Source: Acholoe squamosa (Eukaryota > Annelida > Polychaeta > Phyllodocida > Polynoidae). From it: 64,000 nucleotides of DNA. Positions 1 through 64,000 of this stretch are shown here, piece by piece. The notes beneath the pieces are model-generated. The model worked only from the letters and a program-made list of their open reading frames with translations. It searched no databases and was not told the DNA's origin. Each line of letters opens with the position of its first letter. Within the stretch, counting starts at the first letter, position 1. The stretch spans positions 72,265,972 through 72,329,971 of the forward strand of contig OX439040.1 in NCBI GenBank assembly GCA_949317995.1, given 5' to 3'. A program made the position numbers and the translations under genes.

Positions 1-880
1 TTTTATTACCTTTTCCACCTCCTGAGCCCATCTTTTATTCACAATGCACAAAACTTCCATCTGACACTTCCATCAAAATGTAATCAACTAATGATGGAGT
101 CATTCTGAGTGAGGGCTTTTTTTAAAGCAAACCAGATAATTAATGTAGCTAATCAGAGTTATGTCAGGTTTCCTTTACTCAGTTATTTATTTTAGTGATA
201 GAATTTACAAAAAGCTTATTGCTCATTCAAAGATTTACTGGAGATGGGGGGCTGGGACTGGAAAATTATATTTTATTGATAGCCCTATATCTTGGCTTAG
301 TGGAATGTAACTGATCATAATCAATCAAACATGAATATCACCACTAATAAGACTCCTAGAAACACCAACTATTGTGGCCACACTGGTACAATGTATGACT
401 TTATGTATACCAAAAATCCAAAGTGAGGCTCAAAAACTCTTGAAGTTACACATTGGCGGAAAAATTGGAAACTCTGAAAATTTGGGAATTTATTCTCCCA
501 TTTCTTAAGTTTAGCCTAGCTCATTCAAAATCCTTCATACAATGACTACATTAACTGTCAATTATTTCTAGTAGAGCTACTGTACAGATAATTACAATTA
601 GCCTGATATATAATACTGGTACTGCATAGTCAGTACCTGTGTAGAGGCCATATCGCATGCACCATCAGTAACGTTCCCTATTCAGTAACCTCTCAAAAAA
701 TTATCTCAGCTCATCTATGCATCATCATAAACCATTGGCATCACATAAACAAGGATAAAAGAGATTGTACTACATATATAGAGTCATGTAAACATACATA
801 AGGCCCATTCTGGCTGTCTTATATCACTTTGAAAATTAAAAATCACAACTTTTTGTACACTTGTTGCTATACGCACATGC
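1..880. other. Unannotated AT-rich stretch
   Basis: I see no convincing gene, inverted-repeat element or long repeat here. The only open frames are under 70 codons and resemble nothing I recognise. Confidence 0.5.
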
Positions 881-1181
881 CATATGGTGCTAAAATATAT
901 CTTTACATACACCAAATAGTCTTTTCTCATAAGCCAAACATGTCTACAATTGAACACAAATGATAGAAACACCATACAAGATAATAGGTTGGCACTATAA
1001 AAGTAGAACTCTAATCATCTCAAAAATGCTTGTAGCCTATTCATATGTGGTGCTAAACTGTATCTTTACGTACACCAAGTACTCTTTTCACATAAGCCAG
1101 ACATGTCTATAATTGAAAAAATGCTACAAACACTATACAAGGTGGTAGGTTGATACTATAAAAATATAACTTTGACCATCT
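881..1181. repeat. Diverged tandem pair, about 140 bp each
   Basis: Segments 881-1020 and 1042-1181 are direct repeats. Both begin with a CATATG-GTGCTAAA stretch, continue through a CTTTAC-TACACCAA segment and an ACATGTCTA-AATTGA segment, and end in a GACCATCT/AATCATCT stretch. They differ at many positions, so the duplication is old. No coding role is visible. Confidence 0.75.
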
Positions 1182-1850
1182 AGTAATATCTGTAACCATC
1201 AGTAATGTCCCTGTAACGTTATTGATTGCGGTGTGCATTGAAAATCACTTATATGTACCTGGCATGGGTAATTTCTGGAGTACATCAAAAAAGATTTTTA
1301 TGGAAGACCCCCCAGGGTACCTCTTGATTGCATATAATAAGAAGACTGGTGATAATCCCTAACCAGGTTAGATTGACTCTATCAGTAATGTTACCCAAGA
1401 CTCCCCACTAAGGAATAAAAATATTATTGGTGGTGTAGAAGTGTTTCCCTTGCTATTATATGCCCAAGGAACCACATGTCCAGTAAATCTGGAATGACCC
1501 TTATAGGACATCAGTATTCAATCAACCTTGTTGTGAACCAAATGTGAGTTTGTATAGGCTCTTATAAAGTATGCATCCCATGTCATTGTGCATAATAGAT
1601 ACTTGCATCCTTTCACCTAATTAGCCCTGTGATGCAATTCTATTACGGCCATCATTACAGGTAGACTCTAGGGGAAGGTTTACGGCGATACAACCATAAA
1701 CATAGCCTCTAAACATGCACAGGGTGCCCCAAGGACCTAATCTACCAGTCTGTATTAGCCTCTCCTGTTAAGGCTCTCTAAGTGCTTTACGACTCTATAC
1801 TTGCCCCTTGTCATCATGATGCATGAATGCAGCCCTGGTGCATTTCCAAA
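1182..1850. other. Unannotated stretch
   Basis: No gene is visible. Bases 1815-1845 resemble the inner part of the GATGCAT/CAGCCCTGG element family seen complete near 32.4, 39.2 and 41.9 kb, so a fragment of that family is likely here. Confidence 0.45.
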
Positions 1851-2095
1851 GATGCAACAGGTACAGCACAGCTATAGTATAACATTAAAGCATACATTTT
1901 CTAATATACTGCCATAGCTACTAGCTGGCTTGAGATTGTTGCATTTTGGTATAGGATGTGCTAGATATATCAGTCCTCTGCAAGTCGCATCTGGTGGGTC
2001 ACAATTATTATTAAGAGGAGAGTAGACTGATAGGTGAAAGGTCACCATGTGCACCTGAGCCACAGGATCAAAGGATTTCCATTCAGTCAAGGCTC
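1851..2095. repeat. Array segment a, copy 1
   Basis: It starts at GATGCAACAGGTAC and holds the stretch AGGAGAGTAGACTGATAGG followed by AAAGGTCACC. Diverged copies lie at 44069-44290 and 48720-48960. Confidence 0.75.
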
Positions 2096-2564
2096 TCAGT
2101 GAACTCAGTCTTATTGCTTAATGACCTTATACCTAGAAAACTATGGTTCAACTAGTATTAGCTATTAGGCTGGACCATCGGATAAGGAGCATGATGAATA
2201 GCAGGCTTAGTACCTGGGAATGTACAAGGGAATCCAATCCAGATGTTTCTTAATCAAGAGTGGATTCTAGTAATGGAGGTGCAGGATAACATCTCGGCAC
2301 AGCCAGTTTTTCCAAAGTGAACAAACTATGTATTTATTTCATGTGCAAAAAAATCCCCTCCCCCCCCCAAAAAAAATGAAAAATTCATAAACATGTAATC
2401 CTCTAGACCTCTCTTACCATGTGTGTAGACTATAACATGATGTGCCAGTATTATGTACCAATTACCATGACCCTGCTCTACTATACATCATCCATCATCT
2501 CCCTTTGTAGGCATATTACTCCCCCAGGCCACTGTTACCTACTTGTCTCATATTTTATACAGAT
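2092..2564. other. Unannotated stretch with poly-C/poly-A run
   Basis: No gene or element is recognised. A low-complexity C-rich then A-rich run lies near 2350-2380. Confidence 0.45.
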
Positions 2565-2860
2565 TTATAATGCCCCACACCTCTTTGTGCCTTAGTGTGC
2601 TCTAAACTAACACTGGAGCTGCTGGGGGGCACTTTGAGGCCCACATTTTGCTAAAAATGCTTCATTTACTTTGGTCATCCCGATAGCGTTAATGCCCTTA
2701 ATTGTGAAAGTCAAGAATTTTACTTAATTAAGAATGGATTCCAGGTGGAGTCTAGCAATGCTGAATTGGTGAGTTACTCACCAGACCTCATCAGTGCATC
2801 ATGGTCATAGAATGTCAGACAAAAGGACAGAATCTGAGACTAATGGTAGCCCTACAAGGT
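2565..2860. repeat. Array segment b, copy 1
   Basis: It contains CTTTGAGGCCCACATTTTGC and then CATCCCGATAGCGTTAATGC. The same pair occurs at 33118-33385, and a more diverged version at 51108-51250. Confidence 0.75.
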
Positions 2861-3149
2861 ATAGTTACCCTTACTAACAGTTTACTGGAATCCTCAGCAC
2901 TGCACTAGGGTGACCAATGACCCTGCATGGCAGGCAGACAATTTATCAAACTCTCGGTCCGGAAGACTTGCTCAAGTCTCTCAATTTTAAGAGAATTGAA
3001 ATATAAAAATTGAACTGAATTTAAGACCTGTAGTGAATGTAGATTCAGTCAGCGACCTCACTCACTGGAGGAGGAGTAGGGGGAGTAATGAGTGGGGCAA
3101 GCTACTGAGTAGAGCCTGTAGTAGAACCTAGGGACTAGCACTAGTCTAT

Positions 3150-3514
3150 CTGGAGGGTGTTGCTCCTATAGTAAAAGGAACAGCTGGCTAAAATGCCTTT
3201 GTTTCCAGTCCTTTCTTTTCATGTAGCTATAACTTGTCCCTTTTGTTGCTCTTAAGTGGTCATACAAGTACGGTGCTAAAAAAGGGGAATTTGAGTAGGT
3301 ACCTAGTTAGGAGAAGTCAGTCAGTATAATAAACTATTGAGCGTGTGACATGAGTAGGTACCTGGTAGTGCAGCTCTCTCTATTTTAAACAAGGCAGGTG
3401 ACTTTTCAGACTAATGTGGTGAGTGCAAGTACTTAGGTGAAGCAGTGCATGACCTGTTTAGAAAAGAGGGCACATACTCACAACTCTTTTTACAATAGGA
3501 GCAACACCCTCCAG
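3150..3514. mobile_element. 365-bp inverted-repeat element (CTGGAGGG family), full copy
   Basis: The ends are near-perfect inverted repeats. The left end (3150-3176) begins CTGGAGGGTGTTGCTCCTAT and the right end (3488-3514) is its reverse complement apart from one base. There is no coding frame inside, so it is a non-autonomous DNA element. The paralogous segment near 33.44 kb lacks it: there the flank runs straight from TTATCAAACTGTCCAGG into GTAAAG. A truncated copy lies at 41093-41335. The family name is unknown to me. Confidence 0.8.
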
Positions 3515-3884
3515 GCCAGGTAAAGAAGTACTTTTTCTATGTATGAAGCTACAGTAGATGTCATTTAGCTGACCATTGTGACAGGCACATTTACCTCTGT
3601 ATTGGTCCTGTTTCCCAGTTTATCAGGGGCTAACTTGGTCTTTCTCACCCTACCTGTCATGTTCTGGAGAAGCATTCATAGTATTATACTTAAAGCAATC
3701 TGTTGCATTATATGTAGTTCCGTATAGCCCAGACCTATCTGGTCATATATTTAGAGTATTTCCCTTAGTCATTTCCTTGTTGGGGTGGTTTTAGTGCAGG
3801 TGCTTGGCTCAATACCTAATTCTTCATCATTTTGATACTACTGCCTTAACCATTCCACCGTGCATACTGAGGGCAGACGTAAAA

Positions 3885-4110
3885 ACATTGAGTAATGAAA
3901 TTCTGTCAGCTTTGGCCGTCCAACCACTTTAAGGTGGTGAGTATTTTACATTAATGTGATGTTTTGCTGGTTGGTGATCCAAATTGAATCTGAAACAGGT
4001 AATCCATTTGGCTGTATATAAACAGTTTAATGATAAAAGTTGTACGAAATTTCATCACTATATAGGACATTAACATTAACATGCCTCACCCTTCAGGTGG
4101 AACATTTCAC
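3885..4110. repeat. Array segment c, copy 1
   Basis: It contains ATTCTGTCAGCTTTGGCCG, then CTTTAAGGTGGTGAGTATT, then GGTAATCCATTTGGCTGTAT. Diverged copies lie at 20180-20370, 33645-33815 and 52690-52880. Sequence 4340-4450 also matches 20735-20840. Confidence 0.8.
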
Positions 4111-4479
4111 AAAGATAATGATGTAATGATGTGTTGGGCTGTACCTATTGTGAATGTTAAAGGGGGAGGTTAACCCTAGACCCCTAAAGATAGAGGTTAA
4201 AATGTATCATTCCACTGTCAAAATAGGTTTAGTCGCAATGCCTCTTTTGTGTTTTAGTTTGTGTCACTGGTGTAACCAATGTGATTGAGTAACATCTTGT
4301 GGGAAAGGGATAAAGGTTTTACCACACTGATGATCATTTTTGTGTGGAAATCCACTAACAAATGATAAAATCATGGCCTTTATTGATCTATCTCTTTTTT
4401 ATTAGGGCCACGACTAATTAACCATCCAACAGGGTTTTCATTTACATTTTTTTGTCCAGAGCTAACCATTTATATGTAG

Positions 4480-5454
4480 AAATGGGTCTATCATAATAAT
4501 GTTAAAAGATATGATTACCCCCACCGCTATTTCCTTTAATTGCGTGCAGTTGCTGTCACTCATCAGCTTATTAAAAAGCAACTTTGCCCATGGATCGCTT
4601 TCATGGCTCTTACACTATCACCCATATGCAGAAATTAAAAACCTGACTATGCACCAGAGATAATCTGATGGAAAGGCAATATAAGTATACAATTGAACCA
4701 GGGAGCATTGAACGCCATGACTCTGTTAAGTAAACCTTTAGAAAATCCTATTGCTAATGTATCCTTTATCCACCTTTAAACTTTCACAATAAGCAATGTT
4801 AAATGCAGGTGGATTCATATTTTCACATTGTTGAAATGATATCCTCTATCATGAAGTTTCATTTCAAGCTCAATTGTAGAGCACTGGAAGAATAACTCCA
4901 CAATACAATCTCCCCTGTCAACTTTCATAAAGTTATACTCACATTACCCCGGATAGTGACTATCAATATTGCCTTAATACCTTTGTATCCATAGCGAATA
5001 TGTAGCCAATGAAATACTTTTAAAAACTCTTAAATTCAATGATGCTTCAAGATGTCACAATTATCTCCCAGTGTACCTACGTAGTGGCATGGCCCAAAGA
5101 ACTCAAGTATTCCCATACCTAATAACAGAATTTTTTTTTACATAGCAATAGCATATATGTTTGATATCACCTTGGGATGTGAAACATATGTGTAATCATG
5201 TCTGTAATATGTGGTCAATTATTGGCTCTGAATCATGACATCCTCACCAATTTATAACAGTTCAGTCAAGGTGCACCAAGGTATCAGACACAGATGGCAA
5301 AACATCACTTCTAAAAGCATGGGTGGGAGGATAGGCTTTGAAAGAGGACTTACTACACCAACCTAGAGTACTTGTATGCAGTGCAGCAAATCTCTGGTGA
5401 TAGTTCCTGTAGAACTGCTAAGTGTAACAAAACTGCTAAATGTTATAATAACAT
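4480..5454. other. Unannotated stretch
   Basis: Scattered similarity to 20.9-21.2 kb, for example the TTTCATTTCAAG segment near 4857, fits unit I/unit II paralogy. No gene is visible. Confidence 0.45.
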
Positions 5455-5750
5455 TTAGAAAAAGATAGAGATGAAAAGGTGCATTTGGTGCTGGTTCATG
5501 TAGTAGAATTTGATAGAATAGGTATTATGCAGAACAAAACGGCTTTGATTCGTGCAGCCAAGCTCTTTAATCAAACTGATTCCAACCTTTCTCATTTTTA
5601 TATAGGTTTTCTGTCCAAACAAGCATGTATTTACTGTTACAGAGATTGATGGTGACAAATATTTCAAGTTGCTTTCTGTTTGACATCTACCAAGGTATTA
5701 GCTCATAAGATAACTTTTGCCCAGAAGTCCCAGATTGCCGGATTGGGTAT

Positions 5751-6098
5751 GTGTTGCCTTGCATTTCTGAAGACTACATTGCATGTTCATTTGCAAATAC
5801 AATGGAGTCAGCAATACTTATTCAAAAGTGTCCTACAAAGCTAGATTTCCTGGCTAATATTCCCGACACTGACGGCCATGAATATATGCAGGTGAAACCT
5901 TCATCTATATTCAGTTTGACTGATATGGTGCATATACTGGATATGTTAAGCTATTTCATATTGGGGCCAAAATCAATGCCTGTCAGCCAAATGGGATTCA
6001 GGGAAAAGATTGTGATGGACATGTGTCCTGGATCTGCCCTATCCCTTAAACAATATACCCCAAATGCTGCTCCCACCAACCTTAACAGGGTCTTTTAG
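5751..6098 (+). pseudogene. 115-codon open frame of unknown nature in copy A
   Basis: The frame opens at a TTG rather than ATG and encodes a peptide with no domain I recognise. Part of it (KPSSIFSLTDMVHILDML) has a counterpart in copy B at 10504-10692 (KTSSIFSILDMVPLLDML). The copy B frame starts differently, contains indels and ends early before a large insertion. The similarity may simply be DNA-level paralogy. If this was ever an exon it is decayed in copy B. I do not assign a function. Confidence 0.2.
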
Positions 6099-6769
6099 CA
6101 GTATACAATTAAGAGCAAAAAGTTAAGTGGCTCTTAAGTAAAATGTCAGCACACTGACAAGAGTGTGAAAAACAACGACAACATCATTAATAGACTTCTG
6201 AAAGACTTGACCATCTAAAGGTCAATAGGTGATGTTTTGATGGCCGTTCTTTCATTAGATATTTGGCTCTGGCTATTTTGGTGAGAAAGACAATTTAACA
6301 GCATGCACTTAAAGGAAATGTCATCTAAGGTGCACTTCTAACTGTGTCATGACTCATTATGAAAGGTTTACATTCTGGATGTTCCAGCAGTTTCTGAACT
6401 TGGACTGCACTAAAGAAGATTGGTCTTCGATGTGAGCAGTTTAAAATGCCCATAACTATGTCCATAATGTCACCCAAGGGTTGTAGGGCCAGCTGCCTAT
6501 AAAGTTACCAAGATGAAGAGTCGGTGGCAGGACTTACAAGCTAGGTTTGACTGTTATCCTGATCACTCAAACTCTGCTAGTTACTGCCAGCACTGGCTAG
6601 CCCGAAGGTTTGGCATGGCTGGTACAAAAATCATGATCGATCAGTCCACCATTCAATAAGTATTTAATGTGATGAAATAACACAAAATTCAAAAGATGAA
6701 TTGAGTAAATTTCAACTTCTAAAACATGACTACAAGAAAACTGTTTGCATGTGGATTTTGGGTGAGTGG

Positions 6770-6970
6770 TAATTTCTATGCTGATTACCATGATGTATCA
6801 TTGTGGTTCCCCACCGACCTACGTTCTGTCAAGATTCTCTTTACAGGCATTAAAGTATAAGAACCACAAACACTCATATATGACAAGTCCTACGTGTCTA
6901 ATTGGCACTATTACTGGGCTGACTACATTGACAGGGGTGGAATGCAGACAGTAAATGAGGCTGCCTGAGA
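6770..6970. repeat. Exon-like array segment, copy A
   Basis: It follows a pyrimidine-rich tract ending in TTACAG at about 6848. One + frame reads YVSNWHYYWADYIDRGGMQT near 6893-6955. Copies at 14030-14360 and 25940-26200 read NWHNCCGDCLDSSGMQT and NWNNCCADSIDRVGMQP in the same frame. I do not recognise a protein family. The shared peptide could be just the trace of DNA paralogy. Confidence 0.35.
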
Positions 6971-7254
6971 TAATGCCTTTGTTTTGTAATTGTTTGCGTC
7001 GATCACATCCTTAAGCATTAGAGTTTAAGCATGGTTCCAAAACACTTTAAGCCCTCATCGTTTGGTCATTTGGTCCATTTTTACAAACTGTGACATCATA
7101 CAATGCCCCAGACAAGCCTGCCGTCTGCTCTAATAAGATTGCTCTTCTCACTAAGTATGCCACAGTTTTTGCAATCAATATAAAACCTATCAAATCAAGT
7201 CATCATGAAAGTTTTAAAGAATATCTTGTGGCACTACCAAAGGAACATAAGCCC

Positions 7255-7440
7255 ACAGCCACCATGTGGCCTTGGTCATGTTGACAATGTAACATTAAGA
7301 CTTTCTCTTGTTTTAATATGAGTATGCTATGTTTGCTTCTGGGATTTGCAATGCTTCCCCTTCCATGCGCTGTAAAGAAAATGTTGTGCTGCCACCTGCA
7401 GCTCCTTATAAAAACTACACTGGTTCACTGGAGTACAATC
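7255..7440. repeat. Fragment of a dispersed TTCACTG-rich repeat
   Basis: It resembles 15010-15210 and the interior of the TA-flanked element at 46052-46272 (CATACTGCCACCTTGGGCTTCT-type core, then TGGTTCACTG). It is cut at 7440 by the LINE and resumes near 9680 with ATGGTGATTCACCATGG. Confidence 0.65.
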
Positions 7441-7885
7441 AATCTCTCAATAGGCACCCAGCCTATCCTAAGAACCTATAATTATAGGTACTTGGGTTTG
7501 GAATTAGACGCAGAGTTAGGCTTCAAGAATCACACTACAGTTATATATAACAGCTTATCATATAAAACCTACCTACTGACTAGACTGTGTATATACCTAA
7601 CCCAAGAAGCTGCCAAAGATATACTGGTTACAATGATCCTTCCTATTATAGATTATGGCCAAATTATCCATGGCCTTATTTATAAGACGGTGGGAAAGAT
7701 TGGAGAGTAGCCTAGGACGTTTATCAAAAATATGCTATTTTCCTATAAGGCACTAGGGTATAGACTCTATAAGAGAAAGAAGTGGGATTAAAACTCTAGC
7801 CATGAGTTGGGAGCTTGCTCTGTGTATGGCAGCCTTTAAACATGCGCAAAAGGCTGAAAATATAGACACCAGGAGCTTGCACACC

Positions 7886-8497
7886 AGAGACCTGTTTCAC
7901 AAGGGCCATATACTAGTGACATAGACTTAAGAGCAAGATACTCGTAAGGTTGTGTTAATATCAATCATTGGATTCATTGGTCATATCTCTATAGCTCACT
8001 CTTAGTAGGAGGTGTTTCAAAAGGAAATTGGGATTGAAGCTTACTAGTAAAGAGTCAATGTAAGAGTGACATATGACCAACAGAAAGTAGCTGATTTATG
8101 TGGAAGGTTGAAGGTACACATAAATGGGGAAAATCATATCAATTAGTGGAATCCCACATATCTTTTTAATTCATGTTGTCAGGAATATATCAAAATGAAA
8201 TACCCTTTTATAATACCTTTTTTTATTGTGAAATAACAAAGTAGAAGCACGTTCTGCACCTGGGTGATTGATCTTACTAGCTGAATGATTGGTCTACGAG
8301 TGACCTAAGGACTGATCTTGATTACTGCCCCTATGTCCAATTGACAGCTGTTTCTAAAGGACCAGTTTTAAGTTCCAATACTAGTGACAGCTTGTTCCGA
8401 AATACTAGTAGTCATTCCCAAATGACTGATCTTAAGTTGTCACTAGTAGAGTGGAAAGATCAATCTTAAATAAGGAATGCTTATGAAACAGGTCTCT
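7886..8497. mobile_element. Inverted-repeat DNA element, copy 1 of an abutting pair
   Basis: The ends are AGAGACCTGTTTCACAA at 7886 and its reverse complement TTATGAAACAGGTCTCT ending at 8497, with one mismatch. There is no coding frame. It is inserted into the LINE and directly abuts copy 2 at 8498. It has internal ACTAGTA and GATCTTAAG repeats. Confidence 0.8.
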
Positions 8498-9088
8498 GAG
8501 ACCTGTTTCACAAGGACCATGTACGAGTAAGATTGGTGTACGAACAAGATCACTCCTATGGTCATGCTAAGATTGATCTTAGGGTTCTTAGGCTTAGGGG
8601 AAGTGTTTCAAAAGTAAATGGGGAGTGAAACTTACTAGTAAATGGCCAATGTAAGAGTGACTTATGACCAACATAAAGGAGCTGATTTATGTGGAAGGTT
8701 GAGGGTACACATAAATGTGAAAAATCCTATCAACAAGTGGAATCCCACAACATTTTCTACTGCATGAAGTCAGGCATATATCAAATGGAAATTTCCCCTT
8801 TTAATACTATTTTCTATCATGGAATTATGAAGTAAAGTCATATTCTGCACATAGGTGATCGATCTTACTAGCTGGATAATTGGCCTATGAGTGACCTTAC
8901 AACTGATCTTGATTACTGCCCCTATGTCTAATTGACAGCTGTTTCTAAAGGACCAGTCTTAAGTTCCAATATTAGTAACAGCTTGTTCTGAAACACTAGT
9001 AGTCATTCCCAAATGACTGATCTTAAGTGGTCACTCATAGAGTGGAAAGATCAATCTTAAATATAGAATGCTTATGAAACAGGTCTCT
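8498..9088. mobile_element. Inverted-repeat DNA element, copy 2 of an abutting pair
   Basis: It begins GAGACCTGTTTCACAAGG and ends TTATGAAACAGGTCTCT. It is clearly homologous to copy 1 but diverged and differently deleted near its left end. The junction GGTCTCTGAGACC is shared by the two copies and is itself palindromic. Confidence 0.8.
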
Positions 9089-9784
9089 GAAGGCACGATT
9101 CTAAACTTGTTAAAATCATACGGCCTAGACTGTCAAAAGCTAGGCAATCATATACTTTTAGGGTTAGTCATACATGGAACAGTCTACATGTTGACATTAG
9201 GTTCATTGAATCCCCAAAAGTTTTCATAAAGAAGGTTAATGATGTGTTAACTGACTAGATCTACTCTATGTTAGGATCTACCTTTGGACTGCTCCATAGT
9301 ACCAGCCCCCCCCCCATACTTTTGGTTAACATATTTATCTATTTTGACGCTCACCCAACGCCATGACTTACTTCGACTACTAACCTTAATGATAATCGTA
9401 ATATATGACTAATAATGAGATATTGTTGCATCTTGATATGTTAATGGTGCAAAGGTGGTATTCCATGAAGTACAACCTGGAAGTAATAACAAATGATAAT
9501 ACTCGTATTTACACCATTGTACTTGTTACTACTTGACAAGTACACAATTTTGTGCTTCATGATGGCTATGCTGTTTAGATCATTAATGTATCATTGGAAT
9601 TGCTGTATTGGGACAACTCAGACCATTGTGTCCCCTCAATGCAGCCTAAAAAAAAGAATATTGAATTGAATTGAATCATGGTGATTCACCATGGATTGGC
9701 AACTTTTTTTTAAAATGCAGATTGAAGAAAAGTTTTCAATGAATTGAAGAGTGAACTGACTTTTAGAATGATTTGTTTATCCCA

Positions 9785-9960
9785 TATTTTGCACTGAAGT
9801 GTCAGGTTTCACCGTCCATGTCCTCGAATATTAACAAGTGATTAATGTCACTCTGGTCACCTCGAATGGGGATTTAATTTGTGTTTTTCAATGGCAGAAT
9901 TAAGTTTTTTTTTTTCTTCTCAATTGATAGGTACCTGGTAGTTGAAAATAATACATCTTA
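9785..9960. repeat. Array segment d, copy 1
   Basis: It holds GTGTCAGGTTTCACCGTCCA, an AACAAGTGATTAATGTCACT stretch and an ATAGGTACCTGGTAG stretch. Further copies lie at 16280-16432, 27955-28150, 36110-36300 and 44935-45105. Confidence 0.8.
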
Positions 9961-11196
9961 ATGAATGGATGAACATGAACATCACGAACTAAACTTTAAG
10001 ACAGGTTTTTGTTATTTTTGTATCCAGCTATTTAGGCAGAATGCTGAGGTAAATGCCAAAGGGATCAAGAAGATAGAAATGAAAAGTGCATTTCGTGCCA
10101 ATTTATGTAGCAGAATTTGAAAGGTTTGTCACCATCAATTGATTCGTGCAGGCAAGCTCTTCAATCAAAATGATTCCAACCTTTCTCGTTTTACTTAAAC
10201 ATGCATTTTCATGATTATAGGTTGTCTGCCTAAACAAGCATGTATTTACTGTGATCGAGACTGATGATGACAAATCTCTCAAGTTGCTTTCTTCACTTTT
10301 GCCATGTAGGCACCTTTTTGTTTGACATCTACCAAGGTATTGGCTTCCTAGATAATTTCAGCCCAGAAATACTAAGCAGTGAATACAAGCTACAAATCAT
10401 GTTTCCTTCTACCTCTTGCACAAGGTGAAAGAGGAGAGATGGATTGGGCATGTGTAGCCATGCACTTCAGAAGAATGCATTGCATGTTTAATCCTATTCA
10501 GAAATGCCTAGATTTCCTGAAAACTTCTGGCTAATATTGAAGACACTGATGTCTACGAATATGAAGATGAAAACTTCATCTATATTCAGTATCCTTGATA
10601 TGGTACCTTTACTGGATATGCTGTGCTATTGCAACTTGTCACCAAAGTCAAAGCCTGACTGTCAATATGTGATTCAGAAAAAAAGACTGTGATTGACATA
10701 TATGAGCAGCTCTAGCTGCTGTATTGATCCTTTTATAAATTTTGTACACTTTTCAGTACTACTTCTGCATGGGTCAGATGATCTGAACCAAGTGGAAACT
10801 GATGTGTATGTATGTACATGTGATATCCTAAGCTAGATAGTCCTTAATTCACTATTCCATATAGTTAATGAAAGTCGATATACTCAGGATTTTGCAAATG
10901 TGATGAGATTTTAAAAAGCAACTCTGACTCTCAATTTCGTGTCCAAATATATTAGAAGGATCATGGTTTCTGGTGACCTGACATAGATCTACTTATACAC
11001 AGTCATTAGAAAGGTCCAAAGAATACCTTTATCCTACATTTGCAGATTTAGATGGCGGATTTAGATGGGGGCAGGTCTTTTTTCTCCCTTGGTTCAGAAT
11101 TTAGCCAACATTAGTGAGTGCACCCCCTTCTTTAACCCAAAAGAGGGGCACATCCCTTCTCCCCCATATGCTGGATACATTCTAATATCCCATAAT

Positions 11197-11410
11197 GAAC
11201 ATATGAAAATAAATGTCTGAATTTAATTCCTCATGTCTGGTTTTGTGTAAGGTAAATCTTCTATAATTTCTATCATTCTATATTTTCAGTAGTTATGTTT
11301 GTACAATTAAGCATCTTACTGCCTGAAGAAATGTAAATTATTTCGAAACATTAAAGCAAGTAATATCACCCTAAAACATCAAAAGAACTGCAAAATAGCT
11401 TTAAATGTGA
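11197..11410 (+). mobile_element. Penelope-like terminal fragment 1 with hammerhead-like core
   Basis: It starts near GAACATATGAAAATAAATGT and CTGGTTTTGTGTAAGG. It contains CTGAAGA at 11333-11339 and GAAAC at 11345-11349, bracketing a short GAAAT/ATTTC stem. This CUGA-GA/stem/GAAA pattern is the core found in terminal repeats of Penelope-like elements. Stems I and III are not evident, so ribozyme activity is doubtful. Confidence 0.5.
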
Positions 11411-11819
11411 ACATACGAAAATAAATGTCTGAACTTAATTCCTAGTGCCTGGTTTTGTGTGATATAAGCCTTCTCACACTTGCATCCTTAATAGGATCAC
11501 CAACACTTGAGAATGCGCAATAAGAGGGAGTTGCTGTAAATAATAGTAACTGCCCTAAACCAACAAGAACACTACAAGCATCCTTAAGCATCCTTAAAAG
11601 GATCTTCACTCTCCAGGTACATCAACTGTCCCAAGTTTACGTATCACCAAAACAGCTACATAATGGACTCCAAAATCTAATCATTTATAGTACTTTAGTA
11701 GCTATGTTTGTACATTTAAGCATCTTACTGCCTGAAGAAGAAATGTTGCAACAAGTAAGATCACTTTAAAACATCAAAAGAACTGCAAAATGGTTTCAAA
11801 TGTGAACATATGAAAATAA
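11405..11819 (+). mobile_element. Penelope-like terminal fragment 2
   Basis: It repeats the GAACATA-GAAAATAAATGTCTG opening and the CTGGTTTTGTGTGATAT box of fragment 1. It contains the shared CATCTTACTGCCTGAAGAA and AACATCAAAAGAACTGCAAAA stretches. The second half of its hammerhead-like core (GAAAC) is lost. Confidence 0.5.
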
Positions 11820-12245
11820 GTAGAAGTACCATTAAAACCAGACAATCGAACCACTAGCAGTACATCAACCATCAGCATAACACCCAAACCCGGAGTTTCA
11901 GCCACTAAATCAACCAGCTCCACGTGGTCAAAACTGAGACAGGATCATCGAGATCCTAAAGAAACTGCCAGCTCACCATCTCCCAGCCCCTCAAAACAGA
12001 CCCCAACCAAAAAGACTGATCCATACATACCACAAGGACCCACACGCAACAACCTACCGGTATATCACCCCACCCCTATTCCAAGGCCAGAGAGAAAAAT
12101 CCCCATGGGAGACATCTTGTTTGGCCTATACCAGCTGATATGGAACATAGATCAGGACATTGGCAAGGAGTTCGACTCCATCCTGCAACGTAGAGGACTC
12201 ATCAAACGAAGCATCAATCACAAGAACCCACCAAAGAAACTGTAA
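11820..12245 (+). CDS. 141-codon open frame, unknown; probably a mobile-element protein C-terminus
   Basis: The frame is open from just after a TAA (11817-11819) to a TAA at 12243-12245. It has no ATG until codon 93, so it is a fragment whose true start is missing. The first two-thirds are rich in Ser, Thr, Pro and Lys and look disordered. After YHPTPIPRPERKIP comes a compact, more hydrophobic end (MGDILFGLYQLIWNIDQDIG, then KEFDSILQRRGLIKR) with a basic C-terminus. The composition is far from what random AT-rich DNA gives. It sits directly after a Penelope-like repeat and inside an insertion absent from copy A. An element-borne protein is therefore the simplest reading, though I do not recognise the family. 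It could also be a captured host-gene end. Confidence 0.5.
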   Translation, partial: VEVPLKPDNRTTSSTSTISITPKPGVSATKSTSSTWSKLRQDHRDPKETASSPSPSPSKQTPTKKTDPYIPQGPTRNNLPVYHPTPIPRPERKIPMGDILFGLYQLIWNIDQDIGKEFDSILQRRGLIKRSINHKNPPKKL

Positions 12246-12300
12246 AATCATGTCATGCTTGCATGTCAATTTTTTATAGAGTGCCAATTGTACCCGGTAC

Positions 12301-12731
12301 TTAACCCTTTGCCTACCGGTGTATAGGACAGTGCATATGACAACAGCCATACTCTTCACATGTAATGCACCCCCACAGCCGGCCATTTTTGAGAATAATG
12401 CATCATGTTCAGTACATAGTTAAAGCAAAGTTGTCTTGTAAAGAAACACCTAGAATATGATTATTAATGATATTTCTTATGTCTTGCCAAAAATTGTACT
12501 TCATAGCATCATTATTTCACCATAAAATCTAAGAAAAACTTTTCAGAAAGAAATAATAAATAGTGCATTAACCCATTCCACCCCATAAGGAAGGATTTGC
12601 ATGCAAATCCCATAGAGTAACGGAAATCCAGGGGTGAAAGGGTTAATGCACTATTGGCGTTTATGCATTAATGCACTACCTGCACTACTAACGGTAGTGC
12701 ATTAATGCATTATCAGTAGGCAAAGGGTTAA
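12301..12731. mobile_element. TTAA-flanked (piggyBac-type) non-autonomous element
   Basis: The element is bounded by TTAA at 12301-12304 and 12728-12731. The inner ends are perfect inverted repeats: CCCTTTGCCTAC at 12305 and GTAGGCAAAGGG ending at 12727. TTAA target sites plus CCCTTT-type ends are the hallmark of piggyBac transposons. There is no transposase inside. Near the right end lies a perfect 17-bp hairpin (12664-12680 with 12693-12709). Confidence 0.8.
12568..12646. mobile_element. Second TTAA element nested in the first
   Basis: Bounded by TTAA at 12568-12571 and 12643-12646, with imperfect inverted ends CCCATTCCACCCC and GGGGTGAAAGGG. The centre is an 18-bp perfect palindrome, GGATTTGCATGCAAATCC (12593-12610), which carries two inverted octamer (ATGCAAAT) motifs. 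At about 79 bp it is among the smallest elements in the window. Confidence 0.65.
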
Positions 12732-12739
12732 AAGCTACC

Positions 12740-13325
12740 AGTAACAAGTTATTCCCAATACCAAGGGTACCTGTACATACATTCAATGTCATATTATCAT
12801 AATAATTGTTATATTCTATTTATTACAAACTATTTATTAGTGTTAATTGAGAAAGAATTGAGTCAAAACTGTTTATTGAACCATCTAATTATTGTCCACA
12901 CTGCTGTGATAAAATATTACATATCATTAGGCACGTAGTACTGAACATACCACCTAGAGGGCAGCACCTTCAAAGCTGATACATCCCATAGTAATTACTC
13001 AATTGTTACCATGACAACCAAATCTCCAAGAAACACAACAGGAAGTTCATATTTTTATCCTTTTGTTGATGTTACCCCCTATTGTGCTTAGATAAAGGCA
13101 TCCTGATGAAGGGCACTCAAGTGTCCGAAACGTAGATCAACCTTTTTCTTACCAACACCAAGCATTTATAACTGACACTGGAGTATTTGTACACCACTGA
13201 TTTACAATAAATGCGAATATTGAACTTTAAATTGGCCATTGTTGGGTTTTGTGTGATTTTCCATCTTTAGTATGAAAATAAGAGTCTGAACTTAATTCCT
13301 CGTTTCTGGTTTTGTGTGATATACA
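12740..13325 (+). mobile_element. Penelope-like terminal fragment 3 with hammerhead-like core
   Basis: It contains CTGATGA at 13103-13109, a six-pair stem GGGCAC/GTGTCC closed by TCAA, and GAAA at 13127-13130. This is the full catalytic-core order of a hammerhead (CUGAUGA, stem II, GAAA). Downstream are the TTGGGTTTTGTGTGATTTTCC box (13239) and another GAAAATAAGAGTCTGAACTT box (13276). I could not find a matching stem III or cleavage-site strand. Confidence 0.55.
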
Positions 13326-14029
13326 CCTTCTATTTATAAATTCTAATATCCCTTAAACAATGTTTCCCCAAATGTTCCACCTACAAACCCATACAGGGTC
13401 TTCTGCCAGTATACAATTAAGAACTGAGCAAAAGGTAAGTGGCTCTGAAGTAAAATGTCAGCACACTAATTGTTCATGACAGGAGTGTGAAAAACATTGA
13501 CAATGTCATAAATAGGTTTCTCAGAGAGTTGACCATCTAAAGGTCAATAGGTGATGTTCTGATGGCCAGCATTTAATCTATGAAGAACTTCAATTGTAGT
13601 CTTCAACCTGATATCTGTCTCCACTGTTTTGGTCATATAGACAATCTAACAGCATGCACTTAAATGAAATGCCATCGTAGGTGCCCTCGTAGATGCACCC
13701 TGCTATGATTTCCTGAGTTAGTATTTACCTTCCTGGATGTTTCAGCAGTTTCTAAACATGCACTGCACTGAAAACATGGGTCCTCAAAGTAAACAGCATA
13801 AGGGTTGTTATGAAGGGACAGCTGCCTGTGTCATCTAAAGTTGCCAAGATCAAGAGACTGCGACAAGGTAGATTTGTCTGCTACAGGTTTGACTATTTTC
13901 GACTCTAGATAAGTATGGGAATTCAAAGTAGGAATTCAGGAAATCCAAAACGATTAAATATTTCTGCGATACTGAATTATAAACCAAGCCAATAGTGACT
14001 TCCTTTGTTCACATGTGCATTAAGACTAA

Positions 14030-14360
14030 GTGGTTATTTTTATGCTGATTGTCGTGATGTTCTTTTGTGGTTCCACACCTACCTACTTCCTATCAAATAT
14101 CCTTGTTGATCTCTTTACAGGCATTAAATTATATGACACCTCCTTGTAGGCTACGTGTCTAATTGGCACAATTGCTGTGGTGACTGCTTAGACAGTAGTG
14201 GCATGCAAACAGTAAATGAGGCTCCCCAAGGTAAAGCTGTTCATAACAGCCTACCATGGATAAAGCCTATTGTCACCAAGCTCCTTTCATTGACCATCTT
14301 AGTACAATAGGGTCACATGGACACTGAGGTCACATGGACATAATGGTGAGGATAAAGAGG
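14030..14360. repeat. Exon-like array segment, copy B
   Basis: A TCTCTTTACAG acceptor-like tract ends near 14121, and an AAG|GTAAAG donor-like site lies near 14233. The frame between them contains NWHNCCGDCLDSSGMQTVNE but also a stop upstream. It is paralogous to 6770-6970 and 25940-26200. Confidence 0.35.
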
Positions 14361-15271
14361 CTGCGAGAACTACTGTTCCAGCTGCTGACGACTGTATATG
14401 GAATGGTCAAAGTCATGTGGGCATGTTTTCAACTTTGCTGAGCCCATACCTCTGAACACAAGTGTGCTTTTGGAGTCTACTAGGGTAGATTTCCAGCCGG
14501 TCCAGCCTCTATATCCAGTACTACCAGATAGTTCTGATTCATGAAAGATGCATAGGTTGCCTTGTCTACAACTTGATGTATATCATAGTAGTACCTGTGT
14601 ACTGGAAGTTAACCTCAAGTTGTCTATATGCCTGAAGCCGGCCACAAATCTAAGTCGCAAATCATGTATTATTCAAATTACATTTCAAACCAATTGAATT
14701 ATATTGCTATATAACCAGGTACTTAATTTCACTCAAATACAATACCATTTCTGATCATCCCTGAAGGGGCTTCACACTGAAGACATATGTTAAATGTGAG
14801 ATTGAGCTACTTTATTTACTTCACCATATCCATTGGAGACATTTAAAGCTCATGGTCAATAACTACAAGGTTCACTCTTTGGGTATTTCATAATGGATAC
14901 TTGGGCAGTTGTTTGATCATTCCATATATGGATGTTAAGCTAAAGAATATGGTGTCACACTACCAAAGGAACATAAACCCCCACACACCATGAGGGAACA
15001 TTAACCCACAGGCACCATGTGGCCTTGGTCATGTTTCCATTGTAATATTAACAGTCTATTCTCTTGTTTTGACATGAGTATGCTCTGGCTTGCTTCTAAG
15101 ATTACAATGCCTCCCCTTTCATACACTATAAACAAAATGTTGTACTGCCACCTGGGGTGTCTTGTAAAAACTATAGTGGTTCACTGGAATATAACTATGG
15201 TGGTTCACTGTAGATTGGCAACTTATTTTCAAAAGCAGATAAAAGAGGAGGTTAAAGTGAGTTGAAGACTG

Positions 15272-16198
15272 CCCAGGTAACAAAAGACGTTAAGTGAATG
15301 TTAATCAACGTTAAGTCAGTTGGACTAACATTTGTTGAAAAAAGGTTGTTTCAACATTGATTTGGGGTTCTTGAGAAAATATTTTTTCATAGATGTTGGT
15401 TTAACATTCAAACAATGTTCAGCAGGTAACGTTTTTCTAGATAACCTTTGATGAATGTTGATCAACGTTGAGAATGTGGACTCAAAAACAATGTTGATTT
15501 AACTGGTTTAAAAAAAAACGTTGATTGAACGTAATTCTGTGGTTTCAGAATGACTCACTAGATGGCAGGAAATGTTATGATAATACTGGGCTAGATGATG
15601 CATACAGGTATCTGTCTAATGTAAATTCTAATGATAATCATATCGTAGTTGTATCAACCTTATTATCTAGATCCAATGTCTAGATATATCTTTGTGTAGA
15701 AATATTCATAAATGAATGAAATTGTTCCCTACATTAGGGGCAGTGGCATGATAGACACCTTTATTGAAACATTTGGAATTTGTATAAGTCATTCCTGTTG
15801 TATTTCCTCTTATGAATCAATGCACTGCTCCTCTAACATATGAGGTACAGGGTCCCTTTGCAAAAGGGGATACATGTACCCTTGGAGCATAACTATGCTA
15901 GATATGGGGGCTGGGGGGTGATGAATCAAATACATCAGAAAAGTAGAAATAATGTGAATCTTCTATGGCAATATACAGGATTGGTATGGAGTAAGATGAG
16001 GTTGTTTCAAGGTTAATTCAACATCATTTTGCTACATATTCACATGATAATTCTTGTGTTGAATCAACGTTTTTTCAACATTTATTAAATGTTGGTTTGA
16101 GTCCAGGAAATGGAGTTAAGCTGAACCCTCTTTGAACGTTTTTCAACTTAGAAATGACGTTAATCTAACGTTATAATAACCTCATGTTGTTACCTGGG
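15272..16198. mobile_element. 927-bp AACGTT-rich inverted-repeat element
   Basis: The ends are CCCAGGTAACA (15272) and TGTTACCTGGG (ending 16198), perfect inverted repeats. Copy A has no such sequence at the matching place (near 9757), so the insertion is clear. The subterminal regions on both sides are dense in AACGTT and TCAACGTT motifs in both orientations. The middle holds no long open frame. The family is unknown to me. Confidence 0.8.
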
Positions 16199-16279
16199 TG
16201 GGATGATTTGTTTATTCCATATTCTGGCTAAATGAGAAGGAAGAAATTGTTTGTAGGAAGCATCGAGCAACAAAAAATC

Positions 16280-16432
16280 AAGTGTCAGGTTTCACCGTCC
16301 ATGTCCTCCGAGATTAACAAGTGATTAATGTCACTGTGGTCAGCTGGAATGGGGAATCAATTTGTGTTTTTGAATGGGGGAATTAAGCTTTCCTAAATCG
16401 ATAAGTGCCTGGTGGCTGAAAATAAAACATCT
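16280..16432. repeat. Array segment d, copy 2
   Basis: It shares GTGTCAGGTTTCACCGTCCA, ATTAACAAGTGATTAATGTC and GAATTAAGCTTTCCT with the other copies of segment d. Confidence 0.8.
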
Positions 16433-16439
16433 GAATGAA

Positions 16440-17929
16440 TGCCCTTGTATATTTGAATCTTCATTGAGTGTGAGACCCAATCCTTGTTGAGATCCCTTTT
16501 TCGAATTAGAACAATTTAAATTTTCAAAGCTTCTAACACTGTGTGTGTGACACATTTACACCAGGAAAAATCTAATTGAAATATATGATTGCCAAGTAGA
16601 CTTGCCTCATGAAGTGCCTTCACTATATCAAATAATATGTAGAGTTCTTTTAAAGAGTAATGTGCTTCGCATGAGAATATTAGGATAGAGTTCTGCATGC
16701 TCACATTGCAAGGGTCTGGAGCAGATGTGACCTGGCCATCTTTGCCGACAGCTCAGATTATGTTTGCTTTATATCCCAGCTTGTTTGATGACACATGACA
16801 TGTCCTCCTTTGTATCTTAAATAGACAATACAAAGATGTATCTAGAGATGATGATACTTAGGCCTAGTATGCTGTTAAAGTAGAGACATCTTACGGGTTT
16901 TCAGAGCATATCTGACCTTTTCATCAAACTACTATACATGTCTCTAATGGCCTGGGAGTCTTTATGATAGGGCCATGTTATAATGGAACAGAAGACAACA
17001 TTGATAATGCAAAAACGTCTGTAAATCAACACTTTTGAGAGCACACATGAAGAACATGATGAATAGCTAGTAATTGCTGCTGTGTCAGGAAGCACAAAAC
17101 TTTGACTGATCAATGATAGCTTTTTACAACCACCTTGACATCAAATATGCACTGGGTATCCATTGATGGTGTTGGGCTAAACTGTAGTAAAGTGGATCTA
17201 CACAAGCTTGTATTGATTAGTTTCTTTATTGCCAAGATCTTTCAAGTAAACTGCCACTGCCTGCCAACAGGCAAATCAGAGGTACACTTCATGTTTTGAT
17301 TTGGGCTGCATTCTTTAACTATTACAGAATTTGATGATTTCTGTCTCAAGAAACTCTAAATCAATTCACTTGAATAATTATGTACAGGAGGAAGTATCAG
17401 ACTGTTAGAAGTAATATCCTTGAGTATAAAAATAAGACCAAACAATGGAATAATCCTTGTGAAAGCAATTTGGACTTTTGGAACTCCCTGAGGAGTAGAA
17501 AAAGTGGTTTCTACATTGGGGGAGATTCAGTGGTTGGTGTACAATAAGCTGTGGTCTAGGTCTATATAAGCAGGGATCTATAGGCTCCCTCACATGTGCA
17601 ACCAAGGCACTATTGCCTGAGGCATACATCACAAAGATCTGGTTTGGTCAACATTGTGATCCACACCCAGGGGAAGGGAGGATGAACTAGGTTACATACA
17701 CTTCCACGTCCGGTTGAACACACATCTGAAATTTGCCACCCATCCATTGAGAACAATAATGTTCTGATGTTGAATATCGGTTTCTAGTTGCATCAAGTTG
17801 ATGCTCAGCACCAGTTGACACTTTCAAATTCAAACCCAATTTTCATAATTTTAGGTCTGTGGGTTAGATACACATGATTATCGCTCACTCTGACTATTGT
17901 CATACCGACCTTCATCCTTACCCAATATT
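16440..17929. other. Unannotated part of unit I
   Basis: No gene is visible. Short collinear matches fit the array: CTGCCTGCCAACAGGCAAATCA at about 17258 recurs at 36767, and the CATCAAAT-TG-ACTGG-ATCCATTG stretch at 17140 recurs at 45246. Confidence 0.5.
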
Positions 17930-18080
17930 AGGATTTGACACTGGTTTATGCCTGGAGATACATCATTGATGCAGTGTCTGGTCCCCTCCATAAAGCCATC
18001 CACCTGCTGCCTCCTTGTCAGCCATGGTTAGCCAACAGTAGCTAACAGTGACCATTAGCTATTCACCTAGCTGTAAATAC
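17930..18080. repeat. Array segment e, copy 1
   Basis: It contains GACACTGGTTTATGCCTGG, GTCAGCCATGGTTAG and ATTAGCTATTCACCTAGC. Copies lie at 37290-37455 and 46630-46805. Confidence 0.75.
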
Positions 18081-18599
18081 CTGTGTGAAAATTGAGCATA
18101 TACACACAAAACCAGACAAGTGGAAATTTCATTTGACAGAGGTGAAATTTTTATTTGGAGATTTTTATACACTGAGATCGGGGGCTTTTTATATAGGAGC
18201 AATGTCCCGAATAATTCAATTATTCATCATCAGTCTAGATTGCAGTTGAATATGTCAATATGTGTCCTCAGGTGCAAAGTCTTGAGCATAAAGTATAGTC
18301 ACAGTGTAGATAAGTAGATCAACATTATTGAACTTAGGAACTTAGGACTTATAGAAATTGAAATGGTACTACATTTTTTAGATGTAATAAGGAAAAGGTA
18401 AAAGATGAATTGAGCTTATCCATGGTTGAACTAATGTTAGGAGAATAGAATTCTCTCTTTTATTACATTTCCCCTACCTTAATTAGAGTTCTGACTTTTT
18501 TTGTAACTCTATTCTTTGTCTCAGTATGAACATGAAGAGCTCAAATAAAACAGCACAAACATCATTGCCAAGGTCATCAGTTCTATAGGTGCATTTCCT

Positions 18600-19215
18600 C
18601 TTTGATCGAAAAAAGATTAAATGTCTCCTTGCATGCTAACATGCAATGCAAGCTAGACATCTTATATAGCATCAAAAGGCTTTTAAGTCTGGTTTATCTC
18701 TGTACTGGCCCAGGCAAGTTGCTATTGCAGTTTATCCAGTATAGTAAATCCAAAACACTAGTTTCTAACATAACCATGAACGCAGCTTGAATTTGTGTGC
18801 AGTCATCTGACCCAGGGGTAGTGCAAACAGATCCCTTGCCAGCTTAAAAAGGCACTAGGCCTTGGAGACATGTATAGTCATGTTCTTTACATATCTGTGC
18901 ACTTTTCTGGCAAAATCCCTGCAGCCTTTCACACACAGGATCATGGGATAGGTTGCAGTTGGGGTATTATTCTGGATTTTGACTTGTTTGTGTTTCCAGG
19001 GCATGTTACATGTGTATACTCTCCTTTTCATTTCACCAAAAAGAAAAGTACTCACATTTTGATGATCGGTCACTAAAGATTAAAATTTCAACGCACCTAG
19101 AAAAAAGAGAAATGAGTGATATAGCAAGGATGTAGCGGTTTTCTAACTATGTAAATGATTACCGTTATACTAAGACAATCTCACATTTAACCCACAAAGG
19201 GCTGCATGAAAATGA
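18600..19215. repeat. Array segment g, copy 1
   Basis: It contains ATGTCTCCTTGCATGC, then AGACATGTATAGTCATGTTC, then CTCCTTTTCATTTCACC and GTACTCACATTTTGATGAT. Collinear copies run through 29470-30064, 31555-32400 and 38100-39195. Confidence 0.75.
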
Positions 19216-19769
19216 TTATGGAGAATCTACTCACCTCCTTACAGTTGGCATACTGCATGGGCATACTGTATTGAAGTGCTTTTTAAACCTTTCAGTCTTT
19301 AAACACCATCACTTCTCATTTTCCCGTGCCCCTACTAAATATTTGATGTCATGATAAAGCAGCATAAATCATGTTTGGGTAGGCATGGCAGTGATTGGTG
19401 GTGATCAATGGGATGGATCTGGTCTTTTTCTCTAAGTCAGGTTATGAGGATTGAATTAGAGTCGACTCAGAATCTCCTCGATCACAGGTTTTAGGCTCTA
19501 TGCTATGTACTATATAATGAATCCGTCTAAGAGCACCTCTTATGTGCCCAGCGATCTCCTTATCATTTTAGGACCTCCATAGGATATGAGTGTCCACTTC
19601 TAGCTTTACATATAAATGCCAACCATACTAGCAATTTCATCCATAAAGTATTCTTGCCTCAGGCTAACCCTTAGGGCTATCAGCATATTGCAGTTTTGAC
19701 CCGCCAGTACTACACTGGTGCATCATGACAATAAGCATGATTCTTGGTCCTAGGCACAGCTGCTACGCT

Positions 19770-19960
19770 GACCTTTGGGCACCAAATGCCTTCCCACAGT
19801 GGGAGAGCCTTCAACCTGTGAACAAGGACACTCATGAATACTTTATGTACCAGGGCCTCCTTGCAGATGTCTTTTGCAGTTTGTTGTTTTGGGGAATTAT
19901 CTGTCACTGCCTCATTTCGATCTAAGGATCATAAACAATTCTCCAGGAGCCTTTAACAGT
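19770..19960. repeat. Array segment h, copy 1
   Basis: The + frame reads PVNKDTHEYFMYQGLLADVF. Copy 3 (48350-48560) reads PVNKGTHEYFMCQALVADVS, preceded by an acceptor-like TTCCCACAG. Copy 2 (39960-40150) is out of frame with a stop. The substitution pattern between copies 1 and 3 shows no clear bias to silent changes, so I treat it as a repeat, not a gene. Confidence 0.5.
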
Positions 19961-19978
19961 CTGAGGAAATCAGCCAAT

Positions 19979-20157
19979 GATGCCCCGCGGGATGGATAAG
20001 GCAGTAGCATGTAAATGATGACAAAATAGGTAGTGAGTGCATTTGTATTATAAGAACTACCAGCCCCACAAAGAAATACCTCATATAATACAAATGCACT
20101 CAATACCTAGTTTGTCATCATTTACATGCTACTGCCTTAACCATCCCGTGAGGCATC
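19979..20157. repeat. Long near-perfect hairpin (74-bp arms, 31-bp loop)
   Basis: The left arm 19979-20052 and the right arm 20084-20157 are inverted repeats with about five mismatches. They share TAAGGCAGTAGCATGTAAAT and its complement. The paralogous place in unit I (about 3838-3860) shows only the start of the right arm (CTACTGCCTTAACCAT). The left arm therefore looks like an inverted copy made inside unit II. No terminal duplication is seen. Confidence 0.85.
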
Positions 20158-20179
20158 GTCCAGGGAGACATAAAGACTT

Positions 20180-20370
20180 TAAGTAATGAAATTCTGTCAG
20201 CTTTGCCCGTCCAACCACCTTAAGGTGGTGAGTATTATGAAGTATGTTAATGCAATTTTGTGTTGGTTGGAAATCCAAATTGAATCTGCACCAAGGAGGT
20301 AATCCATTAAGCTGTATAAACACAGTTTGATGATAAGAGATTTATGAAATATTATGACTAATATAAATGT
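20180..20370. repeat. Array segment c, copy 2
   Basis: It shares ATTCTGTCAGCTTTG, CTTAAGGTGGTGAGTATTAT and GGTAATCCATTAAGCTG with copy 1. Confidence 0.8.
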
Positions 20371-21369
20371 CCCCAGTCACCACCATATATAGCTACCTGC
20401 TGCATCCTACCTGTAACCTCAGACCAGCATAGGCTGCTAACCAATACACTACTATCATTAAGACTCTGTACAATATGCTGGAATAAGTACAACTGCATCA
20501 TCAACTGACACAAGGTCTTGCCTTCTAATCATGTACACTTGATAGCATTTATAGCATATCAAGATATGACATAACTCTTTGGGTTGAACGTTTCACAAGG
20601 GTAAGGATGTAAGGAATATGTATATTGCACAATTCCCGATGTCAGTGTTAAGGAGAGATATTACAACATTCCATTAATCGCTAACATTAGAGGGTTAAAA
20701 AGAATCAGCCCACTAACAATACCACAATACCTGTTTTGTTCAGGAATCCACTGACAAATGATAAAATCATGGCCTTAATTGATTTTTTTTTTATCAGAGC
20801 CACAACTAATCAATCATCCAACAGGGCTTTTATTGATATTATTGCATGGAACTACGCATTTATCTAGAAAGAAATATATTTATTTTAAAATGGGAACACT
20901 GACCATGCATGTGCCAATGAATACATCAAAAAGGATCACAAACGGACCAATTTTCAGGGCTTTCAGGACAATAGAATACCAACTTTAGCCCATGATCGTC
21001 AGAAATTCAGGAGGAAAAATCTACACCTACACCTGAACCAGATAGCATTTAGAGCAATGAGTCTTTTCAGCAACAGACCTTTAGAATTTCATGTTTCTAA
21101 AGAATCATTTATTCAGCTTTACATTTAAGCAAAAGAGGATGCAGATGTACTCACATGATATTCGTAATGTAAACATTACGTCCCATATCATGAATGTTGA
21201 GGTTTCATTTCAAGGGTTCTTTTGAAGAATATGGGTCAGTGTCAGAAAAGGTGTATGGAACTGGGAAAACCATGTATTTTTTACCTTTATGCAGCCAGAA
21301 AATGATGAATACTAAGCAAATCTTGTCGTCCATGGTCTCATCTTATTGAAGACAATCTACCCTTTCAGA

Positions 21370-22580
21370 AAACATATCAATTCGAGTCTGTTTTTTTTTT
21401 AGTTAAGGGGTCCCAAAGACTTAAAATTCCCCAAAGTCCCGTTTTTTGTAGCTTCGGTCATTTTGTACATGTCCGCATGTCCACTCAGTAAGACTAGAAC
21501 CCCATTCAAAATTGTGTATGGCATTAGGCATATGCTAGGCCTACGATATTTATATCAGGTTAGGTGGGTGTTGATTGTAAATTTTCCATTATGGTCACTC
21601 ATTTGTCGGAATAAATCTATCAAAAATAGTGATACAATACCTCTAATACATGCCATGTTAAGGTCTTATAGGGGGTTGAAGTTGGTATCAAGATTTTAGC
21701 TATCAGCTAAATGGTTGCCGATTGGTGGATCATAATGCCAGCATGGACTGGTTTTTCGTTCCAGATGCCTCAACTACATTTTACAATGCGCTTGATTTAT
21801 TCCAGTATGCATTTGCTTTTCATACATTTCATATCAACCAACACAACCTGTTCATCCATTCTAAGAAGCATTAGTGAGGCTCAGGGCCTGTGGTGTAGTG
21901 TTTTGAGTAAAATTAGTCATTTAGGAGGTTTTTGTCACAGACGCCTCGAGATTCGGTGGTGGCAAGTTGGCGTTGTGTGGTATTTTCCAATTGAAGTCTA
22001 TGACTTATGGGAGCCTTGTTTTTGTCAATGAAATGTTCCTTCTGGTTCTTTACCAAAGATTACCTGAAGAAAAGTTCAAAGTGCGACAACATTTTACTGT
22101 CAAAAGTTAAAAAATCTGATGAAATTTCTTTTGCAATCGAAAGATTATGCCAACCAGTACTTCCTGATATGGTTACATTTGGTTAAATTGGCCTTATTCT
22201 GATGGAAACAATATAGTTGTATAAGTGCTTGTTTAAGCACAGCTGCTCTTGGACATATAGAATAGTTGTTAGTCCCTTCACTAACGCTGGACCTGCAATC
22301 ATTTGAGTAAATTTGATTATAAAAAAAGAGAGATCAAGTATTTTAATGATATTCTGCCTTTGTCCTCTGCAATTTAACAGGCAAGCGTGAAGAAGATTAA
22401 TTGAGGTGAAAGGTCATTCTTGACATCGGAAAAGTATCTTTTCTCAAACTTTCAGCCAAACACTCACCTTGATAATATGGAGGCACATAGGATGGGGTCA
22501 CTTTTTTTTCTGTGCCCAAAAACGGCTTATCAATGACCACTGCTAATAAAACTAGAGACTGTTCAGTATTGTATTCAACC
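21370..22580. other. Unannotated stretch
   Basis: Two adjacent open frames (21463-21699 and 21711-22031, 78 and 106 codons) do not begin or end like a known protein. The second opens on a GTG-like start, and I see no domain. No paralogous copy in the window supports a gene here. Confidence 0.4.
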
Positions 22581-22581
22581 A

Positions 22582-22812
22582 CACTGAAAACATGGAAGAT
22601 CCAAAACTAATCAGCGGTGACCACTTTAGGTCCTCAAGTTGTTGATAACTAAAACTACAACTTTAGGTAGTCAAAAGGACGACTTTAGGTCATCATCCTA
22701 ATGACCTGAGGTCAACATTTTTACTACCTAAAGTTGTAGTTTTAGGTATCGTCAACTTGAGGACCTAAAGTGGTCACTGCTGACTAGTTACAGATCTTCC
22801 ATCTTTTCAGTG
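22582..22812. mobile_element. Foldback element, 231 bp
   Basis: The whole element is a long inverted repeat. CACTGAAAACATGGAAGATC at the left end pairs with GATCTTCCATCTTTTCAGTG at the right end (one mismatch). Inner parts such as GACCACTTTAGGTCCTCAAG also pair with the right half. There is no coding frame. Confidence 0.85.
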
Positions 22813-23629
22813 CAGGATCATAATTCTCTGGAAGTTTCTAAGGTCATTTTTTATTACAGTGAACTCCAAATCAACCCCATAGTTTGATTCCATAATATTG
22901 GTTTCAAATTTTCCCATTGCTGCTTAATTAACTCATATTTGCAATTTGATGTGTGTTCTTGATTGCCAAAGGTCTCTGCAGACTCAGCTCCCCTCCTTGT
23001 CAATGGGCAAGTATGCTGTTGAAAACTGAATACAGCCATCAAGTCCCACTGTTTCTCAACTAAATGAATCTGACCTACCTTCTCTGCCTAACCAATTGTA
23101 AAGAAGTTGAAATTCAAATTCAGCACTTCATGGTCAAGTCCATCTGGTTTCATAATCTTTTCCTCTCATGATTATTGCTTTTAAAATTTGCTGTTTGTGT
23201 GATGATTAATTTTGAGTTAATCCTTAATTTGTATTAAAACAGCACAAAGAATTATTGAAGTGTCAAGCTGCTATTCAAGGTCCTTGAGACACCTTATTGT
23301 ACCATACATCTTATTATTCCAGTCATGGACTTGTAAATTTGACAATCTCATAAATACTATTTAGGTGTCCTTGGGAACACAATCTTAATGGACTTCACAA
23401 AACATTCCTGTCTACCAAACAATGGAGTCTTGATTTCAATTGATGTTCAAGATCTGGATCTTAATCAGGAAAAAATCCTGTTGAGAGGTGTTATTTATTA
23501 AGCAAATTGCAAATGTCAATAATCAAGATATAGTATTTTAGTCCTACAAATGAACATTTGATAGAAACACAGACTATATGCAGCATTTTGCAGTAAGTTT
23601 ATGAACATAGACCTTTGTAATCTTTTCAT

Positions 23630-23630
<1 letters not shown>
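22813..23630. other. Unannotated stretch
   Basis: I see no gene, repeat or inverted-repeat element here. Confidence 0.45.

Positions 23631-23631
<1 letters not shown>

Positions 23632-23661
<30 letters not shown>
23632..23661. repeat. (AG)n microsatellite
   Basis: Fifteen AG units in a row. Confidence 0.98.
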
Positions 23662-23664
<3 letters not shown>

Positions 23665-23996
23665 TTTAAGGTGGTCTGGGTGGCACAACGTGGAATATAA
23701 CCGAATGCACTGTGGGAAAGATGAAATGTTTCAGTGGTATCTATGACACTATCCTGATGCTGTCAATAACTTATCACTCCTTCATATTATGTATTGACCT
23801 TTAAGGGACCTTTAATTAATCCAACTTTACAAGTTCATGTCCCAGCAAATTGTCGTCATCTATCGCCATGATTGGTCATCAATAGTGACTCCTTTTTGAG
23901 TGATAACTCATTCTGTCATCTTTTGCCACTGTGTGTTAGACTCACGTGGCATAGTAATTGCTATTCCTGGTGATCTTGTGCTATAACGACGTCGTG

Positions 23997-25354
23997 TTCT
24001 ATCTAGCGACATAGGTGAGCCACTTCACACAGGTTGACGAGGACTCACGACAATTTGCTGGGGTATTTTGTTGTCATTACACCCAATGCACTATTCAACA
24101 GCACTGCATGGATGAATCACAAAGAAAGCTCATGCATCATAATAACCAATGTCAAAAATTTAACAATGTCCTATCAGCCCTAAAGAGGTTGAAAAGAATC
24201 TTAACACCACCCTAGGTTCTCAATATTTGATTAGCAAACATTCACTGTCCCCATTGAAAGTGATACAGTATGAGTAATGAACCATTAGTGTTAATAATGC
24301 ATTTGCTATCTGTGGATGTATTGCCTTAGGACTGCAATTGTAGCCATTTCTAAACATGAACGGCAATTTCCATATTTGTTTTTCTCCAGCTGTTTGTGAT
24401 CTAGCAACTCTCGTGCCATACCTCATATTAACTCAGTAGCTTGGGAGAGTTTTTTGATTAGAGAAATGTATATAGACCATGTACCTATCTAAAAAAAGAA
24501 AACTAGAATGAAGTATGTGGACCACAGGTCGATGCAAAACATCAGGTTCTACCATTGCAATGACATACTGGTTGGTAGCTGTTTCATAGTAAAACGTCTG
24601 TCTTTCAGTATGTACATTTAACAAATCACTTTCAATCTATGCCATTTGTTAACATCAGGCCTTATGCCAAGGTCATTCTATCTAGTGACATAGGTGAGCC
24701 ACTTCACACAGGTTGACGAGGACTCACGACAATTTGCTGGGGTATTTTGTTGTCATTACACCCAATGCACTATTCAACAGCACTGCATGGATGAATCACA
24801 AAGAAAGCTCATGCATCATAATAACCAATGTCAAAAATCTAACAATGTCCTATCAGCCCTAAAGAGGTTGAAAAGAATCTTAACACCACCCTAGGTTCTC
24901 AATATTTGATTAGCAAACATTCACTGTCCCCATTGAAAGTGATACAGTATGAGTAATGGACCATTAGTGTTAATAATGCATTTGCTATCTGTGGATGTAT
25001 TGCCTTAGGACTGCAATTGTAGCCATTTCTAAACATGAACGGCAATTTCCATATTTGTTTTTCTCCAGCTGTTTGTGATCTAGCAACTCTCGTGCCATAC
25101 CTCATATTAACTCAGTAGCTTGGGAGAGTTTTTTGATTAGAGAAATGTATATAGACCATGTACCTATCTAAAAAAAGAAAACTAGAATGAAGTATGTGGA
25201 CCACAGGTCGATGCAAAACATCAGGTTCTACCATTGCAATGACATACTGGTTGGTAGCTGTTTCATAGTAAAACGTCTGTCTTTCAGTATGTACATTTAA
25301 CAAATCACTTTCAATCTATGCCATTTGTTAACATCAGGCCTTATGCCAAGGTCA
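23997..25354. repeat. Recent tandem duplication, two 679-bp copies
   Basis: Copies 23997-24675 and 24676-25354 are nearly identical. I noticed only a few differences, for example AAATTTAAC against AAATCTAAC, ATGAACC against ATGGACC, and TAGCGAC against TAGTGAC at the start. The short frames inside are identical in both copies and show no domain. A much older, diverged copy of the same sequence lies at about 34245-34790. Confidence 0.95.
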
Positions 25355-25939
25355 TTCCATCCAAATGACTCTTTAGCCCCTCTATAACGATCAACACATC
25401 AAGGGTCATCGCTGAGCTTTCCAAAGTGTTATGCACTCAGAAATGCACAGCTCCCATATAAAAGCCCATAACACTGAGCTTCACGGCTAAAGAGCAAAAC
25501 ACATTAGCAATGTCAAGAACTAATTTGTCTGAGACTTGACCATCATTCTAAAGGTCAATATGGTCTTTTAATAGCTAGCTTTATTTCAACCTAGGAGGAA
25601 CCTCAATAGAAATCTTTACTTGAGTCAGATAATTACTTTACTTCAGTCAGGTAATTACGAAGACCATTTCAGTGGGAAAGAGCTCCATTTAAAGAACATG
25701 TCATCATGGGATTACTACTTACTGTTTTGCTTTCCTCTGGGTTAAAACCATGATGACCAAATCATGTCAACATCAGGTGTGTTTTAATTAAGAGCTGTTT
25801 GTTTGTTTTTGTTATTGTTTTCCACCTTCTTTTTCTTTGATCATTCTTATTCCCTCTGTATGCTTATTCTTGTGATTCTCTACAATTTAATACCAAGAAC
25901 CCGATGAATAGGTCCTTGTTACTTGAGCTGCAGGTGTTA
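25355..25939. other. Unannotated part of unit II
   Basis: No gene is visible. The TTGACCATC-TAAAGGTCAATA stretch near 25536 matches 6208 and 13537, consistent with array paralogy. Confidence 0.5.
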
Positions 25940-26200
25940 TATAAGAGTCACACACCATGACATCTCCTAACAATGTGTCTAATTGGAACAATTGCTGTGC
26001 TGACTCCATTGACAGAGTTGGTATGCAGCCTGTAAATGCGGCCCAGTGAGATGAAGCCAATTATGAAAGCCATCTTGGTTGCAATGGCTAAAGTATTGTA
26101 TTGTCATCAAGCTCCTCTCATTGACCATTTGAGTACATCATGATCCCATGGACATAATAGCGAAATGTCCACCTGAGTACACTGTATGAGGGTCATGTGC
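25940..26200. repeat. Exon-like array segment, copy 3
   Basis: The frame near 25974-26048 reads VSNWNNCCADSIDRVGMQPV and then stops at TGA. The downstream sequence (AAGCTCCTCTCATTGACCAT) matches 14280. Confidence 0.35.
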
Positions 26201-27110
26201 TAGAGAGCCATATTTTACACAGATGTGCTGCAAATGCTTTATAGGGCATTTGGCAACACTTTCTAGAAAGGGGTACCTATGGCATTGGGGATTTTTTCTC
26301 GGTGTTAAGTGTCTAGGATTTGAATTGAGTCCAATATTTAAGACCGAACCTATAATCTCAAAAGAAGACGGACTGTTAAATTGCAAAAAATCTTACCTGG
26401 CTATTTAGGGCCATAAGAGACTACATCCATGTTTCAGGACTGAATGCTGGTGTTTCATGAATAATATTGGGATATGTACCAAATTACCTTTATTTGGCTT
26501 TGAATAATTATTTAAACAGAGTTATAGTACTCCAAGGTTAAGCCTATGGGACTTCAGTATTCAACTTGAGATAATATTCAGTATTGCTACATGACCTGTG
26601 TTGGTGACTATGCATATACAAGAAGTACTATCTGTGTGCAGTGAGGCTCGCATATACAAAAATATGTCCTGCAGCAACAGTACCAGCTTCTTGTGTCAGT
26701 AGCCTCAGGATGGCATGCCCCAGCATCCTGTTTTATGAGGTAACATGACTTGGGCCCTGATTGAGTTTGATGGTCATTTCACAGGTTGCATGTTTTCTTG
26801 ATAGAGGATGTTTTCAGTGGTGTGGGATGTTGATTTGTTGTTGATAGGAACTGATGGGTAATTCCACTTGACGAGAGAGATCTTGTCTAGGTCATGCACA
26901 TGCAGTGATTGCATTGGATAGAAACGTATATATGTAAACAGTGCTTTTAGTCTTCAGTTTCCACAGTTTCTCTGTCAGGTAGGGTTGGGAAACAAGAAAT
27001 AACCTGCTTCCACATCCACACCCTCCTCACTCAACACTGTGCTATTGATTCCAAATCCTATTTCCATGTTGAGTCGTTGGAGACAAATGTGTAGGCAAAC
27101 ACATTAGATA
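26200..27110. other. Unannotated stretch
   Basis: No gene or element is recognised. Confidence 0.4.
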
Positions 27111-28150
27111 TGGTCTTGGCCAGGCACCAACTATACCAAAATTTAGACTCTCAGCGAAATATGGCCTCATGATTATATCATCTATACCTTAGCATCTATA
27201 TGTAGAGGTTTTTTAAGCCTGTCTGGTCTCTGATCTATCGGATGTATAGGTTGTATTATCTACAAATTACTCTTTTTAGATGGCCTGGATTGTGTCGTGT
27301 AAACCCTGCACATAAGCCATGGCTTAGAAATCATTTCAGAAACCTTGCCACAGCTTGAAGGAAAATCATGAACCCAGTGCTTGGGTGACAGGTTTGCTTT
27401 ACATCGCTTTGGTCATCATTGCAATGCACACCCATGGAAAAAGGGGTTAGCCAGCTGGTTGGGTTCCCTTCCTGTCAGTTTCTTTCCTAAGGTTGGCCAC
27501 CCGTCAATCAAGAAAAATGGATTTGAAAATGAAGCAATATTTGGTAGCTAGTTCAATGGCACTGCCTATACCATGAACTCAGGGCATGTACAGGGGGTTT
27601 GTTATATACATATCTAGACTTCAGTAAGGAATGGAGATCTTTTCAGCCCTGAGGTACGGCATATAGCTTTTCATACAATTATGAATTACTATGAATACAT
27701 AAAGACCAATGACAGATCTCTTTGCATCCTTAACTCTGTTGGAGATAATTATTGAGGTTTTTAAACATGATGACATTAAATTTTGACAAGGTATAAGCAT
27801 TTTTCATCTTGCCCGGGAGGCGCTGCAAGTATGTTATTTTGAACATGTGCAGGTAAAAGCAAAGGTTTCCATGCATTCAAGAGTACCTTGGCCTAAACAA
27901 TAACAAACGTTTCATTTTCTTTGGGCTGAAAATACGAAGTGGAAGTTTTCTTTAAAAATGATGGTGTCGCAAGCATCAGGTGTCATGATCAGGTTTCTAC
28001 AATTCCTAATTCTTCCACAATAAACAAGTGATTAGTGTCAGCCTGATCACCCAAAATTGGGGATCAGAGCATTTTCGAGTCGGGGAATTAGGCTTTCTTT
28101 CTTCTTATTCAATAGGTGCCTGGCAACTGGAAATGAAGCTGCCCTTGAGG
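27110..28150. repeat. Array segment pair upstream of and including segment d, copy 3
   Basis: It is collinear with 35500-36300. Shared stretches are AGATGGCCTGGATT, CTTGCCACAGCTT, TTTGACAAGGTATAAG, GATGGTGTC and AAGCATCAGGTGTCA. Segment d proper is 27955-28150. Confidence 0.8.
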
Positions 28151-28854
28151 AACGTAATGTTTGGGTTCAGCCAGTGTTTGATATGCAAATAGATATTTCC
28201 TCTTCTGTGATTTAAATGGAAAATATAGGTATGTGTTTGTGTTATGGGGCAATTCCTGAATCACCACCCTACTTCTAAAGACTGCATTATTCCTGAATTT
28301 TGAGATTCATTACAGCATATCACATCAGCTGTACGTATGAGGATTCTTAAATGGGTTATCTTTTAAATTCTTCACTTGCTTTATGGGAATTCTACTGTAA
28401 ATATATCTTACAACGCTGTGAAAATTCTAATATTGTGTGACATACATACAAGTAAACAATGCACACCATTGATTCACCTGATTACCACATAGAATTCCCT
28501 GTCCATGCTTTGATGGAAGAGCTGGGATCTTTAGATACTGTTGAGAGATGTGTTTGAGAATCTTCTTTAGCATGGTGAAAAAGCTACTTGAGAATGAAGC
28601 AGAAAACAACATTGTGATTACCTGTATCATACCATTTGATCGATGGTGTATAGATGCAGCAAGGGTGCGTAACCTACTATATGGAGGCATTCATGCATCA
28701 TACTGCACCAAAGATTTTCAAGGTTTCACCTAGCTGTGAATACCTAATGTAAATGTACAATATAATCTACTATAGCTCTAAAACATCAAGGATTTTATTT
28801 ATGGCTCAAAAACCAAGAGGTGTGTGATGTTAGCTACAGTGGACTAACCTGCTC

Positions 28855-29075
28855 ATCTACATTAGCTATGTATAGTATACTATTACCTACCTGAGGCTGT
28901 TCTTGTAATGTGATATTTCATGTATGGCAGTCGATGTATACCCTGCAGACCTCAGCCATGCATTTGGATCCAATAGACTTTTGCTCCGGGCGCATGTCAT
29001 ACATTTATAAAGACTAAATCATATTCCTCTTAGCTACTTGTCTTGCCTGAATCTAGAAAATAAATGTAATTCACC
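28855..29075 (-). repeat. Array segment f, copy 1 (exon-like on the minus strand)
   Basis: Read on the minus strand, an open frame of 37 codons (SKSLLDPNAWLRSAGYTST part) ends exactly at a strong donor-like CAG|GTAGGTAATA. Copy 3 (37550-37720) keeps the frame open (SKSPFDPNVWLKSVGYTST) and keeps the donor, but copy 2 has a stop. Most differences between copies change amino acids. A decayed exon is possible but not shown. Confidence 0.35.
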
Positions 29076-30063
29076 AGACAGCATAAGAATTACTGTTTGA
29101 ACTGTATAAAACTATTTAGGCTCATCTTGAGAAATAGTTCAAAATTTTAAAATAGATACTGAGAGGGATACAGAGGAAAGGTTAAATACCTCATGCAGGA
29201 CATTTTCCAACAACTTGTGTTAAAAGTATTTTTCCTTGTGAATATTTTTCTCTTCAGTATGTGTAATAGATAAAAGGGAATCGCTTCTATCCCTGGTAAA
29301 AGGTTATCTGTCTAAAGGTCTGTCATGTTATCCCTTGCCACAAGAATTTAGCATCATTAAAGTCAAATTTACTTCTGTGTTTATCTCAGTACGGAAATTA
29401 AAAGTCAAGTAAATTAGGCACTACATCATTCTACCAATCGTCAGTTGTAGTTTTTTTATCCTAAATGTTCCCTGTTTAGATGTCTCCTTGCATGCCAACA
29501 ATGCGTATTGGAGGACTAAAAGCACATCAAAGGCTTTTGAGTCTGGTTGTCCTTGAGGCTGGTCCACATTTGAAATAAAAAAAGATCTTCAAAAGATTAT
29601 GTAGTGTGTTAGTGATAGAATAGGTTACCAATCAGCTTAAAAAAGATCTATATGGCAAGGGTTTGGAAGTTTAGTGGTTGCTGTGAATAGAGAGGTACTA
29701 GTTTCATGATATGATTTTGCTCCCCGTCTTTTAAACCTCTGCCATCTACCCTATGATTGGAATCAGAGAGACTATTGAAAAAGAAATTATGTCAGATAAA
29801 TCCCAAAATTAATATCACTAATCATGAACACTCCATAAATACCACTCCAATACTTGCACATTTATATGTCCTCAAGCTAGTGTAAACAGATCCTTACCAG
29901 TATATTAAGGTGTGAGACGTTAGGCCATGTATAGCCATGTTCTTCACAAGGGCACTAATTATGTGTGATCTCCCAATGTTATTCACACACAGGAACAGGG
30001 GATAGGTTGCATTGGGGTATTATTGCATATTCATCTTTTTACTTATTCAGCATGTTAAATACA

Positions 30064-30064
<1 letters not shown>

Positions 30065-30135
<71 letters not shown>
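30065..30135. repeat. (TA)n microsatellite
   Basis: Uninterrupted TA dinucleotides at the junction of the two 1.7-kb copies. Confidence 0.98.
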
Positions 30136-30137
<2 letters not shown>

Positions 30138-30552
30138 GAATTCTACTGTAAATATATCTTACAATTCTGTGAAAATTCTAATATTGTGTGACATACATAC
30201 AAGTAAACAATGCACACCATTGATTCACCTGATTACCACATAGGTTTCCCTGTCCATGCTTTGATGGAACAGCTGGGATCTTTAGATACTGTTGAGAGAT
30301 GTGTTTGAGAATCTTCTTTAGCATGGTGAAAAAGCTACTTGAGAATGAAGCAGAAAACAAAATTGTGATTTACTGTATCATGCCATTTGATCGATGGTGT
30401 ATAGATGCAGCAAGGAGCGTAACCTACTATATGGAGGCATTCATGCATCATACTGCGCCAAAGATTTCTAAGGTTTCACCTAGCTGTGAATACCTAATGT
30501 AAATGTACAATATAATCTACTATAGCTCTAAAACATCAAGGATGTTATTTAT

Positions 30553-30732
30553 GGTTCTACCATAGGCAGGAACAGAGGGCATCTTGATCCCATAGAGTTC
30601 AATGTTAACCAAAACGAGGCTAGCAGGGCTTAATCCTGGGATAATGCCCTGAGGATAATGCCCTCTCAGACCAATGATGTTATACTAACGATAATTCAAG
30701 TTAATATACTCAAAATAACCTATGGTAGAACC
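30553..30732. mobile_element. 180-bp inverted-repeat element, inserted after the 1.7-kb duplication
   Basis: The ends are GGTTCTACCATAGG and CCTATGGTAGAACC, perfect inverted repeats. It is absent from copy 1 at 28799, where the sequence reads TTTATGGCTCAAAAACC without a break. Confidence 0.85.
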
Positions 30733-30878
30733 GAAATTGAGCCTGGTATGTCAGGCATTATCCCACAATCATGCCCAGCCCTTGGGCATGGCCAGGGGCT
30801 GCTGCGCAGCCTGACCTGGCCATGCCCTCGGGCTGGGCATGATTGTGGGATAATGCCCTCCACACCAGGCTCAATTTC
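30733..30878. mobile_element. 146-bp foldback element abutting the previous one
   Basis: The ends GAAATTGAGCCTGG and CCAGGCTCAATTTC are perfect inverted repeats. Inside, 30754-30857 is a second long palindrome (GGCATTATCCCACAATCATG and its complement) centred on GCTGCGCAGC. It is absent from copy 1. Confidence 0.85.
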
Positions 30879-30929
30879 TTAGCTCAAAAACCAAGATGTG
30901 TGTGATCTTAGCTACACTGGACTAACCTG

Positions 30930-31140
30930 CTCATCTACATTAGCTAGGTATAGTATACTATTACCTACCTGAGGCTGTTCTCGTAATGTGATATTTAATG
31001 TATGGCAGTAGATGTATACCCTGCAGACCTCAGCCATGCATTTGGATCCAATAGACTTTTGCTCCGGGCGCATGTCATACATTTATATAGACTAAATCAT
31101 ATTCCTCTTAGCTACTTGTCTTGCCTGAATCTAAAAAATA
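30930..31140 (-). repeat. Array segment f, copy 2
   Basis: Near-identical to 28855-29075 through the 1.7-kb duplication. The minus-strand frame has a TAA. Confidence 0.8.
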
Positions 31141-32152
31141 AATGGAATTCACCAGACAGCATCAGAATTACTGTTTGAACTGTATAAAACTATTTAGGCT
31201 CATCTTTAGAAATAGTCCAAAATTTTAAAATAGATACTGAGAGGGATACAGAGGAAAGGTTAAATACCTCATGCAGGACATTTTCCAACAACTTGTGTTA
31301 AAAGTATTTCTCCTTGTGAATATTTTTCTCTTCAGTATGTGTAATAGATAAAAGGGAATCGCTTCTATCCCTGGTAAAAGGTTATCTGTCTAAAGGTCTG
31401 TCATGTTATCCCTTGCCACAAGAATTTAGCATCATTAAAGTCAAATTTACTTCTGTGTTTATCTCAGTACGGAAATTAAAAGTCAAGTAAATTAGGCACT
31501 ACATCATTCTACCAATCGTCAGTTGTAGTTTTTTTATCCTAAATGTTCCCTGTTTAGATGTCTCCTTGCATGCCAACAATGCGTATTGGAGGACTAAAAG
31601 CACATCAAAGGCTTTTGAGTCTGGTTGTCCTTGAGGCTGGTCCACATTTGAAATAAAAAAAGATCTTCAAAAGATTATGTAGTCTGTTAGTGATAGAATA
31701 GGTTACCAATCAGCTTAAAAAAGATCTATATGGCAAGGGTTTGGAAGTTTAGTGGTTGCTGTGAATAGAGAGGTACTAGTTTCATGATATGATTTTGCTC
31801 CCCGTCTTTTAAACCTCTGCCATCTACCCTATGATGGGAATCAGAGAGACTATTGAAAAAGAAATTATGTCAGATAAATCCCAAAATTAATATCACTAAT
31901 CATGAACACTCCATAAATACCTCTCCAATGCTTGCGCATTTATATGTCCCAGAGCTAGTGTACACAGATCCTTACCAGTATATTCAGGTGTGAGACGTTA
32001 GGCCATGGAGGCCATGTATATAGCCATGTTCTTCACAAGGGAACTAATTATGTGTGATCTCCCAATGTAATTCACACACAGGAACAGGGAATAGGTTGCA
32101 TTGGGGTATTACTGCATATCATGTTTTTGACTTATTCAGCATGTTAAATACA

Positions 32153-32153
<1 letters not shown>

Positions 32154-32208
<55 letters not shown>
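32154..32208. repeat. (TA)n microsatellite
   Basis: Second TA tract, at the end of copy 2 of the 1.7-kb duplication. Confidence 0.98.
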
Positions 32209-32210
<2 letters not shown>

Positions 32211-32400
32211 TCCTTTTTATATAACAGAGACGGAATTACTCACATTTTGATGTTTGGACTTTTGAGATCAGAATTGCAACTCACCTAAAGAGGAAAGAGA
32301 AATAAGAGACATAACAAAATGATGATTCTGAAGCTATAGTAAGATTGGATATGACAAAAAGATTGGGTGACCATACATGTCATGCATCTGACTTAACCCG

Positions 32401-32607
32401 TTAAGCGCCACTGATGCAGGAGTGGATGATGCACCAATGAAATGCTGGTGAGTCTGCTAGCCACCATTTTATTGGTGCATCATGTCCACCCTCGGGGGTG
32501 AATCAATCCTGTGTGGTGGGCATGATGCATGAATGTAGCCCTGGTGAGTCTCAATTGATGCATCATGACCAATGAGTGTCATGCATTCATGCATCACTGT
32601 CCCTTAA
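32401..32607. mobile_element. TTAA-bounded GATGCAT-rich element, copy 1
   Basis: It runs from TTAAG at 32401 to CTTAA at 32607 with imperfect inverted ends (GCGCCACTGATGC against GCATCACTGTCCC). The inside is dense in GATGCAT/ATGCATC words and contains GTAGCCCTGGTGAGTCT. The TTAA boundaries suggest a piggyBac-type origin. Confidence 0.55.
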
Positions 32608-33644
32608 AGTGCCTGATCCATGATCACTGGTTTTCATGACCATTTTAAAGAAAGAATACCTGTGGATAAACATGGTAAAAGGTATGCCCATACACCCCCT
32701 CACGGGCGCACCTTTTACCATGTTGATCCACACCTATTTACCCACATGGCTACATCAAATCTGTGCATCATGCCAGTGATTAGGAATTGCATATATCTCA
32801 GGGGGTTCGCATGATACATGAACGTGCTTCTTAGACTTGACTAGCCCCCAGCTCTCTGGTGAAAAAGAAGTCTGTAGTCAATCAGAATTACCATTTTTAA
32901 TAAGACATATATGTTGTCATGACAAGAACAACTTAAAAACCTCTGTGTATTTACCATGTCAGTGATTGAGGATGAGCAGTTAGATAGCTCTCGTCTTCTT
33001 CTCTGCCAAATTAGATTATGATGATTGGATATGAATTTTACCAGAGCGTTCTAGACTCTAAATGCTAGGCTATATTATACTTGCTTTTCCCTTGTTCCCT
33101 ACGTGCCTCATATTTCATACAGATTTAAGGCACCACAAATCACTATATGCCCCAGTGTGTCTACACTAACATGGGAGCTGCTCTTGGGGCACTTTGAGGC
33201 CCACATTTTGCTCATATGCCTCATTCACTTTGTTCATCCCGATAGCGTTAATGCAGCGAAAAAGGCTCCTTAGAATGCAGAAATGCCAATTTGGAGAGTT
33301 ACTTATTAGAGCTCATCCGTGCATCATGGTGATAGATGAACACAGAATTTGAGATGAAATGAAGGGATAATTTCCCTTGATGACAGCCCACTAGGCTTTT
33401 CAGAGGGTGACCAATGGCCTTGCATGGCAGACAGACAATTTATCAAACTGTCCAGGTAAAGAACCACATTCTCTATGTATGAAGCCACAGTACATACCAG
33501 TGTGTACTTTTGATGTGAGCTGGCCTTTGTGACAGGCAAATTTCATGTTTAAGAGAAGCCTTGGCATTATTACACTAAATGCCATAAATGCCGTATTACA
33601 TTTAGTTTCTTTTTTGAGTTTCAAGTATATGGTCACCTTCATAC

Positions 33645-33815
33645 CTGATGCCATCGAACCACATTAAGGTGGTGAGTATTATAAAGTACCTTAATGATTT
33701 AATACTGGTTGGCGAACAAAATTAAGTCTGCTCCAGTCATGTAATCCATTTTCCACAGTTTAATGGTATGTGCTGGATGAAATTTCATTACTGCTATATA
33801 TAGAACATCAGGACC
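33645..33815. repeat. Array segment c, copy 3
   Basis: It shares ACATTAAGGTGGTGAGTATT and GTAATCCATTTTCC with the other copies. Confidence 0.75.
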
Positions 33816-34244
33816 AGGAAACCTTTGACAGTCTGATACATTTCTACTCAAATATCATCAATATCGCAATCAGAAATAAGGTCCCATTATTGTAATTTAT
33901 TGAGCAAATCACAAGTGTTGATAATCAGGAAATAGCATTAAATCATTTCTTTCAAGAAGAAAAGAAAAAAAAAACATCACAAGCTAACAGTTGATAGAAG
34001 CATGAGGCACAGAACATATGGATTACTTTTCATAGTTTAAGAATGTACAGTTTTGTAGTTGCCTCATAAATAAAGAGAGTGAATGCAATGCACCCTGGGA
34101 AACACATTATGAAATATAGACAGCTGCACCAGGAAAGGTGAGCTATTCCAGTGGTCTCTATGGAGTATCTCGATGTTTACAGTAACTTACGACTCTTTCA
34201 CATTATGTCTAAACCTTTAAGGATGTTTTGATGAATGCAAGTTC

Positions 34245-34790
34245 TGTTGTTGTTATAATACACTGATGCAATATTTGACAGCACTGTATTGATGCATCAC
34301 ATTGACATTAGAGGACAGTGTAAATGCCCCTGCATTATGATAACCAATGTCCAAAATGCATTAATATCCTATGGAGCCATTAAAAAGGTGAACAGAATCT
34401 TATCACCATAGGTTCTGAATCCTTGATGAACACATTCACTGTCGCCATTGAAAGTTATACATAATGGGTAATATACCATTAGTGTTCATAATGTGCACTC
34501 TCATTTCCATATTTGTTTCTTTTGATCTAATAACTTTCCTGCCACACCTCTTTAAGTATTAGAACAGTAGTTTTGGAGAGAGCTGTAATGAACAAAATGC
34601 ACATGGAGCATGTGCCTATCTAAAGGAAAAATTAAAATAAAGTACATGTGGTAGCTGCGACCAAAGATCAGGGCAACAAACCAAGTTCTATCTCAGCAAA
34701 TGACATAGTTTGATATTTGACATGTCTCCTCTCTACTGCTGTCTCTTGCTGCTCAGTGTTTAACTAGTCTTTCTCTATCAGGCAAAGACA
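34245..34790. repeat. Diverged copy of the 679-bp sequence
   Basis: It matches 24060-24660: GACAGCACTG-ATGCATCAC, AACCAATGTC-AAAAT, CATTCACTGTC-CCATTGAAAG and CCATTAGTGTT-ATAATG. It shows the 679-bp sequence was present before its recent duplication. Confidence 0.8.
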
Positions 34791-36109
34791 TTTTCAAAGT
34801 TTCGGGATTATAGCAGGAGCAAGTAATGTTTGTTACAATTTACAATTCTCAGAATTGAATCTTTTTAACTTACTTTGTTCTCCTCCTCAAATCTGCTCTG
34901 AAGTGCCATGGTATAGTAACATGGATGTGGGATAAAGTGTGGATCCATGTTGTTTATTCAGGATCAGCCTTTTCTGCTATATGCATCTACGAATGACACA
35001 TTAAACTGATACCAGTGAATAAACAAATGACACCCTGATCTATATTCAACATGCATTCTGCTTTGTCTATCTCCAGCAACCATCCCAAACATTTTATGAT
35101 GTAGTGCTAAGGTCATGAACTGCATCCATGCCTTGGTATTGCCACTTCCACTGCCAAGCTCCAGCCAGACTCTACCCAAACTTAGGCTCTCAGCTCAATA
35201 CGAAACAATTCAATGGTAGCTACGCACAGGATAGGGTATGAGGAATAAACCTTCAGGCAACCACCATACAGGAAGCGGCAACCCATAGTGGGAGTAAAAT
35301 TTATATTCAATTGTCACTGTGCCTCACTTTAAGTAGGCATGAACAGAAAATACTACCCACCCTTCAAACAGAAGTTGCATCATCTTTTTAGGCTGAAACA
35401 TATGTTTGAAGAGAGACAGGTTTAGGGCTATCCCAGTGTTTACTAGTGCCAGAATATGGTGTTAGGTACTAATGTAAGGGTAGGGGTGCACTGCCTAATG
35501 GTCATGGCCTCAGATTACACCACCCATACCCTAGCATCTACATGTACAGTGGTAGAGGTATTTGTGACCTGTGTGGGATGTTGTCTATGAGATGCATGGT
35601 TTGCTGAATACTGTGTGTTAGATGGCCTGGATTATACCATGTAAAGCCCCGCAGATAAGCAATAGCAGATAGATCATTACAGAACTCTTGCCACAGCTTC
35701 TAAGAAAACCATGAACTCGAGGCTTATACAAGGGGTTTGTTTTATATTGCTTTGGTCAACATCGCAATGCACAAGGGATAGGTTCCCTCCCCTTTGAAAT
35801 CTTCTTTTCTGAGGTTGGCCACCCAACAAGGTGCGGCACATGGCCATTCCTACAACTCAGCGTGTGGCTTATACATCTCTTTGCATCCTTAACCATATAG
35901 GAAATATTAAGGTTTTTAAACATAATGATATTTAACTTTGACAAGGTATAAGAACCTTTCACCTTGCCCAGGAGGTGATCCAATTATGTTATTCTGAAAA
36001 TATGCAGATAACACAAAGTTCCTATACGTTGCAAGGTATCATGGCTTAAATAGTAGCAAAAATCTCATTTCCTTTCTGCTGAAAAAAATGAAGTGGACAT
36101 TTTCTACAA

Positions 36110-36300
36110 AAAAAAAAGATGGTGTCATAAGCATCAGGTGTCACAATCAGGATTTCACAATACCCAATTCTTCCACAATTAATAAATGATCAAGTCAGCT
36201 GGTCACCCAAAATTGGGAATCACAGCATTTTGGATTTTGGGAATTAAGCTTTCTTTCTTCTTATTCAAAAATCGCATTGGACTTAAAATGAAGGGTCTAA
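36110..36300. repeat. Array segment d, copy 4
   Basis: It contains AAGCATCAGGTGTCACAATC, CACCCAAAATTGGGAATCA and GGGAATTAAGCTTTCTTTC. Confidence 0.8.
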
Positions 36301-37289
36301 ATAATTGTCCTTGGTTTCTTATGAAAAGGGGAACGTAATATTATGTAAATAAACATTTCCTCTTCTGTAACTTAAATGGAAAATATAGTTATCTGTGCAT
36401 GTGATGCCATGTAAAATCCTTGATACTGGTCCAATTTGCAAGCCATAAAAAAAAAAAAAAATGTAGCCCAAGTTCCGAGAAGTACAGCCAGACATGCGGC
36501 TCAGCAGTCAGATAATTTCAGCAGCAATTTTTCCCTAAAAAGACCGATATCAACAAGCTTTCATATTGACTACCGGTAGAAATCACTTCTGAAGCTGAGA
36601 CTAGAAACCTCAATACTTGACCCCATTTGACTGATCAATGATATAATTTTACATCCAACAGCTACATCAAACAAGTATGGCATACACAGAATCAATGAGG
36701 CTCACCTATAATGTACCTAAGTGGGTCTGTGTTGGTTTGTGCCTTTGTGTTTCAGGTCTTTTATACTGCCTGCCAACAGGCAAATCAGTGAGTAACACAA
36801 ATATAACTCTTAAAAAATGATTTTGGTTAGGAATAAGCTTTCTATGTGAGGTGGTATTATCTGTTCTGTTATCTAGGTCAATATGCAGAGGAATTTACAG
36901 AGGCTTTGACATGTGTAATCAAGACATGTACCACCGTGGGCATAAATCATGGAGCCCCTTTACAACATTCCTATGTAAACCCACAAAAAAAGGGGAAGCC
37001 ATTTAGGTTCCTTTCCAGTATGTTACTTTCCTGATGTTTGCCCCTCACCCAGCAAGGAAGGAATCTTGTCCCCAAAACATTAGTGGCTGATTTCTAGTAT
37101 GTGGGAAACCTCAGTAGGGAATCAACCTCAATAATTATGTGGAAACACTGGAAAATGGTGGAAGCAGCATTCATTTTCTAAGATGACTTTGGGAAAGTTA
37201 GAGGACATCTTTGGACACACCACATAAGATAGTGGACATTTTGTTACAGAATAGAGCAGCTACAAGATCGCCATTTCCTCATCCATATA

Positions 37290-37455
37290 TCATAGAGGTA
37301 TTGGCACTGGTTTACACCTGGGGTTACATCTGTCTGCATCGCTGTAGAAAGACATCCCCTCCTGCCCCATGCTTGTCAGCCATGGTTAGTCCGCAGTAGC
37401 TAAATGTGATCATTAGCCATTCACCTAGCAGTGAATAGCTAATGTAGATGTCTAA
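37290..37455. repeat. Array segment e, copy 2
   Basis: It shares GGCACTGGTTTACACCTGG, TTGTCAGCCATGGTTAG and ATTAGCCATTCACCTAGC with copy 1. Confidence 0.75.
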
Positions 37456-37549
37456 GATAATCTTCTATAGCTCTACAGCATAATGTACAGATGTGTGTAA
37501 TCTATGGCTAAAGAACCAAGAAGAGCTTAGTGCGCCATGTCAGCTACAG

Positions 37550-37720
37550 TGGATTACCATGCTCGTTTACATTAGCTATGTACAGTTACCTACCTGAGGC
37601 TGTTCTGATAACTTGATCTTTTATGTAAAACAGTGGATGTATACCCTACAGACTTCAGCCATACATTTGGATCAAATGGGCTTTTGCTTCTGACATATGT
37701 CATATATGAAGATTAGATCA
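37550..37720 (-). repeat. Array segment f, copy 3
   Basis: The minus-strand frame is open up to the CAG|GTAGGTAACT donor-like site, as in copy 1. Confidence 0.4.
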
Positions 37721-37735
37721 TACTGTTTGAATTGT

Positions 37736-37789
37736 ATCAAATCACTAAGAGTCATCAAATCACTAAGAGTCATCAAATCACTAAGAGTC
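37736..37789. repeat. Three perfect 18-bp tandem units
   Basis: ATCAAATCACTAAGAGTC repeated three times head to tail. Confidence 0.98.
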
Positions 37790-38724
37790 ACTAATTAGTC
37801 TAAAATTTCAAACTATAAATAGTAAGAGGGATACAGAAGGCAAGGGTAAATACTTAATGCAGGGAATTTTAACATTATTTGCAGGGTATGTGATAGATAA
37901 AAGGGAACCACTCAGACCCATGTTAAAAGTAATGTTATCTCAAGGCCTGTCATTTTATCCGTTACCCCAAAATGTTAGCATTACTGAAGTCAAATTTACT
38001 TCTCTGTTTGTCTCATTATGGACATTAAAAGTCCAGTAAATTGGCACTACATCATTCCCCAAAGGCTCAGTTGCTCTTTGATCCTAAATGTTCCCTGATT
38101 AAATGTCTCCTTACATGCCAGAATGACATGAGAACTGGAAAACCATTAATTGCACCAAAGCCTTTTGGGTCTGGCTGTCCTTGAGGTTGATCCATTTTTG
38201 AATAAGGCAAAGATCTTTAAAACACTCCCCTCTGAGCTTATCTCGCAGTATGATTAGCTGATTTATGACAGTTTTCTTGAATTGATCTGCATCTAAGTGG
38301 TATATCTTTGCAGTCTGTTATAAACAAACTAATTTACCAAGGCAAAATCAGCTTAAAAATGATTATACATCGATGTATTTCGCTCCCCATCTTTTAAAAC
38401 CCTATTATTTACTTTGTGATAGGAATCTGCTCAAACCGATATAGGATGGGGGGAGCTGTACTTAAATCCCATACGAGCATCACTAATCATGAACACTCCT
38501 AGAATACCACTCCAATGCCTGTGCATTCATTTATCCCAGAGGTAATGTAAACAGATCCCCTTACCAGTACATCCTGGCATTAGGCCTTGAAGGCGATGTA
38601 TAGTCACGTTCTTTACATGTGCACTAATCATGTATGATCTCCCACAGTGATTCACAAACGGGAACAGGGGATTGTGTGCATTGGAGTATTATTGCATATT
38701 TTTACTTATTCAGCATGTTAAATA

Positions 38725-38985
38725 CATAAGCAAATGTCAACGTCCATGGAATATTTTTGCATCGTATTCTCCGAAGTGAGTGCGCCATATTCAACGAGGC
38801 CTCATAGACCCCAAGGGATGAATTTGCTTTTAAATAAACAAAATGACATTTTTCTACATCTCGAGTCAACAGTTGAATTTTCAAAATGGCGTCATTGAAT
38901 ACGGCTGCATCGTATCCCCCCCAGTTGAATATGGCACTTCTGGTACTAATCTATAGAGTCATCAATATCAGCCATAGAATAAACG
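38725..38985. mobile_element. Likely insertion in segment g with a YY1-like motif
   Basis: In unit II the flanks GCATGTTAAATACA and TATTCTCCTTTT are joined by a TA tract. Here about 260 bp of unrelated sequence separates them. The insert has inverted repeats GCGCCATATTCAAC and GTTGAATATGGCAC, repeated GCATCGTAT words, and CAAAATGGCG at 38882-38891 (a YY1-type site). The exact ends are unclear. Confidence 0.5.
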
Positions 38986-39195
38986 TTTATATTCTCCTTT
39001 TCATTTCAACAGACATGGGAGTACTCACATTTTATGTGTTTGGACTTTTGAGATCAGAATTGCAACTCACCTACAAAAGAGAAAAGAGAAATAAGAGACA
39101 TAGCAAAATGATGATTTTATAGCTATTCTAACAATTAATATGACTAGAGCATTGGATGACCATGGTGGTAAATGTCATGTATTTTATTTAACCCT

Positions 39196-39438
39196 TTAAG
39201 AGCCAGTGATGCAGGAGTGCATCATTCCCAGTGGTCATCATGATGCACCAATGATATGCTGACGAGTCTGCTAGCCACCATTTCATTTGTGCATCATGCT
39301 GACCCTCCGGGGGTATATCAACCCTGTATGCTTGGTATGATGCATGAATGTAGCCCTGGTGAGTCTGCTCACCAGGGCTGAATTGATGCATTGTAATGAC
39401 CAACGAGCATGATGCATTAATGCATCATGATCCTTTAA
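39196..39438. mobile_element. TTAA-bounded GATGCAT-rich element, copy 2
   Basis: It sits at the same array position as copy 1 (32401-32607), so it was present before the units separated. It runs from TTAAG to CTTTAA and contains CTGCTCACCAGGGCT and GATGCATTAATGCATCATG. Confidence 0.55.
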
Positions 39439-39959
39439 GTGCCTTATCCATCCATTGGGAAGCTCACTGGTAAAACAGAAGTCTGTAGTCAATCATAATT
39501 ACCCTTATTATTCTAGTGCCATGACAAGAAGAACTAAAAGAATACCTATGTGTATTTACTATGTCAGTGATTGATGATGAGCAATCAAGATAGCTCTCAT
39601 CTTCTTCTCCGTCAAATCAGATTAGGATTATTTGATTTGAATTTTACCCAAGCCTTCTAGACTGTAAATGAGTTGTGTAGTGCATCGATTTGATGTGCCC
39701 ATTTTTTTTCTATGATGCAAGACAATACTAGAAATTTATCATTGCTGTATTCATGTATAATACTAATGTTATGCCAGAGTGTCAGCATAACATTATAACA
39801 AAAAGGGACACTAATCTGGAGGAATCCTGTCATTTCTTTACCAATACCCCTTATAATTAACTTACTACTTCCATGCACCGTGCCAAACCTCAGGGGTTAA
39901 TACAGTCCAGAAGTCTCAACATGATGCAATGTCAGTAGGATGCTTGGTCTCAGACAGAG

Positions 39960-40150
39960 CTAACATTCTGACTCTTTCCATAGCAGAAAAGCCTCCAGCC
40001 TCTGAACAATGGTGATCTTTAATACCATTGTGTCAGGCCCTTTTTGCAGATGGCTCAATTCTGTTTTTTCTCATTTCGTGTTTTGGGAAATTATCCCTTA
40101 CTGCATGATTTGATTAAAACCATGAGAGGAATTCGTCAAGAGCCTGAGAC
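39960..40150. repeat. Array segment h, copy 2
   Basis: It contains GTGTCAGGCCCTTTTTGCAG and TTTTGGGAAATTATCCCTTA. The frame that is open in copies 1 and 3 is broken here by an indel and a stop. Confidence 0.7.
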
Positions 40151-41092
40151 ATTCTAAAGAATAATGAATAAAACAATCAAAGGACCTTTGTGTTATAGTG
40201 AATTCTGTATTCAACTAGACATTCTATGCAAAACTGTTATGCACCATGTCCCTCTACTTCAAAAATAGTTGCAAATTATTAAGGATGAATAAGATGAACC
40301 AAAGCGGAGTTCCTCACTGGCACTCCCTTACATTAGTCAGAATACAGACATTTGTTTTTTACATCATACTGACAAGAATTCCACAATAATGCTGAACAGA
40401 ATAAATGTAGGATAGCAGAAATAATCAATTCAAATAATGGAATATTATCATTTTTATCCCAGATGCCAATTAAATGATAACGTTAATGTGATAAATCAAC
40501 ACTTTTTTCAGGAGCAGAATTGAGTTGGTGCTTTGCAGAGCACCCCTGGTTCATCAGTTATGCAATGGGCTCATGAATATTAATGGTCAAGTTAATGTGC
40601 CCTTGATGGCACTTCATGAAATTTATCCAGATGGGCCATATAATGAGACACATCACAGTTGTTGAAAGATGTTATCATTTCACAGAATCTATAACTGATT
40701 CCTGTCAATATAACCCTTTGCATAACAGTATATTGTTCTATACATTATACTGTTGCCAGATGCACAATTACTGTAATGTTGACCTACCTATCAGAACTGC
40801 TGCACTACATCAACAAATGAACATGAAGGATTTAGTAAACAGGCTTATATAAATGTAACCTTTTCAAAGGTGGATTTTGGCAATGTTGCTAAATCCGACC
40901 GAGAAAAGGAGCTGATCATGAATATCAAGTTTACCTCATTGCCAAGAATCTACCTCCAAAGAAAGATTAACCTACCCCCAATTTTTGTTACACATGCTGT
41001 ACTTATCATGCATTGCTAAAGCCTTGAAGCCTGAAGGTCATCTGTTCATCATAACAATGCACCATAAAAACTTGTGAGGCATTTATACGAGC
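40151..41092. other. Unannotated stretch
   Basis: I see no gene or element. The 78-codon frame at 40616-40852 shows no domain. Confidence 0.4.
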
Positions 41093-41335
41093 GGGAGGGT
41101 GTTGCTCCTATAGTAAAAGGAAGAGCTGGTTAAAAATGCCCTCATTTCCAGTCCTTTCTTTTCATGTAGCTATAACTTGTCCCTTTTGTTGCTCACAAGT
41201 GGTCATTGGAGTATGGTGCTAAAAAAGGGGGATTTGAGTAGGTACCTAGTTGGGAGAAGTCGGTCAGTATAATATACTATATAGTGTGTGACATGAGTAG
41301 GTACCTGATAGTGCAACTCTCTCTCTGTTTAAACA
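41093..41335. mobile_element. CTGGAGGG-family element, truncated copy
   Basis: It starts GGAGGGTGTTGCTCCTATAG and follows 3152-3390 closely (GGTACCTAGTTGGGAGAAGT, GACATGAGTAGGTACCTG). It then ends near 41335 without the right inverted repeat. Confidence 0.85.
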
Positions 41336-41845
41336 GGCCCCTCCCCTGCCACTTCTGTTAAACTCCAGATATCACCCACTGTACCTTGTAAGTCTTTTAT
41401 TCTCGTTGGAATGTCTGATCATGCTAAAATGGGTGACAGAAATTATGTACCATTTAATTTTATTCTATATGCAACACATTTTGTGCTTTGAATGTCCAAA
41501 CGTTTGTCAGATAACAAGTACAGACATGTGGTGCCCATGTGCTAGTGTTTTTGTTATGACCTAACAACACACCAGTGTGAGTCCCTTGGACTATATTGTT
41601 GGGAACATCTCTTATAAATCTATTATTTTCATATACTTTTAAAATCTATGATCAAACCAATGACCATAAGCTAAAACTACATCAGATGATACAACTTTGG
41701 GGTGGATAATATGATATCAGAGGGCAGATAGCTTGTCAAGAAACTTCCCCAGCGCGGAGCCGGGGCCAGAGATAAGGACTACAACGGACTGAACCTTCCC
41801 ACCAAGGGTTCTAATGTGCAGGGTGTACTCCTGCTTCATCACACC

Positions 41846-42073
41846 TTAAGCATTGGATGCTGATGCATTGGTGCATCATGCCCAGATCGTCATGATGCAG
41901 CTATAAAGTGCTGGTGAGTCTGCTTGCCAAAACTTCTTTGGAGCATCATGCGGACTCTCTAGGACTGTATCAACCCCATAGGGTTGGCATAATGCATAAA
42001 CCTGAGGTACCTACCAGGGCTACATGTATACGATGGTTGAGCATTAATGCATTAGCGGCCTGTAAAGGGTTAA
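41846..42073. mobile_element. TTAA-bounded GATGCAT-rich element, copy 3
   Basis: TTAA at 41846-41849 and at 42070-42073. The right end is GTAAAGGGTTAA, close to the CCCTTT piggyBac-type end. Internal words are GATGCATTGGTGCATCATG and GGTGAGTCTGCTTGCC. Confidence 0.55.
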
Positions 42074-42792
42074 ATAGTTGATGCCTTATTGTTACCTCTC
42101 TCTCCTCTCAATGATACTTGTCGAGCACGATGATGCTAATATTGATGATGTGCTAGTGATGTCATTCAAGGCCAATAGAGGTATGATGGAATGATAACAT
42201 CAGTATCTATACACATACTCCATCTAATGGCAGGTGACTGGACTAGTACGGTAAAGGTATACAAGGAAGGGAACTCCAAGTATAGTTATGTTGGACTAAA
42301 TTCTTCTTATATAAATTCTATAATGGCTATCACTTAATGCCTGAAGTGACTCAATGACTTTAAAGTCAACCCCCACCTGTTTCCTAAGCCATCAGCCAAC
42401 TAACCACATGCTCTATACCCCTGGAAGTGCTCATGGGCATTGATATTAACTTTCGAAATTGCCATTCATCACTCATGCTTACATATTGTTTATATCCATG
42501 TTAGATGACCTTTATGTGAGTTTATATGAGTTTTTTGCATTATAATGTATGTATTATATATAATTGTTCAATAACAATGTGTATTATGTCCCCTAATCAG
42601 CTCAGTGATGCAATTATAATCTTATAATCTGGCTACCGTTAGAGCTAGACTAGATCTAGGGAGAAAGTAGTAAAACCAGAAACATAGCCTTGAAACATGC
42701 AAAAACATCATGCAGGGGTGCCCAAGGGTCCTATTCTGTTGCTCCAAATTAGGCTTACCAGCTAAAAACCAGCTAAGTGCCTTGAGGCTCTA
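42074..42792. other. Unannotated stretch
   Basis: No gene is visible. The stretch near 42656-42720 (CTAGGGAGAAAGTAGT, AAACATAGCCT, GGGTGCCCAAGG) matches 1669-1735 of unit I weakly. Confidence 0.4.
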
Positions 42793-42882
42793 TGTCAAGG
42801 TGAATATCGTAGTTCCATAGAGAAAGCACTGAACCCCCGTATTGCACCCCTGCGTTAAATAACCCGTGGGAAATCCGCACGA

Positions 42883-42945
42883 TGACGTCATAGCTCCACT
42901 GCGCATGCGCAGCATTTTTGAAACATAAACATTCAAAATGGCGGC
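42883..42945 (+). promoter_or_regulatory. Promoter-like motif cluster CRE-NRF1-YY1
   Basis: Three consensus sites of animal housekeeping promoters lie within 63 bp, in an AT-rich region otherwise poor in CpG. The YY1-type site points to the + strand, towards the hairpin. The ATG inside it opens a nine-codon frame (MAAVRISR). Activity is inferred, not shown. Confidence 0.5.
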
Positions 42946-43060
42946 GGTCAGGATTTCGCGATGAAGACGGGTAAATAAGGGTTTAATTTCAATCTTATTG
43001 ATCAAATATTGATGAATTAGTCACTCAAACACCTTGACATAAATGTAAAGATGAACTCTG

Positions 43061-43185
43061 ATCAGTTTGAGCTTCCTGTTTCTTCACTCGGGTGACCTGC
43101 CCGCTCTGCACTCGGCCTAACGGCCTCGTGCGGAACGGGCAGGTCACCCTCGTGAAGAAACGGTCAGCTCAAACTGCTCATCGTT
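43061..43185. repeat. Long GC-rich hairpin of composite copy 1
   Basis: GTTTCTTCAC and GGTGACCTGCCCG pair with CGGGCAGGTCACC and GTGAAGAAAC. The outer AGTTTGAGCT pairs with AGCTCAAACT. The inner stem is GCAC-GGCC around a TAAC loop. Confidence 0.9.
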
Positions 43186-43418
43186 CACCTTTACCATTTT
43201 CCCTCTGGTCATGATGCATTAACACAGCCCTGGTGACTAACTTGGGGGGATGCTATTGTAAGTTGTTTTCCCTGAATACAAAATGTAGGCCTCTTTCCTG
43301 AACTTCAGTCACTGATACATATCAGCTGTGACGCAGCCACTGTAGTATTGGGTGTTTGAATTAAGTCAATCAGATCTGATCTGCCAGTCAGGTAGTGGTA
43401 TAAAGAACAAAAATTTGT

Positions 43419-44042
43419 GGGCAGATGAGGGGAAAGGGCCCTCCCTGCGGGATTTTTGGTACTGTGTTTGGCCATTGGGGGAGCTACAGAGGCCATAAAT
43501 GTGAAAAATAGGCCAAAAATGACTATTATCTACTTTTTTACATAGAAAAAGATGGTTTTCTCAAAAACGTTCTATTTTCCGGCACTTCCTGTCTATTTGG
43601 AATGTAAATGGAATGTTTTGAATCCAAAAAGAGGCTAAATAGGGGTTCTCAGGTAAATGTGTTACCATGGCAACCAAAATAAATGTTCGAAATAGAAAAA
43701 AATAATGTCAATTGATAGAACGATTCATCATGATTCATATGCTGAAAAAAGCATATAGATACCATTTCTAGATCCAAAACTGTGCCCAAAAGTATGAAAA
43801 TGGTTGGTCATTTTTGATTGATTATTTAAATCAATATGCTAATTAGATGCCAAATTCAATGCAAACAATGAATAATACAGCTAATTGCCTATATTGATAC
43901 AGTTATGTCATTCGATTTTTGTGAAGCAATATCTCCAAGACCAAAAGGGCTATCTGCAAGGGTGATACCTCATTTTAATGCTGATAACTTAAATTTTAAA
44001 TGTCACATTTCACCTCGGAGGACCCTTTCCCCTCATCTGTCC
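43419..44042. mobile_element. 624-bp element with 26-bp inverted repeats
   Basis: The ends are GGGCAGATGAGGGGAAAGGG (then CCCTCC) at 43419 and its complement ending at 44042, with two mismatches in 26 bp. It splits the join between the GATGCAT stretch (43210) and segment a (44069), which are nearly adjacent in unit I (1815-1851). There is no transposase frame inside. A minus-strand frame crosses the left end by chance. No clear target duplication was found. Confidence 0.85.
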
Positions 44043-44934
44043 ACATTAATGTTGATGTTATTTCAAAAGATGCAACAGGTACAATTCAGCTAAAGTATAA
44101 ACTTTAAAGCATGTATTTTGTACTATACTGCTGAGTCCATCCCTACTCCCTGGGTTTAGTCTGTTGCATAGGACAAGCTAGATCCATCACCAGGTTTTGG
44201 CTGGTGACATTCGGTAGATCACCATTAAGAGGAGAGTAGACTAATAGGTCAAAGGTCACCACCTGAGCTACAGGAGCAATGGAGTGTATTTCTTTCAGTG
44301 CCACTTCCTTATGCATCAGATGGCCAATGCTCCCTGTTATCTAGAGGTCTACCTGGTGCATGACTCTAACAGGGCGGATATACTCCTTACAGACCTTACA
44401 AATGCACCACCAGTGAGTCACTATCTAGGTCTTTTTTCAGGCTTTTTTGTGATGATTTATCAATTTGAGCTTTAGGTGATACAAAACCCTTAGCCCCTTC
44501 ACATACCATCCAATCATTGCCATCTAACCCATATCAATTCAGAGTATGCCATACACTTTGCTGAGCTTTCCAGAGGGGTGACTAACTACATATATAGTTC
44601 AACATATCCATTGAGTACCATGCATTCTCTGACCAAAAGTACATGGAAGCAAGACCAATTTCATTGAGCATTTTACCTGACCTTAGTCTTCAGGCAGTTT
44701 TGATATATGCAAAATTTCCCTTTTCATATTGAAATGGGTGATTTCTGTATGTTGTGCATTTTAAGCAATTTATCCAAATTGTGTTAAATCAATTGCAAAA
44801 AAGGGTGAACGTTTCAATGACTTGCAGAGTATTTTGGCTCAAAATATGATAAATGGTAAAAGTGTCATTCCTTTAGGGCTTAAAGGATTAGGATGGTGTA
44901 GTCAGTGGGAAGAAGCATGAGCCCATTGGGGTCA

Positions 44935-45105
44935 GAAGAAAATCATGGGTCAGGTTTCATAATTCCCTTGTCGTCCATGATTAATGGATGATTAATGTCA
45001 CTTAGGTCATCCAACGTAAAGAATCAGGGCCTTTGGTTTAGGAAATGAAGCTTCCCTTTTTAAAGATTAATAAGTGTCTTGTGGCCAATTATGGGGCTTC
45101 TGAAT
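44935..45105. repeat. Array segment d, copy 5
   Basis: It contains GGGTCAGGTTTCATAATTCC and GGATGATTAATGTCACTTAGG. The most diverged copy. Confidence 0.7.
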
Positions 45106-45723
45106 AAAAGATTCCCTTGAAATATTTGATTTCTCATGAAAAGAGAGTAATCTTTGTGTAATCTTTTTTTGTCTAAGCATAATATTATGAAAATTCCCTC
45201 TTTGCAACCCACATGGAAGAAACTTGAATTTACACCCAGCACCGACATCAAATGTGAACTGGCATCCATTGGTGGAGTTTTGCTAAGGTGTGCTAGAGTA
45301 GGTCTTTAAATCTTAGTGTCAAATTCTTCCTGTTTTGTTCTGTTGTCTTCTCGGTGATACAGAACTTTTCATCATAAAATGTCATTTTCTCTCTAAGGTG
45401 CATTTCTGGTTCAGTCTAAAACAGATTGTCCGATCTGCTATCTTTGAGTATGGGTATTGGACCGCTCAAAGGGTACTCCCTTGTGAAGGGATGATGGAAG
45501 TGTGTAAAGGACTAGGTAATAGGAAAAGTGGCCTCGGAGCAGTCTCCTTGCCCATACAGAGATAGAGACCTCAGTGTAGCCGTAGATTCTGGGTGTTAAT
45601 GTATGTTTAGCAGTGTCTGTTCTGTGGTATAGGTTTATTTAACAAGTAATCTACAAGCTGTCAGATATGTGTATGATCATGGCATAGATGCTGCCTTACA
45701 CACAACTCAAAAAAGAGCCAGTG

Positions 45724-46021
45724 TACACTGCGGAAAAGGTGTTTAAATATACACTCCAAATTTTTTTCAACAGCAGCATTTTAACATTTGAAATGTTTAG
45801 GTGTTTAGCATTTAAACACTTATTTCAAACACCTAAACACTGATGAGTTTAAGTGTTTAGTATTTAAACACTTGGTTAAACACTTCCTAGTTAACACATT
45901 TAAAATTGAACCCATTTAACGCTTAAGAAACATTAAGAAAAGTGGGACAATAAAGTGTTTAATCAAGTGTTTAAGTTCTAAACACTGGTGTTTAATCCCT
46001 AAACACTGTTTTTACAGTGTA
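45724..46021. mobile_element. TA-flanked element rich in GTGTTTAA words
   Basis: TA precedes CACTG (45726) and follows CAGTG (46019). The inverted ends CACTG-GGAAAA-GTGTTT and AAACACTGTTTTTACAGTG pair well. Inside, AGTGTTTA and TAAACACT recur many times in both orientations. A TA target site is typical of Tc1/mariner-type elements. Confidence 0.8.
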
Positions 46022-46051
46022 GACATGATTATCCTCACCCAAAGCAAGAGG

Positions 46052-46272
46052 TACACTGTAAAAAATAGATGTCATTAAAATAACGGCAGAATCCTTGTCC
46101 CAAAGTTGCCAGAGATCCATCGTTTTTTCACAGAGACTCCATGTACCACCATACTGCCACCTTGGGCTTCTTGTAAAATCTACAATGGTTCACTGCACAA
46201 CAATTACAGTGGTTCACTTTTCAGTTTTACGAGGATCCCTGTTAGAATCAACAGTTATTTCTTTACAGTGTA
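46052..46272. mobile_element. TA-flanked CACTGTAAA element, copy 1
   Basis: TA, then CACTGTAAAAAATA at 46054, and TTTCTTTACAGTG then TA at the right end. The inside is unrelated to the preceding element, with TGGTTCACTG words and GTCCCAAAGTTGCCAGA. Related sequence occurs at 48971-49164 (minus strand), 15120-15210 and 7370-7440. Confidence 0.8.
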
Positions 46273-46399
46273 GTAAGGTACATTGGATTCACTTCCAGGA
46301 ATACACATTCCTGGCGTGTGCCATGCACACAGTTGGCACAAAAAATAGTTTTCATGTGAAATCAAGATTGCTCTCTGATTAAACAAAAATCGGCTAGGT

Positions 46400-46753
46400 T
46401 TGTTGGCAGTTGGCTTGAGGCATATTTACCGCATGAGATATCTGCAGTGGACTGTGGTGGAAATAGCATGTATATTATGGCAGAGCCCTGTAGAAAAGTT
46501 ACTGGAATTCTTTAGACAGGCTCCTAATACAAAGCAATTTAGATGTATGAAGAGATCATCTTCAACCATTATCAAACTGACCTGCATCCTTGGCCAATAT
46601 TGGGATACAAGAGGGAACAAAGTTCACCAAAGTAGTAACTTTGACTCTTGGCACTGGATTATGCCTAGAGCTATATCAGTTATGCAGTGTCTACGTACCT
46701 CTAGAGAACCCTGCCCAACTGCTTCCTCCTTGCCAGCCATGGCTTGCCCATAG
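46400..46753 (+). pseudogene. 117-codon open frame crossing array segment e
   Basis: It opens on TTG and is open to a TAG at 46751-46753. The end (HWIMPRAISVMQCL) corresponds to HWFMPGDTSLMQCL in segment e copy 1 (near 17944), which has stops just upstream. Copy 2 has diverged further. I see no domain. The agreement is explained by DNA paralogy, and coding is unproven. Confidence 0.2.
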
Positions 46754-46805
46754 TAGCTGATTGTGACCATTAGCCATTCACCCAGCCGTGAATAGCTAAT
46801 GTAGG

Positions 46806-48349
46806 TGTCAGGTTTAATTCTCTTCAACATACTATAAGGAGCATTAGGGGTCTATCCTCACATAAATGTTTTGCATCATTAACAGAGTATTATTGTGCCT
46901 CCTGCAGAGCTTTCTGAAGATTACTAAAAGCTACAACTTGTAGTTATAGTCAGCAATCAGGCACTTCATGATTTATGTTATCCACATTTCTTTTGGTGCA
47001 GTTTCTCTTTGGTCTGGTTTTTATTTCTGAACTGACATTGGCCCAGGTAGGATGATTAATGTATCATATCCAATACAGTAAATGTATTCTCTAAAATCTG
47101 AGAAACAACTATTGAATCTATCAGGTATCCTAAGAATCTCTCTGAAAATAATGGTGGAATCCCAAAGTTGCGAGACTTGTAACCATTTTATTTATATCTT
47201 TTGAATCAGAGCAACAAATCAGAAGTCTTCATTAACACATTCCATTAATCCGACGTTATAATATCCTAGGCCTACTGCATAAACATTAGTTCAGTTATAA
47301 GAGGATTTTTAATCAATCTATATTTTAACAGCTCAGTTGTCTATTCTTTTAAATTCCCTATGATCGAATAAATTGCAATGGTAAAATAAAGAACTGAAAC
47401 CAAGTGTATACATTCATGTGTTCCATACAATATGTTGTCATCTCAGTATTCTAAATAGTACTCAGAATTACAACTAACCTACAAATCTTCTTGGTCTCGA
47501 TCCACATACAAATGATGCTGTTGATTCACCATTCTAAAGGTGGGAAATCTACTACACCAAAACCTTATTGCCAACCTATAGGGAGTGAGTGTATCTATTC
47601 CTTATGGATCCCATGATGGACAAAACAGTGTGCAAATGCTACTCAAAGATTTCAGACTTAACCACCCTCAAGCAGGGGGAAATCATCCATGACAAAAAGG
47701 TCTCTACTCATCTAGAGTTCCAGGTTATTATAACATGCACAGTGTTTAAGTGTTATTCAAAGACTACAGGCTCTTGTCTTTTTCTCTGAATTAGATTATG
47801 ACAATTGGATTTGAGTCAGACTTGAGCCTCTTTTCTTGTAGACGTTAGGTAAGTAGCAAAATGTGCATCAGATGTGTATGACAATCTATTAAATCATTAT
47901 GAACTCCATACTATTTTGATGTAATCTGCCCATCTTTACAGCATCCAAACTTGCCTTAGTTAAATCATAATCTTTTGCCAAATATATTAAATTTTGAAAA
48001 AGTCACAGGTAAAACAACATGAGGTTCACTTGATTTGATCTAAGTGTGGCTTATCTTATGATCACTTGGATTTTCCTCTGTAGATAAGCCTCAGTCAGGC
48101 AATTGAAGTCACTTTGGGGCCCAAATTATCTTTGAGTGTCAGCATGATGCAGTGCTTGTCATTTACCAACCAGCACTGATTAGTAAATCATAAAAGTCCT
48201 GAGGCATTATACAGCCCTTTACAAAGGTAACCAGGGAGATAATATCTCCCTACATCATGCCAATCCTTGGGGGTTATCGCACATGACATAGGTCAAGTTG
48301 ATGCACCAATGAAGCACCAACAGGGCATGTGGTCCTACACAGAGCTAAC
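46806..48349. other. Unannotated part of unit IV
   Basis: No gene is visible. Weak array matches occur near 46990 and 47760. Confidence 0.4.
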
Positions 48350-48560
48350 ATTTAGACCAAACTCCTTCCCACAGCAGAAGACCCTCCGACCTGTGAACAA
48401 GGGCACTCATGAATACTTCATGTGTCAGGCCCTTGTTGCAGATGTTTCCGATTTCCTTTGCAATTGGTTTCTTGGGACATTACCCCTTAGTACCTGATTT
48501 GGATCTAAGGCTGATAAATAACTCCTCGTCAGCCTGAGACGTTCTGAAGAAATTATTCTC
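48350..48560. repeat. Array segment h, copy 3
   Basis: It contains CCTGTGAACAAGGGCACTCA, TGAATACTTCATGTGTCAGG and CCCTTGTTGCAGATG. The frame shared with copy 1 is open through it. Confidence 0.55.
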
Positions 48561-48970
48561 AAGAGGAAAGACTGTTCTAGGAGCTGTGTGAGAAGTCACA
48601 TTGTTTTTCACAATTCTACCATCTATATACCTGTTGCAAAACTGATTCCTGAATGCAGCCATTTATCACAGATGCATACATGCACCATTGCAGCACTGGC
48701 ACACAATGATAACAAACTTCTAACTTCTAGATATTGATTCTGGTGTAGAGACATTTTAAACCATTAATTTCATGCTTTGACGTACATCCCTATTGTCTTG
48801 GCTGAACCTCTAATATAGGGCGAATTAGATATCAGGCCTTCACATGCGGCATCTGGATAGATGGTTATCAGGAGGAGAGTAGACTGATAGGTTAAAGGCC
48901 ACCGCCTGAGCTACAGAAGCAACGGGTCTCCAGTTAGGCAGTGCTCCAACTGAACTCAATCTGTCGAATC

Positions 48971-49164
48971 CACCAGGAATCTTTGTAAAACTGGACAGTG
49001 AACCACCATAATCATATATTGCAATGAAGCAGTGTAGTTTCTACAATGAAGGCCCAGATGGCAGAACAATGGTACAAGGAAACTCCATTAAAATACTGAT
49101 GGATGTCTGGCAACTTTTGGACAAGGATTTCACCATTATTTCAAGGATTTCTTTTTCTCAGTGT
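48971..49164 (-). mobile_element. TA-flanked CACTG element, diverged copy 2
   Basis: On the minus strand it reads CTACACTGAGAAAAAGAAAT, then AATCCTTGTCCAAAAGTTGCCAGA, then GTGGTTCACTG, matching 46052-46250. The far inverted end is lost. Confidence 0.65.
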
Positions 49165-50090
49165 AGCAACAACATCATCTAAATTGAACTAACTACCATC
49201 CTGGTCCATCAGATTCTGAACACTATCAGTAACATATATAGTTTTACATAGCAATCGTAGGACCATCTTCAAGGTGCAGTTACCTGAGCACAAAAAAAAG
49301 AGAAATGTAACTCAGGAAATTCATAGATTAGCCCATCTTACTGCAAATGAGTTGGAAAATATCATTTGAGGAGGCAGGGGGAGGCTAGAATGAGGTAAGC
49401 AGATTGGCTATAAGGTTCGGTGTAATTTTTCATATATAAAGAAATAGGTGGAGGGATTGAAGTTGTTTAGTACTCACCTATCACCTTATGCCACACCATG
49501 TAGATTTAATAAACAGATCTCACAACTCACCTAGAAAGAGATAGAAGAGCCAGAGATATCAGTATATAAACTAGGGAATTAAGGGCAAACTTTAGCAAAT
49601 CAAGAATACATTCCACTGAAGTTGGTGCCTTCCCTGGTGAATCTCTGGCCAAGGTTTGGATATATAGAATCGGTAGTTATGTGCGATACATGTAATAAAC
49701 AATCGATGGGGCTCTGTATTTCTTCATTACCATTGTGATACTATGAAAAACTTGATTGCAGGTGATCATTACACAGATTCAGAGGGAACAGTTTTGGAAC
49801 CGTTTAATTGTTTCTGAAGAATTTCATTCAGGGTGAATATTCAACTCTCAATTAATCTGACAATCCTTGTTCATATAATTCATAAATGTTTCTTTTCTGC
49901 ATTTGTCCACCTTCATACATCAGTGTGTGTCTCACCCCCCCCCATGTACTTGTAGCATATATAGTATGTTGTATATGTATTATGTACCAACTCTCCCAAC
50001 AGCATCCTACTATATGAATGATATATCATTCATTATCTCCCTTTATCTAACTATCTGAGCCTCAGGAGTGCTTTTTTGCTCATAACCCCC
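49165..50090. other. Unannotated stretch
   Basis: A weak trace of segment g (CTCACAACTCACCTAGAAAGAG near 49518) is the only recognisable feature. Confidence 0.4.
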
Positions 50091-50225
50091 GTGCGTTATC
50101 CAGCCATAACGCACTCTCAGACCTTTTCTTCGTCTTCAAGAGGCTGCTAGTTTCAATCTGGACATGTTAATAAATTGGAGGAATATACAAAGTCAACTCC
50201 TCCATACATTTCCTGTTAAAACCGT

Positions 50226-50302
50226 TTAGGTTCAACGGGGAATCGATCCCCGGCCGCTGGGGCAGGAGGCGAGCTCGCTGTCCACTATACCAAGGCGACC
50301 GG
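50226..50302 (-). ncRNA. tRNA-derived SINE head or tRNA pseudogene
   Basis: On the minus strand it has an A-box-like TGGTATAGTGG, a D/anticodon region and a T-arm-like CCGGGGATCGATTCCCCG, which is a good B box. The acceptor ends do not pair, so it is not a functional tRNA. This arrangement is typical of SINE 5' heads. Confidence 0.55.
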
Positions 50303-50533
50303 TGCTAGAATTGAATCTACATCAAGAATTTGAAAAAGTTGTCCGACATACCTGATGTTTACACACCTCGTTAGCCTAGAATATATGGAGCCTGGTGGAG
50401 TTATTAACAGAGAACCATCCTTAGATATCCTATATGAACATGCCATGCCTAATTTCTCCATTTTGTTCGAAATAAATAAGAATCCATTGATTTTCCACAT
50501 CGATACGAGTCGGGACCCGCCCCGTCCGGCCAT
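50285..50533 (-). CDS. 82-codon divergent open frame, unknown
   Basis: It starts with ATG inside the CpG-rich core and continues through the inverted arm (residues MWKINGFLFISNKMEK). It ends inside or beside the SINE head, so its 3' part is probably chance. I see no domain. Confidence 0.2.
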   Translation of the reverse strand: MAGRGGSRLVSMWKINGFLFISNKMEKLGMACSYRISKDGSLLITPPGSIYSRLTRCVNIRYVGQLFQILDVDSILAPVALV

Positions 50534-50683
50534 TCCTTGCTCGACGCGTGCCTGACCTAGTTTTTACATCCGGGTACCTCCCCGCTATATCAACAAGAAG
50601 CAATGGCTGTGTAGCGGGCCGTGTGCGTTGGATCGGTATGGAAAATCAATGGATTCTTATTTATTTCGAAGAAAATGGAGACA
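50455..50683. promoter_or_regulatory. CpG-rich core between inverted arms, possible bidirectional promoter
   Basis: Both arms contain GGAAAATCAATGGATTCTTA (one on each strand), and the core between is CpG-dense. Open frames start outward on both strands and share the residues WKINGFLFIS. No TATA box or known core motif is obvious. Confidence 0.35.
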
Positions 50684-50890
50684 AAATGTATGCGAACACC
50701 AACTAGAGATCGTATATTTGGCACTGCTAGAATTATGGGACTTGACACGCTTGGATTATACATGAAAAGACGTTGGAAAGACGAGGGTATGACGGGTGGA
50801 GTAAAAACAATGGCTACGGTGGATTGGCAAACCGAGCGGATCGCATGCACTTACAAAATGTCTTCTCCTGGATTAATTCTTGGGTTATAA
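50621..50890 (+). CDS. 89-codon divergent open frame, unknown
   Basis: It opens on GTG in the CpG-rich core, passes through the inverted arm (VWKINGFLFISKKMETK) and stops at a TAA two bases before a strong donor-like AAG|GTAAGA (50891/50892). An internal ATG at 50674 gives a shorter version. It has no domain I recognise. It could be a small element gene, a 5' exon read in the wrong frame, or chance. Confidence 0.25.
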   Translation: MCVGSVWKINGFLFISKKMETKCMRTPTRDRIFGTARIMGLDTLGLYMKRRWKDEGMTGGVKTMATVDWQTERIACTYKMSSPGLILGL

Positions 50891-50944
50891 GGTAAGAAAT
50901 TAATACAAAATGGAGGAATATGTTCGATAAACGCTTTAATGCAT

Positions 50945-51044
50945 GTTATGGGTACGCACTCGTGGGTTTATGGGTTAATAATCCACTCGCCCTTCGGGCT
51001 CGTGGATTATTAACCCATAAACCCACTCGTGCGTACCCATAACA
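50945..51044. repeat. 100-bp near-perfect palindrome
   Basis: Arms GTTATGGGTACGCAC and GTGGGTTTATGGGTTAATAA pair with their complements around a GCCCTTCGGGC centre. The only mismatch is a symmetric TC/AG. Confidence 0.95.
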
Positions 51045-51530
51045 TTCATTAAACGCTTATTGTATGTGTTACCACCATGCCCTGTACTATCTACCTGTTA
51101 TTTCATACAGATAAATGGTGCCACATAAACAAAGATGCTCTAACGTGTCCAGGCTAATTTAGTAGCTACCAGAGTGCACTTCGAGAACCACGGTAGAGTC
51201 ATGAGCATCACAATAGTATCCTTGGCGTTAGTGCTTATGTGTATACCAAAGCAAGGTTGGTGTGTTACTCTGTCTACATTCTGACTAAATTATGTGGCCT
51301 TTAAGAAATAATTAGTATACTGTACAGTCCACTGGGCTCCTCAAAACTACAATAAGATGACAAATGGCCCTCTATAGCATTCAGACAATAAATCTCACCT
51401 TAGGCACTGATGAAACCAATCAAGGATAGGGCACCGGGTCCTGCATGGCCTCAGTTATCTTCTATTTCTCAGGTCTTGCAGCAGTGTTGCATAAATGCAT
51501 TTATTTTATGTGAATAACTTCTTCCCGTAG

Positions 51531-51845
51531 AGATAGCATTGCGCAGCCGATCCGCACACCCCCAGTGGCGTAACGTGTGCTGATCCACCACAGCGGCCGA
51601 TCCACCACTGCAGCCTCGTTCTGGGTGCATGTAAACGTTCAAAATGGCAGACCGGTGCTCGTACGGGGAACTACGGTAACAGATTTTGCTAATTTTCAGT
51701 TAATTAAACACTCTAAAAACATAAAATAAATATAGAACTAACCTCCCCTGCTGTCCTCGGTGGCCGATCCACCCCTCGGGGGGAGTCTCCCCCCCTCGTG
51801 GTTGATCGGCCACCTCGTACACCACGGTCGTTTAGTTCTATCTAT
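51531..51845 (+). mobile_element. CpG-rich segment plus hairpin, third member of the promoter-hairpin class
   Basis: The left part is CpG-rich, with GCCGATCC repeated. It holds GTAAACGTTCAAAATGGCAG (51631-51650), which matches AAAC-TTCAAAATGGC-G of the 42.8 and 59.9 kb composites. The right part (about 51732-51844) is a long hairpin: ATAGAACTAA and GGTGGCCGATC pair with GATCGGCCACC and TTAGTTCTAT. No CRE or NRF1 site is present. Confidence 0.65.
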
Positions 51846-52689
51846 ATATACCTCCATTGTGAGTCTCTTGTATGAAGATCAACCTTGTATTGGTCTTTCC
51901 CACCATACCTTTCATATTTTGGAAAGGTATTAGTGTTATATTGAAATCCTTACGTACATTTATTTAACACTTTTATACATCATTCATGCTTGTAACTTTT
52001 ACCATACCGTATCATTTACACTGCTACTACATGTTACTTCTTGTATGAGACTATAGTTATGTATACCAATACCAGGGGTCACTCTTACTTTTACTGCTAA
52101 CTGATATGAGGCCTTGTCCTATCAATCATGCATGTGTGGAGTCCACTGGGGTCCTAAGGAGTTCCCAAAACAGACTGTTAGAACAGGACATCAATATATG
52201 ACACCCCTCTACAGGCAAACTCGTTATCAAAGTTCATCTCAAGATCTTTAAAATGAGACATCATTGGCTTAAATATTCCCAGTAGTTATGTCAGAACCCC
52301 TCCTTAAACCAAGGTCGTTATTCATATTTGAAATCGAGGATTAAGATCTAAATACATAAATAACCAAAATAATGTTTAAAAACACAATAAATCAGCCTTT
52401 TCATAAAAATACATAACGGAGGAGTGTTTTACCTTGATGGATCATGTATCATTACAGTTATATCAAAGCCCTGAGAAATTGGTGAATTTCTTGTAATTCA
52501 ATGCAGCCTTAATGTGATTTTTTTTCTGATCATATGGCTTCACTCTGTTCCAGAGGCATTTACGCGTGGTGCTGATGGTTTTCCAGTATATGGTCACCTA
52601 AATGCCTAAAGCTCTTTCCTTCTCATTTTAAAGATGCTTCCTTAGTTCACTGCCTCATATCCTGTGGACCGAAAGAAAGGTCAGGTAAT
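51846..52689. other. Unannotated stretch
   Basis: No gene or element is recognised. Confidence 0.4.
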
Positions 52690-52880
52690 GTAATATTGTC
52701 GGCTTTGGCCATCCAACCTCCTTAGGTTGGTGAGTAAATAAAGTTGTTTAATATGATTTTATACCGGGCGGCAGTCCAAATTAAATCTGTTCCAGTCATT
52801 TAATTCATTTTGCTATATCAATGCAATTTGATGATAAAAGGTCTAGAAAAATATCTTACCACTATAATATAAAACATGAG
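52690..52880. repeat. Array segment c, copy 4
   Basis: It contains GCTTTGGCCATCCAACC, CTCCTTAGGTTGGTGAGTAA and AATCTGTTCCAGTCATTTAA. Confidence 0.75.
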
Positions 52881-54086
52881 CAATAATGACCCTAACCCTT
52901 CTGATCAAATAAATTGCATTGATGATGAAGCCATTGACAAATATATACTTTGCCTTTAACTATAAAAGCCGTGAAATTTAATTGCCAATTCATAGTGAAT
53001 ATACATTTAGAAAATGAAAGGTAAGGAAGGATGTGGTTACTACTCAAAGTTAGTTACTTAATTTGCAACAGTGAAGGCTACATAAAACACATCCCATGTT
53101 CAATACTATAAGTAGTATACAGAAATTTGAGTAGGCACTTGAGATTGGAAAAACACTATATGTGTGCTCATCTGAGCCAAATAGCACCAACACGGAAGCA
53201 TTGTCCCAATGAAAGCCTTGTATGCTAAAAGTGAGTGAACAGCTATAGTGTCGATCTACCTTAATTACACTTGGTTGACTTTTGTAGCAGCTTATGAATA
53301 ATGAAAAAAAAAACTCATTGTGAAAATGTTGAACACGTTTAAATACAGCATTCATGTTCATGTATGAATAATATATTGCAATTTTGCTCTGTTCAGGTCC
53401 TTTGCTGGCATGAATGATGCTTTTTTATCAGTTTTGAGCCTTATCATCAACAACAAACCTGGACAATTCATAAGCAGTTAGGAGTGTGGGGCTGCATGAG
53501 ACTAGTCTGGGCTAAGCCAGGCTGTGTTGTATTTATGTTATGTTTGTCCCTATGTTAAAGTGGGGGAATGGCAATCAGGTGTTCAATGTTATCTCTATGG
53601 GCCATCATTATCAGCATAAAATAAACATTTATGATAGTTGCAGGTTGCACATAGGTGTCTTCTTCCCTTGTTCGCTTTGCTCCAAGTACAGTTGCATTTG
53701 CAACTCCCTTGCATAGTACCTGAATTTGCCACTGATGACAAGCATGGTGCACATAAGCAGGTATATCTCATAAAGCACTATGTTTTTTCACATTCACTTT
53801 GCCTCATCACTGTTACTGCCATCCTGCAATACCCATCCCCTTATGTAACCACACAGGCATACATCTCTGGGTAGAGGTGCACCACCAACAGGAAGCAATT
53901 TTCAATGTTTTATCTGATGGTACACTGGGGAGGGAGAACACTTGGTGTGAGCTAAATGCATGTGAGCACAGCATGTAGACTTGTTCTGATGAAAGTAAAT
54001 TTAATGATATACATACCTTAGTTCCTGTGTGCATTTGTAAATAAATTGGTACATGCATATGGGTCATCAATTCTTTTGGTTAGTTG
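52881..54086. other. Unannotated stretch
   Basis: Open frames at 53050-53361 (minus, 103 codons) and 53638-53874 (plus, 78 codons) have no recognisable domain or supporting paralogue. Confidence 0.4.
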
Positions 54087-54659
54087 TCACACGGCAACCA
54101 GCCTTGAACACTTGAAATCATCACAATCCAATTGGTATGGGGTAAGATCCATAGCAGGCATGAGTGGTCTACCAGTGGCTTTACGCAATTCTTGTTCATA
54201 TGGGTAATCATTGTGCTTAAATTTAATGGAAATTTGTTGTGAGAGCTTCCCAAGTGCTGCATCTAAGTATCCTGATCCTGGTGCCTGATTCAAAGGATGA
54301 CAAGCAGTTATTGCAATAGAAGAGGATGTATACATGTTTGACATAAAATTGAAACAGAATCCTTCCATTGGCAATACAAATACTGAACAGGCTTTAATTG
54401 TAGCCCATGTCAAAGGTATTGACTCAGATGTCGATACAACACGGAATATTGCATTGTGTGGGCAATATGGACCAGACCAGTTACATTGATCTGAGAGCAG
54501 TAATGCGAGACAAAGAGAAAATGTTTTATAGAGCAATTTTCTATAAATGTACTGTATTTCAATGATATATCCTGGAACACTCTCAGCTGTTGCTGTCATC
54601 TGCATGCACAGAGCACACACTGTTGTATACTTTTTAATGTTATCCATTTCCATAGTCAT
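54087..54659 (-). CDS. 190-codon open frame, unknown
   Basis: This is the longest frame in the window. From ATG at 54657-54659 it runs to a stop at 54087-54089, and upstream it is open back to a TAG at about 54700. It has a hydrophobic stretch (LLYKTFSLCLALLLSD), many Cys, and a more polar, charged end (SIKFKHNDYPYEQELRKATG). No family is recognised. A diverged paralogue of the 5' part at 57355-57600 has stops. A frame this long is uncommon by chance in AT-rich DNA, so it may be an exon or an element fragment. No splice sites or codon bias were verified. Confidence 0.35.
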   Translation of the reverse strand: MTMEMDNIKKYTTVCALCMQMTATAESVPGYIIEIQYIYRKLLYKTFSLCLALLLSDQCNWSGPYCPHNAIFRVVSTSESIPLTWATIKACSVFVLPMEGFCFNFMSNMYTSSSIAITACHPLNQAPGSGYLDAALGKLSQQISIKFKHNDYPYEQELRKATGRPLMPAMDLTPYQLDCDDFKCSRLVAV

Positions 54660-55560
54660 CGCACAGAGCTGGAGTGTAATGGCATTCCAATTCTCCTAAT
54701 GGCATTGGATGAAATGTGACCAAGTAATACCAGTACCAGAGTCAGTACGGTGTGGACAGACAGGGGCCTTTTAGAGTGAACCTGATCCTGAGTTAAGGCC
54801 TCACTAGCACTATACAACTCATACATTATCAAGTGACTCGGATGGGCAGCTTATATGATAGCCAGTCTAATATGCATCTAATTATGAATTTGATGCTGAT
54901 ACTGTTCAGATGTTCAAACTAGACCTCAGTGTCCAGAGGATGCAGGAATATTGAAACAGAATACCAGAGTGGTCAGTTTAAGTACCTGTCTTGAATATTC
55001 TCCAGGGGTTAGGGGGTATTGAAATCAATCGTAAGCATAACAGAAGTGCCGTTTTCAGATCCTTTACTTCTAGTACACCTTGCTCACTTACTAAAAGGGA
55101 AACCAGACCAAAAAAAAACTTTGATACCTTTTTATCATCTAAAGTAAGGGACCATTCAAACACAAACTTAATATTGCAATTGTGAATAAGAAAACAATGA
55201 TGGCTATATGTATAAATAAAGACAATGTGTATTGATAAAAATGTGATAATTGTAAATCATATTGCTCCATTTAATATCCTGTACCTCAATTGCTATGCTG
55301 AGCCCCTGACCGAGTGTGTGGCATTTTCTGAGCTGCTGCCCATTAAGCTGTTCAACCAGTAATGGGGGATTGCTGGCTGCTGCTGAGGGGTGGTTGGTGT
55401 CAGCTGGTTGGTGTCTGAGGATTTGAGATGCCTGCATGGTCAGGGGGCCATCCCTAACGTTTACCTACACATTTGCTAACATCATATTGGCAAGGTGATC
55501 AGGATTGAGCTCAAGTGAAGTATGAGCGTAAATATTGTAATAGGAATCAAGAAATGTCTT
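54545..55560. repeat. Second duplication set, copy 1
   Basis: Segment p (54545-54800) matches 57355-57600 (AATGTTATCCATTTC, GTGTAATGGCATTCCAAT, CCTAATGGC). Segment q (55000-55160) matches 58125-58300 (ACTTTGATACCTTTTTATCATCT against CTTTGAAACCTTCTTATCATCT). Segment r (55320-55560) matches 60640-60860 and 62810-62990. Confidence 0.75.
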
Positions 55561-55600
55561 GGCCACTGGGCCTCTGTCAACGGGTTTAATACAGGATTTG

Positions 55601-55787
55601 CAGAGGCGTAGGAAGCAAATCTTCATTGGGGGGCGGGGGCAAGGCCCACCAGGACAACCTTGAATTGTGGGTTTAAATGCAATAGCGCCTATATATACCT
55701 ATATAAAACTTGTATAGAAAAGTGCTTTTTGATCGATTTTAGATCTGATTTGAGCCCTGCCCCCACCCCGCCTTTCCTATGCCCCTG
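55601..55787. mobile_element. 187-bp inverted-repeat MITE of the GGGGCATAGGAA type
   Basis: The ends CAGAGGCGTAGGAAGC and CTTTCCTATGCCCCTG are inverted repeats. The direct repeat ATTTG flanks both sides, a plausible target duplication. Inner GGGGGCGGGGGC and GCCCCCACCCCGCC runs also pair. Elements with these ends are widespread in animals. Confidence 0.8.
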
Positions 55788-55789
55788 AT

Positions 55790-57354
55790 TTGTGTGGGAA
55801 TAAAGGAATACCAGGGAATAAAGAACTAATTGTCACTCCTGATCTACAGAGGGCATCATATGTATCATAGTCAAGTTGCTGATGGTTATAGGAAGGGTAG
55901 ATTGTCAGACAGGTCATGTTCAGGGAACTTAATCCCCTTCTTGCCTGTTGCTACTGGAAGGGCATGACTCTCAGATGATAGTTTGTCCATCTCGTAGACG
56001 CGTCATTCACTATTATGTCCACATGACCTTATGCTGTCAGGCCATGTGTGCAATGCTCCATACGACCTAATCAGAGGGAAGCTGAGCAGCCAGCACCTGT
56101 TGCTATGTTGGTCAAGATTGTGACCATATATAACTCAATATCAGAGATTGCGAATCAAGTGAGAGAATTGATCAGTTATTCATGTTTTTGAAGAAGAAAC
56201 AATGGTTATACGTGTTACATAAACCATGCAGGATATTGTGATAAGAATTCCATGGGGAATTTCAATTGTTGCATCTAGCTTATCAATCTTTGCCTCCATA
56301 ACTGAATTTGGTAAAATTCTTGATTTATTCATTGAGACATGCAGATGATTCTCACCATCAAATTCACATTACAAAATGTCTCCTACGTTCAGGAAATGGT
56401 TCCATTTTCCTACTAGATTGACCTCCAAATGCTTCTATTTGCACATTAAATTTGCTCACTTGAAACTTTTCCCATGATGTTTTTATTTTGTGTCAAAACC
56501 ATTTTATCAATAACTCACTCAGAAACATAATTTTTTTCTTTATTGACCATAATGGCATGGACAGACAAAAAAAAAGTCCAGATTGGATATTGCCGAGCAT
56601 GAGGTATTGTTTTGTATGCTTCACTTGACAGATCGTAAAGAGCATTTAGTTGTGCTGATTGATGTGAAATGAATGTAGCCAAAATAACAGGTTAAGGACT
56701 GCATAATCCATTACCAGATAGGACTTATGAACTCAGTGTTTTTCAACCCTTAAGAAGTTTAGAAAAAGTTCTGCAAGTAGAAATATGAACAAGGGACATC
56801 CATCTTCTGATTGCAAGAAAATGTCAGCTGTGTAAGCATAATCTGACTTGATCTTGTGAATGCTGGAAAAGTAGTCTAGCTCTCTGAGCTGATTAGACAG
56901 CAAAGACTTTTGCCCTTCAAAGACTGTATAGCTTATTGATGTATTATGATATATATACAGGTTTGACATAGAAACTCCCAAGTGTTGACCTGGAGTCTAT
57001 TTCTTAAAAAACAACGATTGCACCCATCAAGTAGGCCTAGTACCGAAAGTTCCTTGGGAATAGTATAGGCCTTTGCAGTCATTGGGCAGTTTGAGATAAC
57101 AGTACATTTGGAAGTGACCTACCCATAGGCTCATAGAAAACATTGAAAAAAATGAAAGTGGGGTAAGGCTTAAATCCTTTTATGTTCATTGTAGAAACTA
57201 TTGTCTGCTTGAGCTTCATACGAAAAGGTAATCTGTTATGGGTTCAAAATGAGAATAGAACTGTTTTTAGGCAGACTGCAGTTTACAGTTTCGGTTCATT
57301 TTGCCCCATAAGAGAAAATGTTCCAGAATTGAATGAGTGATAACTCAAAACTAT
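55790..57354. other. Unannotated stretch
   Basis: No gene or element is recognised. The minus-strand frame at 56733-56981 (82 codons) has no domain. Confidence 0.4.
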
Positions 57355-58300
57355 GCTGTGGTTCAATGATATTCTGCACTACTCTCATATATACAGCGGC
57401 ACACACTACTGAATACATATTTAATGTTATCCATTTCAATAGGTATCACACTGAGGTAAGTGTAATGGCATTCCAATCTCCCTAATGGCTTTGGATAGAA
57501 TGTGACCCAGTGATACTATTAGAGTGTTGGTGCTGCATGGACAGAATCTGATAGTGTTATTTTAGAGGGGAACTGGAAGTTGAGGTCTCACTGGTACTAT
57601 GTAGACTTTACTGCATACATAATTAAAGTACACTATATTAGTAGTCTATTACTGAGAACCAGTCTAATGTGGGTTTTTTCTAAATGTAAGTTTCTTGTTG
57701 TTTTGATTTTTATACAATCCAGAATATCATTTCTCAAGTGGCTATGGCTACACAGTTCAAATAAGGCGCAGAGTGTGTAAAAGGTAGTGAATAGTGTGAA
57801 TAGGTAGTTAGAGGTATGAACCTTTTAGAGAATCTGGAAGGAAACAATTTATTACAATTGTAGCACATGATTCCACCTCTAAGGATAATATATAGTTTAG
57901 GGGGGCCGGGGCAGCTGAACAGTGTGGCAGATGAACTGTGTACATTCTACTAGCGTAAAGCAGTTGTTTGAAAGAAATGTATTTTTGAGATTTTTTCAAT
58001 GCAATCCACGAACTCAATCCTATGGTTTGGCATACACGCTGAGTTTGCCATGTACATGCCAATATAATCCCTTTCCATTTTTGAATGTAAATGCAGATCT
58101 GTATACATGCTCTTACCTTAAGGTCACAATAAACAACATAAACACAATAGGGATATGTATAATCATTAGACCTAAGGGAGAACAGCAAAAAGATCACATC
58201 GCTCTATCAGACCTTGCTAAATTACCAAAAGGAGACCCAGAATCACAAGCTTTGAAACCTTCTTATCATCTTAAGTTGATAAGGAATGTTGAGCTATAAG
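57355..58300. repeat. Second duplication set, copy 2 (segments p and q)
   Basis: Matches 54545-55160. Open frames on both strands overlap at 57808-58299 (129 and 125 codons). Each is the shadow of the other and neither has a domain. Confidence 0.65.
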
Positions 58301-59941
58301 GCTTATGTCTGGGATTATCTAAAGGCCACGATAAAAGGCTCAAAGAGTGACAAAGGTTGAAGTTTAATATGCACCTTCTGAGAGCTCTATTGAGAGGTTA
58401 ACATCTTCCTGCAAAGCTTGCCATTTGCTCACTTTGTGACTTTCATCAGTTTTCTGTGTATAATTCTCATAGTGTTAACAGAGTGTTAACTTACAACCAA
58501 CTTAAACCTCGACAACTTAACTCTCACAAAAAAAAGCTTAAAGCCTGCCATCTAAACCTTTTTCCATTTGAATTGAGAGAGTCCAATCTTCCCAGCAGAG
58601 TTTGTTCTATTAGGAGCATCACAAAACGAGAACTCCATCACTTTATGCAAAGGTAGTCTCCACGGGGTGGCTGAATGCCAAATTGTCTTTTTTCACAATG
58701 TCCTAGTTCCCACGGGAATTATCAATGGTCCTGCCTTTTATGTGAAGCACCACAGTATGATTCATGAAAGCGAAATATACAAGACGTTCTAAAGATACTG
58801 ACCAGGCTTATGTGTGCTATTGTTCAATTGTTTCTACTGCTATAATGTATATCAAAACCTTATCAAACTCTACATTAGTTTAGGGATTTTTTCCCAACAG
58901 AATTCTGGAACTTCGCAGCATATCTGGGAGCTGGGCAGTTTCAGAATTGCTCTTGTTGTGATATTGCTCCTGAAAGGTGCACTGGTGCATGGTGAAACTG
59001 GTCTATACCCGGTCAAGATACCAAACCTGGTCCATACCCGGTCATACATGTTCCATTAAAAGAGTTCCTTTCTTCCTACATGCAATATCATAAGTGGTTT
59101 CCTTTGCCTTATATTTTTTGCATAATCATATAGAGTACATGTATTTCTCTTAGCCCCCTTCCTTCTCCTGTTTTCCACCTGCTTCCTATCACCTCCTACC
59201 CAAAACACCCTGCTGAGATTGGTTCAAGATGCAGGCCATGCAGAAAAAGATGTTTTAGAGGGCTAGGCTATGGATGACATATGCAGTGCAATGGACTTGA
59301 AGCTTAACAATATTCTATCCTCACCCCCCCCCCCTATTTCCTACAGATTTAACAATCACCTCTCATCTCAGGATATAGTAATTCTGGTTTGTCACGCCTA
59401 TATTATTGATGATCTCTGGTGCCAATCTGGTTAGCTTTCTGAATCCATTGTATTCACAAAATGATGGATATGTCACATGGTTGTATATTCTATACCATGG
59501 ATCATATATGAAAAAGCAATTTTGAACCCAAAAGTGGAGGGTTTATATTGTGGTGGATGTGGAGCTGGAGGGCGGAACGCGAATTGTAAGATGTGGAGTG
59601 CGGAGTCCTCTATGGGGTGTCTCAGGGCGGAGCCAATACAAGATGCGTGGTGACTCCGCTCCATTCAGTCATGTCTAAGCGATGATCGGGTGCAGACGTA
59701 TCGAGAGGAGGTATTCTGACTCCGCAGTCACCACACAACTTCGGGAATGATGTTGAATGGTATTAGCCTAGAGAGTATTTGAGTCCATAAAGGGACGATT
59801 CTGTAACTGCCGATCGTTGAGGAAATTCATGTCAATACACAGGGTTAAACTTTATATCAGTGACTTGTGTCTTTATTCCCATACAGCTAGGTACGGCCAT
59901 TTCCACTACAATATTTGCCAAATGCCAAGTCACACCTATTA
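58301..59941. other. Unannotated stretch
   Basis: No gene is visible. A C-run lies at about 59324-59333, and a small GC-rich part (59550-59720) has repeated GGAGTC/GACTCCGC words. Confidence 0.4.
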
Positions 59942-60342
59942 TGTCAAGGTGAATATCGATGCCCCATTGACAAAGCACTGAACCCCCGTATTGCACCCCT
60001 GCGTTAAATAACCCGCGGGAAATCCGCACGATGACGTCATAGGTCCACCGCGCATGCGCAGTCTTTTTGAAACGTAAACATTCAAAATGGCAGCCGTCAG
60101 CATTTCGCGATGACGATAGGTAAAAGTGAGTTTTTGTCCATTTAATAGATCAAATATACACCCAAACACCTTGACATAAATGTAAAGATGAACTCTGAGC
60201 AGTTTAAGCTTCCTGTTTCTTCACTCGCGCTTCCTGCCTGCTCTGCACTCGGCCTATCAGCCTCGTGCGGAACGGGCAGGAAGCGCTCGTGAAGAAATGG
60301 TCAGCTCAAACTGCTCATCTTTCACCTTTACCATTTTATTCT
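59942..60342 (+). mobile_element. Composite promoter-hairpin element, copy 2
   Basis: TA-flanked TGTCAAGGTG and CACCTTGACA ends at 59942 and 60176, then the hairpin. It carries TGACGTCA (60032-60039), CGCGCATGCGCA (60049-60060) and CAAAATGGCAGC (60083-60094) in the same order as copy 1. The small frame reads MAAVSISR. Confidence 0.85.
60205..60318. repeat. Long GC-rich hairpin of composite copy 2
   Basis: TTCTTCACTCGCGCTTCCTG pairs with CAGGAAGCGCTCGTGAAGAA. Relative to copy 1 the paired GGTGACC/GGTCACC part is replaced by GCGCTTCC/GGAAGCGC, so both arms changed together. Confidence 0.9.
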
Positions 60343-60639
60343 GCTTGCATGCACAGCAGATAGTACAGCAAACAGGCCTAGGTCCCTAATCATCGGAGCT
60401 CGGGACAGGCAAAATGTCATTGGACCCTGTGAGCCATATAAAATTTACACTCATGTCCCCCAAATGCATAGTATACCACCAGGAATAGTGGGGGAGCGAG
60501 GAGTGTGGTATTGGTATTGTGAGAGCTGCAAGTGCAAGCTCACGCTTTATGATGGCCGAATATATATGGCATGTGCTAGATCCTAACTCTAACAAGTTTC
60601 CAGAGAGGCTGTAAATGCCTGTGTTATAGGTGTCTATTT

Positions 60640-61570
60640 AATTACAGCAATTTTTAAGCCTCTGACCATTAAGTTGATCCTGTCAGCAATGGAGGCTTGC
60701 TGGTTGCTGCTGAATGGCATGAATGATTTGCTGATCAAGTGTCTGAGAATTTTGGGTGATTGGTCAAGGGATCATCTCACATATTTGGCAAGATGGCAGG
60801 ATCGAGCTCAAGTGAAGTGAGAGTAACAACGTTTGCCTTTAGCTCCATCTAGCAATGTCAAATCCTTGGCGGCTAAATCATTGACAACAAATCCAAGAAA
60901 ATAATAGGTTTTGTGGAGGGGAAGATAAAAAAGATACGTCAAAAACACCGTGTTGTTCCAGAAAAGCAAACTGTTATAAGGCACCTAATATCCTAAGGCC
61001 TATGATAAAGGGAGCAGTGCAGTTTACAGTTTACAGATGTCTAATTCCAATCTCAGGATTGTTTACCAGGTTAGTTTTGTAGACTAGCCATGAGGTCTAC
61101 TTGAATTATGTGTTGGCTTATTTCTATTTTTATTTCAGGTGCTGCTCAGGATATGGACCACCTGCTCCCATCAGTGGATGACTACCATGGGAGCAATTCA
61201 GATAGCTACCCACCTGGTCTCTACTCACCTGCCTCTATCCACGATCCTGTCACAAGTTACACCTCTCTCATGTACATATGCATCAGGCAAAACATGTAGG
61301 GGCTATTCCAGGAGCTCACCTTCCTGTGTTAATACAATACAACGCAGGTAAGTTTCAATACAACAAATAACCTTGTTGTAACCTGATGCCAATTAGATCA
61401 CTTTCTCTGACATAAATGCCATGTACCTGCCTGGCCTCGCCCTAACCTTCTGTTCCAACAAAGGATGGATGGCTCAACCTGGCTCCGACTCTCCTCCTGT
61501 ATTCAGTGCACATACTACCTGACGAGCCAAAGGCATGCACAGCTTCCTCCTTATTCCCAGGACACTGGGT
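60640..61570. repeat. Second duplication set, copy 3 (segments r and s)
   Basis: Segment r (60640-60860) has GGATCGAGCTCAAGTGAAGTG, as near 55502 and 62955. Segment s (61130-61560) matches 63320-63960. Confidence 0.75.
61139..61347 (+). CDS. Exon-like segment with good splice sites, unknown product
   Basis: A pyrimidine-rich tract ends in TTTATTTCAG at 61138, and a perfect donor CAG|GTAAGT starts at 61348. Between them 209 bp are open in one frame from end to end (VLLRIWTTCSHQW start). A second frame open to 61299 reads like a natural acidic/Pro-Ser segment (DMDHLLPSVDDYHGSNSDSY, then PPGLYSPASIHDP). The paralogous segment at 63327 keeps the acceptor region and the DNA similarity but has stops in both frames. 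It may be a single exon of a gene whose other parts are outside or decayed. I recognise no family. Confidence 0.35.
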
Positions 61571-61725
61571 TCTCTGGTGATACGAGGTCATTCTGCATGC
61601 TTTGTAGCCATGTTTAGGAGCACAGCACCTGGTGACCCCCGCATCTATTAAGGTGACTGGCTGTGATTGTTAGTTCAGAATTAGGACATAGGGGGTCTCC
61701 TGTGCCATATGGACATTATGGAAAG

Positions 61726-61885
61726 TTGGCGGATTTATAGGGGGGCGGGGGCACGCACCCCCCCTTTCCCAGTACTTAAGAGTTTAGCTACATATTTTGG
61801 ACCCCGAAATTTGTCCAAAAATATGGGATGTGCCCCCTCCTTTTGGACCGCGCCCCCTCCTTTTTCAAATCCTGGATCCGCCACT
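61726..61885. mobile_element. 160-bp MITE of the GTGGCGGATCCAGG type
   Basis: The ends TTGGCGGATTTATAGG and AATCCTGGATCCGCCA are inverted repeats, with G- and C-rich runs inside. TGGAAA lies on both sides as a likely target duplication. This end sequence is common in animal genomes. Confidence 0.8.
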
Positions 61886-62809
61886 GGAAACGATAGATGC
61901 AAAATACTAAGCAGGTTTGTAAGCAGGGATTCGAATCCTGGTACTTAGCATAACAATTCATCCTGTGTAAGCACTTGTGAAAATAGTGGAGGTGTGATTG
62001 TACATTCAAGTGAGGCAATGGAAGATGTGTCTCTGTGGAATACAAACTAGCATTGACTGTAGTGTTAGGCAGTACACTTCAATCAGCCATTAAAGATAGA
62101 CATGAAATGAGGTAAGAAGGGTCATGACCTCATTGTGAAGCTTGTAGTCCTCCTGACCTTCATAGGAGGTAATTATCTGCCTCGCCTCACATGTGCTAAT
62201 AGACCTATCTTCAGGCAGACTTCTGTCTAATTACATTCCACCTAAACTTTTGGAGGACACACTTTTACTTCATGCTCATGGGATGTACCTCACACTACAG
62301 CAATTTATAGGTGCATCATACAAACTTTGATCAGGATGTTTGTACCAAAATCATATATTATAGGGGCAGCCTAGTATGTACATGTATGTAGCCTGGGAAA
62401 ACAAGGGGAATCTTTGCATTATAACTGCGAAAGGGTTCAATGCATGATGTAGTCAATGAAATACTGATAGAAGACAGAGGACACTAATAAAGTAATAATG
62501 AACCGCACCCCCTGCTGTCAGTATCATATACTGCTTGCACACTGCATGGTCTCTTAAGGGAATCAATCAATACAGAGATACAGTAGTGGAAGGAGTGGGG
62601 AGCATGCCATGGATGCTATAAAAGTAGCTATCATTCTTATAGATGTTGGCTCACACTCAAGTGATATGAACTCTGATGACAATACTTTGCCAAATAAAAG
62701 TATATGAAATAGATCACAATTATGTGATGTAAATAGATGTCTATATTGTCCAGACATGCCTCAAATCCATTATGCTATATTTGTTTATGTATGAATCAAC
62801 ATAGTCTAC
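61886..62809. other. Mostly unannotated; one isolated B-box-like sequence
   Basis: CAGGGATTCGAATCCTG at 61924-61940 folds like a tRNA T-arm, but no A box or tRNA body precedes it. Nothing else is recognised. Confidence 0.4.
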
Positions 62810-63960
62810 GTGTAATGGTCGATTGCTGGCTGCTGCAGAGGGATATTCAGTATGGGCTTGTCAAATGCCTGACAATTGGGGATTGTTGGTCAAGAGGCCA
62901 TCCCAAGTGTTTGCTCATGTTTGCTCACAGATTTGGTGATCATAACTTGGCAAGATCAGGATTGAGCTGAAGTGGAGTGTGAGTGTGTATGAGCTCCATG
63001 GGCACGGACGGCCTATATGTATACATACCTTCATCCCGGAATGTAAACTGAGGCATGTTGAATTGCAGATATTAAGAAAAATGTGGGTATTAAGTTGTTG
63101 TTGTTTTTTTGTGTATTTTTGTTTGGGGGTAGACGGACAGAAGCAAAGCAAGATCATTGTATTACTCTTAAAACGTTAAAACGCAGTCAATGTTCAATAA
63201 ATGTGATTTGGAATCCTCTGCATTACTTTCTCTTCAAACGATTGTCTATTTATCTAATTATTTATTTAGACTCTCCATTTGTTCCATTTGAACGATGTGT
63301 CACCTTTTTTCCTATTTCTCTTTAAGGAGCTGCTCCTTAGATAGACCACCTGCTCCCATTAGGTACTAGCAACTAGGGGAGCAATTTGGATGGTTACCTA
63401 CACACCTGCTGTCCACTTACCTGGCTGTATGCTCCTGCATATAAGTCACAACGAAGTCCTCATTTCTATCTGATTTTCTATGGACATAACATTGCATCAT
63501 CTGAGAATGAGGTTCTTCCTAAATAGCTAGAAATTGATATACCTAGCATGTATTTGCTCTCTGCGTATATGAAATATCAATCAAATTAATTATGTTTTTT
63601 TTAGGTCGGAAGCCAACGCCACCTGATAATGGGATCAATCAATATTTATTAAGTCAACATTAAAAACCTCCCTTCTCGAACTCTACCAGCACTATATACC
63701 ACCTGCAGACATGTTTTATTTAGAGAACATACAACGACTTTCTTCACATAGAGACTGTCTGTTGCCCTATAATGCATGAATGCATCGGCCATTTTATAAG
63801 GGGAAGTAGATAGATGGAAGTAATGATTTAGTGTCAGTAAGATCCCTCGCTGTCACACAGTGTCAGCCCCCCTACCATCTTCCTCACCTATTGTACCCTC
63901 AACAAAGGATGGTCTACTCCACCTTTCCATCCTATACTCACTGCACATACAGTCTGATTA
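62810..63960. repeat. Second duplication set, copy 4 (segments r and s, decayed)
   Basis: It contains GGCAAGATCAGGATTGAGCT (about 62950), ACCACCTGCTCCCATTAGG (63346) and CAACAAAGGATGG (63901), matching 60.8-61.5 kb in order. No open exon remains. Confidence 0.7.
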
Positions 63961-64000
63961 CTTCTTACACACACCTTCCTTCTAGCTAACATGACACCTG

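Follow-up and report, generated by a model that had tools for sequence, protein, structure and literature searches.

A preliminary description of a 64-kb stretch of the Acholoe squamosa genome (hereafter the window) had proposed that a TA-flanked inverted-repeat element carrying CRE, NRF1 and YY1 consensus sites is joined to a long hairpin. The question that this locus raises is whether the promoter-like half and the hairpin half form one mobile unit and, if so, what kind of element it is and what its promoter would be for. Two copies, which we refer to as c1 and c2 (Table 1; coordinates are those of the window unless another stretch is named), align at 86% identity over 406 columns and lie between unlike flanks, which bears out the claim that the composite recurs at 59942–60342 in unrelated surroundings. 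Their common sequence begins exactly at the TA-flanked repeat and stops past the hairpin, at CTTTACCATT. The 12-nt inverted repeat TATGTCAAGGTG/CACCTTGACATA bounds the left 251 bp only, and the mobile unit of c1 continues through the hairpin, of approximately 150–155 nt, to 43196–43198. The three motifs of the proposed element were thus correctly recognized, but its repeat is not the boundary of the unit.

The window's own assembly (1.48 Gb, 63 contigs; L-numbered stretches are pieces of it) was searched with c1, and the best 40 of 2,354 candidates were scored. This set includes c1 and lacks c2 and, being the best matches to c1, favours similar copies. Both halves were present in 40/40, each copy matching query positions 1–406, or all but one base of them, at 92–100% identity, as expected from the earlier suggestion that promoter-like body and hairpin travel together. 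The copies lie in either orientation (19/40 on the + strand of their own contig), and their outer flanks differ, except that those of L011 and L014 are the same. The base preceding the element is T in 39/40 scored copies (C in c1 itself), TT directly follows CTTTACCA in 40/40, and one-base end variants occur in L015, L047 and L048 (at the right end in L015 and L048). A bias extends to bases 4–7 past the element (T 38, A 30, T 26 and T 25 of 40), and the 3' end of the family may lie a few bases further out or the target may be T/A-rich. Both halves, promoter and hairpin, have multiplied together as a single unit whose ends are well defined; the right end is known to within a few bases. No piece of the c family was found in a 200-kb genome sample (L023–L042, from contigs C1–C7). 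The amplified copies rule out a chance cluster of motifs, and the TT that follows the right end in all scored copies rules out a TA-flanked MITE as the whole unit, there being no TA duplication of the Tc1/mariner type around it.

A sister family, I3, offers both filled and empty sites. I3 sits inside a locally duplicated segment, two paralogues of which, at 28781–28840 and near 37500, lack it. The empty sites read TTTATGG/CTCAAAAACC and CTATGG/CTAAAGAACC, respectively, and the filled site reads TTTATGG/TTCTACC...TTCTTAG/CTCAAAAACC (slashes mark the junctions). The inserted 328 bp, with one base ambiguous, comprise terminal repeat, body, inverse repeat and hairpin; I3 is one insertion carrying the whole architecture. 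Compared with the two empty paralogues, this one family shows no target duplication, and its target lies between G and C, or G and G, rather than in TT. The earlier picture, in which inverted-repeat element and hairpin are separate parts that have been joined, gives way here to a single insertion. As 40/40 scored c copies have one and the same junction between the halves and I3 entered in one piece, a chance joining of two halves is rejected. The local duplication measures approximately 2.1 kb within 28382–32223, with copies from 28382 and 30133/30882 and a diverged third near 37420.

Table 1. Features of the c family and of its sister families.
Feature	Position	Strand	Details and basis
Element copy c1	42791..43198	+	core ATGTCAAGG...CTTTACCA; ends as in 40 scored genome copies
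5' terminal repeat of c1, TATGTCAAGGTG	42791..42802	+	repeat search
CRE consensus TGACGTCA	42883..42890 (c1), 60032-60039 (c2)	+	exact; intact in 36/41 copies
NRF1 consensus GCGCATGCGC	42901..42910 (c1), 60050-60059 (c2)	+	exact; intact in 28/41 copies
YY1/TISU-type site with start codon, AAAATGGCGGC in c1	42935..42945	+	
Possible mini first exon of c1	42938..42976	+	ATG, 8 codons, TGA, then splice-donor-like GTAAAT; by reading
Inverse repeat of c1, CACCTTGACATA	43030..43041	+	immediately 5' of hairpin; repeat search
Terminal hairpin of c1	43045..43194	+	four TC/TC 2x2 loops; folding: 62 pairs, -104.8 kcal/mol, z -17.5
TC/TC loops of c1 hairpin	43057-58/43181-82, 43074-75/43164-65, 43088-89/43150-51, 43112-13/43126-27	+	folding
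Element copy c2	59939..60335	+	repeats 59939-59951 / 60167-60179
YY1-type site of c2, AAAATGGCAGC	60084-60094	+	
Hairpin of c2	60182..60333	+	three TC/TC loops and a merged CTC/TCT loop; -92.3 kcal/mol, z -13.1
Second family, I9	51499..51731	+	repeat ATTTATTTTATGT / ACATAAAATAAAT; CpG-rich body; AAAATGGCAGAC at 51641-51652
Hairpin of I9	51732..51841	+	three TC/TC loops; folding
Third family, I7	50452..50919	+	repeat ATTTCTCCATTTTGT / ACAAAATGGAGGAAT (score 12 over 15 nt); ATGGC 50810; donor-like GTAAG 50892
Hairpin of I7	50905..51085	+	two TC/TC loops; folding
Fourth family, I3	30555..30882	+	328-bp insertion; repeat 30553-30566 / 30719-30732 (first two bases in flank)
Hairpin of I3	30733-30878	+	one TT/TC loop, one TC/TC beside mismatch (by eye); read as CpG-decayed
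Fifth family, d	L005 2235-2630		
Further TC-type units L029a, L029b	L029	minus	

The hairpin that had been placed 3' of the YY1-type site exists, but the length of 125 bp given for it does not hold, the arms spanning 43045–43194 with 62 pairs. Between c1 and c2 it differs by four double compensatory and six one-sided pair changes. Its stem is interrupted by two-by-two loops in which TC faces TC. On the + strand of the window, among hairpins of at least 25 pairs, TC/TC accounts for 12 of 90 two-by-two loops; all 12 fall in the hairpins of c1, c2, I7 and I9 and account for all but one of the 13 such loops there, against 0/77 in the remaining + strand hairpins. These four hairpins represent three unrelated sequences. 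Elsewhere the counts were 0/85 on the opposite strand of the window and 2/278 and 2/277 in the 200-kb sample, which excludes an artefact of the folding program; one of the four sample loops lies in a long stem, that of L029a, itself a unit of the TC-type class. Since GA/GA loops are common in sample folds (12/271 two-by-two loops on the + strand, mostly in weaker stems), minus-strand folds are unsuitable for the TC/TC test. The commonest context, by eye, is CAC-TC-G facing C-TC-GTG. TC-type hairpins span 110–181 nt with 40–77 pairs. All five in the window lie on one strand, for which the chance is 1 in 16 if they are independent.

Loops and motifs were counted in 41 c copies, namely the 40 scored ones plus c2, which was excluded from the mutation counts given below. 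The four c loops are kept as TC/TC in 39, 41, 36 and 36 of the 41 copies, and 7 of the 12 deviating loop cells have C to T at an apparent CpG. Three cells have gained a perfect pair in place of TC/TC, the TC of one arm having changed to GA; copying of one arm across the fold would produce this. The c stem is paired in 97.8% of cells, with both-sided changes at 6/62 pairs, and its covariation of 0.059 (0.030 when shuffled) was reached in 0/500 shuffles, a figure that comes from 21 related sequences and is not a probability. As paired changes keep the stem and the TC/TC loops are retained, the c stems either drift in concert or undergo copying across the fold, and the breaks persist throughout. 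Folded as RNA, the opposite strand, which carries tandem G.A, is the more stable in 5/5 hairpins (by 0.1 kcal/mol in I7 and by approximately 10–14 in the others). No description of TC/TC-interrupted terminal hairpins was found in searches of titles and abstract openings in open-licence PMC literature. Pattern scans gave a sole match among viral contigs (L001, unrelated and without an inverted repeat) and none among other genome contigs. The TC/TC rule, and the ATGGC placement described below, look new. The TC/TC regularity is common to unrelated hairpins; the explanations that we offer for it are hypotheses.

TC-type hairpins also share their surroundings. A repeat scoring at least 12 was found at the 5' foot of the hairpin in 8/8 TC-type units tested, from seven families, and on the other side in 0/8; for two of these units, I3 and L029b, the TC-type assignment relies on decayed loops, and without both the figure is 6/6. 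The same criterion gave 4/31 sides in 16 other hairpins and 3% at random positions. TC-type units were otherwise picked as long, well-paired stems, and the test left out weak single-TC/TC stems taken as chance (L003 3096–3191, L029 9139–9266, L032 4139–4221 and, on the minus strand, L032 830–907), together with seven weak TT/TC or TC/TT stems besides I3. The repeats of the sister families measure 12–14 nt, or 15–17 nt with mismatches in I7 and L029b, and the inner one abuts the hairpin foot or overlaps it (I7, L029a, L029b). The left end of I7 is uncertain; at its left part, two 61-nt arms at 50444–50692 make up an inverted repeat that may be a large 5' hairpin.

Within the 150 nt scanned before the inner repeat, ATGGC occurs at 60–95 nt in 6/7 families (92, 75, 95, 75, 84 and 60 nt, with a second ATGGC at 36 nt in the last of these). 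The chance per element is 0.149, and P is 0.0012 for at least 5/7 families, a value that overstates independence in that c, I9 and d share their layout and are not countable as independent cases. In L029a the ATGGC adjoins a stretch that is tRNA-like by eye; I3 lacks ATGGC in its body, where the CpGs have decayed (observed/expected ratio, o/e, 0.33). Around the CRE, c1 and d share 18 identical nt (E about 1e-4), and around the ATG c2 and I9 share a 24-column stretch scoring 36, the maximum of 300 shuffles being 24. The bodies of I7 and I3 matched those of c or I9 no better than expected by chance. The sequences support CpG-rich, ATGGC-containing bodies and the hairpin layout as features common to c, I9, I7 and d. 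Rfam and tRNA scans gave no useful match, and Pfam, run on 15 of the 75 listed open frames, gave no family above cut-off.

As the preliminary description had reported, the CRE and NRF1 sites are exact in c1 and c2, and both copies carry a YY1-type site. The exact CRE and NRF1 matches occur nowhere else in the window, and two CREs were reached in 4/100 shuffles of it. All 41 copies contain CAARATGGC; AAGATGGCGGC occurs in 15 of them, a subfamily, and AAAATGGCGGC in 19. CAAGATGGCGGC, present in one c subfamily, is the YY1/TISU form, and the order CRE, NRF1, TISU resembles that of animal housekeeping promoters. GTAAA follows G and A/G in 35/41 copies, and a donor-like GTAA lies 33 nt past the ATG in c and 32 nt past it in I9, with short open frames in both; we infer that splicing may proceed from this site in the two families.

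CpG o/e is approximately 1.1 in the element body, versus 0.29 in the window and 0.45 in the 200-kb sample. Private mutations strike CpGs 2.5 times as often per site as other positions in 20 c copies (18/1080 versus 47/7100) and 2.0 times as often in 40 copies (23/2240 versus 73/14120), counts that omit recurrent CpG changes; between c1 and c2, 17 CpGs are common and 14 differ. Since CpG sites of the copies mutate 2.0–2.5 times faster, many c copies are probably methylated in the germline, and the faster change argues against permanently open promoters or constant promoter activity. It also led us to reject CpG-island protection as proof of promoter activity. To judge by its motifs, the c body may act as an outward promoter.

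The ends of the elements were compared with those of known transposons. Canonical Helitron1 elements begin with 5'-TC, end with CTRR-3' and insert between A and T, and this class was rejected, the ends being ATGTC...ACCA between T and TT in c and TTCTACC...CTTAG between G and C in I3. Foldback and MITE elements with long hairpins have long inverted repeats; unlike these, the elements described here carry a hairpin at one end only, and the sister family I3 shows no duplication. Elsewhere in the window, very long hairpins at 22582–22812 (101 pairs) and 19977–20159 (74 pairs) have neither TC/TC nor an abutting repeat and probably belong to another foldback or MITE class, and short hairpin units ATGATGCA...TGCATCAT occur in four copies, at 32426, 39240, 39337 and 41892.

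In the parts of the published descriptions considered here, Helitron2 elements have 8–15-bp asymmetric repeats, of which the 3' one is followed directly by a hairpin (PMC3627910), and in their non-autonomous elements the inner repeat is 20–30 nt from the end (Bao and Jurka 2013; PMC3627910). Helentrons and HINEs have 12–15-bp subTIRs and insert in TT (PMC4067079), with palindromes of 5–10 bp and 3' repeats 38–60 bp from the end in HINE/DINE-1 (Thomas et al. 2014; PMC4067079). FoHeli elements of Fusarium have 12–16-bp asymmetric repeats, in some cases ends in ATTTT, an encoded RepHel and an inner repeat about 20–50 bp from the end (PMC5148889). In our elements, asymmetric repeats with the inner one before the 3' hairpin were found in 8/8 TC-type units. 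I3 has no target-site duplication, and the c family may have TT on both sides; set against insertion in TT (Helentron) or after TTTT (Helitron2), c has the T before and TT after reported above, and I3 has G/C or G/G. As far as those parts go, the resemblance to HINE/DINE-1 extends to 12–15-bp repeats, a 3' palindrome, apparent TT insertion (in the c family), a T-rich target and non-coding sequence, and that to FoHeli to asymmetric repeats and ATTTT-type ends, compared with ACCATTT at the end of 19/40 c copies. The same descriptions set our elements apart from Helitron2 by an inner repeat approximately 150 nt from the end, TC/TC-bearing hairpins of 40–77 pairs, the lack of a clear 5' hairpin and the promoter body; from HINE/DINE-1, whose palindromes are shorter and for which they mention no promoter module; and from FoHeli, which is fungal and RepHel-coding and has its inner repeat nearer the end. 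Against described palindromes of 5–10 bp and 3' ends of 20–60 nt, the hairpins found here are far longer. The 5' 45 nt of five units form weak folds (-1.9 to -6.5 kcal/mol) that are not alike, and the 5'-terminal hairpin of Helitron2, which includes the 5' repeat, is not evident.

RepHel genes occur in the genome, with 87 matches to PF14214, many of them in open frames of approximately 2000–3000 aa. The flanks of 2 of these 87 loci (two 3' flanks and one 5', taken without locating the element ends) contained no TC/TC hairpin and gave no match to seven of our elements better than E 0.08; among these loci, no autonomous partner with ends of this kind came to light. In L064, the stretch 3821–4420 downstream of a RepHel match holds a 111-pair hairpin (4166–4420) and a partial look-alike (3821–3923) without TC/TC; this hairpin could be the own end of that Helitron family. 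By structure only, our elements appear to be members of the Helitron2/Helentron-type group.

We favour, as somewhat better than an even chance, the explanation that the c element is a short non-autonomous DNA transposon with Helitron2/Helentron-type (HINE) ends and a promoter-bearing body. The 12–14-nt repeat would mark its 5' end, the inverse repeat would be internal, and the hairpin starting there would form the 3' end. A RepHel rolling-circle transposase made elsewhere would move the element by reading these ends, with the hairpin as stop signal and, in the c family, insertion at TT. As the hairpin is located where Helitron2/Helentron elements carry their 3' hairpin, a role as transposon end is more likely for it than one as cargo RNA. 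The body, consisting of promoter, first exon and splice donor, would probably be what an internal deletion has left of the start of a gene of the transposon itself, given that families related to one another carry related promoters. A copy landing near a gene could then serve as an outward promoter, the hairpin being spliced away as an intron.

In c, the two outer ends make up an imperfect inverted repeat of 15 bp, ATGTCAAGGTGAAT/ATGGTAAAGGTGAAC, with the hairpin foot AATGTAAAGATGAAC as a third related sequence, and the T or TT found on both sides in 39–40/40 c copies could be a 2-bp duplication. Both observations would suit a cut-and-paste composite, that is, a TIR transposon with TT duplication, built of two adjacent MITE-like halves sharing terminal sequence and moved by a DDE transposase. 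We regard this as unlikely: the true ends of I3 are known and do not resemble each other in this way, its insertion shows no duplication, and the junction of the halves is identical in every scored c copy. Helitrons can capture genes, and the body could also be the promoter and first exon of a host housekeeping gene picked up by the element, as the housekeeping-like order CRE, NRF1, TISU and the elevated CpG o/e would lead one to expect. Related promoters stand beside unlike hairpins in different families, however, a pattern that suggests a promoter native to the transposon and fits this better than a capture in each family, and we consider a captured host promoter doubtful.

Were the element instead a mobile hairpin-RNA gene, its promoter would serve transcription of the hairpin, and the RNA with UC/UC loops would be the product, either a Dicer/small-RNA substrate or a trans-acting mobility RNA. 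The ATGGC start is indeed aimed at the hairpin in 6/7 families, the stem is kept by compensatory changes with covariation above that of shuffled stems, and the TC/TC loops are retained in most copies. Compensation is equally expected, however, for a DNA hairpin, the three loop cells that are now perfect pairs fit DNA fold-back copying, and it is the opposite strand that is the more stable as RNA in all five hairpins, if only marginally in I7; we judge such a gene very unlikely. A low probability, though not so low, attaches to the idea that the element end is a new functional module, in which an outward YY1/TISU start is fixed 60–95 nt before a terminal hairpin whose stem has to be broken by TC/TC (tandem G.A on the other strand). 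Transcription would open or extrude the hairpin, or make an RNA, and it would be this, in place of a sequence motif, that marks the end for the transposase. If this were true, the mobile promoter would have a part in transposition itself instead of simply being carried along.

That unrelated hairpins follow the TC/TC rule suggests a further requirement of hairpin recognition or replication. If the preferred reading of a non-autonomous transposon with Helitron2/Helentron-type ends is true, one animal genome would contain many small transposons, each delivering a housekeeping-type promoter, a first exon and a splice donor. This would amount to a natural gene-trap design, with many marked insertions by which to gauge the rewiring of neighbouring genes by a mobile promoter.
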